39,420 nt of DNA. It comes from a virus. Below, piece by piece: positions 1-39,420 of the stretch. The position numbers and the translations under genes were made by a program. Within the stretch, counting starts at the first letter, position 1. Every line of letters starts with the position of its first letter. The notes beneath the pieces are model-generated. The model did no database searches, was not told the origin of the DNA, and worked only from the letters and a program-made list of their open reading frames with translations. The stretch is from positions 1-39,420 of the IMG/VR virus record IMGVR_UViG_3300043437_000144; one strand, given 5' to 3'.

Positions 1-2
1 CC

Positions 3-3000
3 CAAAGAAATGCTTTAGCAATTGAAGTAGCTAAGATTATTGATAAGTATGGATTTGATTCTAGTGTAATACGTTTAAAAGAACTTTATACTAAGTTAAA
101 AGCTGCTGACAATGTGAGTGAGGATGATAAAGAAATTGAAGAGATGGACAGTAAGACTTTGGCTGAACGTATGCGTGAGCGTATGTTAGGAGGCTCTACT
201 GCAATTACTTCTAAAGCACAAACTATTAACGAAGAAACCAAACGAATTAGAAAAGCTTTAACTGAAGCTAGAAACGAAGGATTAAGTCAGGCTATTGACA
301 GATTAAGTGACCAAATTAATGATTTAGCAAATCGTAATAAATTTATTACCAACGAAATTAAAGGCATACGTGGTCGTATGAGTAACGAATTGCTAAGAGT
401 AGTAAGTGAGAGATTAACTCAGTCTGATGTATTTGATAAATTATTGAGACCTAATAGTTCTGATGTAATTAAAAAACTGGCTAATGAGTTTGGTATTCAG
501 AACAAATGGACAAAAGCTTCTTACACTAATATTGTTAATCCTATTTATCAGTTGTATGTTCACCGTTTAAACTCATTCAAAAAGGCCTTAGGTCAAGATG
601 CTAAGATGAACGTATTGTTTGCTATCTTACAGAAAGCAGGATTACGTGTAGTAGATAAAGACGCTGTAAGAGCGTATCCTCTAAGAGCAAACGGTAAGGA
701 GGATGGTGTACTAGACTTTAGTAAATCTAATGGAGTAGATGGTGTGCGTATTGGAGATATCACTGGTCAGTTGATTACTGCACACGTAGATATTGAAAAA
801 GAAGACCAAGTAGCTTGGATTAACTTAAACGTAAGAATCAATCCTATAACTAACTATATGGTTGGAGTAGGCTCTAGCTTCTCTGATATTGTTAAGTTTG
901 TAAATTTAGGTTATACAAAGCCAGGAGAAACAAAAACATCAAACAGTAGTATTATTACTTTTGGTAGAGGTAATTCTCGTATGAGTGACTCTGAGTTTGT
1001 CCAAAGCATACTGAGCGACATTTACCAAAATGGATTAACTTGGGCTAATGAAAATAATAAGATTTTACCTGAAGTTAATTTACTAGGTAATGCTTTAGGT
1101 AGATTCGGAGATTTCCGCTTAAAATCTTTAAAAAGTAAAGTTGCTAAAATCGTAGAAGCTGATCCATCTATAGTATTAACAGACACAACTGGTTATGGTA
1201 ACTTAATTAGATTTGTAAGTTTCCTAAGTGTAAGAGACCAGCAACAAAAATTGTTTACTCTTTCGTCCAACACAGACTTTGATACTTTCTCTCCACAGAA
1301 CTTTGAAGCTTTCCGTAAAGGAGCAAATGAGTTGCGTTTATTGATGAAAGAAAACTTCTTTAATGAGGATGGAGTTAAGAAAGTAGTTAATGAGAGTGTT
1401 GTTTCTCCTTTTCAAATTCAATCTGAAATCTTTGATTCTTTTGAAAAGATATTCCCTGTATCTGCAAATAGTAAATTAGGAACTTTAATTACTACTGCAT
1501 ACTCTGTGATTAGAAAAAGCAATCCTGGTTTAGAGTATGATCAGTTCTCTCGTGTATTAAAGAATGATTTGCTTTACGCTTTATTTAGAAATAACGTACC
1601 CCAAGTTGCAGAGATGGAAACTTTGTTGGATAAAAGAAATCCAGGAAACATTGTAGCTATCTACGAAAACTTAAAAGCACGATTAGTTGAGCGTAATATC
1701 TCTTCAGATAACTTAATCTTTGATGGAGTATCTTTTGCTACAGAGGATGAATCTGCATTTATTCGTACAGGTTTCTCTAGTGTAGATGCAGAAGACTCTG
1801 TAAATATTTTACGTGAAGAATTTGAGTTAGGTTTAAATTGGTCACATCCTAATCTTAATCCTGACAACGAGGAAGACGCAGAGCTTCAAAGAGACATGCA
1901 GTCTTTCTTCTTAGCCTATGGATATGCTGGTATTATAGGATCTCAACTTAATAAAAAATACGATTCTTATCTACCTTATATACCTGAGACAATCTACACA
2001 ACACGTATGCCTGATATCATCGAAGGCTTTACTCAAGAGATAGATGAAACAGTAGAACAGGTAAATGCCGCATTATACAATTTTGTATCCCAAGAAAAAT
2101 CAAAAGACGTAGCTAAGGAGGCAGGGGAATACTTAGTTGCTGATGAAGAAGACTATACTGACATCGTAAAAGATATAGTACAAGATAAACTTTATCAGTT
2201 GCTAAGAAACACTGATACATTTGTAGCTAACTTCTTACAGAGATTTATCAGCAATCACCCAGAGTTCCAAGGTAAGTATGGTACTAACAGAGATTTACTT
2301 TACTTTAAAGATTACGATTTAAGTCGTGAGTCTATAACCCCTACTATTAAAGGTGAGGTAGTACCAGTAGAACAACCCATTGTATCACGTAAATACACTC
2401 CAAAAGAAATCACTAAGCTAGAGCCTAATCAAGTATTTGTATTTGGGGCTAATACTGCTGGTCATCATGGAGCAGGCGGAGCTGGTTACGCAATGTTTGG
2501 TAATGCAAAAGCCAACTATACTGTTTATGATAAAGGTGCTAAAGGTTTGTGGGCCGAGTATGGTGTTGTAAATCAACTTATGCAAGGTCAACAAGGTATG
2601 TCCTATGGAGTAGTTACTAAGTTTACACAAATTGAAACAAATGAAAGTGGTGAGAACATAGTTCGTATGGGCGCTAAACGTAGCGTAGATTTGTCTGTAG
2701 TAGAAGATTCCATAATAGGTATGCTTCAAACTGCTCAGCAAAACCCTGAGTTAGAATTTTTAGTGACTGAGATAGGTATTAAGTTAGCTGGATGGAGTCC
2801 TAGTCAAATAAAAACTATCTTCGCTAAAAACATTAACCTATTAGGCGATAATGTTATCTTACCTAAAATCTTTGAGGTAAGAGACGCTAAGCCTATAGTG
2901 TCTATGTCTACTGTAGCCAGTGCTGCTAACTTAGAAGTAATACCAGAAAACTACGAAGCTATTCGCACAGAGGCTATTAAAGCATCTTTCCAAGAACTAT

Positions 3001-3047
3001 CTGAGCAAAACGAAGCCTTTAAGAATTTCTGTAAAGGCGGAAGTTAA
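3..3047 (+). CDS. Large virion-associated (polyvalent-type) protein with C-terminal macro-like domain, 5' partial
   Basis: The reading frame is open from the left edge, so the GTG at 114 is an internal codon and the true start lies outside the window. About 1,014 codons are visible. Residue numbers here count from the GTG. Residues 30-75 are helical and coiled-coil-like. Residues about 755-925 carry a block beginning VFVFGANTAGHHGAGGA, which resembles the phage A1S_2505-like/macro-type domain (FGxNxxGxHGAGxA), a fold that binds ADP-ribose-like ligands. The rest matches nothing I recognise. It is followed by two more giant genes on the same strand. Very long multidomain late proteins of this kind are typical of polyvalent proteins that are packaged and injected with the DNA. 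The domain call is from motif resemblance; the virion location is inferred. Confidence 0.7.
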   Translation, partial: QRNALAIEVAKIIDKYGFDSSVIRLKELYTKLKAADNVSEDDKEIEEMDSKTLAERMRERMLGGSTAITSKAQTINEETKRIRKALTEARNEGLSQAIDRLSDQINDLANRNKFITNEIKGIRGRMSNELLRVVSERLTQSDVFDKLLRPNSSDVIKKLANEFGIQNKWTKASYTNIVNPIYQLYVHRLNSFKKALGQDAKMNVLFAILQKAGLRVVDKDAVRAYPLRANGKEDGVLDFSKSNGVDGVRIGDITGQLITAHVDIEKEDQVAWINLNVRINPITNYMVGVGSSFSDIVKFVNLGYTKPGETKTSNSSIITFGRGNSRMSDSEFVQSILSDIYQNGLTWANENNKILPEVNLLGNALGRFGDFRLKSLKSKVAKIVEADPSIVLTDTTGYGNLIRFVSFLSVRDQQQKLFTLSSNTDFDTFSPQNFEAFRKGANELRLLMKENFFNEDGVKKVVNESVVSPFQIQSEIFDSFEKIFPVSANSKLGTLITTAYSVIRKSNPGLEYDQFSRVLKNDLLYALFRNNVPQVAEMETLLDKRNPGNIVAIYENLKARLVERNISSDNLIFDGVSFATEDESAFIRTGFSSVDAEDSVNILREEFELGLNWSHPNLNPDNEEDAELQRDMQSFFLAYGYAGIIGSQLNKKYDSYLPYIPETIYTTRMPDIIEGFTQEIDETVEQVNAALYNFVSQEKSKDVAKEAGEYLVADEEDYTDIVKDIVQDKLYQLLRNTDTFVANFLQRFISNHPEFQGKYGTNRDLLYFKDYDLSRESITPTIKGEVVPVEQPIVSRKYTPKEITKLEPNQVFVFGANTAGHHGAGGAGYAMFGNAKANYTVYDKGAKGLWAEYGVVNQLMQGQQGMSYGVVTKFTQIETNESGENIVRMGAKRSVDLSVVEDSIIGMLQTAQQNPELEFLVTEIGIKLAGWSPSQIKTIFAKNINLLGDNVILPKIFEVRDAKPIVSMSTVASAANLEVIPENYEAIRTEAIKASFQELSEQNEAFKNFCKGGS

Positions 3048-3062
3048 TTTTTAATTACCATT

Positions 3063-3070
3063 TATATTTG
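3063..3070 (+). promoter_or_regulatory. Possible Bacteroidota -7 promoter element before second giant gene
   Basis: TATATTTG matches the Bacteroidota -7 consensus TAnnTTTG and lies in the 28-nt gap between two giant genes, 5 nt before the ATG at 3076. I see no good -33 TTG at the usual distance. Transcription from here would give a nearly leaderless message. Identical octamers precede the genes at 9298, 20675 (- strand) and 22740 (- strand). Confidence 0.35.
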
Positions 3071-3075
3071 TAATA

Positions 3076-6075
3076 ATGATCTGCCCTAATCTAAATGATC
3101 CAGAAGTAGCAAAGAACTTTCGTTTGCTTGAATCTATAGTACCTGAGTCTGCATACTATCTTTGGAATAAGTATGAAGGAGAAGTTCCTGCTAAGTATTA
3201 TAACTTATCTAATGCAATTACTAAAAATACTATTATAGAACAAGAAGGCACAATGGAGTCGCGTGTGCCTACAAATGATATAATATCACGATATTTAAGA
3301 CAAGAGATTAGTTCAGACCTGGTAGAATCATTACGTCGAGATAGAGCGTTTTTAGCAGCCCAAGATAAATTTCAAGCTAGAACTATTGTTTACAATAAGA
3401 TACTAGAGTTAGAACAACAACGTATTGGTGGTAGAAAGTCTATCCGTATGCAAAATAATTATATTTTTCACGGAAACAATCCATCTTCAAGTAGGTCATT
3501 TAGCCGTAATCAGTTGTGGGCATACGCTCAAAAAACAGCTCAAGAAATAAATGAACGTTACGGTTTATTTGGTAGACAACAGATAGCTTGGGTTAGGCAA
3601 GAGTCTAATGGAACTACTTATGTAGAACTAGCTATTACTGCAGACTTTGCTGATAACATTATAAGATTAACTGATACAGTAAGTGATGCAGAGGTTCGCG
3701 CAGAACTTGAGTTAATTGACATGCAAGAAGCCTTAGAGAGAGAAAAAGCAGCAATTGCTGAGAAACTAATTCAAGGTAACGAACTGCTTATTGATGGGGA
3801 GGTTCTTCCTTTGAATGGAGAATTTGCTCAACGTGTAATGATTGAGCGAGCAGCTATTACCGAAGCTAATGTAGAAAAATACACAGCTACTTTAAATAAA
3901 CTAGTTACTAGATTTCCAGGAGTTACTTGGAAGTGGGATGCTAGCATACCAGGAGCAGGTAAGATTGATATGAATACAGGAGTAGTATTACTTAATCCTT
4001 ATTTTATCAATGACGAGACTCCTTGGCACGAGTTTGGACACATTTTAGTACGTGGTATTAGACAATCTAATCCTGAGTTATTTGAATCTTTAAAGAAAGA
4101 AGTAATTAAACTTCACGAAGATAATCCTACTATGTCGGCAAAGACTTTAGTAGAGAGTTTATATCCTGATTACACAGGAGATAAGTTTTGGGAAGAAGTT
4201 ATTACTACTGAGTTAGGTAGACAAGCAGCCGACTTTACGCCTAAGACTGATATCTTCTCAAAAATTAAAAAGTTCTTTACTGACCTATTAGCTTCTTTAG
4301 GGATGTATGGAGCTGATCCTAAAAATTTAGGTGATTTAGTTAAGAGTTTACAAGACCCTAATGCAACGTTTGAGTTTTATCCTAAAACACAAGCATTGTC
4401 AGATTATATGGAGAGTAGGCTACTAACTCCTGAGCAACAAGATGCTTTAACTATTTATGTTAAGAAAGACCCCAATGATCCTAACGAGTTCCAAACTGCT
4501 GCAGACCAAATTAAGCTAATTACTGAAGCCATCACTGATAGTGATATGGGACGTATGATTGAGCGTAATAAGTATTTTGCAGCTGAAGAGTTACGTAAAT
4601 CAGAATCTCTTCCTGCCGCAGGAGATATTTTAAACAAGAATAAAGGTCGCTTAGTATCTGTATTGACAAAAGAAGATGTAGCTGAAGCTGTATTAGACTT
4701 TGCTGAATACGTTAGGTACATGACTATCTATCTTAACTCTATACAAAGACATATCAATGCATTACAAAAAGCAACAGATATTCCTCCAGGAAAGAAATTA
4801 GGAGACTATCACAGAGCTTATTTACAAGCTACTGCAGCTAAGAAACAAATTGATGCATTGTTAGGTGTGATAGGAAGTCCTGAAAAGGGAGTATTTGGTC
4901 CTGAACTTAGGCAGAGTATTGAGGCAGCTAAGAGTAACCCAGCTTTATTTAAAAACCATCCAATAGCTAAAGCTTTGTTTTGGATGCAGCAGTCTGTAAA
5001 TACAATCATCTCTAATCACGAAAAACTCATTCAAGAACCTGTACTAGAAGAACTAGAGGATTATTTTAAAGAGGCTTCTGAAAACTTAAAAACAGTGTAC
5101 GACACAGACATAAATAATTTTATGTCTCGTTTAGCTCCTGAGAACTATGAAGTAGCAGGGCAATCTATACCTACTGATCCTAATGTAAAAGCAACCAGTA
5201 CTGTTCTTGTAGGTAAAGGTGTAGATACTAAGGTGCAAGTTTCATTTAATGATGGTACTCAAAGAGAATATTCTTTAAGTGATTTTACAAAGACATTTAG
5301 ATTAGGTAGCAAAGCAGTTGAGCGCCTTATTAATAAGGCTGCTAGTTTACAGAAAGAGTTTGAACAAAACGTACCTACAAAAGATAATATCCGTAAACAA
5401 TTAAAAGATACTAATAGTACGTGGTTTGCTGCTTTAGACACTGCAAGTACTACAAAAAATGCTGGTGTTCAAATCATAGCTACCTATTTACAGGGATTAG
5501 ATTCTGATTATAGAGCATCGCTTACTAGTATGCGAGGTGAGTTGGAGAAATTAGTCGACGAAGTGTTTGATGCACAAGGCCCTCAATTTGCTGGTTCTAT
5601 TGTAGATTCTAAGACTTTCTACAAAGGAATGTACAGGGAAGTTCCTCTATACGAAGTAGTAGATGGAAAGTTAGTAACAGATAAAGTTGTATTAGCTTTA
5701 AATAACTCTACTGATACTATTGCTATGCGTAATAGAATGACTGAGTTAAAATACATCATAGATTATTCTATGAATGAGATAGCTGACTTAGATCCTAACG
5801 ATAACAGCACACAAGCTCAAGCACGTAGATTAGCAGTAACACAAAAAATAGAACAGGCAGCTGAAGATTTAAAAGAGTTCCAAGCTAAATATACAGAACG
5901 ACCATTTACTGACGAGTATTACCAGATTCAAGAACAGCTTCCAGAAGATATTAGAGATAGAAGAAATGAACTTTACAGAGCTATGGCCGCAAGCCGTGCC
6001 TCTTTTGTAAGTGCAGACACTGTTGACTATGATGACTATGAGTTATTAAGAAGTTACCATGGAGTCATTTTATGA
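3076..6075 (+). CDS. Giant protein with zincin metallopeptidase motif, probable polyvalent virion protein
   Basis: A 999-residue protein. Residues 318-322 read HEFGH, a classic HExxH zinc-peptidase centre, preceded by a predicted beta strand (TGVVLLNP). About 50 residues on, WEEVITTELG (E373/E374) is well placed to supply the third, glutamate ligand, as in gluzincin-type domains of phage polyvalent proteins. The remainder is mostly helical, with long charged stretches after residue 480. The gene starts 28 nt after the preceding giant gene and overlaps the next by 17 nt, so the three are probably co-expressed. Likely role (inferred): packaged in the virion, processing phage or host protein at entry. 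The motif is seen directly; the substrate is unknown. Confidence 0.75.
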   Translation: MICPNLNDPEVAKNFRLLESIVPESAYYLWNKYEGEVPAKYYNLSNAITKNTIIEQEGTMESRVPTNDIISRYLRQEISSDLVESLRRDRAFLAAQDKFQARTIVYNKILELEQQRIGGRKSIRMQNNYIFHGNNPSSSRSFSRNQLWAYAQKTAQEINERYGLFGRQQIAWVRQESNGTTYVELAITADFADNIIRLTDTVSDAEVRAELELIDMQEALEREKAAIAEKLIQGNELLIDGEVLPLNGEFAQRVMIERAAITEANVEKYTATLNKLVTRFPGVTWKWDASIPGAGKIDMNTGVVLLNPYFINDETPWHEFGHILVRGIRQSNPELFESLKKEVIKLHEDNPTMSAKTLVESLYPDYTGDKFWEEVITTELGRQAADFTPKTDIFSKIKKFFTDLLASLGMYGADPKNLGDLVKSLQDPNATFEFYPKTQALSDYMESRLLTPEQQDALTIYVKKDPNDPNEFQTAADQIKLITEAITDSDMGRMIERNKYFAAEELRKSESLPAAGDILNKNKGRLVSVLTKEDVAEAVLDFAEYVRYMTIYLNSIQRHINALQKATDIPPGKKLGDYHRAYLQATAAKKQIDALLGVIGSPEKGVFGPELRQSIEAAKSNPALFKNHPIAKALFWMQQSVNTIISNHEKLIQEPVLEELEDYFKEASENLKTVYDTDINNFMSRLAPENYEVAGQSIPTDPNVKATSTVLVGKGVDTKVQVSFNDGTQREYSLSDFTKTFRLGSKAVERLINKAASLQKEFEQNVPTKDNIRKQLKDTNSTWFAALDTASTTKNAGVQIIATYLQGLDSDYRASLTSMRGELEKLVDEVFDAQGPQFAGSIVDSKTFYKGMYREVPLYEVVDGKLVTDKVVLALNNSTDTIAMRNRMTELKYIIDYSMNEIADLDPNDNSTQAQARRLAVTQKIEQAAEDLKEFQAKYTERPFTDEYYQIQEQLPEDIRDRRNELYRAMAASRASFVSADTVDYDDYELLRSYHGVIL

Positions 6076-9000
6076 TACTAATGGTAATTTAAAACCTCAA
6101 GGGAGTGAAAGTTACAGAATAGCTAAAGCTATCTATGATTGGAAGAGTGTAAGAAGAGCCAATCAAGTTGTAGAGTTCCCTCCTTTAAACCAGGAAACAC
6201 AAGAATTATTTCAAGCAGCATTAAATGAACAAAAATCTAAATTAAATAGTTCTTTAGCCAGTGCGACTACAGATGCAGAAAAACAATCTGCATACGAAAG
6301 TTATAATAGATGGTTAGACATTTATACTCGTACTATTTATAAACAAGAGTTTTATGATGAGCGTCAAGCTATTATTGACCAGATTCAAGATATTCTAGGA
6401 GAGCAAGGTCCTCAACTAAAGACTGCTTATGAATCTTTATTTAATCTTTTATTAGGTAAGAAAGACCGCGATGGTCACTATAAACCTTCTGAGATTAATG
6501 ATTCTGTACGACAAACTGCTAAAGCAATAGAAGAAGAAATTGAGATTATTAAAGCAATCGATAAAGGACAATCTACTTTAAGTAAAGACCAAAAAGAAGA
6601 ACTTAAATATTTGTTTGCTCAATTACAAGACTTGCAGTCTTCTACTAATAGTAAATATTATGATGAAACTGTAAATAGTATTAAAGCTAGTCTTCGCACA
6701 CAAATAACTACAGCTAATCCTACACTAGAAGTTGCTCAGATTGAAAGCTTAGTAAACAAAGCATTTAAACAATCTCAATGGTATCAAGACAACCATATTA
6801 CAAAGTCTCGTTACGATAAAGACTCACAACAGATGGTTCAAGTTTATGAGCCTCTTTATTTTTGGCGTGTAACTGTTCCTAATAATCCAGCGTATGTAGA
6901 GACAGAAGCCCCATCATTCTATTGGTACACTCCTAAAGTTTCTGAGCAATTTAGAAATTCTAATTATAGTCCTGGAAATACTACATTTAAAGAAGTTACT
7001 TCAGGCCCTTATTATAATAATGAATATACTAGTCTAACAGACAAACAAAAAAGTGCCCTTGAAAAAGTAAGAGAGTTCTATTATAGGAGTCAAGAAGGAA
7101 ACTATGCAAAAGATAAACCAGGGGATGTACTCCCTGGTGTTTATAAAACAGGAGCAGAAAATGCTATTGATGTGTTTAGTATGCGTGCTAATCCTCTTGC
7201 TAACATTGTAGAGGAAACTAAAAACTTTGTATTAGGTGCACGTACTGCAATGTCAGGTGTAGAAGAAACTACAGAAGAAGAAACACTAGATCCTTATGGA
7301 AACCCAATAGAAAGAGAATCTCGTAAGTTGTTTATGCGTTATAGCAAACCTTTGCCTATTGAACAGCAATCTTATGACTTATTAAGATCTATTGGTCTAT
7401 ATGCAGAGTCTTCTGCTAGATTTAAATCCCTAAGAAACTTACAGTCAACTGTGTTGGCTATGGAAGAGGTGTATGAAAATCTATCTGGAGTTAAAGAAGG
7501 AGGTGTAGTTCGTGATTTAATAGATAGACAGTTTTATGGTAAAGTAGTAAACAATCCTAAGAATGTCATAGGTAAGATTATGAATGCCTTATTTAATGTT
7601 GTAGGGCGTTTAGCTGGAACCAAGTCATTGGCTTATAACCTTATCAGTGCACCTGTCAATCAGTTTACGGGATATAAAAACAATTTAATCTTTACTAAGT
7701 CTAGTGGACTAAACTACTCAAACTACTTAGCTGCATATAAAGAAACCTTTGGTTTATCTTATGATTTCTTTACTTCCCACAATCAAACAGGTATGCAACC
7801 TATACGGATGCAGATTATTGATTTCTTTGGAGGAACTCAAGCCAACTATTCTGAAGACTTCGCCAAACTAACTAGTAGAGGATTACGCAAATATTCAAAG
7901 TTCTGGAGAGCTATAGGAACCTATAGAGACTATACAGAATATGATATTGCTGCTATGACTACATTTGCTTTCTTAGACAAATACAATGTAACGGCAGACG
8001 ATGGTAGTATCTACAAATTAAAAGATGCATTTGAATTAGTTGACGGAGTATTATCAATTAAACCTAATATAAAAATAAGCCCAGCTTTTCTCCAAAAGGT
8101 TAGAGATGAGATTCGATTAGCTAACTATAGAGCCCAAGGTGTTTATGATAAATTAGGGCAACCTACTGTTGCAAAATATGCACTAGTACGTCAGCTTTTA
8201 TTCTTGAAGAAGTGGTTGCCTATGCACACTAAAACTGAATGGGGCGGAAGTACAATTCACTATGGTTCTGGTATAAAGACTATAGGAGCTCACAGAGCCT
8301 TTGGTAGATTTCTACAAGAAACTTTTTACGAAAATGGTAAGTTTTGGACAGGCTATCAGAACTTGACAGCAGCAGAAAGAGCAGGTTTACAACAGTTTGG
8401 ATTAAACTATGGTGCATTTGTAATGTTTGCTAATGCTATTGGAGCAATGTCTGCTTATATGAATTGCGAAGATGATGGTGAAGCTAACTGGAAAGATTAC
8501 TTCTGTTTCTTCTCTAAAAAGATTAATAATGAAGTAGAAGGAGTATTTACAATTTGGGGAGCAAATGAGTTCCTATTTACTTATTTGAGAGAAAACGCTA
8601 ACGGTATTGGTGGTTGGGAAAAATTAGGCTGGTCTTTATTTGGTCCATTTAGTGTGTTTAGAAAGTTTGCTGATTTTGATGGGGGACTGTATAGTACAGA
8701 CCCTTACTATAAATATAGACCTAACTCTTATAAGATAGACTGGGATCGTACTCATCCAACCCAAGCAGGTAAACCTGGTTTACAAGTATTAGGTATGGAA
8801 TTGCTTGGTATGAGAGGATTGTCTTTGGGATTAGATCCACAATCTATGGATTATCAAAACCGTGCATTTAACTCGTATATGCCGAAAACCTATACTAGAG
8901 ATTTAAGAACTCGTTACAAAGAAAACTATGGTGGAGTAGAAACAATGAAGACTCGTACTGTAGGAGGTCAGCTTAAATTACAGTATAAGAAACAGCAAAA

Positions 9001-9211
9001 AGAAATTCAAAAGAAAATGCAAGCTTATACTTCTAGTGGAAGAGAGGTTCCTGCATCTTTATATGAAGAGTTAACTGATTTACAAACAAGATTTGCCAAA
9101 GCTGTATCTGAAATGGATGCAAGAAAGGATACTGATAAAGCATATACTCCAAGTTTATTTAGACCTTATTTCTTAACTAGAGAAGGACTAGACATCACTG
9201 AGGAGTTTTAA
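6059..9211 (+). CDS. Giant hypothetical protein, probable virion/injected protein
   Basis: A 1,050-residue protein whose ATG lies inside the end of the upstream gene (17-nt overlap), arguing for translational coupling. No catalytic motif is recognised. The N-terminal 270 residues are charged and helical. The region from about 500 to 830 is richer in aromatic and hydrophobic residues and contains a possible membrane-interacting segment near FGLNYGAFVMFANAIGAM. The C-terminus is lysine-rich and probably coiled-coil (QYKKQQKEIQKKMQ). Third of three consecutive giant late genes, it is best regarded as part of the same internal or ejected virion protein set. Function unknown; DFDGG near residue 877 is not enough to call an RNA polymerase. 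Confidence 0.75.
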   Translation: MESFYDTNGNLKPQGSESYRIAKAIYDWKSVRRANQVVEFPPLNQETQELFQAALNEQKSKLNSSLASATTDAEKQSAYESYNRWLDIYTRTIYKQEFYDERQAIIDQIQDILGEQGPQLKTAYESLFNLLLGKKDRDGHYKPSEINDSVRQTAKAIEEEIEIIKAIDKGQSTLSKDQKEELKYLFAQLQDLQSSTNSKYYDETVNSIKASLRTQITTANPTLEVAQIESLVNKAFKQSQWYQDNHITKSRYDKDSQQMVQVYEPLYFWRVTVPNNPAYVETEAPSFYWYTPKVSEQFRNSNYSPGNTTFKEVTSGPYYNNEYTSLTDKQKSALEKVREFYYRSQEGNYAKDKPGDVLPGVYKTGAENAIDVFSMRANPLANIVEETKNFVLGARTAMSGVEETTEEETLDPYGNPIERESRKLFMRYSKPLPIEQQSYDLLRSIGLYAESSARFKSLRNLQSTVLAMEEVYENLSGVKEGGVVRDLIDRQFYGKVVNNPKNVIGKIMNALFNVVGRLAGTKSLAYNLISAPVNQFTGYKNNLIFTKSSGLNYSNYLAAYKETFGLSYDFFTSHNQTGMQPIRMQIIDFFGGTQANYSEDFAKLTSRGLRKYSKFWRAIGTYRDYTEYDIAAMTTFAFLDKYNVTADDGSIYKLKDAFELVDGVLSIKPNIKISPAFLQKVRDEIRLANYRAQGVYDKLGQPTVAKYALVRQLLFLKKWLPMHTKTEWGGSTIHYGSGIKTIGAHRAFGRFLQETFYENGKFWTGYQNLTAAERAGLQQFGLNYGAFVMFANAIGAMSAYMNCEDDGEANWKDYFCFFSKKINNEVEGVFTIWGANEFLFTYLRENANGIGGWEKLGWSLFGPFSVFRKFADFDGGLYSTDPYYKYRPNSYKIDWDRTHPTQAGKPGLQVLGMELLGMRGLSLGLDPQSMDYQNRAFNSYMPKTYTRDLRTRYKENYGGVETMKTRTVGGQLKLQYKKQQKEIQKKMQAYTSSGREVPASLYEELTDLQTRFAKAVSEMDARKDTDKAYTPSLFRPYFLTREGLDITEEF

Positions 9212-9220
9212 CTCTGCTTC

Positions 9221-9250
9221 TTGCATTTATTTTATTTTAAGTTATATTTG
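9221..9250 (+). promoter_or_regulatory. Bacteroidota-type promoter (TTG-N19-TATATTTG)
   Basis: A -33-like TTG at 9221-9223 and a -7 TATATTTG at 9243-9250 are separated by exactly 19 nt, the spacing and consensus known for Bacteroides/Flavobacterium housekeeping promoters. It sits in the 86-nt gap after the giant genes and would give a leader of about 40 nt before the ATG at 9298. It probably drives the small protein, lysis genes and possibly the tmRNA. Confidence 0.6.
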
Positions 9251-9297
9251 TATAAGCGAGTCACAAGACTGGTTTATTAATTTAAACGTATACAATT

Positions 9298-9609
9298 ATG
9301 GCATGGGACATTTCTCAAAAAATGGATGAGCAATCTAAGAAGTTAAGACAGATTGCTGCAAGTACAGGACTATCAGCAGGAGCTGGAGGCTTTGTACGTT
9401 ACGGAACTGGTACAGTTAATGATACTCAGATTTCTGCTTTTGTAGTTCAAGAAGACACAGTGTTTACTTCATTTAAAGTTAATGGAGTAGAACGCTTAAC
9501 TGCTAATGGTATGAGTGGAGTTACCTTTAAACAAGGAGCTTACTTACCAGGTGGGGGAATCATAACAGGATTTGCTATCTCTTCAGGTAGTGTAATTGCT
9601 TATAAATAA
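9298..9609 (+). CDS. Small hypothetical protein, possibly a virion decoration protein
   Basis: A 103-residue protein with a short helical N-terminus (about residues 1-22) followed by a Gly/Thr/Val-rich sequence that looks all-beta, with turns such as LPGGGIITG. This helix-then-beta layout is common in small phage head-fibre or tail-associated proteins, but I recognise no family. It has its own promoter-like site upstream and lies between the giant virion genes and the lysis cassette, which fits a late structural product. Function inferred only from context. Confidence 0.6.
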   Translation: MAWDISQKMDEQSKKLRQIAASTGLSAGAGGFVRYGTGTVNDTQISAFVVQEDTVFTSFKVNGVERLTANGMSGVTFKQGAYLPGGGIITGFAISSGSVIAYK

Positions 9610-9617
9610 TTCTTGCT

Positions 9618-9680
9618 ATGTTTATTGGTATAGGAATAGGAATAAATAAATCGCGATTTACTAGTAATTTAACTTACTAA
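9618..9680 (+). CDS. Possible 20-residue peptide gene
   Basis: ATG at 9618, in-frame TAA at 9678. The peptide begins MFIGIGIGINKS: a short glycine/isoleucine-rich hydrophobic start followed by polar residues. It fills the gap between two late genes and its stop lies inside the inverted repeat that abuts the next start codon, so it could act as a leader peptide for the holin-like gene. No ribosome-binding site is obvious. It may equally be untranslated. Confidence 0.3.
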   Translation: MFIGIGIGINKSRFTSNLTY

Positions 9681-9686
9681 GTTAAA
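9648..9686 (+). promoter_or_regulatory. Palindrome and start-abutting hairpin before holin-like gene
   Basis: Two symmetric elements lie directly upstream of the ATG at 9687: a perfect 12-bp palindrome AAATCGCGATTT (9648-9659), and a perfect 8-bp inverted repeat TTTAACTT-ACT-AAGTTAAA (9668-9686) that ends on the base before the start codon. In RNA the second would form a small hairpin covering the initiation region. A role in delaying lysis-gene translation or in repressor binding is inference. Confidence 0.4.
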
Positions 9687-10106
9687 ATGAAAACGACTAC
9701 ATTACTATATTCCGTGACTACTCTCTGTGCTTTCTTGGGTACTTATTTCTTTAATTTAGGTGCTGATAATGCTGAACAGTATTTAACTGTTGTGGCTGTT
9801 GTGTTTATTGATGGTTTCTTTGGTGTGTGGGCTGGCACTAAACTAGAAGGATTTGAAACCCGTAAAGCTATTCGTGTAGTACAAACTGCCGTAACTTGGG
9901 TTATCTTACTTACAGGAGTTCTTATGATTGAGAAAAGTTTTCAAGGTACGTCTTGGTTAAGCGAAACTCTTGTAGCTCCATTTGTTACTTTCCAATTAGT
10001 GAGCGCAGTAAAGAATGCTGCTCGTGCTGGATTAATAAAAAACGATCTTCTTCAATACTTATTAGAGAAGATAGATAAACATAAAGTAAATGCAAGAAAA
10101 AAATAA
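9687..10106 (+). CDS. Holin-like small membrane protein
   Basis: A 139-residue protein with three or four hydrophobic segments (about residues 8-25, 31-50, 70-92, 100-115) and a basic C-terminal tail (HKVNARKK). The segment FIDGFFGVWAGTKLEGFETRK resembles the D-x-x-x-G-x-x-A-x-K signature of holin family 4-type proteins. It is followed, with a 17-nt overlap, by a membrane-anchored coiled-coil protein, the usual neighbourhood of phage lysis cassettes. No endolysin is seen in this window, so it may lie elsewhere. Holin is likely but other small inner-membrane roles are possible. Confidence 0.6.
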   Translation: MKTTTLLYSVTTLCAFLGTYFFNLGADNAEQYLTVVAVVFIDGFFGVWAGTKLEGFETRKAIRVVQTAVTWVILLTGVLMIEKSFQGTSWLSETLVAPFVTFQLVSAVKNAARAGLIKNDLLQYLLEKIDKHKVNARKK

Positions 10107-10428
10107 CACACTACAAGGGGCACTTATACTGCTCCTTCTTTTATTTGTAGGCTATCTAATTACAGATAAGTTTTTATTTCAAGCTAGTCAAGGTGCTGAG
10201 AATACTCGATTGATTCATTACTTGGATTCTATTAACCAGAAAAATGAATTGCTTTATGCTAAAGTAGATTCTCTTCAGACAGTAAAAACTAACCTATACA
10301 AGGAATACACTAAAGTAAAACTTAAATATGACACTATTCAGATTGCTATTGATAGTATGCCTGATCTTGAAGGCACAAAGCTCCTACTCTCAATCAGTAG
10401 ACAGCTTACCGCTAAAGGAATTGAATAA
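10090..10428 (+). CDS. Membrane-anchored coiled-coil protein, i-spanin-like
   Basis: A 112-residue protein. Residues 10-30 form one strongly hydrophobic N-terminal segment (GALILLLLLFVGYLI); the rest is polar, helical and heptad-like, as in Rz-type inner-membrane spanin subunits. It overlaps the holin-like gene by 17 nt, and a second protein gene starts inside its 3' end in another frame, the hallmark layout of Rz/Rz1 pairs. The assignment rests on topology and synteny; these proteins do not share conserved sequence. Confidence 0.5.
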   Translation: MQEKNNTLQGALILLLLLFVGYLITDKFLFQASQGAENTRLIHYLDSINQKNELLYAKVDSLQTVKTNLYKEYTKVKLKYDTIQIAIDSMPDLEGTKLLLSISRQLTAKGIE

Positions 10429-10681
10429 AGAGTTCCTTAAAGGGATACAAGCTAGGGAGCGTGTCGTTGCGCTTAATAAGATTAGACACACCGATAGTTT
10501 AATCATTAAGAATTATAAAGACTCTATAGTTCCAAACTTACAAGTAGCATTAGATACTACTGAAGTAGAGCTAGTTAAGTATTATAAACTCTATGATGAG
10601 AGCCAGCAAAAAGTATGTTTTTATAAAAAAGGATTCTTTGCTTCTCTTGCATTAGTTGTTTTATTAATAATTTTTAATTAG
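10328..10681 (+). CDS. Exported protein with C-terminal anchor, overlapping spanin-like partner
   Basis: A 117-residue protein whose only Met start (10328) lies 101 nt inside the upstream gene, in a different frame. The N-terminus is a Sec signal peptide (MTLFRLLLIVCLIL, then SSYSQS, a typical Bacteroidota cleavage site before Q/S). The middle is helical and charged. Residues about 101-117 form a terminal membrane segment (FFASLALVVLLIIFN). Exported N-terminus plus C-terminal anchor is the layout of unimolecular spanins, but no clear lipobox is present (IVC at 9-11 is poor). Either an o-spanin-like partner of the upstream gene or a u-spanin-like protein. Ends in TAG, so TAG is a stop here. 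Confidence 0.5.
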   Translation: MTLFRLLLIVCLILKAQSSYSQSVDSLPLKELNKEFLKGIQARERVVALNKIRHTDSLIIKNYKDSIVPNLQVALDTTEVELVKYYKLYDESQQKVCFYKKGFFASLALVVLLIIFN

Positions 10682-10718
10682 ATTTGACTTTAACATTATA
10701 AGTTAAGGTATTCAATCT

Positions 10719-10988
10719 ATGACTTTACATGAGCTTGAATTAGAAATTAACCAGTTTTTCTTAGATTCTGAGAAAGAAGCTGATGGAAATGGTCGCACAT
10801 TAGGAGTATATCCTAATGCTGTTATTCTGACTCAAGAACATTACAAAGAGTTCTTAAGAGAGTTATTTAAAACCCAGGGAGATGCTGAAGTTCCAGACGG
10901 AGTATTGATATCTTCTATTTGTGGGTTAAAAGTAATTTTCTCTGAAGATGTAGAGAAACCTAAAGTTGTAAGAATAACTCGGGGATGA
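10719..10988 (+). CDS. Hypothetical protein overlapping the tmRNA 5' end
   Basis: An 89-residue soluble protein with an acidic helical N-terminus and a C-terminal block VLISSICGLKVIFSEDV that looks like a strand-turn-strand motif seen in small phage proteins of unknown function. Its stop codon (TGA, 10986-10988) lies inside the first 8 nt of the tmRNA gene, so processing of the tmRNA 5' end would cut the message at its stop codon. No function assigned. Confidence 0.6.
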   Translation: MTLHELELEINQFFLDSEKEADGNGRTLGVYPNAVILTQEHYKEFLRELFKTQGDAEVPDGVLISSICGLKVIFSEDVEKPKVVRITRG

Positions 10989-11330
10989 ATTGGAATCGAC
11001 AGGATTGATTGGGTTTAATGTTCACGCAGAGAGATGGTACTGTTCTCTATAATCACGTATCAGAAAATTAAACGGCAACGTTGAAAAATCAAGCATGACT
11101 TTTGAAGATGCAATCTCTTTCGTGAACGAATACGAGATGGCGGCCTAAGTCAAGGGGTAGTCATACCTTGCAACAGAAACTGGCAATTAGGTTTCCTGGC
11201 TTTCGTAAAACCAGGTGGTGGAATCTGACTTCGGTCAACCCTTACGGTGCAAAGTTTACTTAGTACTAAGCGTGTAAAGGACATTAGATTGCGACTTTCT
11301 CTGGACGGGGCTTCGATGCCCCCATCTCCA
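10981..11330 (+). ncRNA. ssrA: Transfer-messenger RNA (tmRNA)
   Basis: The 5' end GGGGATGAATTGG followed by TCGACAGG matches the conserved tmRNA tRNA-like D region. The 3' end CATCTCC (11323-11329) pairs with GGGGATG (10981-10987) to give a 7-bp acceptor stem with a G3-U70 wobble, the alanine identity element. The discriminator is A (11330), but the next bases are CAA, so CCA is not encoded. The T-arm GGGGC-TTCGAT-GCCCC pairs fully but leaves a 6-nt loop instead of 7. An internal tag frame ends in Ala-Ala-stop. tmRNA with SmpB rescues stalled ribosomes by trans-translation. No smpB gene is seen here, so host SmpB would be used. Confidence 0.93.
11074..11148 (+). other. tmRNA tag-peptide reading frame
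   Basis: An open frame inside the tmRNA ends GAG ATG GCG GCC TAA, giving a tail NEYEMAA that resembles the proteolysis tag ending (YALAA) of bacterial tmRNAs. If the resume codon is GGC at 11074, the tag has 24 residues (starting GNVEKS), longer than the usual 8-15. The exact resume codon is inferred; a later start in the same frame would shorten the tag. Confidence 0.65.
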
Positions 11331-11338
11331 CAAACAAA

Positions 11339-11363
11339 AAACCCAGCTTATTAGGCTGGGTTT
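11339..11363. terminator. Bidirectional intrinsic terminator between convergent arms
   Basis: AAACCCAGC (11339-11347) pairs with GCTGGGTTT (11355-11363) around a 7-nt loop. On the - strand it is followed by a strong U-tract (TTTTTTGTTTG); on the + strand only by TTTCTCGTTTC. It therefore ends the - strand arm firmly and probably also the + strand late arm and tmRNA precursor. Confidence 0.85.
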
Positions 11364-11383
11364 CTCGTTTCATATGGTAATGG

Positions 11384-11707
11384 TTAGATTTTTGGTCCGC
11401 CAGTTAGTTCATAGAACTTAGCAATCTCATCAGGATTAGTAAGATTAGCTACAATAGGCTCAGAAGTAATTTCAAACTTCTTTACCTTAACAGGAACACG
11501 CTGCTTAGTTACAGGATCAATCTTAAACTCATATTCAACTGGGTTAAGTTTATCAGAGTTGTGGGCTAGCACAACAGATAAACCTTCTTTGGTTGGATAA
11601 GTCATAATAACTTTATCTAAATCAAAGGAGTAACCTTTTTCAATGATGAGTTCCATCTCATCTTCATGCTCTTGCTTTTTTCTTTCGGTGTAATAAAATA
11701 AGTTCAT
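11384..11707 (-). CDS. Hypothetical protein
   Basis: A 107-residue soluble protein, last gene of the long - strand unit, 20 nt before the terminator hairpin. The N-terminal 25 residues are charged and helical (ERKKQEHEDEMEL); the rest alternates strands and lysine-rich turns. One nucleotide separates it from the upstream membrane-protein gene, so the two are surely co-transcribed. No family recognised. Confidence 0.6.
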   Translation of the reverse strand: MNLFYYTERKKQEHEDEMELIIEKGYSFDLDKVIMTYPTKEGLSVVLAHNSDKLNPVEYEFKIDPVTKQRVPVKVKKFEITSEPIVANLTNPDEIAKFYELTGGPKI

Positions 11708-11708
11708 T

Positions 11709-12020
11709 TTAATTATTTTTAGTTGCTTTAGTTGCTTTTGTAGGTTTACTCTTTTGGGTTACGGCATCTGTAATCTGATCATTAATTGCAGATATTAGAC
11801 CTTTTTTCTCCAACAAAGATATTTGCATATACTCTTCATTTAATAATCTAAGCTTATCGTTAGTTACTCGATTAGCTTTAGTTTCAATAAAGAGCTCCTT
11901 TGTAATTTTAATTTGTTCTTTCTGAATCTCATTCTGATCTTCTAGTGCATAAGCTATCTTAAAAAGCCCTGCGACAATAAAGAAAGAACATAATACGATG
12001 ACGACAAGTGCAGTTACCAT
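11709..12020 (-). CDS. Small membrane-anchored coiled-coil protein
   Basis: A 103-residue protein. Residues 2-25 are a single N-terminal hydrophobic segment (VTALVVIVLCSFFIVAGLF), followed by a polar helical region likely to be a coiled coil, and a Lys/Thr-rich tail (KPTKATKATKNN). It overlaps the upstream GroES-like gene by 7 nt. The topology suggests an inner-membrane anchor with its tail on one face of the membrane. Function unknown. Confidence 0.6.
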   Translation of the reverse strand: MVTALVVIVLCSFFIVAGLFKIAYALEDQNEIQKEQIKITKELFIETKANRVTNDKLRLLNEEYMQISLLEKKGLISAINDQITDAVTQKSKPTKATKATKNN

Positions 12021-12298
12021 ATAAGTGCAATATCCATAGCACGCACCATAATCTTGATTTCTCCATCAAAATCTACAACTTCAGCCATAGCTAATGTGCT
12101 GGGTGAAACATAAACTGAATCTCCAACTTGGATATCAGTAACTTCATCGCCTACTGCAAAGACGTTCAACTTAGCGTGACGCTTAGTTTCTTCCTCAATG
12201 ATTTGGCGTTTAACTTCTTCAGATAGTTCTAGTGCAAACTCTCTGTACTCAGGCTGGTCTAATAAGACTCTACTGCCTCTTAATTTTTTCATGCTCAT
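12014..12298 (-). CDS. GroES-like co-chaperonin
   Basis: A 94-residue protein close to the length of GroES (about 97) and T4 gp31 (about 111). Segments align with the GroES fold in order: N-terminal KKLRGSRVLLDQPE (RVLV-type strand), then VFAVGDEV (VxAVG), then DIQVGDSVYV (xVKVGDxV), and a C-terminal strand IMVRAMDIALIW matching the xIMxExDILAI ending. The helix-rich stretch at residues 20-42 lies where the mobile loop would be and is divergent. Phage co-chaperonins replace host GroES so that GroEL can fold large capsid proteins. An alternative ATG two codons in is equally possible. Family call by pattern, not by search. Confidence 0.65.
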   Translation of the reverse strand: MSMKKLRGSRVLLDQPEYREFALELSEEVKRQIIEEETKRHAKLNVFAVGDEVTDIQVGDSVYVSPSTLAMAEVVDFDGEIKIMVRAMDIALIW

Positions 12299-12299
12299 A

Positions 12300-12737
12300 T
12301 TAGTATAGGGTTGGTTTTTTATTAATCTTAGATACTTCTATATCACAGTTTTGGAGTAAGTTAATTCCTGACTTATCTCTGTAGTCTTGTAAATAGTACA
12401 CTTTCTTGATTCCACTCTGTATAATTAACTTGGCACATTCTAGGCAACAGGAGTGCGTTAAATACATTGTCGCTCCCTCCGTGCTAATTGGTGACTTACA
12501 AGCTTTTGTGATAGCATTAGACTCTGCGTGAAGTACGTAAGCATAAGTTACATCATTCTCTTCACACTTATTAGGCGTTCCAGAAGGAGTGCCATTGTAT
12601 CCGTAGGAAATAATATTTCCATCTTTTACAATAACAGCTCCTACTTGTAAACGCTTACAGTAAGATTCTTTAGCGACTCTTTCTGCTATGTCTAAATACA
12701 GGTTTAGTTTCTTTTCTGCGTGTGTGGGTTTTCGCAT
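12300..12737 (-). CDS. Deoxycytidylate (dCMP) deaminase
   Basis: A 145-residue cytidine-deaminase-fold enzyme that converts dCMP to dUMP, the substrate of thymidylate synthase. Zinc site: H70-A71-E72 (HAESNAI) with C98 and C101 (SCCLEC, where the usual motif is PCxxC, so the proline is a cysteine here). The GATMYLTHS strand and QSGIKKVYY segment match T4-type dCMP deaminases. It overlaps the upstream gene by 34 nt and is followed directly by the GroES-like gene. Works with ThyX, encoded 21 kb away in the same arm, to supply dTMP. Confidence 0.9.
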   Translation of the reverse strand: MRKPTHAEKKLNLYLDIAERVAKESYCKRLQVGAVIVKDGNIISYGYNGTPSGTPNKCEENDVTYAYVLHAESNAITKACKSPISTEGATMYLTHSCCLECAKLIIQSGIKKVYYLQDYRDKSGINLLQNCDIEVSKINKKPTLY

Positions 12738-13159
12738 AGGTTGTATCTATAAATCTCTTTTGAGTAATCGAGTGTAAAATTAAAGTTTACAATTGGTAAT
12801 ATACACAGTGCGTCAGAAGAAAAATCATTAAAGATATTAGCTTTAAAGTTCCTTAAATCATTTTTATAGGCTAGGCCTACTTTAAACACTAACATTCTTT
12901 GATTTTCATTAAGCTCATACCAATCAGTAAAAGACTTAAAGTTAGTAATTACTTTTTCTAACTGTGTATAATACTTGCTTTTTGTATTAAATAGAAAGAA
13001 CAAGCAATCTTCATGTTTACATCGATATCCATAATCATCTAGATAACTGTTTACTAAACCTCCGTGAGCCAAAAAAGACAAACTTTCTGGCTTAAAAATA
13101 AAAGTGTTTAATAGTTTAGTAGTTAGATTAAATTCTTGAATTTTCGTACTAGGTTCCAT
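12704..13159 (-). CDS. Hypothetical protein
   Basis: A 151-residue protein rich in Phe, Tyr and Asn, with one CKHEDC cysteine/histidine cluster (about residues 47-52) that could bind metal. No known family. It starts just past the end of the PD-(D/E)XK nuclease gene and overlaps the deaminase gene by 34 nt at its 3' end. A promoter-like site lies just upstream. Confidence 0.6.
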   Translation of the reverse strand: MEPSTKIQEFNLTTKLLNTFIFKPESLSFLAHGGLVNSYLDDYGYRCKHEDCLFFLFNTKSKYYTQLEKVITNFKSFTDWYELNENQRMLVFKVGLAYKNDLRNFKANIFNDFSSDALCILPIVNFNFTLDYSKEIYRYNLCENPHTQKRN

Positions 13160-13162
13160 CTG

Positions 13163-14146
13163 TTATATTGTAGGCAAAATTATATCTCGAACTCCATTAT
13201 TCAAATAGTCTTCCATTTTATATTGCCACAAATCATTCTCCATATGCCACTTTAATCGGTTAATGGCTTGGTGAAATCCTTCGTACTCTCTACTTACCAT
13301 TTTACCACCATATTTACCAAAAGCTATAATCTTTTTATCTGCTTTAAATACAAGTGGATTCTCTGGTCTAGTTTGATTTATTACAATGAACTTAAAGTCA
13401 CCTATGTAATCAAAATCAAAAGTATCTTTAGAGTCTCCTAGAAGTAATCCTTCCATATAGAAAGCTGCCTGGAAATCATAGCGTAAAGTCCAAAAGTTAG
13501 CTATCCAATTATCGATTTGATAGTTGGTTGTTTTAATATCAATAGGATGAGCTGTGCGCGTTTCTTTATCAATAACAAGTAAATCTAGTAGGCCCTTGCA
13601 TTTAGTGCCCTCATACTCAAAATAAATGGGTACTTGGTAGTAAACTTGGTATCTATCAGTGTCTCTAAAATACTTAGCAGTAAAAGGATGTGTAAGAAGA
13701 GTTTCTTTTGCTACTTGAATCTGTGTGAATTGTTGTGGGGTAATAACTGTTTTACCTTCACCAGCTAACAAATCATTAAAGTAAGTAGCACCTTCTGTTT
13801 TAAATCTTTCTTTTACTTTTTCTAAAGTGTCTCTTTTAAACCCTGCCTCTTGGTAGGCTAGCTCTTCCGCATCTTCGTTGTTACGATAAACAAATAGATT
13901 CCAAACATAATCTCCCATCTGTCCTGTAGGTCTTTCTACCGAAGCAATATGGAAGTTATCAAAGAAAGCATCTTCGTTTTGAGTTAAAAGAATATCTACA
14001 CCATCTCCTATGGCAATATTTACTTTAGGCTCATCTTCCTCTGAATCGTCTTTTTGTTCTATGTAAGCATTAGGACTTCTTAAAATTTTCTTTAAGCGAC
14101 TCTGACTAATTGCGTTTGAGTCTAGGTATTGTTCGTCTGTTATCAT
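13163..14146 (-). CDS. PD-(D/E)XK nuclease, RecE/RecB-like phage exonuclease
   Basis: A 327-residue protein. After an N-terminal SQSRLKK segment typical of phage PDDEXK nucleases (S-x-S-x-L), the catalytic core shows GIGDGVD-like residues near 46, then KGLLDLLVID (active-site Asp near residue 187) and PIDIKTT (D-x-K near 201-203), followed by a helix with Q..AFYMEG, the usual nuclease motif order. Such enzymes resect double-stranded ends for phage recombination, and the Sak4-like, NinB-like and NinG genes in this arm supply partners. It overlaps the next gene by 4 nt upstream. Confidence 0.85.
   Translation of the reverse strand: MITDEQYLDSNAISQSRLKKILRSPNAYIEQKDDSEEDEPKVNIAIGDGVDILLTQNEDAFFDNFHIASVERPTGQMGDYVWNLFVYRNNEDAEELAYQEAGFKRDTLEKVKERFKTEGATYFNDLLAGEGKTVITPQQFTQIQVAKETLLTHPFTAKYFRDTDRYQVYYQVPIYFEYEGTKCKGLLDLLVIDKETRTAHPIDIKTTNYQIDNWIANFWTLRYDFQAAFYMEGLLLGDSKDTFDFDYIGDFKFIVINQTRPENPLVFKADKKIIAFGKYGGKMVSREYEGFHQAINRLKWHMENDLWQYKMEDYLNNGVRDIILPTI
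13175..13205 (-). promoter_or_regulatory. Internal Bacteroidota-type promoter (TTTG-N19-TAATTTTG)
   Basis: On the - strand TTTG (13205-13202) and TAATTTTG (13182-13175) are separated by exactly 19 nt, a full match to the -33/-7 consensus of Bacteroidota. It lies in the last codons of the nuclease gene and points at the gene starting at 13159. It could give extra expression of the deaminase and GroES-like genes. A chance match inside coding sequence is possible. Confidence 0.45.
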
Positions 14147-14316
14147 TTTAATTTGTATTTAAAGGTAATTACAAACCACAACCAACCAAAGTAGATTGTG
14201 GCATCTTGGTTATTTGTCTGTGACCAAGCAAATAAAGGGAAAAAATAAAAAAATACATAAGGATAATCTCTCTGTCCTTCCGTATTCTTATAGAAGTTTT
14301 TAAACTGCACCTTCAT
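14143..14316 (-). CDS. Small membrane protein
   Basis: A 57-residue protein from the ATG at 14316, one base after the stop of the preceding gene; an in-frame ATG at 14337 would add 7 residues but overlaps that gene. Two hydrophobic aromatic segments (YVFFYFFPLFAW and IYFGWLWFVITF) suggest two membrane passes. The stop overlaps the nuclease start by 4 nt. Function unknown. Confidence 0.5.
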   Translation of the reverse strand: MKVQFKNFYKNTEGQRDYPYVFFYFFPLFAWSQTNNQDATIYFGWLWFVITFKYKLK

Positions 14317-14317
14317 C

Positions 14318-14686
14318 TTATTTATATCTATCGTCAAAGTGTGGTTTTTCGCGCATGATATACTCTAAGAACATGGCATTGCACATTACGTGAGAGATGT
14401 GTCGACAACCTGACTCAGGGTCTACGTCTTCCCCACGTAAGAAAGCAAATAGATGCCTCATTAAAGATTCAGTAACTTGAGTTACAGGCATACCTTTTTT
14501 CCAATTATGAGGTGCGTACTTGGTTGCTCCGTACTCTAATACTTTAACTAGTCCTTGGAGTGATTCATAATCTACTAGTGACCACTGTAACTTCCCTTCA
14601 TTATAACGAAGGGCTTGTTTGTCTCTGTCAATTAATGCTTGTTCAAAAGCATCAATTGCTTTTTCATTCTGTTGGTTTTCGTTCAT
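14318..14686 (-). CDS. DUF5664-family dATP/dGTP diphosphohydrolase
   Basis: A 122-residue protein from ATG 14686 (an upstream in-frame ATG at 14722 overlaps the neighbour more deeply). The family signature is clear: KLQWSLVDYE, then VLEYGATKYAPHNWKKG, then SLMRHLFAFLRGEDVDPESG and RHISHVMCNA. These are the conserved blocks of the MazG-like DUF5664 domain, annotated as dATP/dGTP diphosphohydrolase. It would trim the purine deoxynucleotide pool. It lies in the nucleotide and recombination segment, near the nuclease and the NinB-like gene. Confidence 0.85.
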   Translation of the reverse strand: MNENQQNEKAIDAFEQALIDRDKQALRYNEGKLQWSLVDYESLQGLVKVLEYGATKYAPHNWKKGMPVTQVTESLMRHLFAFLRGEDVDPESGCRHISHVMCNAMFLEYIMREKPHFDDRYK

Positions 14687-15137
14687 ATTCAATTTCTTTG
14701 GTTGGTTCTGGAATCTCGACATCGAGCATATCTCTGCCGAAGTTAATTACATCTTCAATAAATTTATGTACTTCATTCTTCTTAGCTTTAGATAAAGACA
14801 TGGGTACTTTCTTAAACTCTCCTTCAAAGAGAATCTCTTCGTAAAGGAATAAGCTTTTAAGGATAGTCATAACATCATCCTTAGTCATGGTTGTACCTTC
14901 TAGTTCTTCGAGTCTTTCCTTAATAATAGGAAGCACAATACCGAAGAAGTACGCAAGTTGTGGAATCGTCTTCTTAGAGTCGACTCTTGTAATACAAACC
15001 TCAACATCTATCTCTGGATCACCCATCATTAACTCTAAATAGTAGGACTGAAGTAGGTCTCTATCTATTTTAAGATGAATAGTGCCATCAATGTTGTGGC
15101 TTAATCTACCTGGTAAATAAATTCTATTTAGTGACAT
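14664..15137 (-). CDS. NinB-like recombination protein (tentative)
   Basis: A 157-residue protein. An N-terminal beta region is followed by a helical block with KKTIPQLAYFFGIVLPIIKE, then DVMTILKSLFL, and SLSKAKKNEVHKFIEDVINFG ending in a DVEIPEP tail. This succession resembles the R-x-x-PQ-x-x-Y-W-x-x-V-x-P pattern of NinB/Orf-family phage single-strand-binding recombination mediators. It precedes the DUF5664 gene and overlaps it, and a NinG homologue is encoded 7 kb upstream. The family call is by pattern only; the aromatic after PQ-x-x is shifted. Confidence 0.5.
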   Translation of the reverse strand: MSLNRIYLPGRLSHNIDGTIHLKIDRDLLQSYYLELMMGDPEIDVEVCITRVDSKKTIPQLAYFFGIVLPIIKERLEELEGTTMTKDDVMTILKSLFLYEEILFEGEFKKVPMSLSKAKKNEVHKFIEDVINFGRDMLDVEIPEPTKEIEYERKPTE

Positions 15138-15414
15138 CTTGTTTTTCTAATTCTTCTAATAACTTAAATGCTAGTTCTTCTTCATTGTTTATTAAACTTT
15201 CGTCTCTTAATCTTCTTTTGAAAGATTCATCTATCTGTTTAATAAAGAATGAGTTAGCAGCCTTAGCATTATTTGCTGCTTTTTTAAGTTCTGGACTAAG
15301 AAACTCCTTAATCCATTGGTATTGGATATTGAGGGCCCGTGCTAATACATAGGCCCTTCTAATATCTTTTAATTTTTGTTCTTCAGTTAGCTTGCGGAGG
15401 TCGTTGTTGTTCAT
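15124..15414 (-). CDS. Hypothetical helical protein
   Basis: A 96-residue, highly charged, almost wholly helical protein (KLTEEQKLKDIRR at the start; EELAFKLLEELEKQ at the end). It starts 32 nt inside the upstream gene and overlaps the NinB-like gene by 14 nt, so it is tightly coupled to both. No family recognised. Confidence 0.55.
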   Translation of the reverse strand: MNNNDLRKLTEEQKLKDIRRAYVLARALNIQYQWIKEFLSPELKKAANNAKAANSFFIKQIDESFKRRLRDESLINNEEELAFKLLEELEKQDVTK

Positions 15415-16042
15415 ACGTATGGAAAGCTTCTTCTAGTTCTTTTCTTTCTTCTTCTGTAAGTTTCCAAATATCGTTATTAAATTCCTTAATAATATCATCC
15501 AAAGACTCATAAACTCCGTCATCTATATTACAAAGTACTTGGTCCCAGTAAGATTCTGGGTTATTCTTCTGCATAAAGTCTCCGTAGCTCATCTGCACAT
15601 CCATAATCTCACCCTTTTTATTAATCTCGAACTCACCTGCGAAATCCATTCCTGGTTCTTCGTAGTTACCTTCTCCTTTTAATTTGTAGTGTTTACAAAT
15701 CTTTTGGAATAAAGGAAGCATAGGACTCCATGCACTGTCTCCCTGTAATACTATCAATTCCTCTCCTTCATTATATTCCCAATTACATTCAAACCATTTA
15801 CTGCCATACTTTTCATAGACATCAAAATGATTGCTTAGGTCTGTAGGTTTCTTAAAAAGAAGCTTAGGAGCACTAGCAGAGTGTACCCAAAATGCTGTTT
15901 GGTACTTAGGAATTTCTTGCCCTTTGTCTGTGTACTCTTCTTTGAGAGCAGCATCTCTAAGTTTAGTTAATCTGTTATTTAGTTTTTTTATTTCTTTAGG
16001 ATCACCCCATAGAGTGATGTAGTTGTAACAATGATTTGCCAT
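15383..16042 (-). CDS. api92/YubB-type ferredoxin-like domain protein
   Basis: A 219-residue protein starting MANHCYNYITLWGD, with later YGSKWFECNW, WSPMLPLF and EEPGMDFAGEF. These blocks in this order are typical of the phage api92-like family with the YubB/DUF1281 ferredoxin-like domain (N-W-C/C-x-N start, a G-x-K-W-D-like block, an A-W-S-P-P-like block and an E-x-G-x-D-F block). Despite the name it has no iron-sulphur cysteines. The family is common on phages and plasmids and its role is unknown. The acidic C-terminal 40 residues are an extension. Confidence 0.75.
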   Translation of the reverse strand: MANHCYNYITLWGDPKEIKKLNNRLTKLRDAALKEEYTDKGQEIPKYQTAFWVHSASAPKLLFKKPTDLSNHFDVYEKYGSKWFECNWEYNEGEELIVLQGDSAWSPMLPLFQKICKHYKLKGEGNYEEPGMDFAGEFEINKKGEIMDVQMSYGDFMQKNNPESYWDQVLCNIDDGVYESLDDIIKEFNNDIWKLTEEERKELEEAFHTYEQQRPPQAN

Positions 16043-16056
16043 AGTTTAATTTTAAT

Positions 16057-16917
16057 TTAAAAAATATATCGAATAGTGTCCCAGGGTATAAACTGGTCGT
16101 GTAAATCAGTCCACTGTTTAATATACTTTGCTTTTAAGTCGTGTCTGTATCTAATGTTTTTACCTCCGTACTGGCTTATTTTGTCTTCTTGGATTTCAGG
16201 ATTCCATAATAAATGCTCTCCTCTGTAATCATAAAGCAAGTTTCTTTGGTGTTTGCCTTCGTTATGTGTGAGAAAGATAACTTCAGCTTTAACTAATTCC
16301 TTGTACTTTACGTGCTTATCTACCTCTCCGAATAAATACATGTAATGGTCTAGCCATTTATCGTGTACTATTACTGGAGAGAAATTGATATGAACGTCAT
16401 AGCCTGCCTCTATAAATCGGTCTATTGCTTTTATACGCTCGATTATAGGACTAGTATTAGGTTCAAGTAAGTCTGCATAGTGCTGAGGCATTAGAGAAAA
16501 TCTAACTCTAACTTTACCTTCGGGATTAAACTCAAGCATAGTATCGTTTACATACTTAGTAGCAAGTGAAGCCATTGCTCTTGGATGGTCTTTAAAGAAC
16601 TGAAATATGTACTGCCAAGGATAAAACTTTAAATGAAGTGCGAAGTCTTCATTACAACTAATGTCATAAGTTATGAACTCTTCGTGAGTCTGATTGGGTT
16701 TATCTACTACTGCAAATGTACAATGATTATTGATTGCTGTAAGTATATCGTTAATATTGTTAGCTACAGTTAGCCCATCAGGCTGGTGTCTTTTCATATA
16801 ACAGTAAGAACAATTGTACAAACACCCGTAGCCGAAAGACGGACTAATAAAGTCCGTCGATCTGCCACTAGGTCTTATGTCAAATGTCTTTCTAGTTACA
16901 TTCTGAACTAGAATCAT
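16057..16917 (-). CDS. Radical SAM protein, spore photoproduct lyase-like
   Basis: A 286-residue protein. Residues 32-39 (CLYNCSYC) give the C-x3-C-x2-C motif that binds the 4Fe-4S cluster cleaving S-adenosylmethionine. The preceding TRKTFDIRPSG and SPSFGYGC, and the later RVRFSLMPQ and AGYDVHINFSPVI, match the architecture of spore photoproduct lyase-family enzymes, which repair a UV-made thymine dimer in spore DNA. A phage copy may repair photolesions or modify another substrate. It is a little shorter than bacterial lyases (about 340). Neighbours are uncharacterised small genes. Confidence 0.75.
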   Translation of the reverse strand: MILVQNVTRKTFDIRPSGRSTDFISPSFGYGCLYNCSYCYMKRHQPDGLTVANNINDILTAINNHCTFAVVDKPNQTHEEFITYDISCNEDFALHLKFYPWQYIFQFFKDHPRAMASLATKYVNDTMLEFNPEGKVRVRFSLMPQHYADLLEPNTSPIIERIKAIDRFIEAGYDVHINFSPVIVHDKWLDHYMYLFGEVDKHVKYKELVKAEVIFLTHNEGKHQRNLLYDYRGEHLLWNPEIQEDKISQYGGKNIRYRHDLKAKYIKQWTDLHDQFIPWDTIRYIF

Positions 16918-16920
16918 AAA

Positions 16921-17178
16921 TTAAAACTGATGAAATAGAACAGGACCATTTAAAGAAACTTGTTCTTGTAGAAAGATAACACCTGCATCATTACCTTCAT
17001 GGTCTCTACTAGGATAAAATACAGTTCCATCTTCCATAGTAAACACAATAAAGTCTTCGTTCCAACCCATTGCCTCTACTTCTTCTTGAGATGCATAACG
17101 AATATCTGTAATCTTTTTACCTTTAAGTAGAAGGTTGGCTAATTCCAACCTTTCTACTTGGTATTCCATGTTAGTCAT
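16921..17178 (-). CDS. Conserved phage hypothetical protein
   Basis: An 85-residue protein from ATG 17178, which overlaps the upstream gene by 8 nt and follows a purine-rich GGGAGCAGAACA site; an in-frame ATG at 17226 would lie deep in the neighbour. The C-terminal block FTMEDGTVFYPSRDHEGNDAG is a recognisable phage motif (DGxVxYPSRDxEGNxxG) of unknown function, often beside genes like the next one upstream. Confidence 0.65.
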   Translation of the reverse strand: MTNMEYQVERLELANLLLKGKKITDIRYASQEEVEAMGWNEDFIVFTMEDGTVFYPSRDHEGNDAGVIFLQEQVSLNGPVLFHQF

Positions 17179-17614
17179 TGTTCTGCTCCCTTTCTCTTTC
17201 TTGGTCGATAAAGTTTCTTTCTTCATCTCTTAAGTGATCCATAGAAGGATCATCCTCATAGTCATCTTCTTCTTCCTCTTCTTCTTCATCGTCATAAAAG
17301 TAACCTTGAAAGTCGCATGATTCAGGAGCGTTAGGTATCCAATCCCACGCAACACTTTCAGTTAGGTTAGGACTAAGATAACTTTTACCAGAATATGCTA
17401 GATTTATTCCTTCTTCTCTGGTTTTTAGTCCATTCATCTCTGCTAAGAGTTCATAAAAGTCTTTGCCTCCGAAAACTCCATAGCCTTCGTAGTTTCTTTC
17501 AGTCCATATATTATCACGATTGTCGTGCATACAAACCAGGAAAGGGCCTCTACTACTATATACATTAGAGATGCTTTCATCTGTGTCTTGTGTCTTCCAA
17601 CTAAAAAATCCCAT
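17171..17614 (-). CDS. Conserved phage hypothetical protein (MGFFSW family)
   Basis: A 147-residue protein beginning MGFFSWKTQDTDESI, with YEGYGVFGGKDFYELLAEMN around residues 43-62. These blocks mark a widespread but uncharacterised phage family. The C-terminal third is extremely acidic (a run of about ten Glu/Asp near residues 108-122) and ends in a charged helix, possibly a protein-binding or DNA-mimic tail. It overlaps the downstream gene, with which it commonly co-occurs. Confidence 0.65.
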   Translation of the reverse strand: MGFFSWKTQDTDESISNVYSSRGPFLVCMHDNRDNIWTERNYEGYGVFGGKDFYELLAEMNGLKTREEGINLAYSGKSYLSPNLTESVAWDWIPNAPESCDFQGYFYDDEEEEEEEDDYEDDPSMDHLRDEERNFIDQEREREQNND

Positions 17615-17616
17615 AG

Positions 17617-17880
17617 TTATTCTGTTATGTTGTCTTTAACGTAATCTCCTTCAACATACAATTCTCTAGTACATGCGCCACCATTGTCTTCAATAGTCAT
17701 TGGTTCCATTGTATCTAGCATAGTATCTCCAAAAGTATCTTCTAAATCCCACTCAGTTTCTTCGTCAAAAATCTTTATAGCTTCTTTCTTAGCCTCTTCA
17801 AAAGATTCTGCTTCAACTTCTACGTGAGTTCTATACCAGACAGTATGTTTACTATCAATTGAAATTCTAAATTTCTCCAT
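17617..17880 (-). CDS. Small acidic hypothetical protein
   Basis: An 87-residue acidic protein. The N-terminal strand-helix unit, VEVEAESFEEAKKEAIKIF, looks like the V-x-A-x-S-x-E-E-A motif of DpnD/PcfM-like small domains, but the match is too short for a firm call. It starts inside the end of the winged-helix gene (14-nt overlap). Confidence 0.55.
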   Translation of the reverse strand: MEKFRISIDSKHTVWYRTHVEVEAESFEEAKKEAIKIFDEETEWDLEDTFGDTMLDTMEPMTIEDNGGACTRELYVEGDYVKDNITE

Positions 17881-18166
17881 TCTTTTTAATTACTAGTTCC
17901 CAAACAGTTTCAGGTTTACCATAAAATCCTTTTTTCTTCTTGTCTGTTTTATCTAAGTATCCAGAATTGGTCAGCGTATTAATTGCTCTTCTTACGCTAG
18001 TAATAGGATACTTGTAATCTAATAGACGACATACTTCTGAAGGAGAAAGTCTACCTGTTCTTTTGTAAAGCTCATAAATGATAGTTTCTTGATTTTCTGC
18101 ATCTTTAATTGCTTCAACCAAGTCTTTTCCTTCCAACTTAGTTGTATTAAAATATCTCTTTGTCAT
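17867..18166 (-). CDS. Winged helix-turn-helix DNA-binding protein
   Basis: A 99-residue protein with a clear winged-helix layout at about residues 26-92: helix QETIIYELYKRTG, helix SPSEVCRLL, recognition helix ITSVRRAINTLTNSGYLDK and a basic wing KKKKGFYGKPETVWEL. It resembles MarR/Rep-type small regulators and is the only obvious DNA-binding regulator in this unit, so a role in gene control is likely. Target unknown. Confidence 0.65.
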   Translation of the reverse strand: MTKRYFNTTKLEGKDLVEAIKDAENQETIIYELYKRTGRLSPSEVCRLLDYKYPITSVRRAINTLTNSGYLDKTDKKKKGFYGKPETVWELVIKKNGEI

Positions 18167-18183
18167 TTTAATATTAATTTAAG

Positions 18184-18744
18184 TTAGCAAGAAGCCCAAC
18201 CAAGGAAAACGTAATCGCCAGTAGTCATAGCAGGATCTGCTTTGTACTTAATCCTTGCTACTACAGGAGAACAAGAAACTAAGTTTTTACTCATAGTAAT
18301 TTGAGTAGGTTCTTTGGTCTTTTCTGTATACGCACGGCCTAAATCAACAGCTTCTTTTTTTGTTCTTGAACTAGAGATAACCCTACCTTCTCGATTTAAA
18401 ACATTGTAGAATAACTCCCAACGTTTAGTTCCAGGAGTTACTACGTGTTCTACTTGGCTTTTAATTTTAAGTTTATTGCCTACTGGTTCTCTTAAGCAGA
18501 TACCCCAACAGTCCTCAAACTTAGAAGTTTTATCTTGTGCTAACTCACAAAAAGAATTAAAGTCTCCTCCTGCTGCTAAATGTTTTTTATACTCAGCAGT
18601 TTTGTCTTGAAATCCTGTAGTAGTACTGATAGTACCGTTATATGTATCGTTGCCATTTTCGTAAATAGCGTCTTCTACTAGTTGGCTGTAAGCCTCTCTC
18701 ATAGAGTAGGCTCTTGTCTTGTTGTAAAAAAATTGTGCTCCCAT
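18184..18744 (-). CDS. Conserved phage hypothetical protein
   Basis: A 186-residue protein beginning MGAQFFYNKTRAYSMREAYSQ with a YENGNDTYNGTIST block at about residues 28-41; this start resembles an uncharacterised phage family (AYxxLVEDAxYExGxDxYNGTI). Four cysteines lie scattered without a clear zinc pattern, and the protein ends FLGWASC. Function unknown. Confidence 0.6.
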   Translation of the reverse strand: MGAQFFYNKTRAYSMREAYSQLVEDAIYENGNDTYNGTISTTTGFQDKTAEYKKHLAAGGDFNSFCELAQDKTSKFEDCWGICLREPVGNKLKIKSQVEHVVTPGTKRWELFYNVLNREGRVISSSRTKKEAVDLGRAYTEKTKEPTQITMSKNLVSCSPVVARIKYKADPAMTTGDYVFLGWASC

Positions 18745-18768
18745 AATGTTTTTAGTTTTTGTTTGTTT

Positions 18769-19077
18769 TTACTTTGAGTCGTTAATTCTGTTAATTCTTG
18801 CCACTTCATGGCGTGGTCTTGCCCTACGTTTTACATTCCCCCAACCTGGTCCTGATGTACTTTTAAGTACCCTTACTTTTTCACCGTCCATAGTTACAAT
18901 CTTAGTTGTGAGGTTTTCAATACGTTGTTTCTCTTGTTTTTTTCTCCAAGCATCTATCCTAGCCCAATCTTCTGGAGTTTTTTTCTTCTTAACCTTTTTA
19001 TTAGTTTTGATACTAGACTCCTTATTAGACTTGTTATTGGGATAAGAGTCTCTGTATTCTATGTTATTTAAATCCAT
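18769..19077 (-). CDS. Small basic hypothetical protein
   Basis: A 102-residue, strongly basic protein (KTNKKVKKKKTPEDW; RRARPRHEVAR) with a helical middle. It starts one base after the polymerase stop codon and is probably co-transcribed. The charge suggests nucleic-acid binding, possibly with the polymerase, but no domain is recognised. Confidence 0.55.
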   Translation of the reverse strand: MDLNNIEYRDSYPNNKSNKESSIKTNKKVKKKKTPEDWARIDAWRKKQEKQRIENLTTKIVTMDGEKVRVLKSTSGPGWGNVKRRARPRHEVARINRINDSK

Positions 19078-19078
19078 A

Positions 19079-19700
19079 TTACTTCTTCCAATATTTTGAA
19101 ATACTTGGGTCGGCCTTCAATGGTACTCTTTTACAGAATATATTGCCTGCCTTAACCATAGCAGCCTCAAGTGCGTGGGCTACTTCTTCAGAGATACTTT
19201 CTGGACACTCTACTAAATTTTCGTCGTGTACTGTGTTAATTATCTTTACAGTAAATAAAAGTTGATTGGGAATCAAATAGTCTTCCCAAAAATAAACGCA
19301 CGATAATTTAGTGATCTCTGCACTCTCCCCTTGAATAGGATAGTTTAAAGACATTCGCTCAATTTCTCCGCGTTTCATAAAATAACGAGATACTTGTTCC
19401 TTCATCTTCGAGTAAGTTACGGTTCTCTGAGCTTTATGTCTCTTGTAGTCATCCCAAAATCCTTTTACTTCTAGTGCTTTTTTTGCTTCTAAGAAACTTT
19501 CATAGTAATCTACGTAGGATTTCTTCCCAGTAATCTTTGAGATCAATACGTAGCCGTTATCGACCCCAAACTTTTTAACTTGTTCAAAATAGTTCTTTAG
19601 TCCTGGAAACGCACGAAAGTATGCTTCATAGATTTTATTACCTTCTTCAAGAGAAATACCTAAGTTTTCTGCTATAGTAATACCTTGGCCACCGTAGTTT
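19079..19700 (-). CDS. Family A DNA polymerase, exon 2 (C-terminal part)
   Basis: Second exon of the polymerase; it joins exon 1 (ends 20718) across a group I intron. The frame is open through the whole exon and begins with the last base of the codon for I460 and then NYGGQG, the end of motif B (O helix). Motif C is HDENLVECP (H618, D619), with the second catalytic aspartate. The Met nearest the 5' side (19546) is internal, not a start. Joined length is 2,001 nt or 666 residues, normal for phage family A polymerases with a proofreading domain. Confidence 0.88.
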
Positions 19701-19925
19701 CACATTGTTATCCTAAAGGCTTTTTATCCTCTAGTTCTAACAGTTCTTATTCCTGTTAGGTCGGCATACATTTTAATCCCCAACTTAATGGTAGGATCTG
19801 GACACTCGTGGGAGGATTATATTTATTCACCTCCTATGCTCTACGGTTCTTATAAGCCTTACGTAATCTTATAAGTTACCTCGGTATTGGGATTCACACC
19901 TTCGACCGATTTTGCCCAATTTTAC

Positions 19926-20675
19926 TTACTCATTACTGAGTAAGGCGACAAATTTGATATATTTTCGATTTAATCTTGTATTCTCAGTACTATCTTGATA
20001 CAAAAAAGAAAAGAATTTTTTAAACTCTGACTTTCTCTCAATCCAAATATCGTAATGATTTGTTCCTTTTCTTAGTCTTAATTTACTATAAATTCCTACA
20101 GAACTTAAATAATTGACTATTTGATTTCCCAACTCAAAACTTCCTGTAGTGATTTTACATGTTTGTTTTTTGTTGTGTACTGAACCATCCCCGTCAAAAA
20201 TACCTCTTACAATATGATTAGTTAAGGGGAATTTCAAAGAAATAGTTTTTGATTTTTTTGGAACAATTCCTAGCTCAATTAAATTACTGCAAATAATTTT
20301 ACTACTAAAATACATTACATGTAACTTATTTGATTGATAGTGGTAATTAGCATTACAGTAGTTTAGAAATTTTTCTTTAATTTCTAAATCTATTGTCGCT
20401 AGTGATAGTCTGTGGGATCTTTGTACTACTGAGATGTTTCCATCTGCAATAATGTATCCTACCCAGTACTGACTTTCTGGAGTTAATAAATTAAATAAAT
20501 CTGGATTAATACTTGAAGTTTTTCCAGATCCTCTAGCTATATTGTGCTTTTTAGCAACAATAGAAGGGTAGTCTTTATAAACTCCAAGTGCTTTACAAAT
20601 TTCTTTAATTTCCATTCCAGACGAATACAATTTTAACGTTTGCATTTCTACTTGTTCAGTGTATTTTTTTGACAT
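19926..20675 (-). CDS. LAGLIDADG homing endonuclease
   Basis: A 249-residue protein from ATG 20675; an in-frame ATG at 20693 adds six residues but overlaps a -7 promoter element. An N-terminal helix-turn-helix-like region (MEIKEICKALGV) is followed by two LAGLIDADG motifs, GYIIADG (residues 73-79) and GIFDGDG (158-164), each with its metal-binding Asp, so it should act as a monomer. It cuts intron-less alleles and drives intron spread. Its stop codon is close to the start of the intron's 3' core. Confidence 0.9.
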   Translation of the reverse strand: MSKKYTEQVEMQTLKLYSSGMEIKEICKALGVYKDYPSIVAKKHNIARGSGKTSSINPDLFNLLTPESQYWVGYIIADGNISVVQRSHRLSLATIDLEIKEKFLNYCNANYHYQSNKLHVMYFSSKIICSNLIELGIVPKKSKTISLKFPLTNHIVRGIFDGDGSVHNKKQTCKITTGSFELGNQIVNYLSSVGIYSKLRLRKGTNHYDIWIERKSEFKKFFSFLYQDSTENTRLNRKYIKFVALLSNE

Positions 20676-20679
20676 AGTA

Positions 20680-20687
20680 CAAATATA
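20680..20687 (-). promoter_or_regulatory. Possible -7 promoter element for the homing endonuclease
   Basis: On the - strand TATATTTG is followed after 4 nt by the ATG at 20675. It lies inside the intron, 30 nt from its 5' end. The region 19 nt further upstream reads TTAG, only a partial -33 element. Independent, nearly leaderless expression of the endonuclease would avoid translation from the unspliced polymerase message. Confidence 0.4.
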
Positions 20688-20717
20688 ATGCATTTTGAAA
20701 ATTATCCTAATATGTTT

Positions 20718-22096
20718 ATCGCGAAACCAGCTGACTTTGCTGCTTGTCTTTTGTCTTTATGTTTAGACTTAATTTCATTTAAATCTAAGCCTTCTAACTC
20801 TGGATACATCTTAGATGCAATAAAGCTATGCATATCAGCCAAGCCCAAGTCATAAAACTGTAGTAGATTAGGGTCAAGACATTTATTGGCTAGAACAATT
20901 TGTTCTTGGCCAGAATAGTCACATCCAATTATAACATTACCTTCTTCGGCTACGAAGCAACTTCTAGTTTCTTCATCACTAGGAATGTTTTGGAGATTAG
21001 GATAAGCCGTTCCTGTGGCTCTATCTTTTCCTCCGCTAGACAACCTACCAGTATTCATTAATTGTTTGTATTGGGTGTGGATGCGTCCACTGACGGGATT
21101 AATCAGCTTAATAAAGTTTTCTCCATAAGTTCCTAAATCCTTTTGTGCTTGTTTATACCTTAAATAGGTTTTGATAATAGGAAACTGTTTTTCGAACTTT
21201 ACTAAATGCCCTGCTTCTATAGTGTTCTTTGTTTCTCCTTTTTCAACTACTTCTGTGTTGACTCCAAGGGTTTTAAAGAACTGGACTACTTGTGCGGCAG
21301 AGTTCCAATTAATTATTGTTTTTACTTTAGCACTAAATAAATCTGTTTGATAGTTTATAAACCTAGTCATATTGTTATCCAATATAAACTGGTCTAGTTC
21401 CTGCTCAGCTCTATCTAGTTCTTCTTTTGTTTTGGACATTTTTGTTCGCCATTTGCCCTCATCTAACTTAATACCGCAGTATTCTATATAAGCTAGCACT
21501 TTTACAAACCTGTTGTCTAATTCAATTGAAACCATAGAGTTCTGCTCTTTAAGTATCTTTAATTGAAGTATCCTGAGTTGATGCAAGTGAGCTACGTCAG
21601 TGGCTGCGTAGATTACAAATGGTACAGTAAACTTTCCGTTGATGTTAAGACGTTCTGTTTTATCTAGAACTATTCCTATGTGGCGATACACGGAGTCTGC
21701 TAAACTGCATCTATAAGAGTCGATGCCCAGCTTAATAGTTTTTTCTCCCAGGAAAGTATCATACACTTCAGTAGGAACAATTCTATGGTGATATAAGAAT
21801 CTTAAATCAAACTTTAAGTTATGTCCAATAAGAGGTTTTGTTTCTAGAAGATTTTTAAAGAGTTGGATGTCTACACTTGTTGTGTCAATAACGAACTGAT
21901 GTTCAGCATTACCTAGCTGAATTGTGATAATATCACAAGTATAGGGGTCTAAACCCAAAGTTTCCGAGTCAAATCCAATCCAATCTAGTTTTTCTAGATA
22001 ATCTAAAGCTTGTTTTGTGGTTATGCATTTTATCTCTGGATGTTTCCCACAAATAGCTGCGTAGTTTATATCACTCTCTGTTACAAATCCTATCAT
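20718..22096 (-). CDS. Family A DNA polymerase, exon 1 (3'-5' exonuclease and polymerase N-terminal part)
   Basis: Exon 1 encodes residues 1-460 of the replicative polymerase. DnaQ-type proofreading motifs are present: ExoI FDSETLGL (D43, E45), ExoII GHNLKFDLRFL, and ExoIII YAATDVAHL. The polymerase domain follows with motif A IGCDYSGQEQ (D393) and the first half of motif B, KRQAAKSAGFAI (R450, K454). Read without splicing it ends ILG-stop just after the intron boundary. The start overlaps the NinG gene by 4 nt, so the two are co-transcribed from the promoter at 22744-22751. It should copy the phage genome with the primase, helicase and SSB-like protein encoded upstream. Confidence 0.92.
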
Positions 22097-22740
22097 AGTT
22101 TAACCAACTTACTAATTACTGAGTGATAGTCTAAATAACAATCTCTCATTAAGTCTAACTTCTCTTTGCTGGACAAATTCCCTGTCTCAATTTTCTCTAA
22201 GGCTACTTTATAAATCTCATAGATTGCTTTTCTATCATTGTTATTCATCTTTAAACTAATGGTAGAGATATCTAATAAGGTTTCTGTCATATCCTTAGCC
22301 CAAATCCTATTGATGGACTTACCTAGATTCCAAACGTGGTGAGGTGTGTACATATTGCAAGTGGGACATCCTGGCAACATATTGCGCACATCGTATCGAG
22401 TAATACTTTTAGTTCGACTTACGAAGTGACAACATTGTAACTGCTTTCTAGGCATAGGAATCTCACAAGCGTGACATTTCTCTGGAAAGGCAGCTCTAAT
22501 TAACCAAGAAGTCATCTGATCTAACTTTGCTTGTGTTATAGTCTCTGCTTTCTTTTTACGTACAGCTTCCCTTTTTAGTTTGGCTTTCTCTTTTGCTTGT
22601 TTCTGAACGCATACACTACATAATTTCTTAGTCTTGTTTGCGTATGGTCTCTTCTTACCGCACTCGCTACATACAGTTTCAAAGACTTTCTTTTCTGGTT
22701 CTCCCTTAATGGGAACCTTTTTGGGGTTGCGTTTGAACAT
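22093..22740 (-). CDS. ninG: NinG/Rap-like recombination endonuclease
   Basis: A 215-residue protein from ATG 22740 (a TTG two codons upstream lies within the promoter). An N-terminal zinc ribbon CSECGKK...CSVC (C24, C27, C41, C44) and a basic linker are followed by the NinG core: KCHACE (C90, C93), LQCCHFVSR (about 102-110), TRYD and PGCPTCN (C126, C129). Lambda NinG (Rap) is a Holliday-junction/D-loop endonuclease in phage recombination. First gene of its unit, directly ahead of the DNA polymerase. Confidence 0.88.
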   Translation of the reverse strand: MFKRNPKKVPIKGEPEKKVFETVCSECGKKRPYANKTKKLCSVCVQKQAKEKAKLKREAVRKKKAETITQAKLDQMTSWLIRAAFPEKCHACEIPMPRKQLQCCHFVSRTKSITRYDVRNMLPGCPTCNMYTPHHVWNLGKSINRIWAKDMTETLLDISTISLKMNNNDRKAIYEIYKVALEKIETGNLSSKEKLDLMRDCYLDYHSVISKLVKL

Positions 22741-22743
22741 AAG

Positions 22744-22751
22744 CAAATATA
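22744..22751 (-). promoter_or_regulatory. -7 promoter element upstream of ninG-polymerase unit
   Basis: On the - strand TATATTTG is followed by CTT and then the ATG at 22740. The spot 19 nt upstream reads TTTA, a near -33 TTTG. It lies right after the terminator at 22776-22803, so the pair cleanly separates two transcription units. The message would be almost leaderless. Confidence 0.5.
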
Positions 22752-22775
22752 ATAATTTACCTTATAACTTTAAAA

Positions 22776-22803
22776 GTGAGAGTCCGAATTACCAGACTCT
22801 CAC
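22776..22803 (-). terminator. Intrinsic terminator after DUF932 gene
   Basis: GTGAGAGTC (22776-22784) and GACTCTCAC (22795-22803) form a perfect 9-bp stem with a 10-nt loop. On the - strand it is followed by TTTTAAAG. It sits 15 nt after the stop of the gene ending at 22818. Confidence 0.8.
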
Positions 22804-22817
22804 ATTAACATTTAAGA

Positions 22818-23684
22818 TTAGTTTTCTCCTAATCCTACAAAATGATAGGTCTTAGGCGTAGACAAAAACTTATCAGTAATAGCATCAAATGCTGTCTGAT
22901 TAGTTCTAAATGCTACACCACTCATTAAAGCATTGCGCTTAGCTTCAACGTCCTTGTAGTTAATCATGTGGTTAGTGTAACGGGTTATGCCATTAAATAA
23001 AGCATAAGCGGTCTCACCGTGATTATTATACTCAGGAACTAAAGCAGCTTTTACCATAGCCAAACGATTCTTTGTACGAGTGATTTCTTCGTCCCCACCA
23101 ATGATAGAGATAAGGAAGTCATCTGTAATAGCATCTTTGGAAATAGTAGTATTGCTCATCTCAATCATACGCTCAATCATACGCTCCTCCTGGTCTAGAG
23201 AAAACTTCATCTTCTCCATAATTTCATTTAAGCGTACTCCTGAATTGATTGTGTGCTTTACTCTGCTTAAATCTCTAAGAGCTGCAAAATAAGTGTTGCT
23301 ACAAACTACAACTACGTTAGTTGCACCAAAGCCAATAGGAGCTGAACCATCGTGAGAGTTCAATGCAGTTAAGAAACGCTTTGAATCTGAACCACCGATG
23401 GTTACATCTGGAAGGCTAATCTGGAAATAAACTTTATTTCCGTTTCCTAGCATACCTGCACGCTCGACTTTTACATTGTGACGGCCTGCTGCTTCCATAA
23501 GAACTTCTGCAATGTGTGAGTTCTGCGTAGGATGATACTTTCTACCTACTACAGAAAGGCACTCCTTAGTATCATCTCTAAAGATACCAAATCCAGGAGT
23601 TACCTGCCCATCAGGACCCAATAATGGGTGCTTACTAACTGTCCAATTTGCTTTAGCTTGGGTTAAAATTTGTTCTACTGACAT
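22818..23684 (-). CDS. DUF932 family phage/plasmid protein
   Basis: A 288-residue protein with the family's order of blocks: GFGIFRDDTKECLSVVGRKY near residue 32, PTQNSHIAEVL, then FLTALNSHDGSAPIGFGATNVVVVCSNT (about 105-132) and a long charged helix. This is the DUF932/TIGR03299-type phage and plasmid protein. Its biochemical role is not established; it commonly sits in DNA replication or recombination clusters, as here between uracil-DNA glycosylase and NinG. Last gene of its unit. Confidence 0.8.
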   Translation of the reverse strand: MSVEQILTQAKANWTVSKHPLLGPDGQVTPGFGIFRDDTKECLSVVGRKYHPTQNSHIAEVLMEAAGRHNVKVERAGMLGNGNKVYFQISLPDVTIGGSDSKRFLTALNSHDGSAPIGFGATNVVVVCSNTYFAALRDLSRVKHTINSGVRLNEIMEKMKFSLDQEERMIERMIEMSNTTISKDAITDDFLISIIGGDEEITRTKNRLAMVKAALVPEYNNHGETAYALFNGITRYTNHMINYKDVEAKRNALMSGVAFRTNQTAFDAITDKFLSTPKTYHFVGLGEN

Positions 23685-23686
23685 AA

Positions 23687-23959
23687 TTAATTTTCTTTTT
23701 GGTTTTTGATGTGTGTTGATTCTACTTGTTTAGTGATCATGGTATTTCTACCTGTGTATTTTATAAATTCTAGTAAAAGTTTAAGTTCAGACATCTGGCC
23801 TTCTGCTGTGCAGTAGTCATATTCTGTACCTTTGTTGTGGACTTTGTTTATTTCGTCCATCCGATCATTAATATGCTTGATTAAACTAGCTCTAAAATGA
23901 TAGTAAGTCATCAATTCTTCTTTGATGATGTTGTCGTTGTTGTCTAAAAACTCAGCCAT
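23687..23959 (-). CDS. Hypothetical protein
   Basis: A 90-residue helical protein with a YYHFRASLIKHINDRMDEINK helix and a second helix MSELKLLLEFIKY; no family recognised. It overlaps the end of the uracil-DNA glycosylase exon by 16 nt and is followed after 2 nt by the DUF932 gene, so all three are co-expressed. Confidence 0.55.
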   Translation of the reverse strand: MAEFLDNNDNIIKEELMTYYHFRASLIKHINDRMDEINKVHNKGTEYDYCTAEGQMSELKLLLEFIKYTGRNTMITKQVESTHIKNQKEN

Positions 23960-24438
23960 TCTATTTTTTCTCCGTTGTTTCTATGTAAAATTTCGTTTAT
24001 TTCTGTAAAATGGTCGCACTCCCATGTTCCGCCTTTATATACAGCAGATACTGGATGAGAGGCAAGCATAACGTGGTGGAACTTTTTGTTTACCATAGGC
24101 GCAAATCGCTGTGCATCTTTGCCCCAGAAACAAAAAATAACTCCTGTAGTATGTTCCGAAATAGCTTTAAGAACATATTCTGTAAAATGAATCCAATGCT
24201 GTAAATGTGAACCAGCTTTTCCGTGCTCCACAGTTAAAGCAGCATTAATTAAAAATACTCCTTGCTGTGCCCACTTCTCTAAATCTAAATCCTCAGGAAA
24301 GTTTAAATCATCTTTATAAACTGTGTTCTTGAGATTAGCATAAATCATTCTTAAAGAGGGCGGCACATATCTTTTATCTGTAGGAGCAAATGCTAGTCCG
24401 CTAGCTACTGGCTTCCCGTCATATAAATTTGGATAAGG
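23944..24438 (-). CDS. ung: Uracil-DNA glycosylase, exon 2
   Basis: Second exon, encoding residues 68-231 of a family 1-like glycosylase. It begins PYPNLYDGKPVASGLAF, completing the water-activating motif (GxDPYxxxxxAxGLxF), and carries a later substrate motif ASHPVSAVYKG (HPSPLS-like, with the conserved His) and GVFLINAALTVEHG. The apparent start Met at 24468 lies in intron sequence. The host-type QDPYH is MDPYP here, an unusual variation. Joined length 231 residues matches Ung. Confidence 0.88.
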   Translation of the reverse strand, partial: PYPNLYDGKPVASGLAFAPTDKRYVPPSLRMIYANLKNTVYKDDLNFPEDLDLEKWAQQGVFLINAALTVEHGKAGSHLQHWIHFTEYVLKAISEHTTGVIFCFWGKDAQRFAPMVNKKFHHVMLASHPVSAVYKGGTWECDHFTEINEILHRNNGEKIEWLSF

Positions 24439-24715
24439 CATTGTGTTATCGTATAAGTTCTTTATCATATACTTCTATACATTACTGCATAGTTCAGACT
24501 ATATCATCACTAAATAAATTAGTGCAGGGTGCTCGTGTCAACATTACTGTCCTCAGCATAATCTGTTTGGACTCGGTTGTTAGTCGTTGAACCTTCAAAG
24601 ACATTACTGTCTAAGCTTGGCTGCTGATTGTCCTTTACAGGATGTTCCAGCAATTCTCCCTGTTTTACATGGACCCTATATGCATAAGGTATTAATTTTT
24701 ATGCAAGTTTTTTTA
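24439..24715 (-). ncRNA. Group IA intron in uracil-DNA glycosylase gene, ORF-less
   Basis: A 277-nt intron with textbook core sequences, in order on the - strand: P (AATTGCTGGAACATCC), Q (AATCAGCAGCCAAG), R (GTTCAACGACTA) and S (GATATAGTC). The 5' exon ends in T and the intron ends in G, and splicing restores GGA-ATG-GAT|CCT-TAT (GMD-PY). Three short hairpins with GTAA tetraloops occur (stem AGACA/TGTCT; a GACA/TGTT stem; CTATGCA/TGTATAG near the 3' end, a likely P9). Too small for an endonuclease, so it depends on self-splicing alone or another protein for mobility. Confidence 0.93.
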
Positions 24716-24916
24716 ATCCATTCCAATAATAACTACTCTAACATTAGATAAAGGAGTTACTTGAAAAGCTCTAAATACATTTTTACTTTCAGGAAATACA
24801 CTTGTCTTGGTCCTTCTGTCCTGTAAAAATGTTGCTAGTTTTTTAAAGTAATCCGATTCAATAATAGGCTGTAAGACTCTATACCAATCATCTGGTATAT
24901 TAATTAATTTGTTCAT
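24716..24916 (-). CDS. ung: Uracil-DNA glycosylase, exon 1
   Basis: Encodes residues 1-67, ending VRVVIIGMD, where D67 is the catalytic Asp of the GQDPYH-type motif. The intron follows immediately; unspliced reading stops at TAA directly after the Asp codon. The enzyme removes uracil from DNA, limiting damage from cytosine deamination and dUMP misincorporation. The gene begins 17 nt inside the upstream DnaA-like gene. A split exactly between D and PY means that no active protein arises without splicing. Confidence 0.88.
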
Positions 24917-25508
24917 CGATTTGTTCTCTTAAAATTGCCGACCACCTAGTTCTTTCTAAAAACTTGGTTCCGTGGCTTGTCTTTTCTTTGGGTTTCAGTA
25001 TTATAAAAGAGTCTGGTACTTCACTTTGCAGATGGTCTAAGATTTTCTTGAAAATTCTACAGTATCTTACATTAGTTTGTAGTAAGTTGTTGTGAGTTTC
25101 TAGTGCATGTAATATCGTACTATGATCTCGCATAAACATATTACCTACTGTTACTGTAGTATGGTCAAAATAAACGTAGAAAAGAACCATTGCTTGCTTT
25201 CTACAGTCATTAACCTCCCTCTTTCTAGAATTACTTAAAACTTGACTTAATAGTACTCTGTGATAATTACAGATAGTGTGTAGTATACTTAGTTCTTCTT
25301 CTGACCAAGTGTAAGCAATAGGCGCTACCTTTACTGTATCTGCCCTGTTTCTTTTTGTTGAATCTAAGTATTTGGTTAATTTTCTTTTAGGAATACCGTG
25401 AAAATTTACAAAGTCCTTGTAAACTTTTTCCAAAGCCAAAGGCTGATTCTTTAAGTCTTTCCTGCTAAATTCTATTGCTTTTATAATATAGTCTTTAATT
25501 GTTTGCAT
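24900..25508 (-). CDS. DnaA domain IV-like DNA-binding protein
   Basis: A 202-residue protein without an ATPase domain. Residues about 95-160 resemble the DnaA box-binding domain IV: NDCRKQAMVLFYVY (cf. xxRQIAMYLxRE), TVGNMFMRDHSTILHALETH (cf. IGxxFGGRDHTTVLHA), with RDHSTILHA at 128-136. Family members of DnaA use these residues to read the DnaA box. The N-terminal 90 residues match nothing. It overlaps the primase gene upstream and ung downstream. Likely roles are origin recognition or competition with host DnaA; both are inference. Confidence 0.75.
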   Translation of the reverse strand: MQTIKDYIIKAIEFSRKDLKNQPLALEKVYKDFVNFHGIPKRKLTKYLDSTKRNRADTVKVAPIAYTWSEEELSILHTICNYHRVLLSQVLSNSRKREVNDCRKQAMVLFYVYFDHTTVTVGNMFMRDHSTILHALETHNNLLQTNVRYCRIFKKILDHLQSEVPDSFIILKPKEKTSHGTKFLERTRWSAILREQIDEQIN

Positions 25509-26467
25509 AATTCTAGTACTTTCTCTGGGCCGTGATCTCTGTAGATATCGCTAGGGTCCTTACCAAACTCTCCATTGTAGGCAAAGAATGGAATATTAAA
25601 CTTCTCACTCATTTTCTTTGCTCCCCCTACTCCAGCTTCGTCTGGATCAAACCATAGCACTAATTTTTCGAACCTGCTTTTAAGTAATTCGTAAGCATTA
25701 TCAGACATAGGAGTATTCTCACTCCTTACAGCTACAGCATTATACCCTAAAGCGTGCAGTGTCATTACATCTTTTAAACCTTTGGTAATGATAAGCAACT
25801 GCCCTTTATGTGGTAATTGTGTGTAGCCTTCTAATATGCCTCCGAAGAAATTAGTCCGAAACTTTAATTGTTTCTTTCTAGTTAATGGTCGATATAATTT
25901 AAATTTATCTTTTTCCTTATATCTATAGCAGGGATCGTCTTCGTTATTTACATACCAAAGTTCATTGTTAATCCAAGCTTTCTCAATTCTTCTTATGTTA
26001 TAGAACTTGAGTATGCTGGTATTTATCCCAAACTGATTCCAATACTGGATATCTTGGGCTGTGAACTTAGTAAGTTTAACTTTAATTACAGCAGGATTTA
26101 CTTCAGGAATAACTGTATTTTTTGTTTCTGCTTTGAGTCTTTCTTTATCCGAAAGGTTCAGTGAACTTAAATTAAAGTCAGACTCAATCTTATAGAGAAT
26201 ATCTGGATACTTATACCCAGTTATCAGCATAGCAATATCAATACTGTTATAGTAAACTTTCTCTGTTGCATAATCTACAAAGTATAAATTACCTTGCCTA
26301 GTCCATTTAAAGAAACATCCTGGATTGGAATCGTCTCTGAATGGATTGATGTATCGTTTACCTAGGACAATAGATAAATTAAGATAATACTCCATAATAC
26401 GCTGTTGGCTTACCAAGTCGTATATAGTTTGTATTGTCGGCCTTGATTCTATTTGATTTAAGTCCAT
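25481..26467 (-). CDS. TOPRIM-domain DNA primase, divergent
   Basis: A 328-residue primase from ATG 26467; an upstream in-frame ATG at 26503 lies in the terminator stem and is rejected. The N-terminus has INPFRDDSNPGCFF where DnaG has CPFHxExxPSF, so the zinc-binding Cys/His are gone. The TOPRIM domain begins LLIITKGLKDVMTLHALGYNAVA (from about 224), where the catalytic Glu is a Lys, but LWFDPDEAG (DPD at 274-276) and GKDPSD are intact. Similar Glu-less primases occur in crAss-like phages. Overlaps the next gene by 28 nt. Confidence 0.8.
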   Translation of the reverse strand: MDLNQIESRPTIQTIYDLVSQQRIMEYYLNLSIVLGKRYINPFRDDSNPGCFFKWTRQGNLYFVDYATEKVYYNSIDIAMLITGYKYPDILYKIESDFNLSSLNLSDKERLKAETKNTVIPEVNPAVIKVKLTKFTAQDIQYWNQFGINTSILKFYNIRRIEKAWINNELWYVNNEDDPCYRYKEKDKFKLYRPLTRKKQLKFRTNFFGGILEGYTQLPHKGQLLIITKGLKDVMTLHALGYNAVAVRSENTPMSDNAYELLKSRFEKLVLWFDPDEAGVGGAKKMSEKFNIPFFAYNGEFGKDPSDIYRDHGPEKVLELCKQLKTIL

Positions 26468-26478
26468 AATAAAATAAA

Positions 26479-26501
26479 GGGGGACTATATAATAATCCCC
26501 C
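26479..26501 (-). terminator. Intrinsic terminator after SSB-like gene
   Basis: GGGGGA (26479-26484) pairs with TCCCCC (26496-26501), 11-nt loop; - strand continues TTTATTTTATT. It lies 15 nt after the SSB-like stop and directly before the primase start, isolating the two units. Confidence 0.8.
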
Positions 26502-26516
26502 ATTATTAGGGATTAA

Positions 26517-27374
26517 TTAAAAGTCCAAGAATGGATTTGGAGTTTCACTGGTTGCAGTTGAACTGCTAGTACCTGCAAATGGATTAACAATTGCAGAACC
26601 GCTACCAAACATATCAGTTACGCTTGTTTCAACTTCGTTATCAGCTGGAGCAGCTTCAACATCAAATTCTTTCAAGTCGTAGCTATTTTGGTAATCACCT
26701 TTGTAGCCATATTCTCCAACTACACGACTAGTTACATAGTCTGTAATTCTACCACTTACGTTTAAGAACACGCCAGTAAATACATCCTGGTATTTACCTT
26801 CTTTTACACCCAACAATACTTTAATACCTCCGCTAAGTTGGTTAAAGTGATTAAAGAATGCTTCTAACTCCGAACCATTTCCTTTTACCAAAGCATTGAA
26901 ATCATCCAATACAAATGGTTTAGTCTTAGGACTAGCGTTAGCATAGGCTTTCATTAAATTATAAATGTTCTCCTCACCTTCTTTTGCTTCACGAATACTC
27001 TTCATGTCTAACTTACGAGACGCATCCCAGCTACTCATAACTTCACTTACATTGGCCAAGTTGCTTGCCCATACAGTTTTAGTAAAGTTGTCGATATATT
27101 GCTTCTTGTCTGATTTAGACAAGCGAATGTTATTGGACACCCAGATAGCAAACTTACCACGGAACTCTAGTTTAGAGCTAGGATGGTTAGTATACCAAAA
27201 ATCTAGACGAGTATTGTTTTCACCTATGTAATTAGGTTCTTTAACATCGTCTGTATTTAAGATTTGCTTTAATCTTTTTGCGTCAGGGTTAACTGCAATA
27301 ATCTGAATGGGTGCAAAGCCAGTTACTAATTTACGGGCCGATGCTTCTCTGGTTTCTAATTCGTTTAAATTCAT
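26517..27374 (-). CDS. Putative single-stranded DNA-binding protein
   Basis: A 285-residue protein with a beta-rich middle (about residues 150-220) and a long low-complexity, acidic and Ser/Thr/Pro-rich tail ending PNPFLDF. A flexible tail with an acidic/hydrophobic tip is the hallmark of SSBs, where the tip (DIPF-type) recruits partners. Position between the Sak4-like ATPase and the primase fits. The N-terminal half has no recognised family, so the call relies on tail and context. Confidence 0.55.
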   Translation of the reverse strand: MNLNELETREASARKLVTGFAPIQIIAVNPDAKRLKQILNTDDVKEPNYIGENNTRLDFWYTNHPSSKLEFRGKFAIWVSNNIRLSKSDKKQYIDNFTKTVWASNLANVSEVMSSWDASRKLDMKSIREAKEGEENIYNLMKAYANASPKTKPFVLDDFNALVKGNGSELEAFFNHFNQLSGGIKVLLGVKEGKYQDVFTGVFLNVSGRITDYVTSRVVGEYGYKGDYQNSYDLKEFDVEAAPADNEVETSVTDMFGSGSAIVNPFAGTSSSTATSETPNPFLDF

Positions 27375-27379
27375 AATTT

Positions 27380-28147
27380 TTAATTTTCGTTACTTGTTTC
27401 GGGTTCTGTTAAACTTGATTTTAATTTTTTGTCCTTAGCTGGTAAAGTAGCTACAGCTGCTGGCGTAGCTGTTTCATCGTTATAATATTCGTCTACCATA
27501 TTACAAACTAGTTGTAAGTCATTTGGTATAAGAACTTCAGGAAACATATCCATAGGACTTTTTGCTGGATAGTTTCTAAAACGATTGGTTACAAAGTGAT
27601 AAGTTGGCACATTGTTCTTGTCTTCATCTACGTGAGTGTAAAGAGCAATGGTAAACAATCCTTCTAGTACAATCTGCGAATCTAAAGCCTTGCCTATAGT
27701 TTTGATTTTTTGACCCACAATTTTACCCTCATCCTCAATAGCTTCTGAGTGAGTAATATAAAATACTTTAAGATCATTGCGTAATCTACGGGCAGTAGTC
27801 AGCATGTTTGTTACTTGTTGCGCAAGCGAAACAAATTTCGAAAAGCCAACCTCGTTAGCTTTGCGCATCATTAAGAAAGACATAGAATAAATAGCATCGT
27901 CCATAATAACATTCTTGATGTGCGGTGCTTTCTCACTAATAGTGTTTAAAAGACCAGTAATCTGTGCAATGTCATCTACTTCCATGTAGTTTTTAGATTC
28001 TACGTTGTAGAGCTTCTCAGCTCCTCTAAATGGTAGCTCTTTTCTTGCTACGTTAATAATAAACGTTTCTTTTGGGTTGAGTGATTTAATTGATGTTGAT
28101 TTGCCAGTCCCACTCGGACCGACGATTGCGATTAGTTTGCTTGACAT
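27380..28147 (-). CDS. Sak4-like RecA-type ATPase
   Basis: A 255-residue P-loop ATPase. Walker A GPSGTGKS at residues 10-17, Walker B NVIMDD near 80, and the sensor-like VFYITHSE near 148-155. Sak4-type phage proteins are RecA/Rad51 core ATPases that anneal single strands together with an SSB, and here an SSB-like gene is next door (5 nt). The C-terminal 40 residues are Lys/Ala/Thr-rich. Alternative: another phage nucleotide-binding protein of the AAA_24 group. Confidence 0.8.
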   Translation of the reverse strand: MSSKLIAIVGPSGTGKSTSIKSLNPKETFIINVARKELPFRGAEKLYNVESKNYMEVDDIAQITGLLNTISEKAPHIKNVIMDDAIYSMSFLMMRKANEVGFSKFVSLAQQVTNMLTTARRLRNDLKVFYITHSEAIEDEGKIVGQKIKTIGKALDSQIVLEGLFTIALYTHVDEDKNNVPTYHFVTNRFRNYPAKSPMDMFPEVLIPNDLQLVCNMVDEYYNDETATPAAVATLPAKDKKLKSSLTEPETSNEN

Positions 28148-28150
28148 AAT

Positions 28151-28429
28151 TTATTGATTTATTTTTTTAAAGTCCCACCCGTAGAAAATCACGAAGTCCA
28201 TGGCCATTTCTTTAATATCCCTACGGACAATGCCTTCTGCTTCTAAGTCATCTACTAATTGAGGATTACTTTCTAGTTGTTTTATTAACCAATCTTTAAA
28301 ATCTAGTTCTTCTTGTACTGTCCACTTGTGTTTAGCAAACCAGTCTGCGTTGGTAAAGTCTATTTTATCTAAACTTGTTCCTACTCTAGATGCTAATTCT
28401 TCAAATACTGTTTTTAAGTTGTCTGTCAT
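28151..28429 (-). CDS. Conserved hypothetical protein
   Basis: A 92-residue protein with HKWTVQEELDFKDWLIKQLE in the middle and an ending AMDFVIFYGWDFKK. The WTxxEExxFxxWL and YGW blocks resemble an uncharacterised family in replication clusters of Bacteroidota phages. It overlaps the helicase gene by 4 nt upstream, suggesting a replisome-linked role. Confidence 0.6.
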   Translation of the reverse strand: MTDNLKTVFEELASRVGTSLDKIDFTNADWFAKHKWTVQEELDFKDWLIKQLESNPQLVDDLEAEGIVRRDIKEMAMDFVIFYGWDFKKINQ

Positions 28430-29532
28430 AATTTAGAATAATGCTCGTAATAACTCTTTGATGGACTATTCATCTCTTCAGGTCTGGGCAACTCTAAATA
28501 TTCTCCGTTTGCCCCATTAAAATATAGTCCTACACAAGAGTTCTCTAAGCCAAAATGTCGGTCCTTTAAAAACATAAGGGAACGATACTTTGCGCCTAGA
28601 ATAGATACATCATACCCATTGTGTGCAGGTATGTTATATCTAGAAGGATTAAATAATCCTAAGACTATTTCGTAGTCTTGTTGTACACCTTTGTTTAAAT
28701 GTAGTTCTTCCAGGGAAGGTTCTAACATTTCCTCTATCAACGCACCTCTGTTAGTGTACTGAGCACGCTCTGAAGATGGGGTTTGTTGGTGAACGATGAT
28801 GTTCGCCATTTTAAATCTTTTAGAAAATAGGTCCAACACAATGTCTTTTATCATATAGTCGATAGTTTGGTATGGAGTAAGGCGCATCTTTGTGTCTGGT
28901 GCTGTCTCACTTGCCAATAGACTAATATGGTCAAGAACATAAAATACCCAAGTATCATTCGATTTATAATGATAGGCCACTGGTACTTGTCTGCCATTTA
29001 TCTCTCTGTATTCATATTCTCCAATTTCAGGATTATCAAAGTATGCTCGCACATATTTTAAGATACCTGTAGGATTCCTAATAAAGTCTATGACCTCTAC
29101 AAATCCTTGAAGCTGTTGAATAAACTTTTCTGCGTTTTTAATCTTTTCCATTAAATCATTGTCTACTGTGAAAGAACCAATAGATTTAAGTTGAGATACG
29201 CTTATAGTTACTTTGTACTTTTCATACAAGTACATAGAGATAAAAGACATCCAAAAGTCTGTTTCGCTTTCCTCTAAAGCAAAATAGAATACTTTAGGTT
29301 TAATGTTTGTGTTGAAGGTTCTCTTAAAGATATTTAAGATTGTAAAGTATTTTACAAACTTGGTTTTACCTACACCAGAACCAGCTGTAATAGCTGTTAT
29401 CGAGCCTCGTGTAAAACCACCATAGGTTTGAGCTAACCTATCGAAAGGGGGAAGGATAGAAGTTAATCCTCCGCTTTCTTTTATTTGTTTGTTACGCTCA
29501 ATTTGTTGTAGTACATCATTAAAACCTAACAT
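28426..29532 (-). CDS. DnaB-like replicative helicase
   Basis: A 368-residue RecA-fold helicase. Walker A GSGVGKTK at residues 51-58 (preceded by GSITAITAG), a FYFALEES segment typical of DnaB motif 1a, Walker B YVLDHISLL near 200, and the later IVHQQT block. It is a C-terminal DnaB domain without an N-terminal primase-interaction domain, common in phage helicases. Unwinds the fork for the family A polymerase. Its start overlaps the upstream gene's stop by one base. Confidence 0.88.
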   Translation of the reverse strand: MLGFNDVLQQIERNKQIKESGGLTSILPPFDRLAQTYGGFTRGSITAITAGSGVGKTKFVKYFTILNIFKRTFNTNIKPKVFYFALEESETDFWMSFISMYLYEKYKVTISVSQLKSIGSFTVDNDLMEKIKNAEKFIQQLQGFVEVIDFIRNPTGILKYVRAYFDNPEIGEYEYREINGRQVPVAYHYKSNDTWVFYVLDHISLLASETAPDTKMRLTPYQTIDYMIKDIVLDLFSKRFKMANIIVHQQTPSSERAQYTNRGALIEEMLEPSLEELHLNKGVQQDYEIVLGLFNPSRYNIPAHNGYDVSILGAKYRSLMFLKDRHFGLENSCVGLYFNGANGEYLELPRPEEMNSPSKSYYEHYSKL

Positions 29533-30092
29533 TAGATAATACTTCTTGAGTTATAATTACCTTTACTGCCAGTGTTACGATATTCTTCGCACCAACCTGC
29601 TAGGTCGCTTTGTTGTACTCCATCAATTACTTTGGAAATGAAGTAGCCACTATTACGAATAAACTTCACAGAACCATTACGTTTCATACTATCGATGTAC
29701 ATATCTGTTGCTGCTAGAATTTCTTCTTTTGTGTAGTCGTGCTTCTCTAAGAACTTGTGCATCTTCTCCAAAGTGCTTTTCTTGTCGCTTACTTTTCCTG
29801 AGAATCCAATGTTCTGCCTACTAAACTTTTGGCTAAACTCATCTAACCAAGGAATGTCGTCATATATTTTAGGGACTTTTCCTTTAGGAATGACAATGTT
29901 AGTTGTTTTGTTTTCGTGTACAGCTAAAGCACCTACGATATTGAGTTCTTCTTCCTTTAGAATAGAATTAATTCTTGGGTGCCAAAAATACTTTGAATCA
30001 GATTCAACTAGTAAGCCTTCTTCTTTCCATTTTGCTATTAAGCCGTCATTCTCGCATAGAGCCCATAGCACATCGTAAAATGTTTTCTTCAT
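29532..30092 (-). CDS. Hypothetical protein, possible helicase partner
   Basis: A 186-residue protein. A C-terminal helical repeat-like region (EKHDYTKEEILAATDMYID and RNSGYFISKVIDG) resembles regions of phage proteins that sit before replicative helicases. A loader or accessory role is inferred only from the one-base overlap with the helicase gene; no catalytic motif is present. Confidence 0.55.
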   Translation of the reverse strand: MKKTFYDVLWALCENDGLIAKWKEEGLLVESDSKYFWHPRINSILKEEELNIVGALAVHENKTTNIVIPKGKVPKIYDDIPWLDEFSQKFSRQNIGFSGKVSDKKSTLEKMHKFLEKHDYTKEEILAATDMYIDSMKRNGSVKFIRNSGYFISKVIDGVQQSDLAGWCEEYRNTGSKGNYNSRSII

Positions 30093-30285
30093 TCTCTTTA
30101 ACTTCTTGTTCTACTGTTATATTGTGTCTGTTTTCCGATACAGGGATTACGAAATTAGCAAAATGTTCTGTTGTTTCCAATTCTTCGATTAACAATTTTT
30201 CTTCATCTTCTTCATAGGCTTTTTTCATTAAAAAATAATCAGGGTGTGTGTTGAGTGAATCTCCATAATGCTCATATTCAATCAT
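30046..30285 (-). CDS. Small acidic hypothetical protein
   Basis: A 79-residue protein, very acidic and helical (EEDEEKLLIEELETTEHF). It overlaps the next gene by 47 nt. First gene of the helicase unit, immediately after a terminator hairpin. No family. Confidence 0.5.
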   Translation of the reverse strand: MIEYEHYGDSLNTHPDYFLMKKAYEEDEEKLLIEELETTEHFANFVIPVSENRHNITVEQEVKENEENILRCAMGSMRE

Positions 30286-30306
30286 AATAAGTTTGTTTTA
30301 AGTTAA

Positions 30307-30328
30307 AAGGGGCTATTTCTAGCCCCTT
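30307..30328 (-). terminator. Intrinsic terminator after metallopeptidase gene
   Basis: AAGGGGCTA (30307-30315) and TAGCCCCTT (30320-30328) form a perfect 9-bp stem with a TTTC/GAAA tetraloop, followed on the - strand by TTAACTT. It sits 3 nt after the peptidase stop. Confidence 0.85.
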
Positions 30329-30331
30329 ATG

Positions 30332-31705
30332 TTAGCTAAGTAAATCAATTGTTTCGTCTAGTTTTCCTCGGTAGTCATCAGGTAAATCAAATAAATCATT
30401 TGCAGTATACTCTAATGGATATACATTACCACAGTTTGTGCAGGACACTGCATTTTCATCTAGATGATACTCGTAGTCATGAACACAACAATCGTTCATT
30501 CGAGGATCTAAATCACCACTTAATAAAGCTTCCCTAACTTCATCAGAATTGATATCAATTACTTTTTCTTGTGAAGCATTGTAACCTTTTCTATGGTAAG
30601 CAACAAATGCGACTGGTTCAACTAATCCTTTCTGTAAGTTTTCTTCTGTTAAATCATTTACACTAAGTCCATAATACATTCGAACAAATTGCTCATCTAT
30701 TTCATATTTGTAGTATGACCATTCATTCTCAATTTTAGTTCTCTGATCTAAAGGATCAGAGATACCTTGTTCGTACCTTAAATCATCGAATAACTGATAG
30801 TTCCTACCATTTTCCATGTTATTGTAGCTGCTCTGATTAATGCTTAAAGTATTAACCTTTTTCTTAGTGTAAGGAAAACTAAGCTGAACTTGTTCCTCCA
30901 GTAATCTTAACTGAATTTCATAGACCATAGACATCGCATTAATCATAGAGGGAATGTGAATTATCTCTTGGTCTGTATGTTCGTTAAAATACCCACAAGC
31001 AGTGTTGTGAGAAGCAACTTGTAGCCCACTTGATCTTAGTGCACCAACATCTGTACAAGAACCATTAGCAGGTTCATAATTATACTTGTTTAGTAAGTCT
31101 TGGATTACGGGCAGATGTTTGTCTGGGAATACAGTCACTGCATTGGTAAATACAATAAAATCATTGCAAGATGACCGTCTGTCTAGCTGACTAACTAAAG
31201 TAGAATCTTGAAAGAAATCTAAATCAGCTTTGTGAGAGCCGATACAGCCCCTTTCTTCGCCATAAAATAAAACTACTTTACAGGCAGGAAGAAGTTTCAA
31301 CATCTCAATAGCAAAATAAACACCTACAGAATCATCTGCGCCTATACCACACTGCTCGCCTTCTATTATGTCGAAGCCATAAATCCAATCACCAGCTCTT
31401 TGAATGGTGAGTCCTGGATGAAATTCTTGCGCTGTGTCGTAATGAGCTACAATAGTAGGATAAACTGAACTCTCCCCCTTAACGAAGTATAAATTCTTAC
31501 TTTTGTCTACTGTTCCTACTATTCCTGTTTCCTTCTTAATAAGTTCAAGTAAAAAATTAGCTTTTTTAGTTTGTCTGGCCTCATCGTATGTAGGAGCTTG
31601 CTCGTACATTATTGAATAGAACAATGGATAATTAATATCTAGTTGTCCTATGATTTCTCGTTTTAATACACGACTATACTCTGATTTTTGTTTGTTAAAA
31701 TACAT
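30332..31705 (-). CDS. M20/M28/M42-type zinc metallopeptidase with C-terminal zinc-ribbon-like segment
   Basis: A 457-residue protein. All ligands of a co-catalytic two-zinc peptidase are present in order: AHYD (H88, D90), GADDS (D124/D125), GEERG (E150, E151 general base), QLDRR (D175) and NEHTDQE (H243). The peptidase core spans about residues 15-270. The C-terminal 190 residues are not recognised and include a CC (406-407) and CTNC (422-425) that could form a zinc ribbon. Such enzymes are aminopeptidases or amidohydrolases. Its start overlaps the upstream cysteine-rich gene, and the pair is bracketed by terminators. Very unusual in a phage. Confidence 0.85.
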   Translation of the reverse strand: MYFNKQKSEYSRVLKREIIGQLDINYPLFYSIMYEQAPTYDEARQTKKANFLLELIKKETGIVGTVDKSKNLYFVKGESSVYPTIVAHYDTAQEFHPGLTIQRAGDWIYGFDIIEGEQCGIGADDSVGVYFAIEMLKLLPACKVVLFYGEERGCIGSHKADLDFFQDSTLVSQLDRRSSCNDFIVFTNAVTVFPDKHLPVIQDLLNKYNYEPANGSCTDVGALRSSGLQVASHNTACGYFNEHTDQEIIHIPSMINAMSMVYEIQLRLLEEQVQLSFPYTKKKVNTLSINQSSYNNMENGRNYQLFDDLRYEQGISDPLDQRTKIENEWSYYKYEIDEQFVRMYYGLSVNDLTEENLQKGLVEPVAFVAYHRKGYNASQEKVIDINSDEVREALLSGDLDPRMNDCCVHDYEYHLDENAVSCTNCGNVYPLEYTANDLFDLPDDYRGKLDETIDLLS

Positions 31706-33546
31706 TATAATAATATGTCTAAATTTTCACTTGATTCTAACTGAATTTCTTCAGCAGAGTTAACTTCATTTGGAGATACAGTAATTTCTTCTACTTCTTC
31801 CTCCATGTCTTCTTCTTCCTCTTTAGGAATATCTGCATCTTCTGGGTGATAATAACTACCGTCTATTTCTATGTATTCACTACTATCTGAAAGAACAAAA
31901 TATCCAAAACCATTCTCATACTCACGTAAATCTGGATACTCATTATGGCAGAAATTACCATTATTTAATTCTACCATCTCATCTTCACATACTGCAGTGT
32001 TACTGTAAGTACAATATGCTGTGTATTGTCGGTCTATGTAACAATCGTGTACTTCCGAGAATACTACACATCTACTACACCCACAAGTTCCTCTATTCAT
32101 TCCATACTCAATTTCATACAACTCATCTGCATCAGTTTCACGACCACACATTCCACATTCATCTGAATTATCGTTATTTGTATAACTTCCGTCAGTATGG
32201 TCTAGTACTATACAATCACTGTAATCATTATCATTAGTTAATATTTCTTCATGCTCAGAGTAGTATCTAAGACTGTCTAGATATGGATAATAATCTATGC
32301 TGTAAAATTTATGTGAAGATAAAGGAATAGAAATAATATTAGCCATACTGGAACCTGCTATATTAGAGTTTCTAATAGGCTGAAATCCAGAATTAACTAA
32401 TAGAGATTCTGTCATTGCTTCATATTGATCATTGTAGAAATAAATCCTGTCGTAATAACATTCACCATTTACTTTCCATATTAAACAACGTGCTACAACT
32501 GCTTTCTTAAATAAGAGTACAGCAAGTTCTACTTGAGATAACTCATTATAAAACTCTAGATACTTTAAAGTATGTTCATATCTCATACAAGAGTTCCAAA
32601 GAGTACTGCTGTTCATAGGATGCAAATAGTTTCTAGCGTCATAGTATTTAATCAATTCTTCTCCCTTTACAAATTTTAAAGTAGTATTAGGATTGTTAAT
32701 TACTACTAATTTAAAATACTGTTCTGAGAAGAAGTTTTTCTCTCGCTCGGTATACTGGTCTCCTAGTAATTTGGTTAGGATTTTATGGATACTTTGGTGG
32801 TGTCGCATATTGTGGTCCCAACAACTATCTACAGTTTCAGATTTTAAATCACATAGCATCCAGTCAATTACTTTATTAGTGGTGTAATTAGAACCTAAGT
32901 TTCCTTCTAAATCAAAAGAAAATCTTCCTAGATTACTTAATGTAGAATAATCTGGAATGAAGTACTCATCAGTAAATATAGAAACGCCATTTTCATCAGT
33001 GTTTACATAGACTTTCTTCCTCTTCATTTTTACTTGCTTATTTCCCGAAAAGAATTGAGTAGGAAATTTCATCCAAGATTGCATTTTATTAGTATACGCA
33101 ATATAAGAGCCGTCTTTTTGTCGTAAATTAATTTCTGATTCATAAGTAATAAGTATCCTACTTATTGGGGTAATATACTTATCTATAAATGTTTTGCCTG
33201 CTACCCTTTCTTTTCTATCAGGGCTTAAATAAGAAATTTTAGAAAAATCATCATTAGATAATCCTAAATAGTTAATAGAGTTTTCAGGGACTTTACGGAT
33301 GGAGAGTAAACTGTCGCATATTTTAATTACAATATTCTCGCTTATCTGCCTATCTTTTAAAGTTTTAATTCTGTCTTTTAATTCCTTAGACATAAAGAAT
33401 CTTACTTTAGGAACACGGGCTTGTTTTTCAACACCTGCATTCCTAGTAGTTCTTCGTGGTTTTAGACTCTGAATTAGTTCAAGACTTTCTTTCTGATGAT
33501 GAATAGAAGACTCGATAAAATCAGAGCTTAGTGGATCAAATGCCAT
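31705..33546 (-). CDS. Large cysteine-rich protein of unknown function
   Basis: A 613-residue protein. The middle carries MNSSTLWNSCMRY and VVARCLIWKVNG (about residues 306-350), motifs of an uncharacterised phage family. The C-terminal third holds paired cysteines (CGMCG near 462, TCGCSRC near 483, then CTYSNTAVC and FCHNEYPD) that look like treble or ribbon-type zinc sites, followed by a run of Asp/Glu. It is co-transcribed with the peptidase and starts a unit of its own after a terminator. No catalytic motif seen. Confidence 0.65.
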   Translation of the reverse strand: MAFDPLSSDFIESSIHHQKESLELIQSLKPRRTTRNAGVEKQARVPKVRFFMSKELKDRIKTLKDRQISENIVIKICDSLLSIRKVPENSINYLGLSNDDFSKISYLSPDRKERVAGKTFIDKYITPISRILITYESEINLRQKDGSYIAYTNKMQSWMKFPTQFFSGNKQVKMKRKKVYVNTDENGVSIFTDEYFIPDYSTLSNLGRFSFDLEGNLGSNYTTNKVIDWMLCDLKSETVDSCWDHNMRHHQSIHKILTKLLGDQYTEREKNFFSEQYFKLVVINNPNTTLKFVKGEELIKYYDARNYLHPMNSSTLWNSCMRYEHTLKYLEFYNELSQVELAVLLFKKAVVARCLIWKVNGECYYDRIYFYNDQYEAMTESLLVNSGFQPIRNSNIAGSSMANIISIPLSSHKFYSIDYYPYLDSLRYYSEHEEILTNDNDYSDCIVLDHTDGSYTNNDNSDECGMCGRETDADELYEIEYGMNRGTCGCSRCVVFSEVHDCYIDRQYTAYCTYSNTAVCEDEMVELNNGNFCHNEYPDLREYENGFGYFVLSDSSEYIEIDGSYYHPEDADIPKEEEEDMEEEVEEITVSPNEVNSAEEIQLESSENLDILL

Positions 33547-33559
33547 AATTTAATTTTAG

Positions 33560-33592
33560 TTTAATTTGATTTAATTTGATTTGATTTGATTT
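33560..33592. repeat. AT-rich pentamer tandem repeat upstream of cysteine-rich gene
   Basis: The + strand reads TTTAATTTGA twice followed by TTTGA-type pentamers three times, ending TTTACG. It lies between the terminator at 33612-33635 and the ATG at 33546, so it occupies the 5' leader or promoter region of the two-gene unit. No consensus -7 element is visible on the - strand. Confidence 0.6.
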
Positions 33593-33611
33593 ACGATTAG
33601 TTAAAAATAAA

Positions 33612-33635
33612 AACCCCACCATTTCTGGTAGGGTT
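33612..33635 (-). terminator. Intrinsic terminator after thyX
   Basis: AACCCCACCA (33612-33621) pairs with TGGTAGGGTT (33626-33635) as a 10-bp stem with one wobble and a short loop. On the - strand it is followed by TTTATTTTTAAC. It lies 27 nt beyond the ThyX stop. Confidence 0.85.
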
Positions 33636-33662
33636 TATCATTATTTAAAGGTAAGATTAAAC

Positions 33663-34340
33663 TTATTTAGGCTTAATCATTTCTAGAGTATGTTCAAAAG
33701 GATGTCCTTCAATGTTTTTTACCAATTCATACATAGTCCAAGCAATGTCTCTAATCTCTACTTGAGCATGTTCTGAGGCTCTTAGTTTAAGAAAATTAGC
33801 AAATGAACGCATGTTAAATTGTACATCAGCAGTAATCTGTGAGTTGTATGTCTTGAAGAATCTAGCACTCTCCTTAGCTCTCTTACGACCCAATACAGGC
33901 GTTAGTTCCTCTAGGCATTTATGGTATAATTGATTACCGACAGATGTATAATCTAGTAATATAGTAGCCCAACCTAACTCAGCACCCATTTTATACCCAC
34001 CTATAATTTCAACACCATCTCTAGTCTTAATATCTCCCCAATCCTCAGGAATATAAAACTTATCTTCTTTCAACTCTTTGTATCGAGCAGACTCAGCATT
34101 GATAGAAGCAATCCGATGTTTGAGCAGATGGATATGCGATGCAATATCGCACGTTACCAAGAAATGTACGTTACCTTTCTCAAAGGGACTTTCATGTCCC
34201 TCTGTCCAAAGCATCTTAATTAGATTAGGAATGCGCGCTTCTTTCTCTGGAGTTAAGTCTCTCGATGTAGATGTCCAAGCAGATTGGGCAATAACTCTGT
34301 CCGATCCATAATAGCCTAATAGTTCTACGGTATTCTTCAT
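33663..34340 (-). CDS. thyX: Flavin-dependent thymidylate synthase ThyX
   Basis: A 225-residue enzyme that makes dTMP from dUMP using FAD. Start chosen at ATG 34340, which overlaps the TAA of the previous gene (TAATG) and follows AGGAAG; an in-frame ATG at 34364 would overlap more. Signature RHRx7S appears as KHRIASINAES (residues 74-84; first Arg replaced by Lys). EGHESPFEKGNVHF and LRASEHAQVEIRDIA match the FAD/dUMP-binding blocks. Works with dCMP deaminase in this phage. Confidence 0.93.
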   Translation of the reverse strand: MKNTVELLGYYGSDRVIAQSAWTSTSRDLTPEKEARIPNLIKMLWTEGHESPFEKGNVHFLVTCDIASHIHLLKHRIASINAESARYKELKEDKFYIPEDWGDIKTRDGVEIIGGYKMGAELGWATILLDYTSVGNQLYHKCLEELTPVLGRKRAKESARFFKTYNSQITADVQFNMRSFANFLKLRASEHAQVEIRDIAWTMYELVKNIEGHPFEHTLEMIKPK

Positions 34341-35053
34341 TATAAGTTCTTCCTTAAGTCCCACTCACTAACTTCACCCATTAAATATAGGTTAAGAGTT
34401 TCTGCAGCTGTATTTATTTTAGATTGAAGCTCTTTAATGGCCTTATTCCATTCTGTAAGATACTTATCTTTAAGTCTATCTAAAGCTAAAGCTTTTAACT
34501 CTTCCATAGGTCTAAGTTCATCGGCCCATCTAGCAATAAGGTATTGACTAGTTTGACTATTAGTATCATTAAAGAAGAAACCCATAGTTTCAACATAATC
34601 TTTTGCTTGTTCTTTAGAAGTAAAGTCATAAGGTGTATGTTCTCTGTTATAGTAACTACCTTTATCTTTTTCTTCCTGGGTTTTGTAGTAACTAGCAGAG
34701 TAACGTGTGCTTATACCTACAGCAATAGGATCTGGAGTTTTGTCGTCGTACCAGATTTGAATAGAGTTAAAGTAATTTTCTCCTACACAAAAAGCTAATT
34801 CCCGAATAACCTCTAAGGGAATGGGTGTTTTAGAATATTCTTTAAATTCTATTTTAGTGGGACACAAAGTTACAAAGATATTCTGCATACTTTGGTTCAT
34901 ATAAGGATAAGGTAGTGGAGATTTAGCCTGCTCTACAAACTCTAATTGTTTGTTTAAACCCATTTGGGCTGCTAATTGCTTCCATTCGTCTTGGTCTCCT
35001 AAATCTAGGATAACATTGTTTAATTCTGCGTTTTTAAATGATTGTATTGTCAT
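34340..35053 (-). CDS. Hypothetical protein
   Basis: A 237-residue protein with a central aromatic region (ISTRYSASYYKTQEE near residue 114) and a C-terminal helical segment (about 185-225). No family recognised. It is coupled to thyX by a one-base overlap and overlaps the upstream gene by 4 nt. Confidence 0.6.
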   Translation of the reverse strand: MTIQSFKNAELNNVILDLGDQDEWKQLAAQMGLNKQLEFVEQAKSPLPYPYMNQSMQNIFVTLCPTKIEFKEYSKTPIPLEVIRELAFCVGENYFNSIQIWYDDKTPDPIAVGISTRYSASYYKTQEEKDKGSYYNREHTPYDFTSKEQAKDYVETMGFFFNDTNSQTSQYLIARWADELRPMEELKALALDRLKDKYLTEWNKAIKELQSKINTAAETLNLYLMGEVSEWDLRKNL

Positions 35054-35331
35054 GATTGTAATAATGGGTGTTCTGGATGTTTGTGAATAATTTCAAAAAG
35101 GTGCTTACCTTCTAACTTACCTGGTATAGGAACAAATTGAACTACTCTCTTTCTAGTCCATCGTACTCTTTGGTAAGTAACTACTTTTTCTGTGGTAGGA
35201 GTAACTAGTTTCTTAAACTCCTTTAATTTTTTAATAACTTCTTTTTCTGTCCTACAATGTACCACTACATCAAGCATGGGTCCTGTTGCTTTAATAGTAA
35301 GTAGTACTTGAGGTGTTTTACTTTTTGCCAT
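35050..35331 (-). CDS. Small basic hypothetical protein
   Basis: A 93-residue basic protein, with two Lys/Arg-rich stretches (KKLKEFKKL; RVRWTRKRVVQF). Possible nucleic-acid contact is inferred from charge. No domain recognised. Confidence 0.5.
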   Translation of the reverse strand: MAKSKTPQVLLTIKATGPMLDVVVHCRTEKEVIKKLKEFKKLVTPTTEKVVTYQRVRWTRKRVVQFVPIPGKLEGKHLFEIIHKHPEHPLLQS

Positions 35332-35355
35332 GTTCTGTTTTTTGCTTTCTGTGTA

Positions 35356-35544
35356 CTAACTACCTAGATTCTGAAATGAGACAACTAATGCTCCTGTAGA
35401 AGGAGACATTACTGCCCACAGTGTACGAACTTCTTTAGACCAATGCGCTGCATTTATATCCCACATTGCAAAAGATACAAGTAAATATGCTATTAGGTTA
35501 AATAGTATGAATCCAATAATGGTTTTTAATGTTTGCTTTTTCAT
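35356..35544 (-). CDS. Small membrane protein
   Basis: A 62-residue protein with a basic N-terminus (MKKQTLK) and a hydrophobic segment IIGFILFNLIAYLLVSF at about residues 9-25, and a weaker one near 43-58. Its ATG overlaps the TGA of the upstream gene (ATGA), so translation is coupled. Confidence 0.55.
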   Translation of the reverse strand: MKKQTLKTIIGFILFNLIAYLLVSFAMWDINAAHWSKEVRTLWAVMSPSTGALVVSFQNLGS

Positions 35545-35906
35545 TTGTTTTCTTCCTTTACTATTTCAATTAACTTTTTAAGACAAGCAAGTTCTACTTT
35601 TTCATAATTAGTATAAACATAAGTTTCACCTTGTTTATAATCACTTAGCACATGAGGTCTTATTTCGTAGATAAAAGTATCTGATCTATGTTCCTGAATC
35701 CAAGATTTAAGATTATGTTTTTCCCTAAACCATCTGAAGCATTGTGAGTAGGTTGGCGCTGAAACAAATCCTTTATCTGACATGTTCTCAAACGCGCAGA
35801 AGTGCAGTTGTTTTAATCCGTCAAAATAACCAAGGCAAGCTTCATCAAATCCAAGTTGCTTTAACTCTAAAGCAAGTTCGTAATCCATAAATTCTTTTTC
35901 TATCAT
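35541..35906 (-). CDS. Conserved phage hypothetical protein
   Basis: A 121-residue protein with ELALELKQLGFDEACLGYF at residues 10-28, then SAPTYSQCFRWFREKHNL and a C-terminal helix KVELACLKKLIEIVKE. This succession is typical of a common uncharacterised Bacteroidota phage and mobile-element family. Its start follows the strong GGAGGTAACAA ribosome-binding site, which also supplies the stop codon of the small gene before it. Confidence 0.65.
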   Translation of the reverse strand: MIEKEFMDYELALELKQLGFDEACLGYFDGLKQLHFCAFENMSDKGFVSAPTYSQCFRWFREKHNLKSWIQEHRSDTFIYEIRPHVLSDYKQGETYVYTNYEKVELACLKKLIEIVKEENK

Positions 35907-35920
35907 TTGTTACCTCCTTG
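35904..35920 (-). promoter_or_regulatory. Strong Shine-Dalgarno, repeated type (copy 1)
   Basis: CAAGGAGGTAACAAATG on the - strand: GGAGG with 6 nt to the ATG at 35906. Near-identical copies precede the starts at 36068, 36348 and 36656. Such strong sites are unusual for Bacteroidota, which mostly do without them. Confidence 0.75.
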
Positions 35921-36068
35921 TTCTAAAATTCCAAAAGTAAAATGGACTAAACGCCATCCATTCGACATCATAAATATCTTTATATAAATAAACTTTTTTG
36001 TTTACAACTACATCCCCAAATAAACTGCGTACTTTTTGCATGGTTAATCTGCTTATTATTGCTTTCAT
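35910..36068 (-). CDS. Small hypothetical protein (52 residues)
   Basis: ATG 36068 is 6 nt after GGAGG; the frame runs to TAA (35912-35910) inside the next gene's ribosome-binding site. The peptide starts MKAIISRLTMQKVRSLFGD and ends in a basic aromatic tail (FYFWNFRTRR). It fills an otherwise empty gap in a tightly packed cluster. No family known; strong initiation site and spacing support that it is real. Confidence 0.6.
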   Translation of the reverse strand: MKAIISRLTMQKVRSLFGDVVVNKKVYLYKDIYDVEWMAFSPFYFWNFRTRR

Positions 36069-36082
36069 TTGTTACCTCCGTA
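36066..36082 (-). promoter_or_regulatory. Strong Shine-Dalgarno, repeated type (copy 2)
   Basis: TACGGAGGTAACAAATG on the - strand, ending at the ATG at 36068. The same 17 bases occur before the start at 36348. Confidence 0.75.
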
Positions 36083-36084
36083 TG

Positions 36085-36348
36085 TTAATCAATTTTAATT
36101 ACTGCTTGGTTTTGTGTTTTTTTCCCTGATTTAACTTCATGGTTTAACACTGTAGGAATTTTGTCTGTTGTATCTTTCGGATACATTATCCAAATAGGAT
36201 GTTCCCCATCTGCTGGTACAATACTTACAAGTTTGTAAACTTTGCCATTTATTTCAATAAAATCTTGAGGTTGTTGACGTAAATCCCCTCGTTCTAAACA
36301 TCCCATCATTCCGATGAGTAATGTTGTTATTAATATTAATTTTTTCAT
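36085..36348 (-). CDS. Small predicted lipoprotein
   Basis: An 87-residue protein. Basic start MKKLILITTLLIGMMGC with a lipobox-like MMGC at residues 14-17, so Cys17 is the likely lipidation site; the rest is polar. Probably attached to a membrane of the host envelope. Its ATG overlaps the TGA of the preceding gene (ATGA). Superinfection exclusion or envelope modification are possible roles, not shown by sequence. Confidence 0.65.
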   Translation of the reverse strand: MKKLILITTLLIGMMGCLERGDLRQQPQDFIEINGKVYKLVSIVPADGEHPIWIMYPKDTTDKIPTVLNHEVKSGKKTQNQAVIKID

Positions 36349-36656
36349 TTGTTACCTCCGTAGGTTTGTTTTGCTTTATACCATCCTTCAATAAAACCTT
36401 TTTCGTATGCAGTATAAGTATTCTCTCCAGTATTATAAGGATTCATTACTTGTTTTTGATAGAATAACTCTTTATCATTATCATTTTGATTTAACCCTCC
36501 CGTTGAACTTGGTAGTTCGATGGGGGTAAGTAAATCGACAACCTCATCCATAGAATAATCATATTCATCTCTTTCCATATACGGTCTACCTTCTTGGTGT
36601 GTATCTCTTGCCAATTCAATCGCTCTCCTTACTTCTTCTTCTGTGTATAGTTTCAT
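36345..36656 (-). CDS. Conserved phage hypothetical protein
   Basis: A 103-residue protein starting MKLYTEEEVRRAIELAR with a later VVDLLTPIELPSS; both are typical of a common uncharacterised Bacteroidota phage family. The C-terminal YGGNK-stop is read from the same bases that make the ribosome-binding site of the next gene. Confidence 0.65.
   Translation of the reverse strand: MKLYTEEEVRRAIELARDTHQEGRPYMERDEYDYSMDEVVDLLTPIELPSSTGGLNQNDNDKELFYQKQVMNPYNTGENTYTAYEKGFIEGWYKAKQTYGGNK
36346..36362 (-). promoter_or_regulatory. Strong Shine-Dalgarno, repeated type (copy 3)
   Basis: TACGGAGGTAACAAATG on the - strand, encoding YGGNK-stop of the upstream gene while initiating the lipoprotein gene at 36348. 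Confidence 0.75.
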
Positions 36657-36859
36657 TTGTCACCTCCGTATGTTTCGTTGTAGTACTCATTAAAATCAAA
36701 CTTCATTAAACCAGCCTCCCAACTTTTAACGTGTTGCTCCTTCTCCATTTCTTTTGCTTGTTCAAAATCAACCCCAAGTTCTGCCAATTGCATTCTAATA
36801 CCCAATGGTATTTTACTTATCAATTGCTCTACTGCCGTTTGTTGTTTGTTGTTGCTCAT
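36653..36859 (-). CDS. Conserved small phage protein
   Basis: A 68-residue protein: QTAVEQLISKI at the start, AKEMEKEQHVKSWEAG in the middle, FNEYYNETYGGDK at the end. This layout marks a common uncharacterised Bacteroidota phage family. The final YGGDK codons form the next gene's ribosome-binding site. Confidence 0.65.
   Translation of the reverse strand: MSNNKQQTAVEQLISKIPLGIRMQLAELGVDFEQAKEMEKEQHVKSWEAGLMKFDFNEYYNETYGGDK
36654..36670 (-). promoter_or_regulatory. Strong Shine-Dalgarno, repeated type (copy 4)
   Basis: TACGGAGGTGACAAATG on the - strand, one base different from copies 2 and 3; it starts the gene at 36656. Confidence 0.75.
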
Positions 36860-36861
36860 AA

Positions 36862-37329
36862 CTATTTAAACTTAGACATAAACGTTAGCGCAGCAGTAGA
36901 GCCACTCATGTTGAACTTGTAGTACTCGCTTGTGCAATGGCTTTCGTTTACACGTAGAAGCAATGAAGAGCATGCTTTGAAATCTTTCAGGAACTCTGCG
37001 TGTTCTGCATCTAGAATGTTGTCCATAAAGAAAAGCACTTTAGAGTTGGATGATTTGAACGCTAGGAAAGAATACTTTTTAGATACCCCATTCACCATGA
37101 GTCCTAGATCTATGGTCAATGACTCATCACAGAAGTAAGTGCCTACTACATATAAAGCAACAGCAGAATCATCTGATTCTAGTTTTAAGATTCCTTTTTG
37201 TGAACTTCCTACGCAATAAGCAATTCGATAAGGATCATCTAATCCGTTGTCTATTTTTTGGTAAGACCATTGGCCTTTAACTGTAGATATGCTTAATAGT
37301 AAGCTTAAAATAATAATTAGTTTTTTCAT
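36862..37329 (-). CDS. Exported protein of unknown function
   Basis: A 155-residue protein with a clear Sec signal peptide (MKKLIIILSLLLSISTVKG, cleavage before Q20), then a beta-rich mature part of about 135 residues with four cysteines that could form disulphides in the periplasm. Its ATG overlaps the TGA of the thioesterase gene. No family recognised. Export suggests action on the host envelope or on competing phages, which is inference. Confidence 0.65.
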   Translation of the reverse strand: MKKLIIILSLLLSISTVKGQWSYQKIDNGLDDPYRIAYCVGSSQKGILKLESDDSAVALYVVGTYFCDESLTIDLGLMVNGVSKKYSFLAFKSSNSKVLFFMDNILDAEHAEFLKDFKACSSLLLRVNESHCTSEYYKFNMSGSTAALTFMSKFK

Positions 37330-37721
37330 TGTTTTTTGTTGTTAAAGTTTTCTTTTACTTGTTTAGAGATAGGAATAGGTTCTCCTTCTTCGTCTACACG
37401 AACAAAAGTCATACAGGTTTGTAGAAGAACAATCTCGTCTTCTCTAAATACATTGTATGCTCTTGCTTCTACTCTAAATGAAGCTGAAGTGTTGCCTATT
37501 TTAATCATTTCTGCATAAATCTTAACCAGGTGTTTTTCCTTAGCTGGTTTTTTAAATACGCACTGATCTATAGATACAGTAATCATGTTTTGGGTGTGGC
37601 ACTTTTCCATTGCATAAGCCGCTAAAGCTGCGTCTACCCACTCAAGCAAACGTCCGCCATATAAGTTTCCATGAAATCCTATATCCATTTTTTTAACAGG
37701 ATGTGTTACTAGTAAATCCAT
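37326..37721 (-). CDS. Hotdog-fold acyl-CoA thioesterase
   Basis: A 131-residue protein from ATG 37721; an in-frame ATG at 37775 would add a Lys-rich stretch that lies in the upstream gene. FHGNLYGGRLLEWVDAALAA (residues 17-36) matches the catalytic block of YciA/ACOT-type thioesterases, with N19 and D30 in the expected places. The middle strand FRVEARAYN and TCMTFVRVDEEG fit the hotdog core. Hydrolyses acyl-CoA to free acid and CoA. Its role in infection, for example changing host membrane lipids, is unknown. Confidence 0.83.
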   Translation of the reverse strand: MDLLVTHPVKKMDIGFHGNLYGGRLLEWVDAALAAYAMEKCHTQNMITVSIDQCVFKKPAKEKHLVKIYAEMIKIGNTSASFRVEARAYNVFREDEIVLLQTCMTFVRVDEEGEPIPISKQVKENFNNKKQ

Positions 37722-37899
37722 TTTTAATTTCTTTTTCTTTTTGTAGTTTATAATTAAGAGCTTCTGATTCTTCATGCTCTAAAAATACTTTGTAAACAGT
37801 TCCAGATAAATTGTATACTACCCATACTAGGGAAGAGTTAATTTCTGGATCTACGTTTATTTTAAGTTGAGCGTAAATTAGCTCATGAGTTTCTTTCAT
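37693..37899 (-). CDS. Small hypothetical protein
   Basis: A 68-residue protein with strands around ELIYAQLKINVDP and SLVWVVYNLSGTVYKVFLE and a charged C-terminal helix. First gene of its unit after the terminator at 37949-37971, it overlaps the thioesterase start by 29 nt. Confidence 0.5.
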   Translation of the reverse strand: MKETHELIYAQLKINVDPEINSSLVWVVYNLSGTVYKVFLEHEESEALNYKLQKEKEIKNGFTSNTSC

Positions 37900-37920
37900 A
37901 GACTTATTTAATAATAGAAA

Positions 37921-37947
37921 GACAATAAAGACAATAAAGACAATAAA
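37921..37947. repeat. Tandem repeat, 3 copies of GACAATAAA
   Basis: Three exact 9-nt units between a terminator and the start of the next gene (ATG 37899). On the - strand the unit reads TTTATTGTC. It could be a spacer in the 5' leader or a binding site. Confidence 0.7.
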
Positions 37948-37948
37948 A

Positions 37949-37971
37949 AAGGCCAGGTTTTAACTGGCCTT
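37949..37971 (-). terminator. Intrinsic terminator
   Basis: AAGGCCAG (37949-37956) pairs with CTGGCCTT (37964-37971), 8-bp perfect stem, 7-nt loop; on the - strand it is followed by TTTTATTG. It lies 11 nt beyond the stop at 37982. Confidence 0.85.
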
Positions 37972-37981
37972 ATTTTAGATT

Positions 37982-38227
37982 TTAGATAATGTAATCGAGC
38001 GAGTCATCATCCTCAATATCCATTTCATTGTTTTGATTGGCTTGTTTATCTAACAAGTACCTTTCAATACAAGCATACAGAGGCTCCTCTTTCTCGTTAA
38101 AGGGTGACTTTTCAAACTCTTTATAAAGTCTAGGAAGATTGTCATACTGTTCGTCGTAGGGTAGGTTTGCAAAGTCTTCATCAAATTCCTTGAGAAGGCA
38201 GCTAAATAGATACTCGTCGTAGCCCAT
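37982..38227 (-). CDS. Small acidic hypothetical protein
   Basis: An 81-residue protein with many Asp/Glu and Tyr residues (DEYLFSCLLKEFDEDF; MDIEDDDSLDYII). Last gene of its unit before a terminator. No family recognised; strong acidity could mean a DNA mimic or protein inhibitor, a guess only. Confidence 0.5.
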   Translation of the reverse strand: MGYDEYLFSCLLKEFDEDFANLPYDEQYDNLPRLYKEFEKSPFNEKEEPLYACIERYLLDKQANQNNEMDIEDDDSLDYII

Positions 38228-38229
38228 AA

Positions 38230-38460
38230 TTAACTTTTTACTGGTTCAAAATTACCAGAAATATAAGTCAAATTTTCGGTGTATACAACCTCTCCGTATC
38301 CTTTTCCACCATAAAATCCTTTACGGGTTCTTAGAAACTTTTCCTCTATCTTATCTAGCATTTCGGCATCTTTTAGTAATACCCAACTTTCTCCTACTTT
38401 TTTACTAATCTGGATAATGTCGATTTCTCCGTGACTTACATCAAATGTAACTTTATACAT
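38230..38460 (-). CDS. Small hypothetical protein
   Basis: A 76-residue beta-rich protein with a Gly-rich turn, RTRKGFYGGKGYGE, at about residues 45-58. Two nucleotides separate it from the next gene, indicating one transcript. Confidence 0.5.
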   Translation of the reverse strand: MYKVTFDVSHGEIDIIQISKKVGESWVLLKDAEMLDKIEEKFLRTRKGFYGGKGYGEVVYTENLTYISGNFEPVKS

Positions 38461-38468
38461 ATCTTTTA

Positions 38469-38642
38469 TTATTTCTTTTTAACTTTCTTGAAATAGCCTG
38501 AGTTAATACGAGTCGCATTTCTTTGTTCCCACAAAAGGTGCAATTGCCATCTGTACCACTTAATTAAATCAATACCGTTTACATTACAGTGATCAATGAA
38601 CTGTGCACTCATCTTGTTAGTCAGAGATTCTATCTTGGACAT
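38469..38642 (-). CDS. Small hypothetical protein
   Basis: A 57-residue helical protein from ATG 38642; an in-frame ATG at 38666 adds eight residues and a larger overlap, so the start is uncertain. It has WYRWQLHLLWEQR and a basic end (FKKVKKK). Overlaps the upstream gene by 26 nt. Confidence 0.45.
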   Translation of the reverse strand: MSKIESLTNKMSAQFIDHCNVNGIDLIKWYRWQLHLLWEQRNATRINSGYFKKVKKK

Positions 38643-38883
38643 AGTTATCTTGTCTTGAATGTTCATTTAAACCTGATAAATTAGCTTGATTTTCTGCTAA
38701 ATTACTAAAATCAGCATTATTATCAAACTCTCCAATCAGATTTTCTTCATTTTCAAAATAGTTATCTGTATTCTCTCTAACAGATAACTTCATAAGTTGT
38801 TCTCTAAATTTTTCTAAATCAGCTTTAATCATTTCGTCTAGCTCATTTAGAAGATCTTCAAAGGATTTTCTTTTATTCACCAT
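38617..38883 (-). CDS. Acidic helical hypothetical protein
   Basis: An 88-residue protein from ATG 38883, which overlaps the upstream stop by 11 nt; an ATG at 38910 is a longer alternative. Helical start (SFEDLLNELDEMIKADLEKF) and an Asn/Glu-rich, probably disordered second half. No family. Confidence 0.5.
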   Translation of the reverse strand: MVNKRKSFEDLLNELDEMIKADLEKFREQLMKLSVRENTDNYFENEENLIGEFDNNADFSNLAENQANLSGLNEHSRQDNYVQDRISD

Positions 38884-39193
38884 TGGATTGAATATTAAAC
38901 TGTTTATCAATTTGGAAGCCGTCTACTACACAGGTGCTCTGTAAGATATTCATAAGCAATACAAGAGGCTCTGCGTGTCGGAACTCGTACTCATCTACGC
39001 CACAAAACTGGACAATAGGAAACTCTTCTTCGTCATTAGGATTAGACAACAGTATGAAGTCACAGTAAGTACTTTTACTTAAAGGTAACTCATAGTGAAA
39101 TACGTGTTTACCTGTATCTTCATCAGTGTATCCTACTTTTTGGAATCCAAATTCTTCCAATAATTCTGGGGTTAATCTTGTTAAATCTTGCAT
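38873..39193 (-). CDS. Hypothetical protein
   Basis: A 106-residue protein, with LTPELLEEFGFQKV at the start and beta segments that include TYCDFILLSN and EEFPIVQFCGVDEYEFRH. This start is common in small phage proteins of unknown function. It follows the helicase gene by 20 nt. Confidence 0.55.
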   Translation of the reverse strand: MQDLTRLTPELLEEFGFQKVGYTDEDTGKHVFHYELPLSKSTYCDFILLSNPNDEEEFPIVQFCGVDEYEFRHAEPLVLLMNILQSTCVVDGFQIDKQFNIQSNGE

Positions 39194-39213
39194 GTTAGTT
39201 TTAATTAGTTAGT

Positions 39214-39420
39214 TTAATCTACTCGGATGTACTTGATTTTGTCTGGGTTAAATCCTTCCAATGCGGTTTTGCTCCACTTTTCGTCAATAGTATTACGATA
39301 AACTAATACGTGGACTGAAGCAACTTCATTGGGATTTAAACGAAGAACACGTCCAATCTTTTGGCTACTCTTTCTTTCGTTTCCGTAAGAGTGCATAATA
39401 ATGATGTGGCGAAGGTTTGG
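39214..39420 (-). CDS. Superfamily 2 helicase, C-terminal end, partial
   Basis: The frame is open to the right edge; the Met at 39396 is internal. The last 68 residues include SSQKIGRVLRLNP, helicase motif VI (QxxGRxxR with the arginine finger), following a beta strand LRHIIIM and ending in DPD-free DKIKYIRVD. Phages of this type carry SNF2/UvsW-like helicases for fork or recombination repair. Walker A and the DExx box lie outside the window, so the subfamily cannot be set. Confidence 0.85.
   Translation of the reverse strand, partial: PNLRHIIIMHSYGNERKSSQKIGRVLRLNPNEVASVHVLVYRNTIDEKWSKTALEGFNPDKIKYIRVD

Follow-up and report, generated by a model that had tools for sequence, protein, structure and literature searches.

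tmRNA releases ribosomes that have stalled and attaches a short tag to proteins left incomplete. Among phages, tmRNA genes are known from the mycobacteriophages Bxz1, Cali, Catera and Wildcat and from Bacillus phage G (PMC4131195), from huge phages that also encode SmpB (PMC7162821) and from Bradyrhizobium phages (PMC12656738), and 402 of 18,146 phage genomes encode one (PMC9004378). How does the tmRNA gene of the window, an IMG/VR record of 39,420 bases, compare with these? Like Bxz1, Cali, Catera, Wildcat and phage G, the phage of the window has a complete ssrA in its genome, but it belongs to a different phage lineage; the window tmRNA, searched together with its flanks, had no nucleotide match in the phage collection. 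The methylophage Melnitz and its relatives (PMC9004378) are similar in that some members of the group, but not all, carry a tmRNA, and the same roles have been proposed for it. However, the Melnitz tmRNA is two-piece and permuted and is preceded by an early promoter with a glutamine riboswitch, whereas that of the window is one-piece and lies behind lysis genes. Suggested roles for phage tmRNAs are that ribosomes are kept free, that host proteins are recycled or that host rescue is blocked. Judged by titles and term counts, none of the papers searched that mention both crAss-like phages and tmRNA appears to deal with such genes in these phages. Phage tmRNAs as such are already known; what is noteworthy here is the conservation of a long tag at the level of the peptide.

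A complete one-piece tmRNA gene and its homologues

The Rfam covariance model RF00023 matches the window at 10981-11333 (+) along the full model (1-374), with 90.4 bits against a gathering score of 47 and an E value of 5.1e-34. A first-pass annotation had read a complete phage tmRNA at 10981-11330 and named a covariance search as the check. The full-length Rfam match bears out the gene and its start at 10981; the end does not hold, 11330 being the discriminator base, and with the three nucleotides at the CCA position (CAA) included the one-piece ssrA gene occupies 10981-11333. ARAGORN, on the other hand, called no tmRNA on the window, most likely because of a 6-nt T-loop in place of one of 7 nt, and the case suggests that this program overlooks tmRNAs whose T-loop is shortened. 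The minimum free energy of the full-length RNA was not significant (z -1.27), and the predicted fold did not reproduce helix 2; a nonsignificant folding energy says little about a pseudoknotted RNA. The case for a tmRNA is based on the covariance model and covariation, not on thermodynamic folding.

Complete homologues are present in 13 other phage contigs: pattern scans of IMG/VR gave 11, and L286 and L288 contributed two more, with a cut copy in L284. ARAGORN calls all 13, with tags of 24-25 aa, and the window copy is the sole complete one that it rejects. Among 79 viral contigs related by their polymerase, many of them fragments, RF00023 scored above cut-off in five, and the Leptolyngbya phage, the 80th record of that set, gave a weak match to the T-loop only. 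The gene is absent from most of the phage's near relatives and is thus dispensable. A 15-base pattern from the 3' part of the tmRNA matched 13 contigs, all unrelated, and was discarded as a source of homologues. One of those 13, L012, has a permuted beta-type tmRNA with the tag ANDDVYNLPLAA elsewhere in the contig (2950-3377, -).

Secondary structure

Arms were extracted by script and compared in 12 distinct sequences, the window counted in. Rereading of the sequence upheld the proposed acceptor stem with its G3-U70 wobble: GGGGATG (10981-10987) pairs with CATCTCC (11323-11329), followed by the discriminator A and CAA (through 11333), and 7/7 pairs form in all 12 sequences. The G3 (10983)-U70 (11327) pair of this alanine-type acceptor is likewise found in 12/12 copies. 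Helix 2 is built from the outer arms GGTTTAATGTT (11012-11022) and GACATTAGATT (11280-11290) and from the inner arms CACGC (11023-11027) and GCGTG (11270-11274), the latter with 5/5 pairs in the window. Outer helix 2 forms 11/11 pairs in ten copies and 10/11 in L286 and L288, where its sequence has been largely replaced, and the T-stem is paired 5/5 in every copy. As plain counts with no phylogenetic null model, two-sided changes affect two of the seven pairs of the acceptor stem, seven of the 11 of outer helix 2 and all five of the T-stem. Acceptor stem, T-stem and helix 2 are maintained through two-sided base changes.

Pseudoknot PK1 (11028-11032/11044-11048 and 11035-11040/11057-11062) is paired in 12/12 sequences and almost invariant, and so offers little covariation. 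The PK2 helix (11160-11184), GTCA(T)/(C)TGGC, is weakened in the window to 4/5 pairs; other copies have GTCAT/ATGGC, GCCAT/ATGGT or GTCAT/ATGAC. In the PK3 region the window has a hairpin CCTGG/CCAGG (11195-11215), which is CTTGG/CCAAG in most relatives; PK3 and PK4 were judged by eye only. The copy in L110 (3181-3529, +) lacks the TGACTTCGGTCA hairpin and has a different PK3 sequence and a 25-residue tag ending in KVAA.

Two supposed oddities of the 3' part fare differently once the homologues are read. The end is indeed A-CAA (11330-11333), with no encoded CCA, but this is ordinary and common to nearly all homologues: ACAA ends 10 of the 12 distinct copies (TCGA in L106, ACCA in L286), CCA is not encoded in 10 of the 11 distinct phage copies other than the window, and among Bacteroidota tmRNAs the ends are ACAT in L202 and ACGA in L207. 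It is known that not every tmRNA gene encodes the CCA (PMC11915505). Sequence and folding also confirm the T-arm GGGGC-TTCGAT-GCCCC (11307-11322), a 5-bp stem bearing the TTCRA loop motif, with a C-G closing pair and a 6-nt loop. All 11 other distinct copies have the usual 7-nt T-loop and a G-C closing pair. A 7-nt loop is not a condition of the Rfam model, and its length was not used to exclude the window copy from the tmRNAs. The T-loop oddity is thus present but private to one contig, and carries little weight.

A long tag conserved as a peptide

The tag frame (11074-11148) opens at the resume codon GGC at 11074, runs for 24 codons, GNVEKSSMTFEDAISFVNEYEMAA, and stops at TAA (11146-11148); the tag ends in EYEMAA, of the hydrophobic-Ala-Ala type. 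The context of the resume codon and the tag stop are conserved across relatives. A 24-codon tag had been read from the likely resume codon in the window, and in all relatives ARAGORN independently picks the homologous codon, giving tags of 24 aa in ten other distinct copies and 25 aa in L110. In the tmRNA database, tags of 10 aa are the commonest (PMC11915505).

Is the peptide conserved, or only the RNA? Nine distinct 24-codon tags gave, in frame, pS 0.41, pN 0.10 and dN/dS 0.19, against 1.28 and 1.50 in the two shifted frames, figures that are approximate, coming from a pairwise count that pools related sequences. Variable columns of the tag fall at codon positions 1/2/3 in the ratio 8/5/15 (P 0.004 under random placement). 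Because in-frame dN/dS is low relative to the other frames and the codon positions are biased, the constraint is on the peptide and not on the RNA only, and the tag peptide is under purifying selection. L112 and L286 share 90% identity in the tag and 73% elsewhere, whereas the window and its near relatives are 74-79% alike in the tag and 83-88% elsewhere; these opposite trends mean that the tag DNA is not always the slowest part, although the peptide is held.

A degenerate tag-motif search of 2.9 million viral contigs returned 11 matches, each a tmRNA gene of this group. The motif was found in no ORF of ten loci beyond the tmRNA itself, and tblastn with the 24-aa tag found no match in phages. 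The long phage tag was not seen among the bacterial tmRNAs examined; when the tag pattern was run with three mismatches against 396 Bacteroidota genomes, 16 had a bare match versus 4 with the reversed control pattern. Bacteroidota host tmRNAs share with the phage gene a Gly resume codon, a tag starting with GN and an (L/M)AA end, and the Bacteroidota tags found end in MAA, as the phage tag does. Their tags are only 9-10 aa long (GNTYNYAMAA, GNTQYAMAA, GNNYDYAMAA), compared with 24-25 aa in the phages, and nucleotide identity is about 48%. The phage frame, GN...Y-(L/M)AA, looks like a Bacteroidota-like tag enlarged by about 14 residues, a resemblance and not a statement of descent. Cyanobacterial tmRNAs are one-piece in the genomes read, like that of the window, and have fairly long tags of 14-20 aa, but these start with Ala and mostly follow ANNIV..VAA or ..YALAA, unlike the phage tag.

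Of the traits singled out as odd in the first-pass annotation, the long tag is the one that proved special, nearly unchanged in related phages and unlike the bacterial tags examined. Its near-constancy suggests that the tag itself matters to these phages, and the conservation of so long a peptide, unlike the host-type tags seen, over diverged phage tmRNAs argues for a benefit to the phage. We offer only tentatively that the long tag may be a working phage peptide and not a mere linker to a degradation signal, its inner part (MTFE-A--FV-EY) being recognized by a phage or host partner and the tagged proteins of infected cells then meeting a fate unlike that of host-tagged ones. The tag provides a short defined peptide for mass spectrometry searches and for tests with reporter proteins.

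Genomic setting, origin and host

DNA polymerase A (PolA) and primase of the window match crAss-like phage records, and on these replication genes the phage is assigned to the crAss-like phages. Related contigs are numerous, some of 90-125 kb, which suggests that the window is a fragment. The tmRNA, first placed at the end of the late arm, does lie at the end of a rightward block, behind the holin gene and facing leftward genes. The holin gene (lysis; 9687-10106, +; phrog_199, PF05105), upstream and in the same direction, encodes a protein 60% identical to the holin of Flavobacterium phage immuto. Immediately upstream is an 89-aa gene of unknown function (10719-10988, +), whose stop TGA (10986-10988) is in and next to the acceptor stem; in the five relatives read, the upstream stop precedes the tmRNA by 16-22 nt. 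With that stop within the acceptor stem, any lysis-gene transcript would need to be cut to give a mature 5' end. Directly 3' of the tmRNA, between the converging genes, is a terminator-like inverted repeat, AAACCCAGC-TTATTAG-GCTGGGTTT (11339-11363, +), and several relatives have a different paired sequence in the same place. A consensus terminator scan did not report the repeat at 11339-11363, and no promoter-like sites were found in 10600-11500 with a sigma-70 consensus, which may not suit this host. The opposing block begins with a 107-aa gene of unknown function (11384-11707, -), and this border is conserved whether or not a relative has the tmRNA.

Relatives without a tmRNA, such as L022, L072 and L029, keep both borders, with a gap of approximately 30-100 nt between the matched parts. 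Two clades that have the tmRNA at the same junction do not group as sisters in the polymerase tree, a distribution that fits either an ancestral location followed by losses or more than one gain at a single site. The L080/L103 record has it elsewhere, and tRNA genes are near the copies in L103, L107, L110, L111, L286 and L288.

A tree with 30 bacterial tmRNAs groups the phage copies in a single clade (support 1.0) with a long branch, and they are approximately 48% identical to any bacterial copy in the panel. It is from this single clade, long branch and low identity that the gene looks long resident in phages and not a recent host gene. The nearest group is the Bacteroidota, with support of only 0.45. 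An exact tmRNA pattern had no match in the bacterial and archaeal genome collection, and the best matches of a nucleotide search in 194 cyanobacterial and 297 Bacteroidota genomes were mostly to the tRNA-like 3' end only. A polymerase search of bacterial and archaeal genomes for a host or prophage gave nothing above 44% identity, and thus no host assignment. Among the primase matches summarized, most are to phages of Bacteroidota (Bacteroides, Flavobacterium, Cellulophaga) or to unnamed gut phages, and the holin too resembles that of a Flavobacterium phage, but among isolates the polymerase is closest to the Leptolyngbya (cyanobacterium) phage, at 52%. The host is probably a member of the Bacteroidota, the more likely of these two groups.

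Proposed mechanism and alternatives

The covariance model, the homologues, the covariation and the peptide-level selection on the tag sustain the proposal of a phage-encoded tmRNA with a phage-specific tag and confirm that a crAss-like phage carries a real tmRNA gene. The whole is best explained by a tmRNA gene of a phage lineage that acts through ordinary trans-translation, a reading to which we give a probability of about 0.78. The tmRNA would probably be transcribed with the late lysis genes, matured at both ends by host RNase P and 3' processing enzymes, supplied with CCA by the host CCA-adding enzyme and charged with alanine through G3-U70. Host SmpB would carry the charged tmRNA to ribosomes stalled on broken mRNA, where the ribosome would switch to the internal frame and add the 24-residue phage-specific tag ending in MAA. 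The ribosome would then be freed and the tagged product marked, most likely for degradation by a ClpXP-type protease. From what is established about tmRNAs we infer late co-transcription, processing, CCA addition, charging and tagging. Eight phage records, of which six measure 100-122 kb, contained no SmpB match, whereas ten bacterial control genomes were positive, so SmpB of the host is probably used. Ribosome rescue or the marking of host proteins during infection, the roles suggested in the first-pass annotation, may be what such a gene provides.

Does the copy in the window itself function? Its 6-nt T-loop, inverted closing pair and weakened PK2 indicate that it may work poorly. It could be decaying, inactivated by a T-loop deletion and the weakened PK2 in a group that is functional as a whole: the 6-nt loop with a C-G closing pair is unique among the 12 distinct sequences, ARAGORN rejects this copy only, PK2 has a mismatch and the upstream gene extends into the acceptor stem. 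We consider decay unlikely, however, as no pair is lost in acceptor stem, T-stem or helix 2, the T-stem has two-sided changes of its own, and the tag frame is intact and constrained in frame. That the 6-nt loop instead arose by faulty sequencing or assembly of a metagenome contig, the true gene being normal, is quite conceivable if short of probable. It is a one-base change in a single contig, beside a run of five C, where all relatives have 7 nt, but one indel cannot explain why the closing pair is altered as well (C-G for G-C). The 6-nt T-loop is either a private, lineage-specific change or an assembly error.

Could the RNA act against the host instead, capturing SmpB or alanyl-tRNA synthetase as a decoy or inhibitor so that host trans-translation is blocked? 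A form with the tRNA-like domain only is known from phage DS6A, and such a molecule inhibits tmRNA (PMC11915505, PMC4131195), but a decoy needs neither pseudoknots nor a 24-codon tag kept as a peptide, and we regard this role as very improbable. As integration into ssrA is common in bacteria (PMC11915505), the gene might also be the remnant of a host ssrA acquired in that way. This we reject: the gene is complete, the phage copies form one clade (1.0) with about 48% identity to any bacterial copy of the panel, none of the hosts tested showed the tag, the window proteins examined included no integrase, and no host genome with a closely matching ssrA was found among the genomes searched.

Other features of the window

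The gene for DNA polymerase A is split (19079-22096, -). The part at 20702-22096 ends in FAINYGG (motif B), the remainder is at 19079-19546 (PF00476), and between the two is an ORF for a LAGLIDADG endonuclease (19926-20693). Rfam gave no intron match at the split polymerase; polymerase matches in many relatives break off at one shared position, residue 464, and the gene order there is also that of Leptolyngbya phage Lbo-JY46. A Group I intron (RF00028, 74.4 bits) lies at 24475-24724 (-), between the ORFs 24713-24916 and 23944-24468. It probably interrupts the gene of the latter ORF, because the match of that ORF to phrog_12143 begins only at profile position 69. Three very large proteins (977, 999 and 1050 aa) encoded at 114-9211 (+) have no Pfam match, and the first alone matches a PHROG, over a short stretch; tblastn with the second found nothing in the phage collection. 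The gene at 24900-25508 (-), adjoining the primase, encodes a bacterial DnaA C-terminal helix-turn-helix domain (PF08299), and that at 16057-16917 (-) a spore photoproduct lyase-like protein (PF20903, 86.9 bits).
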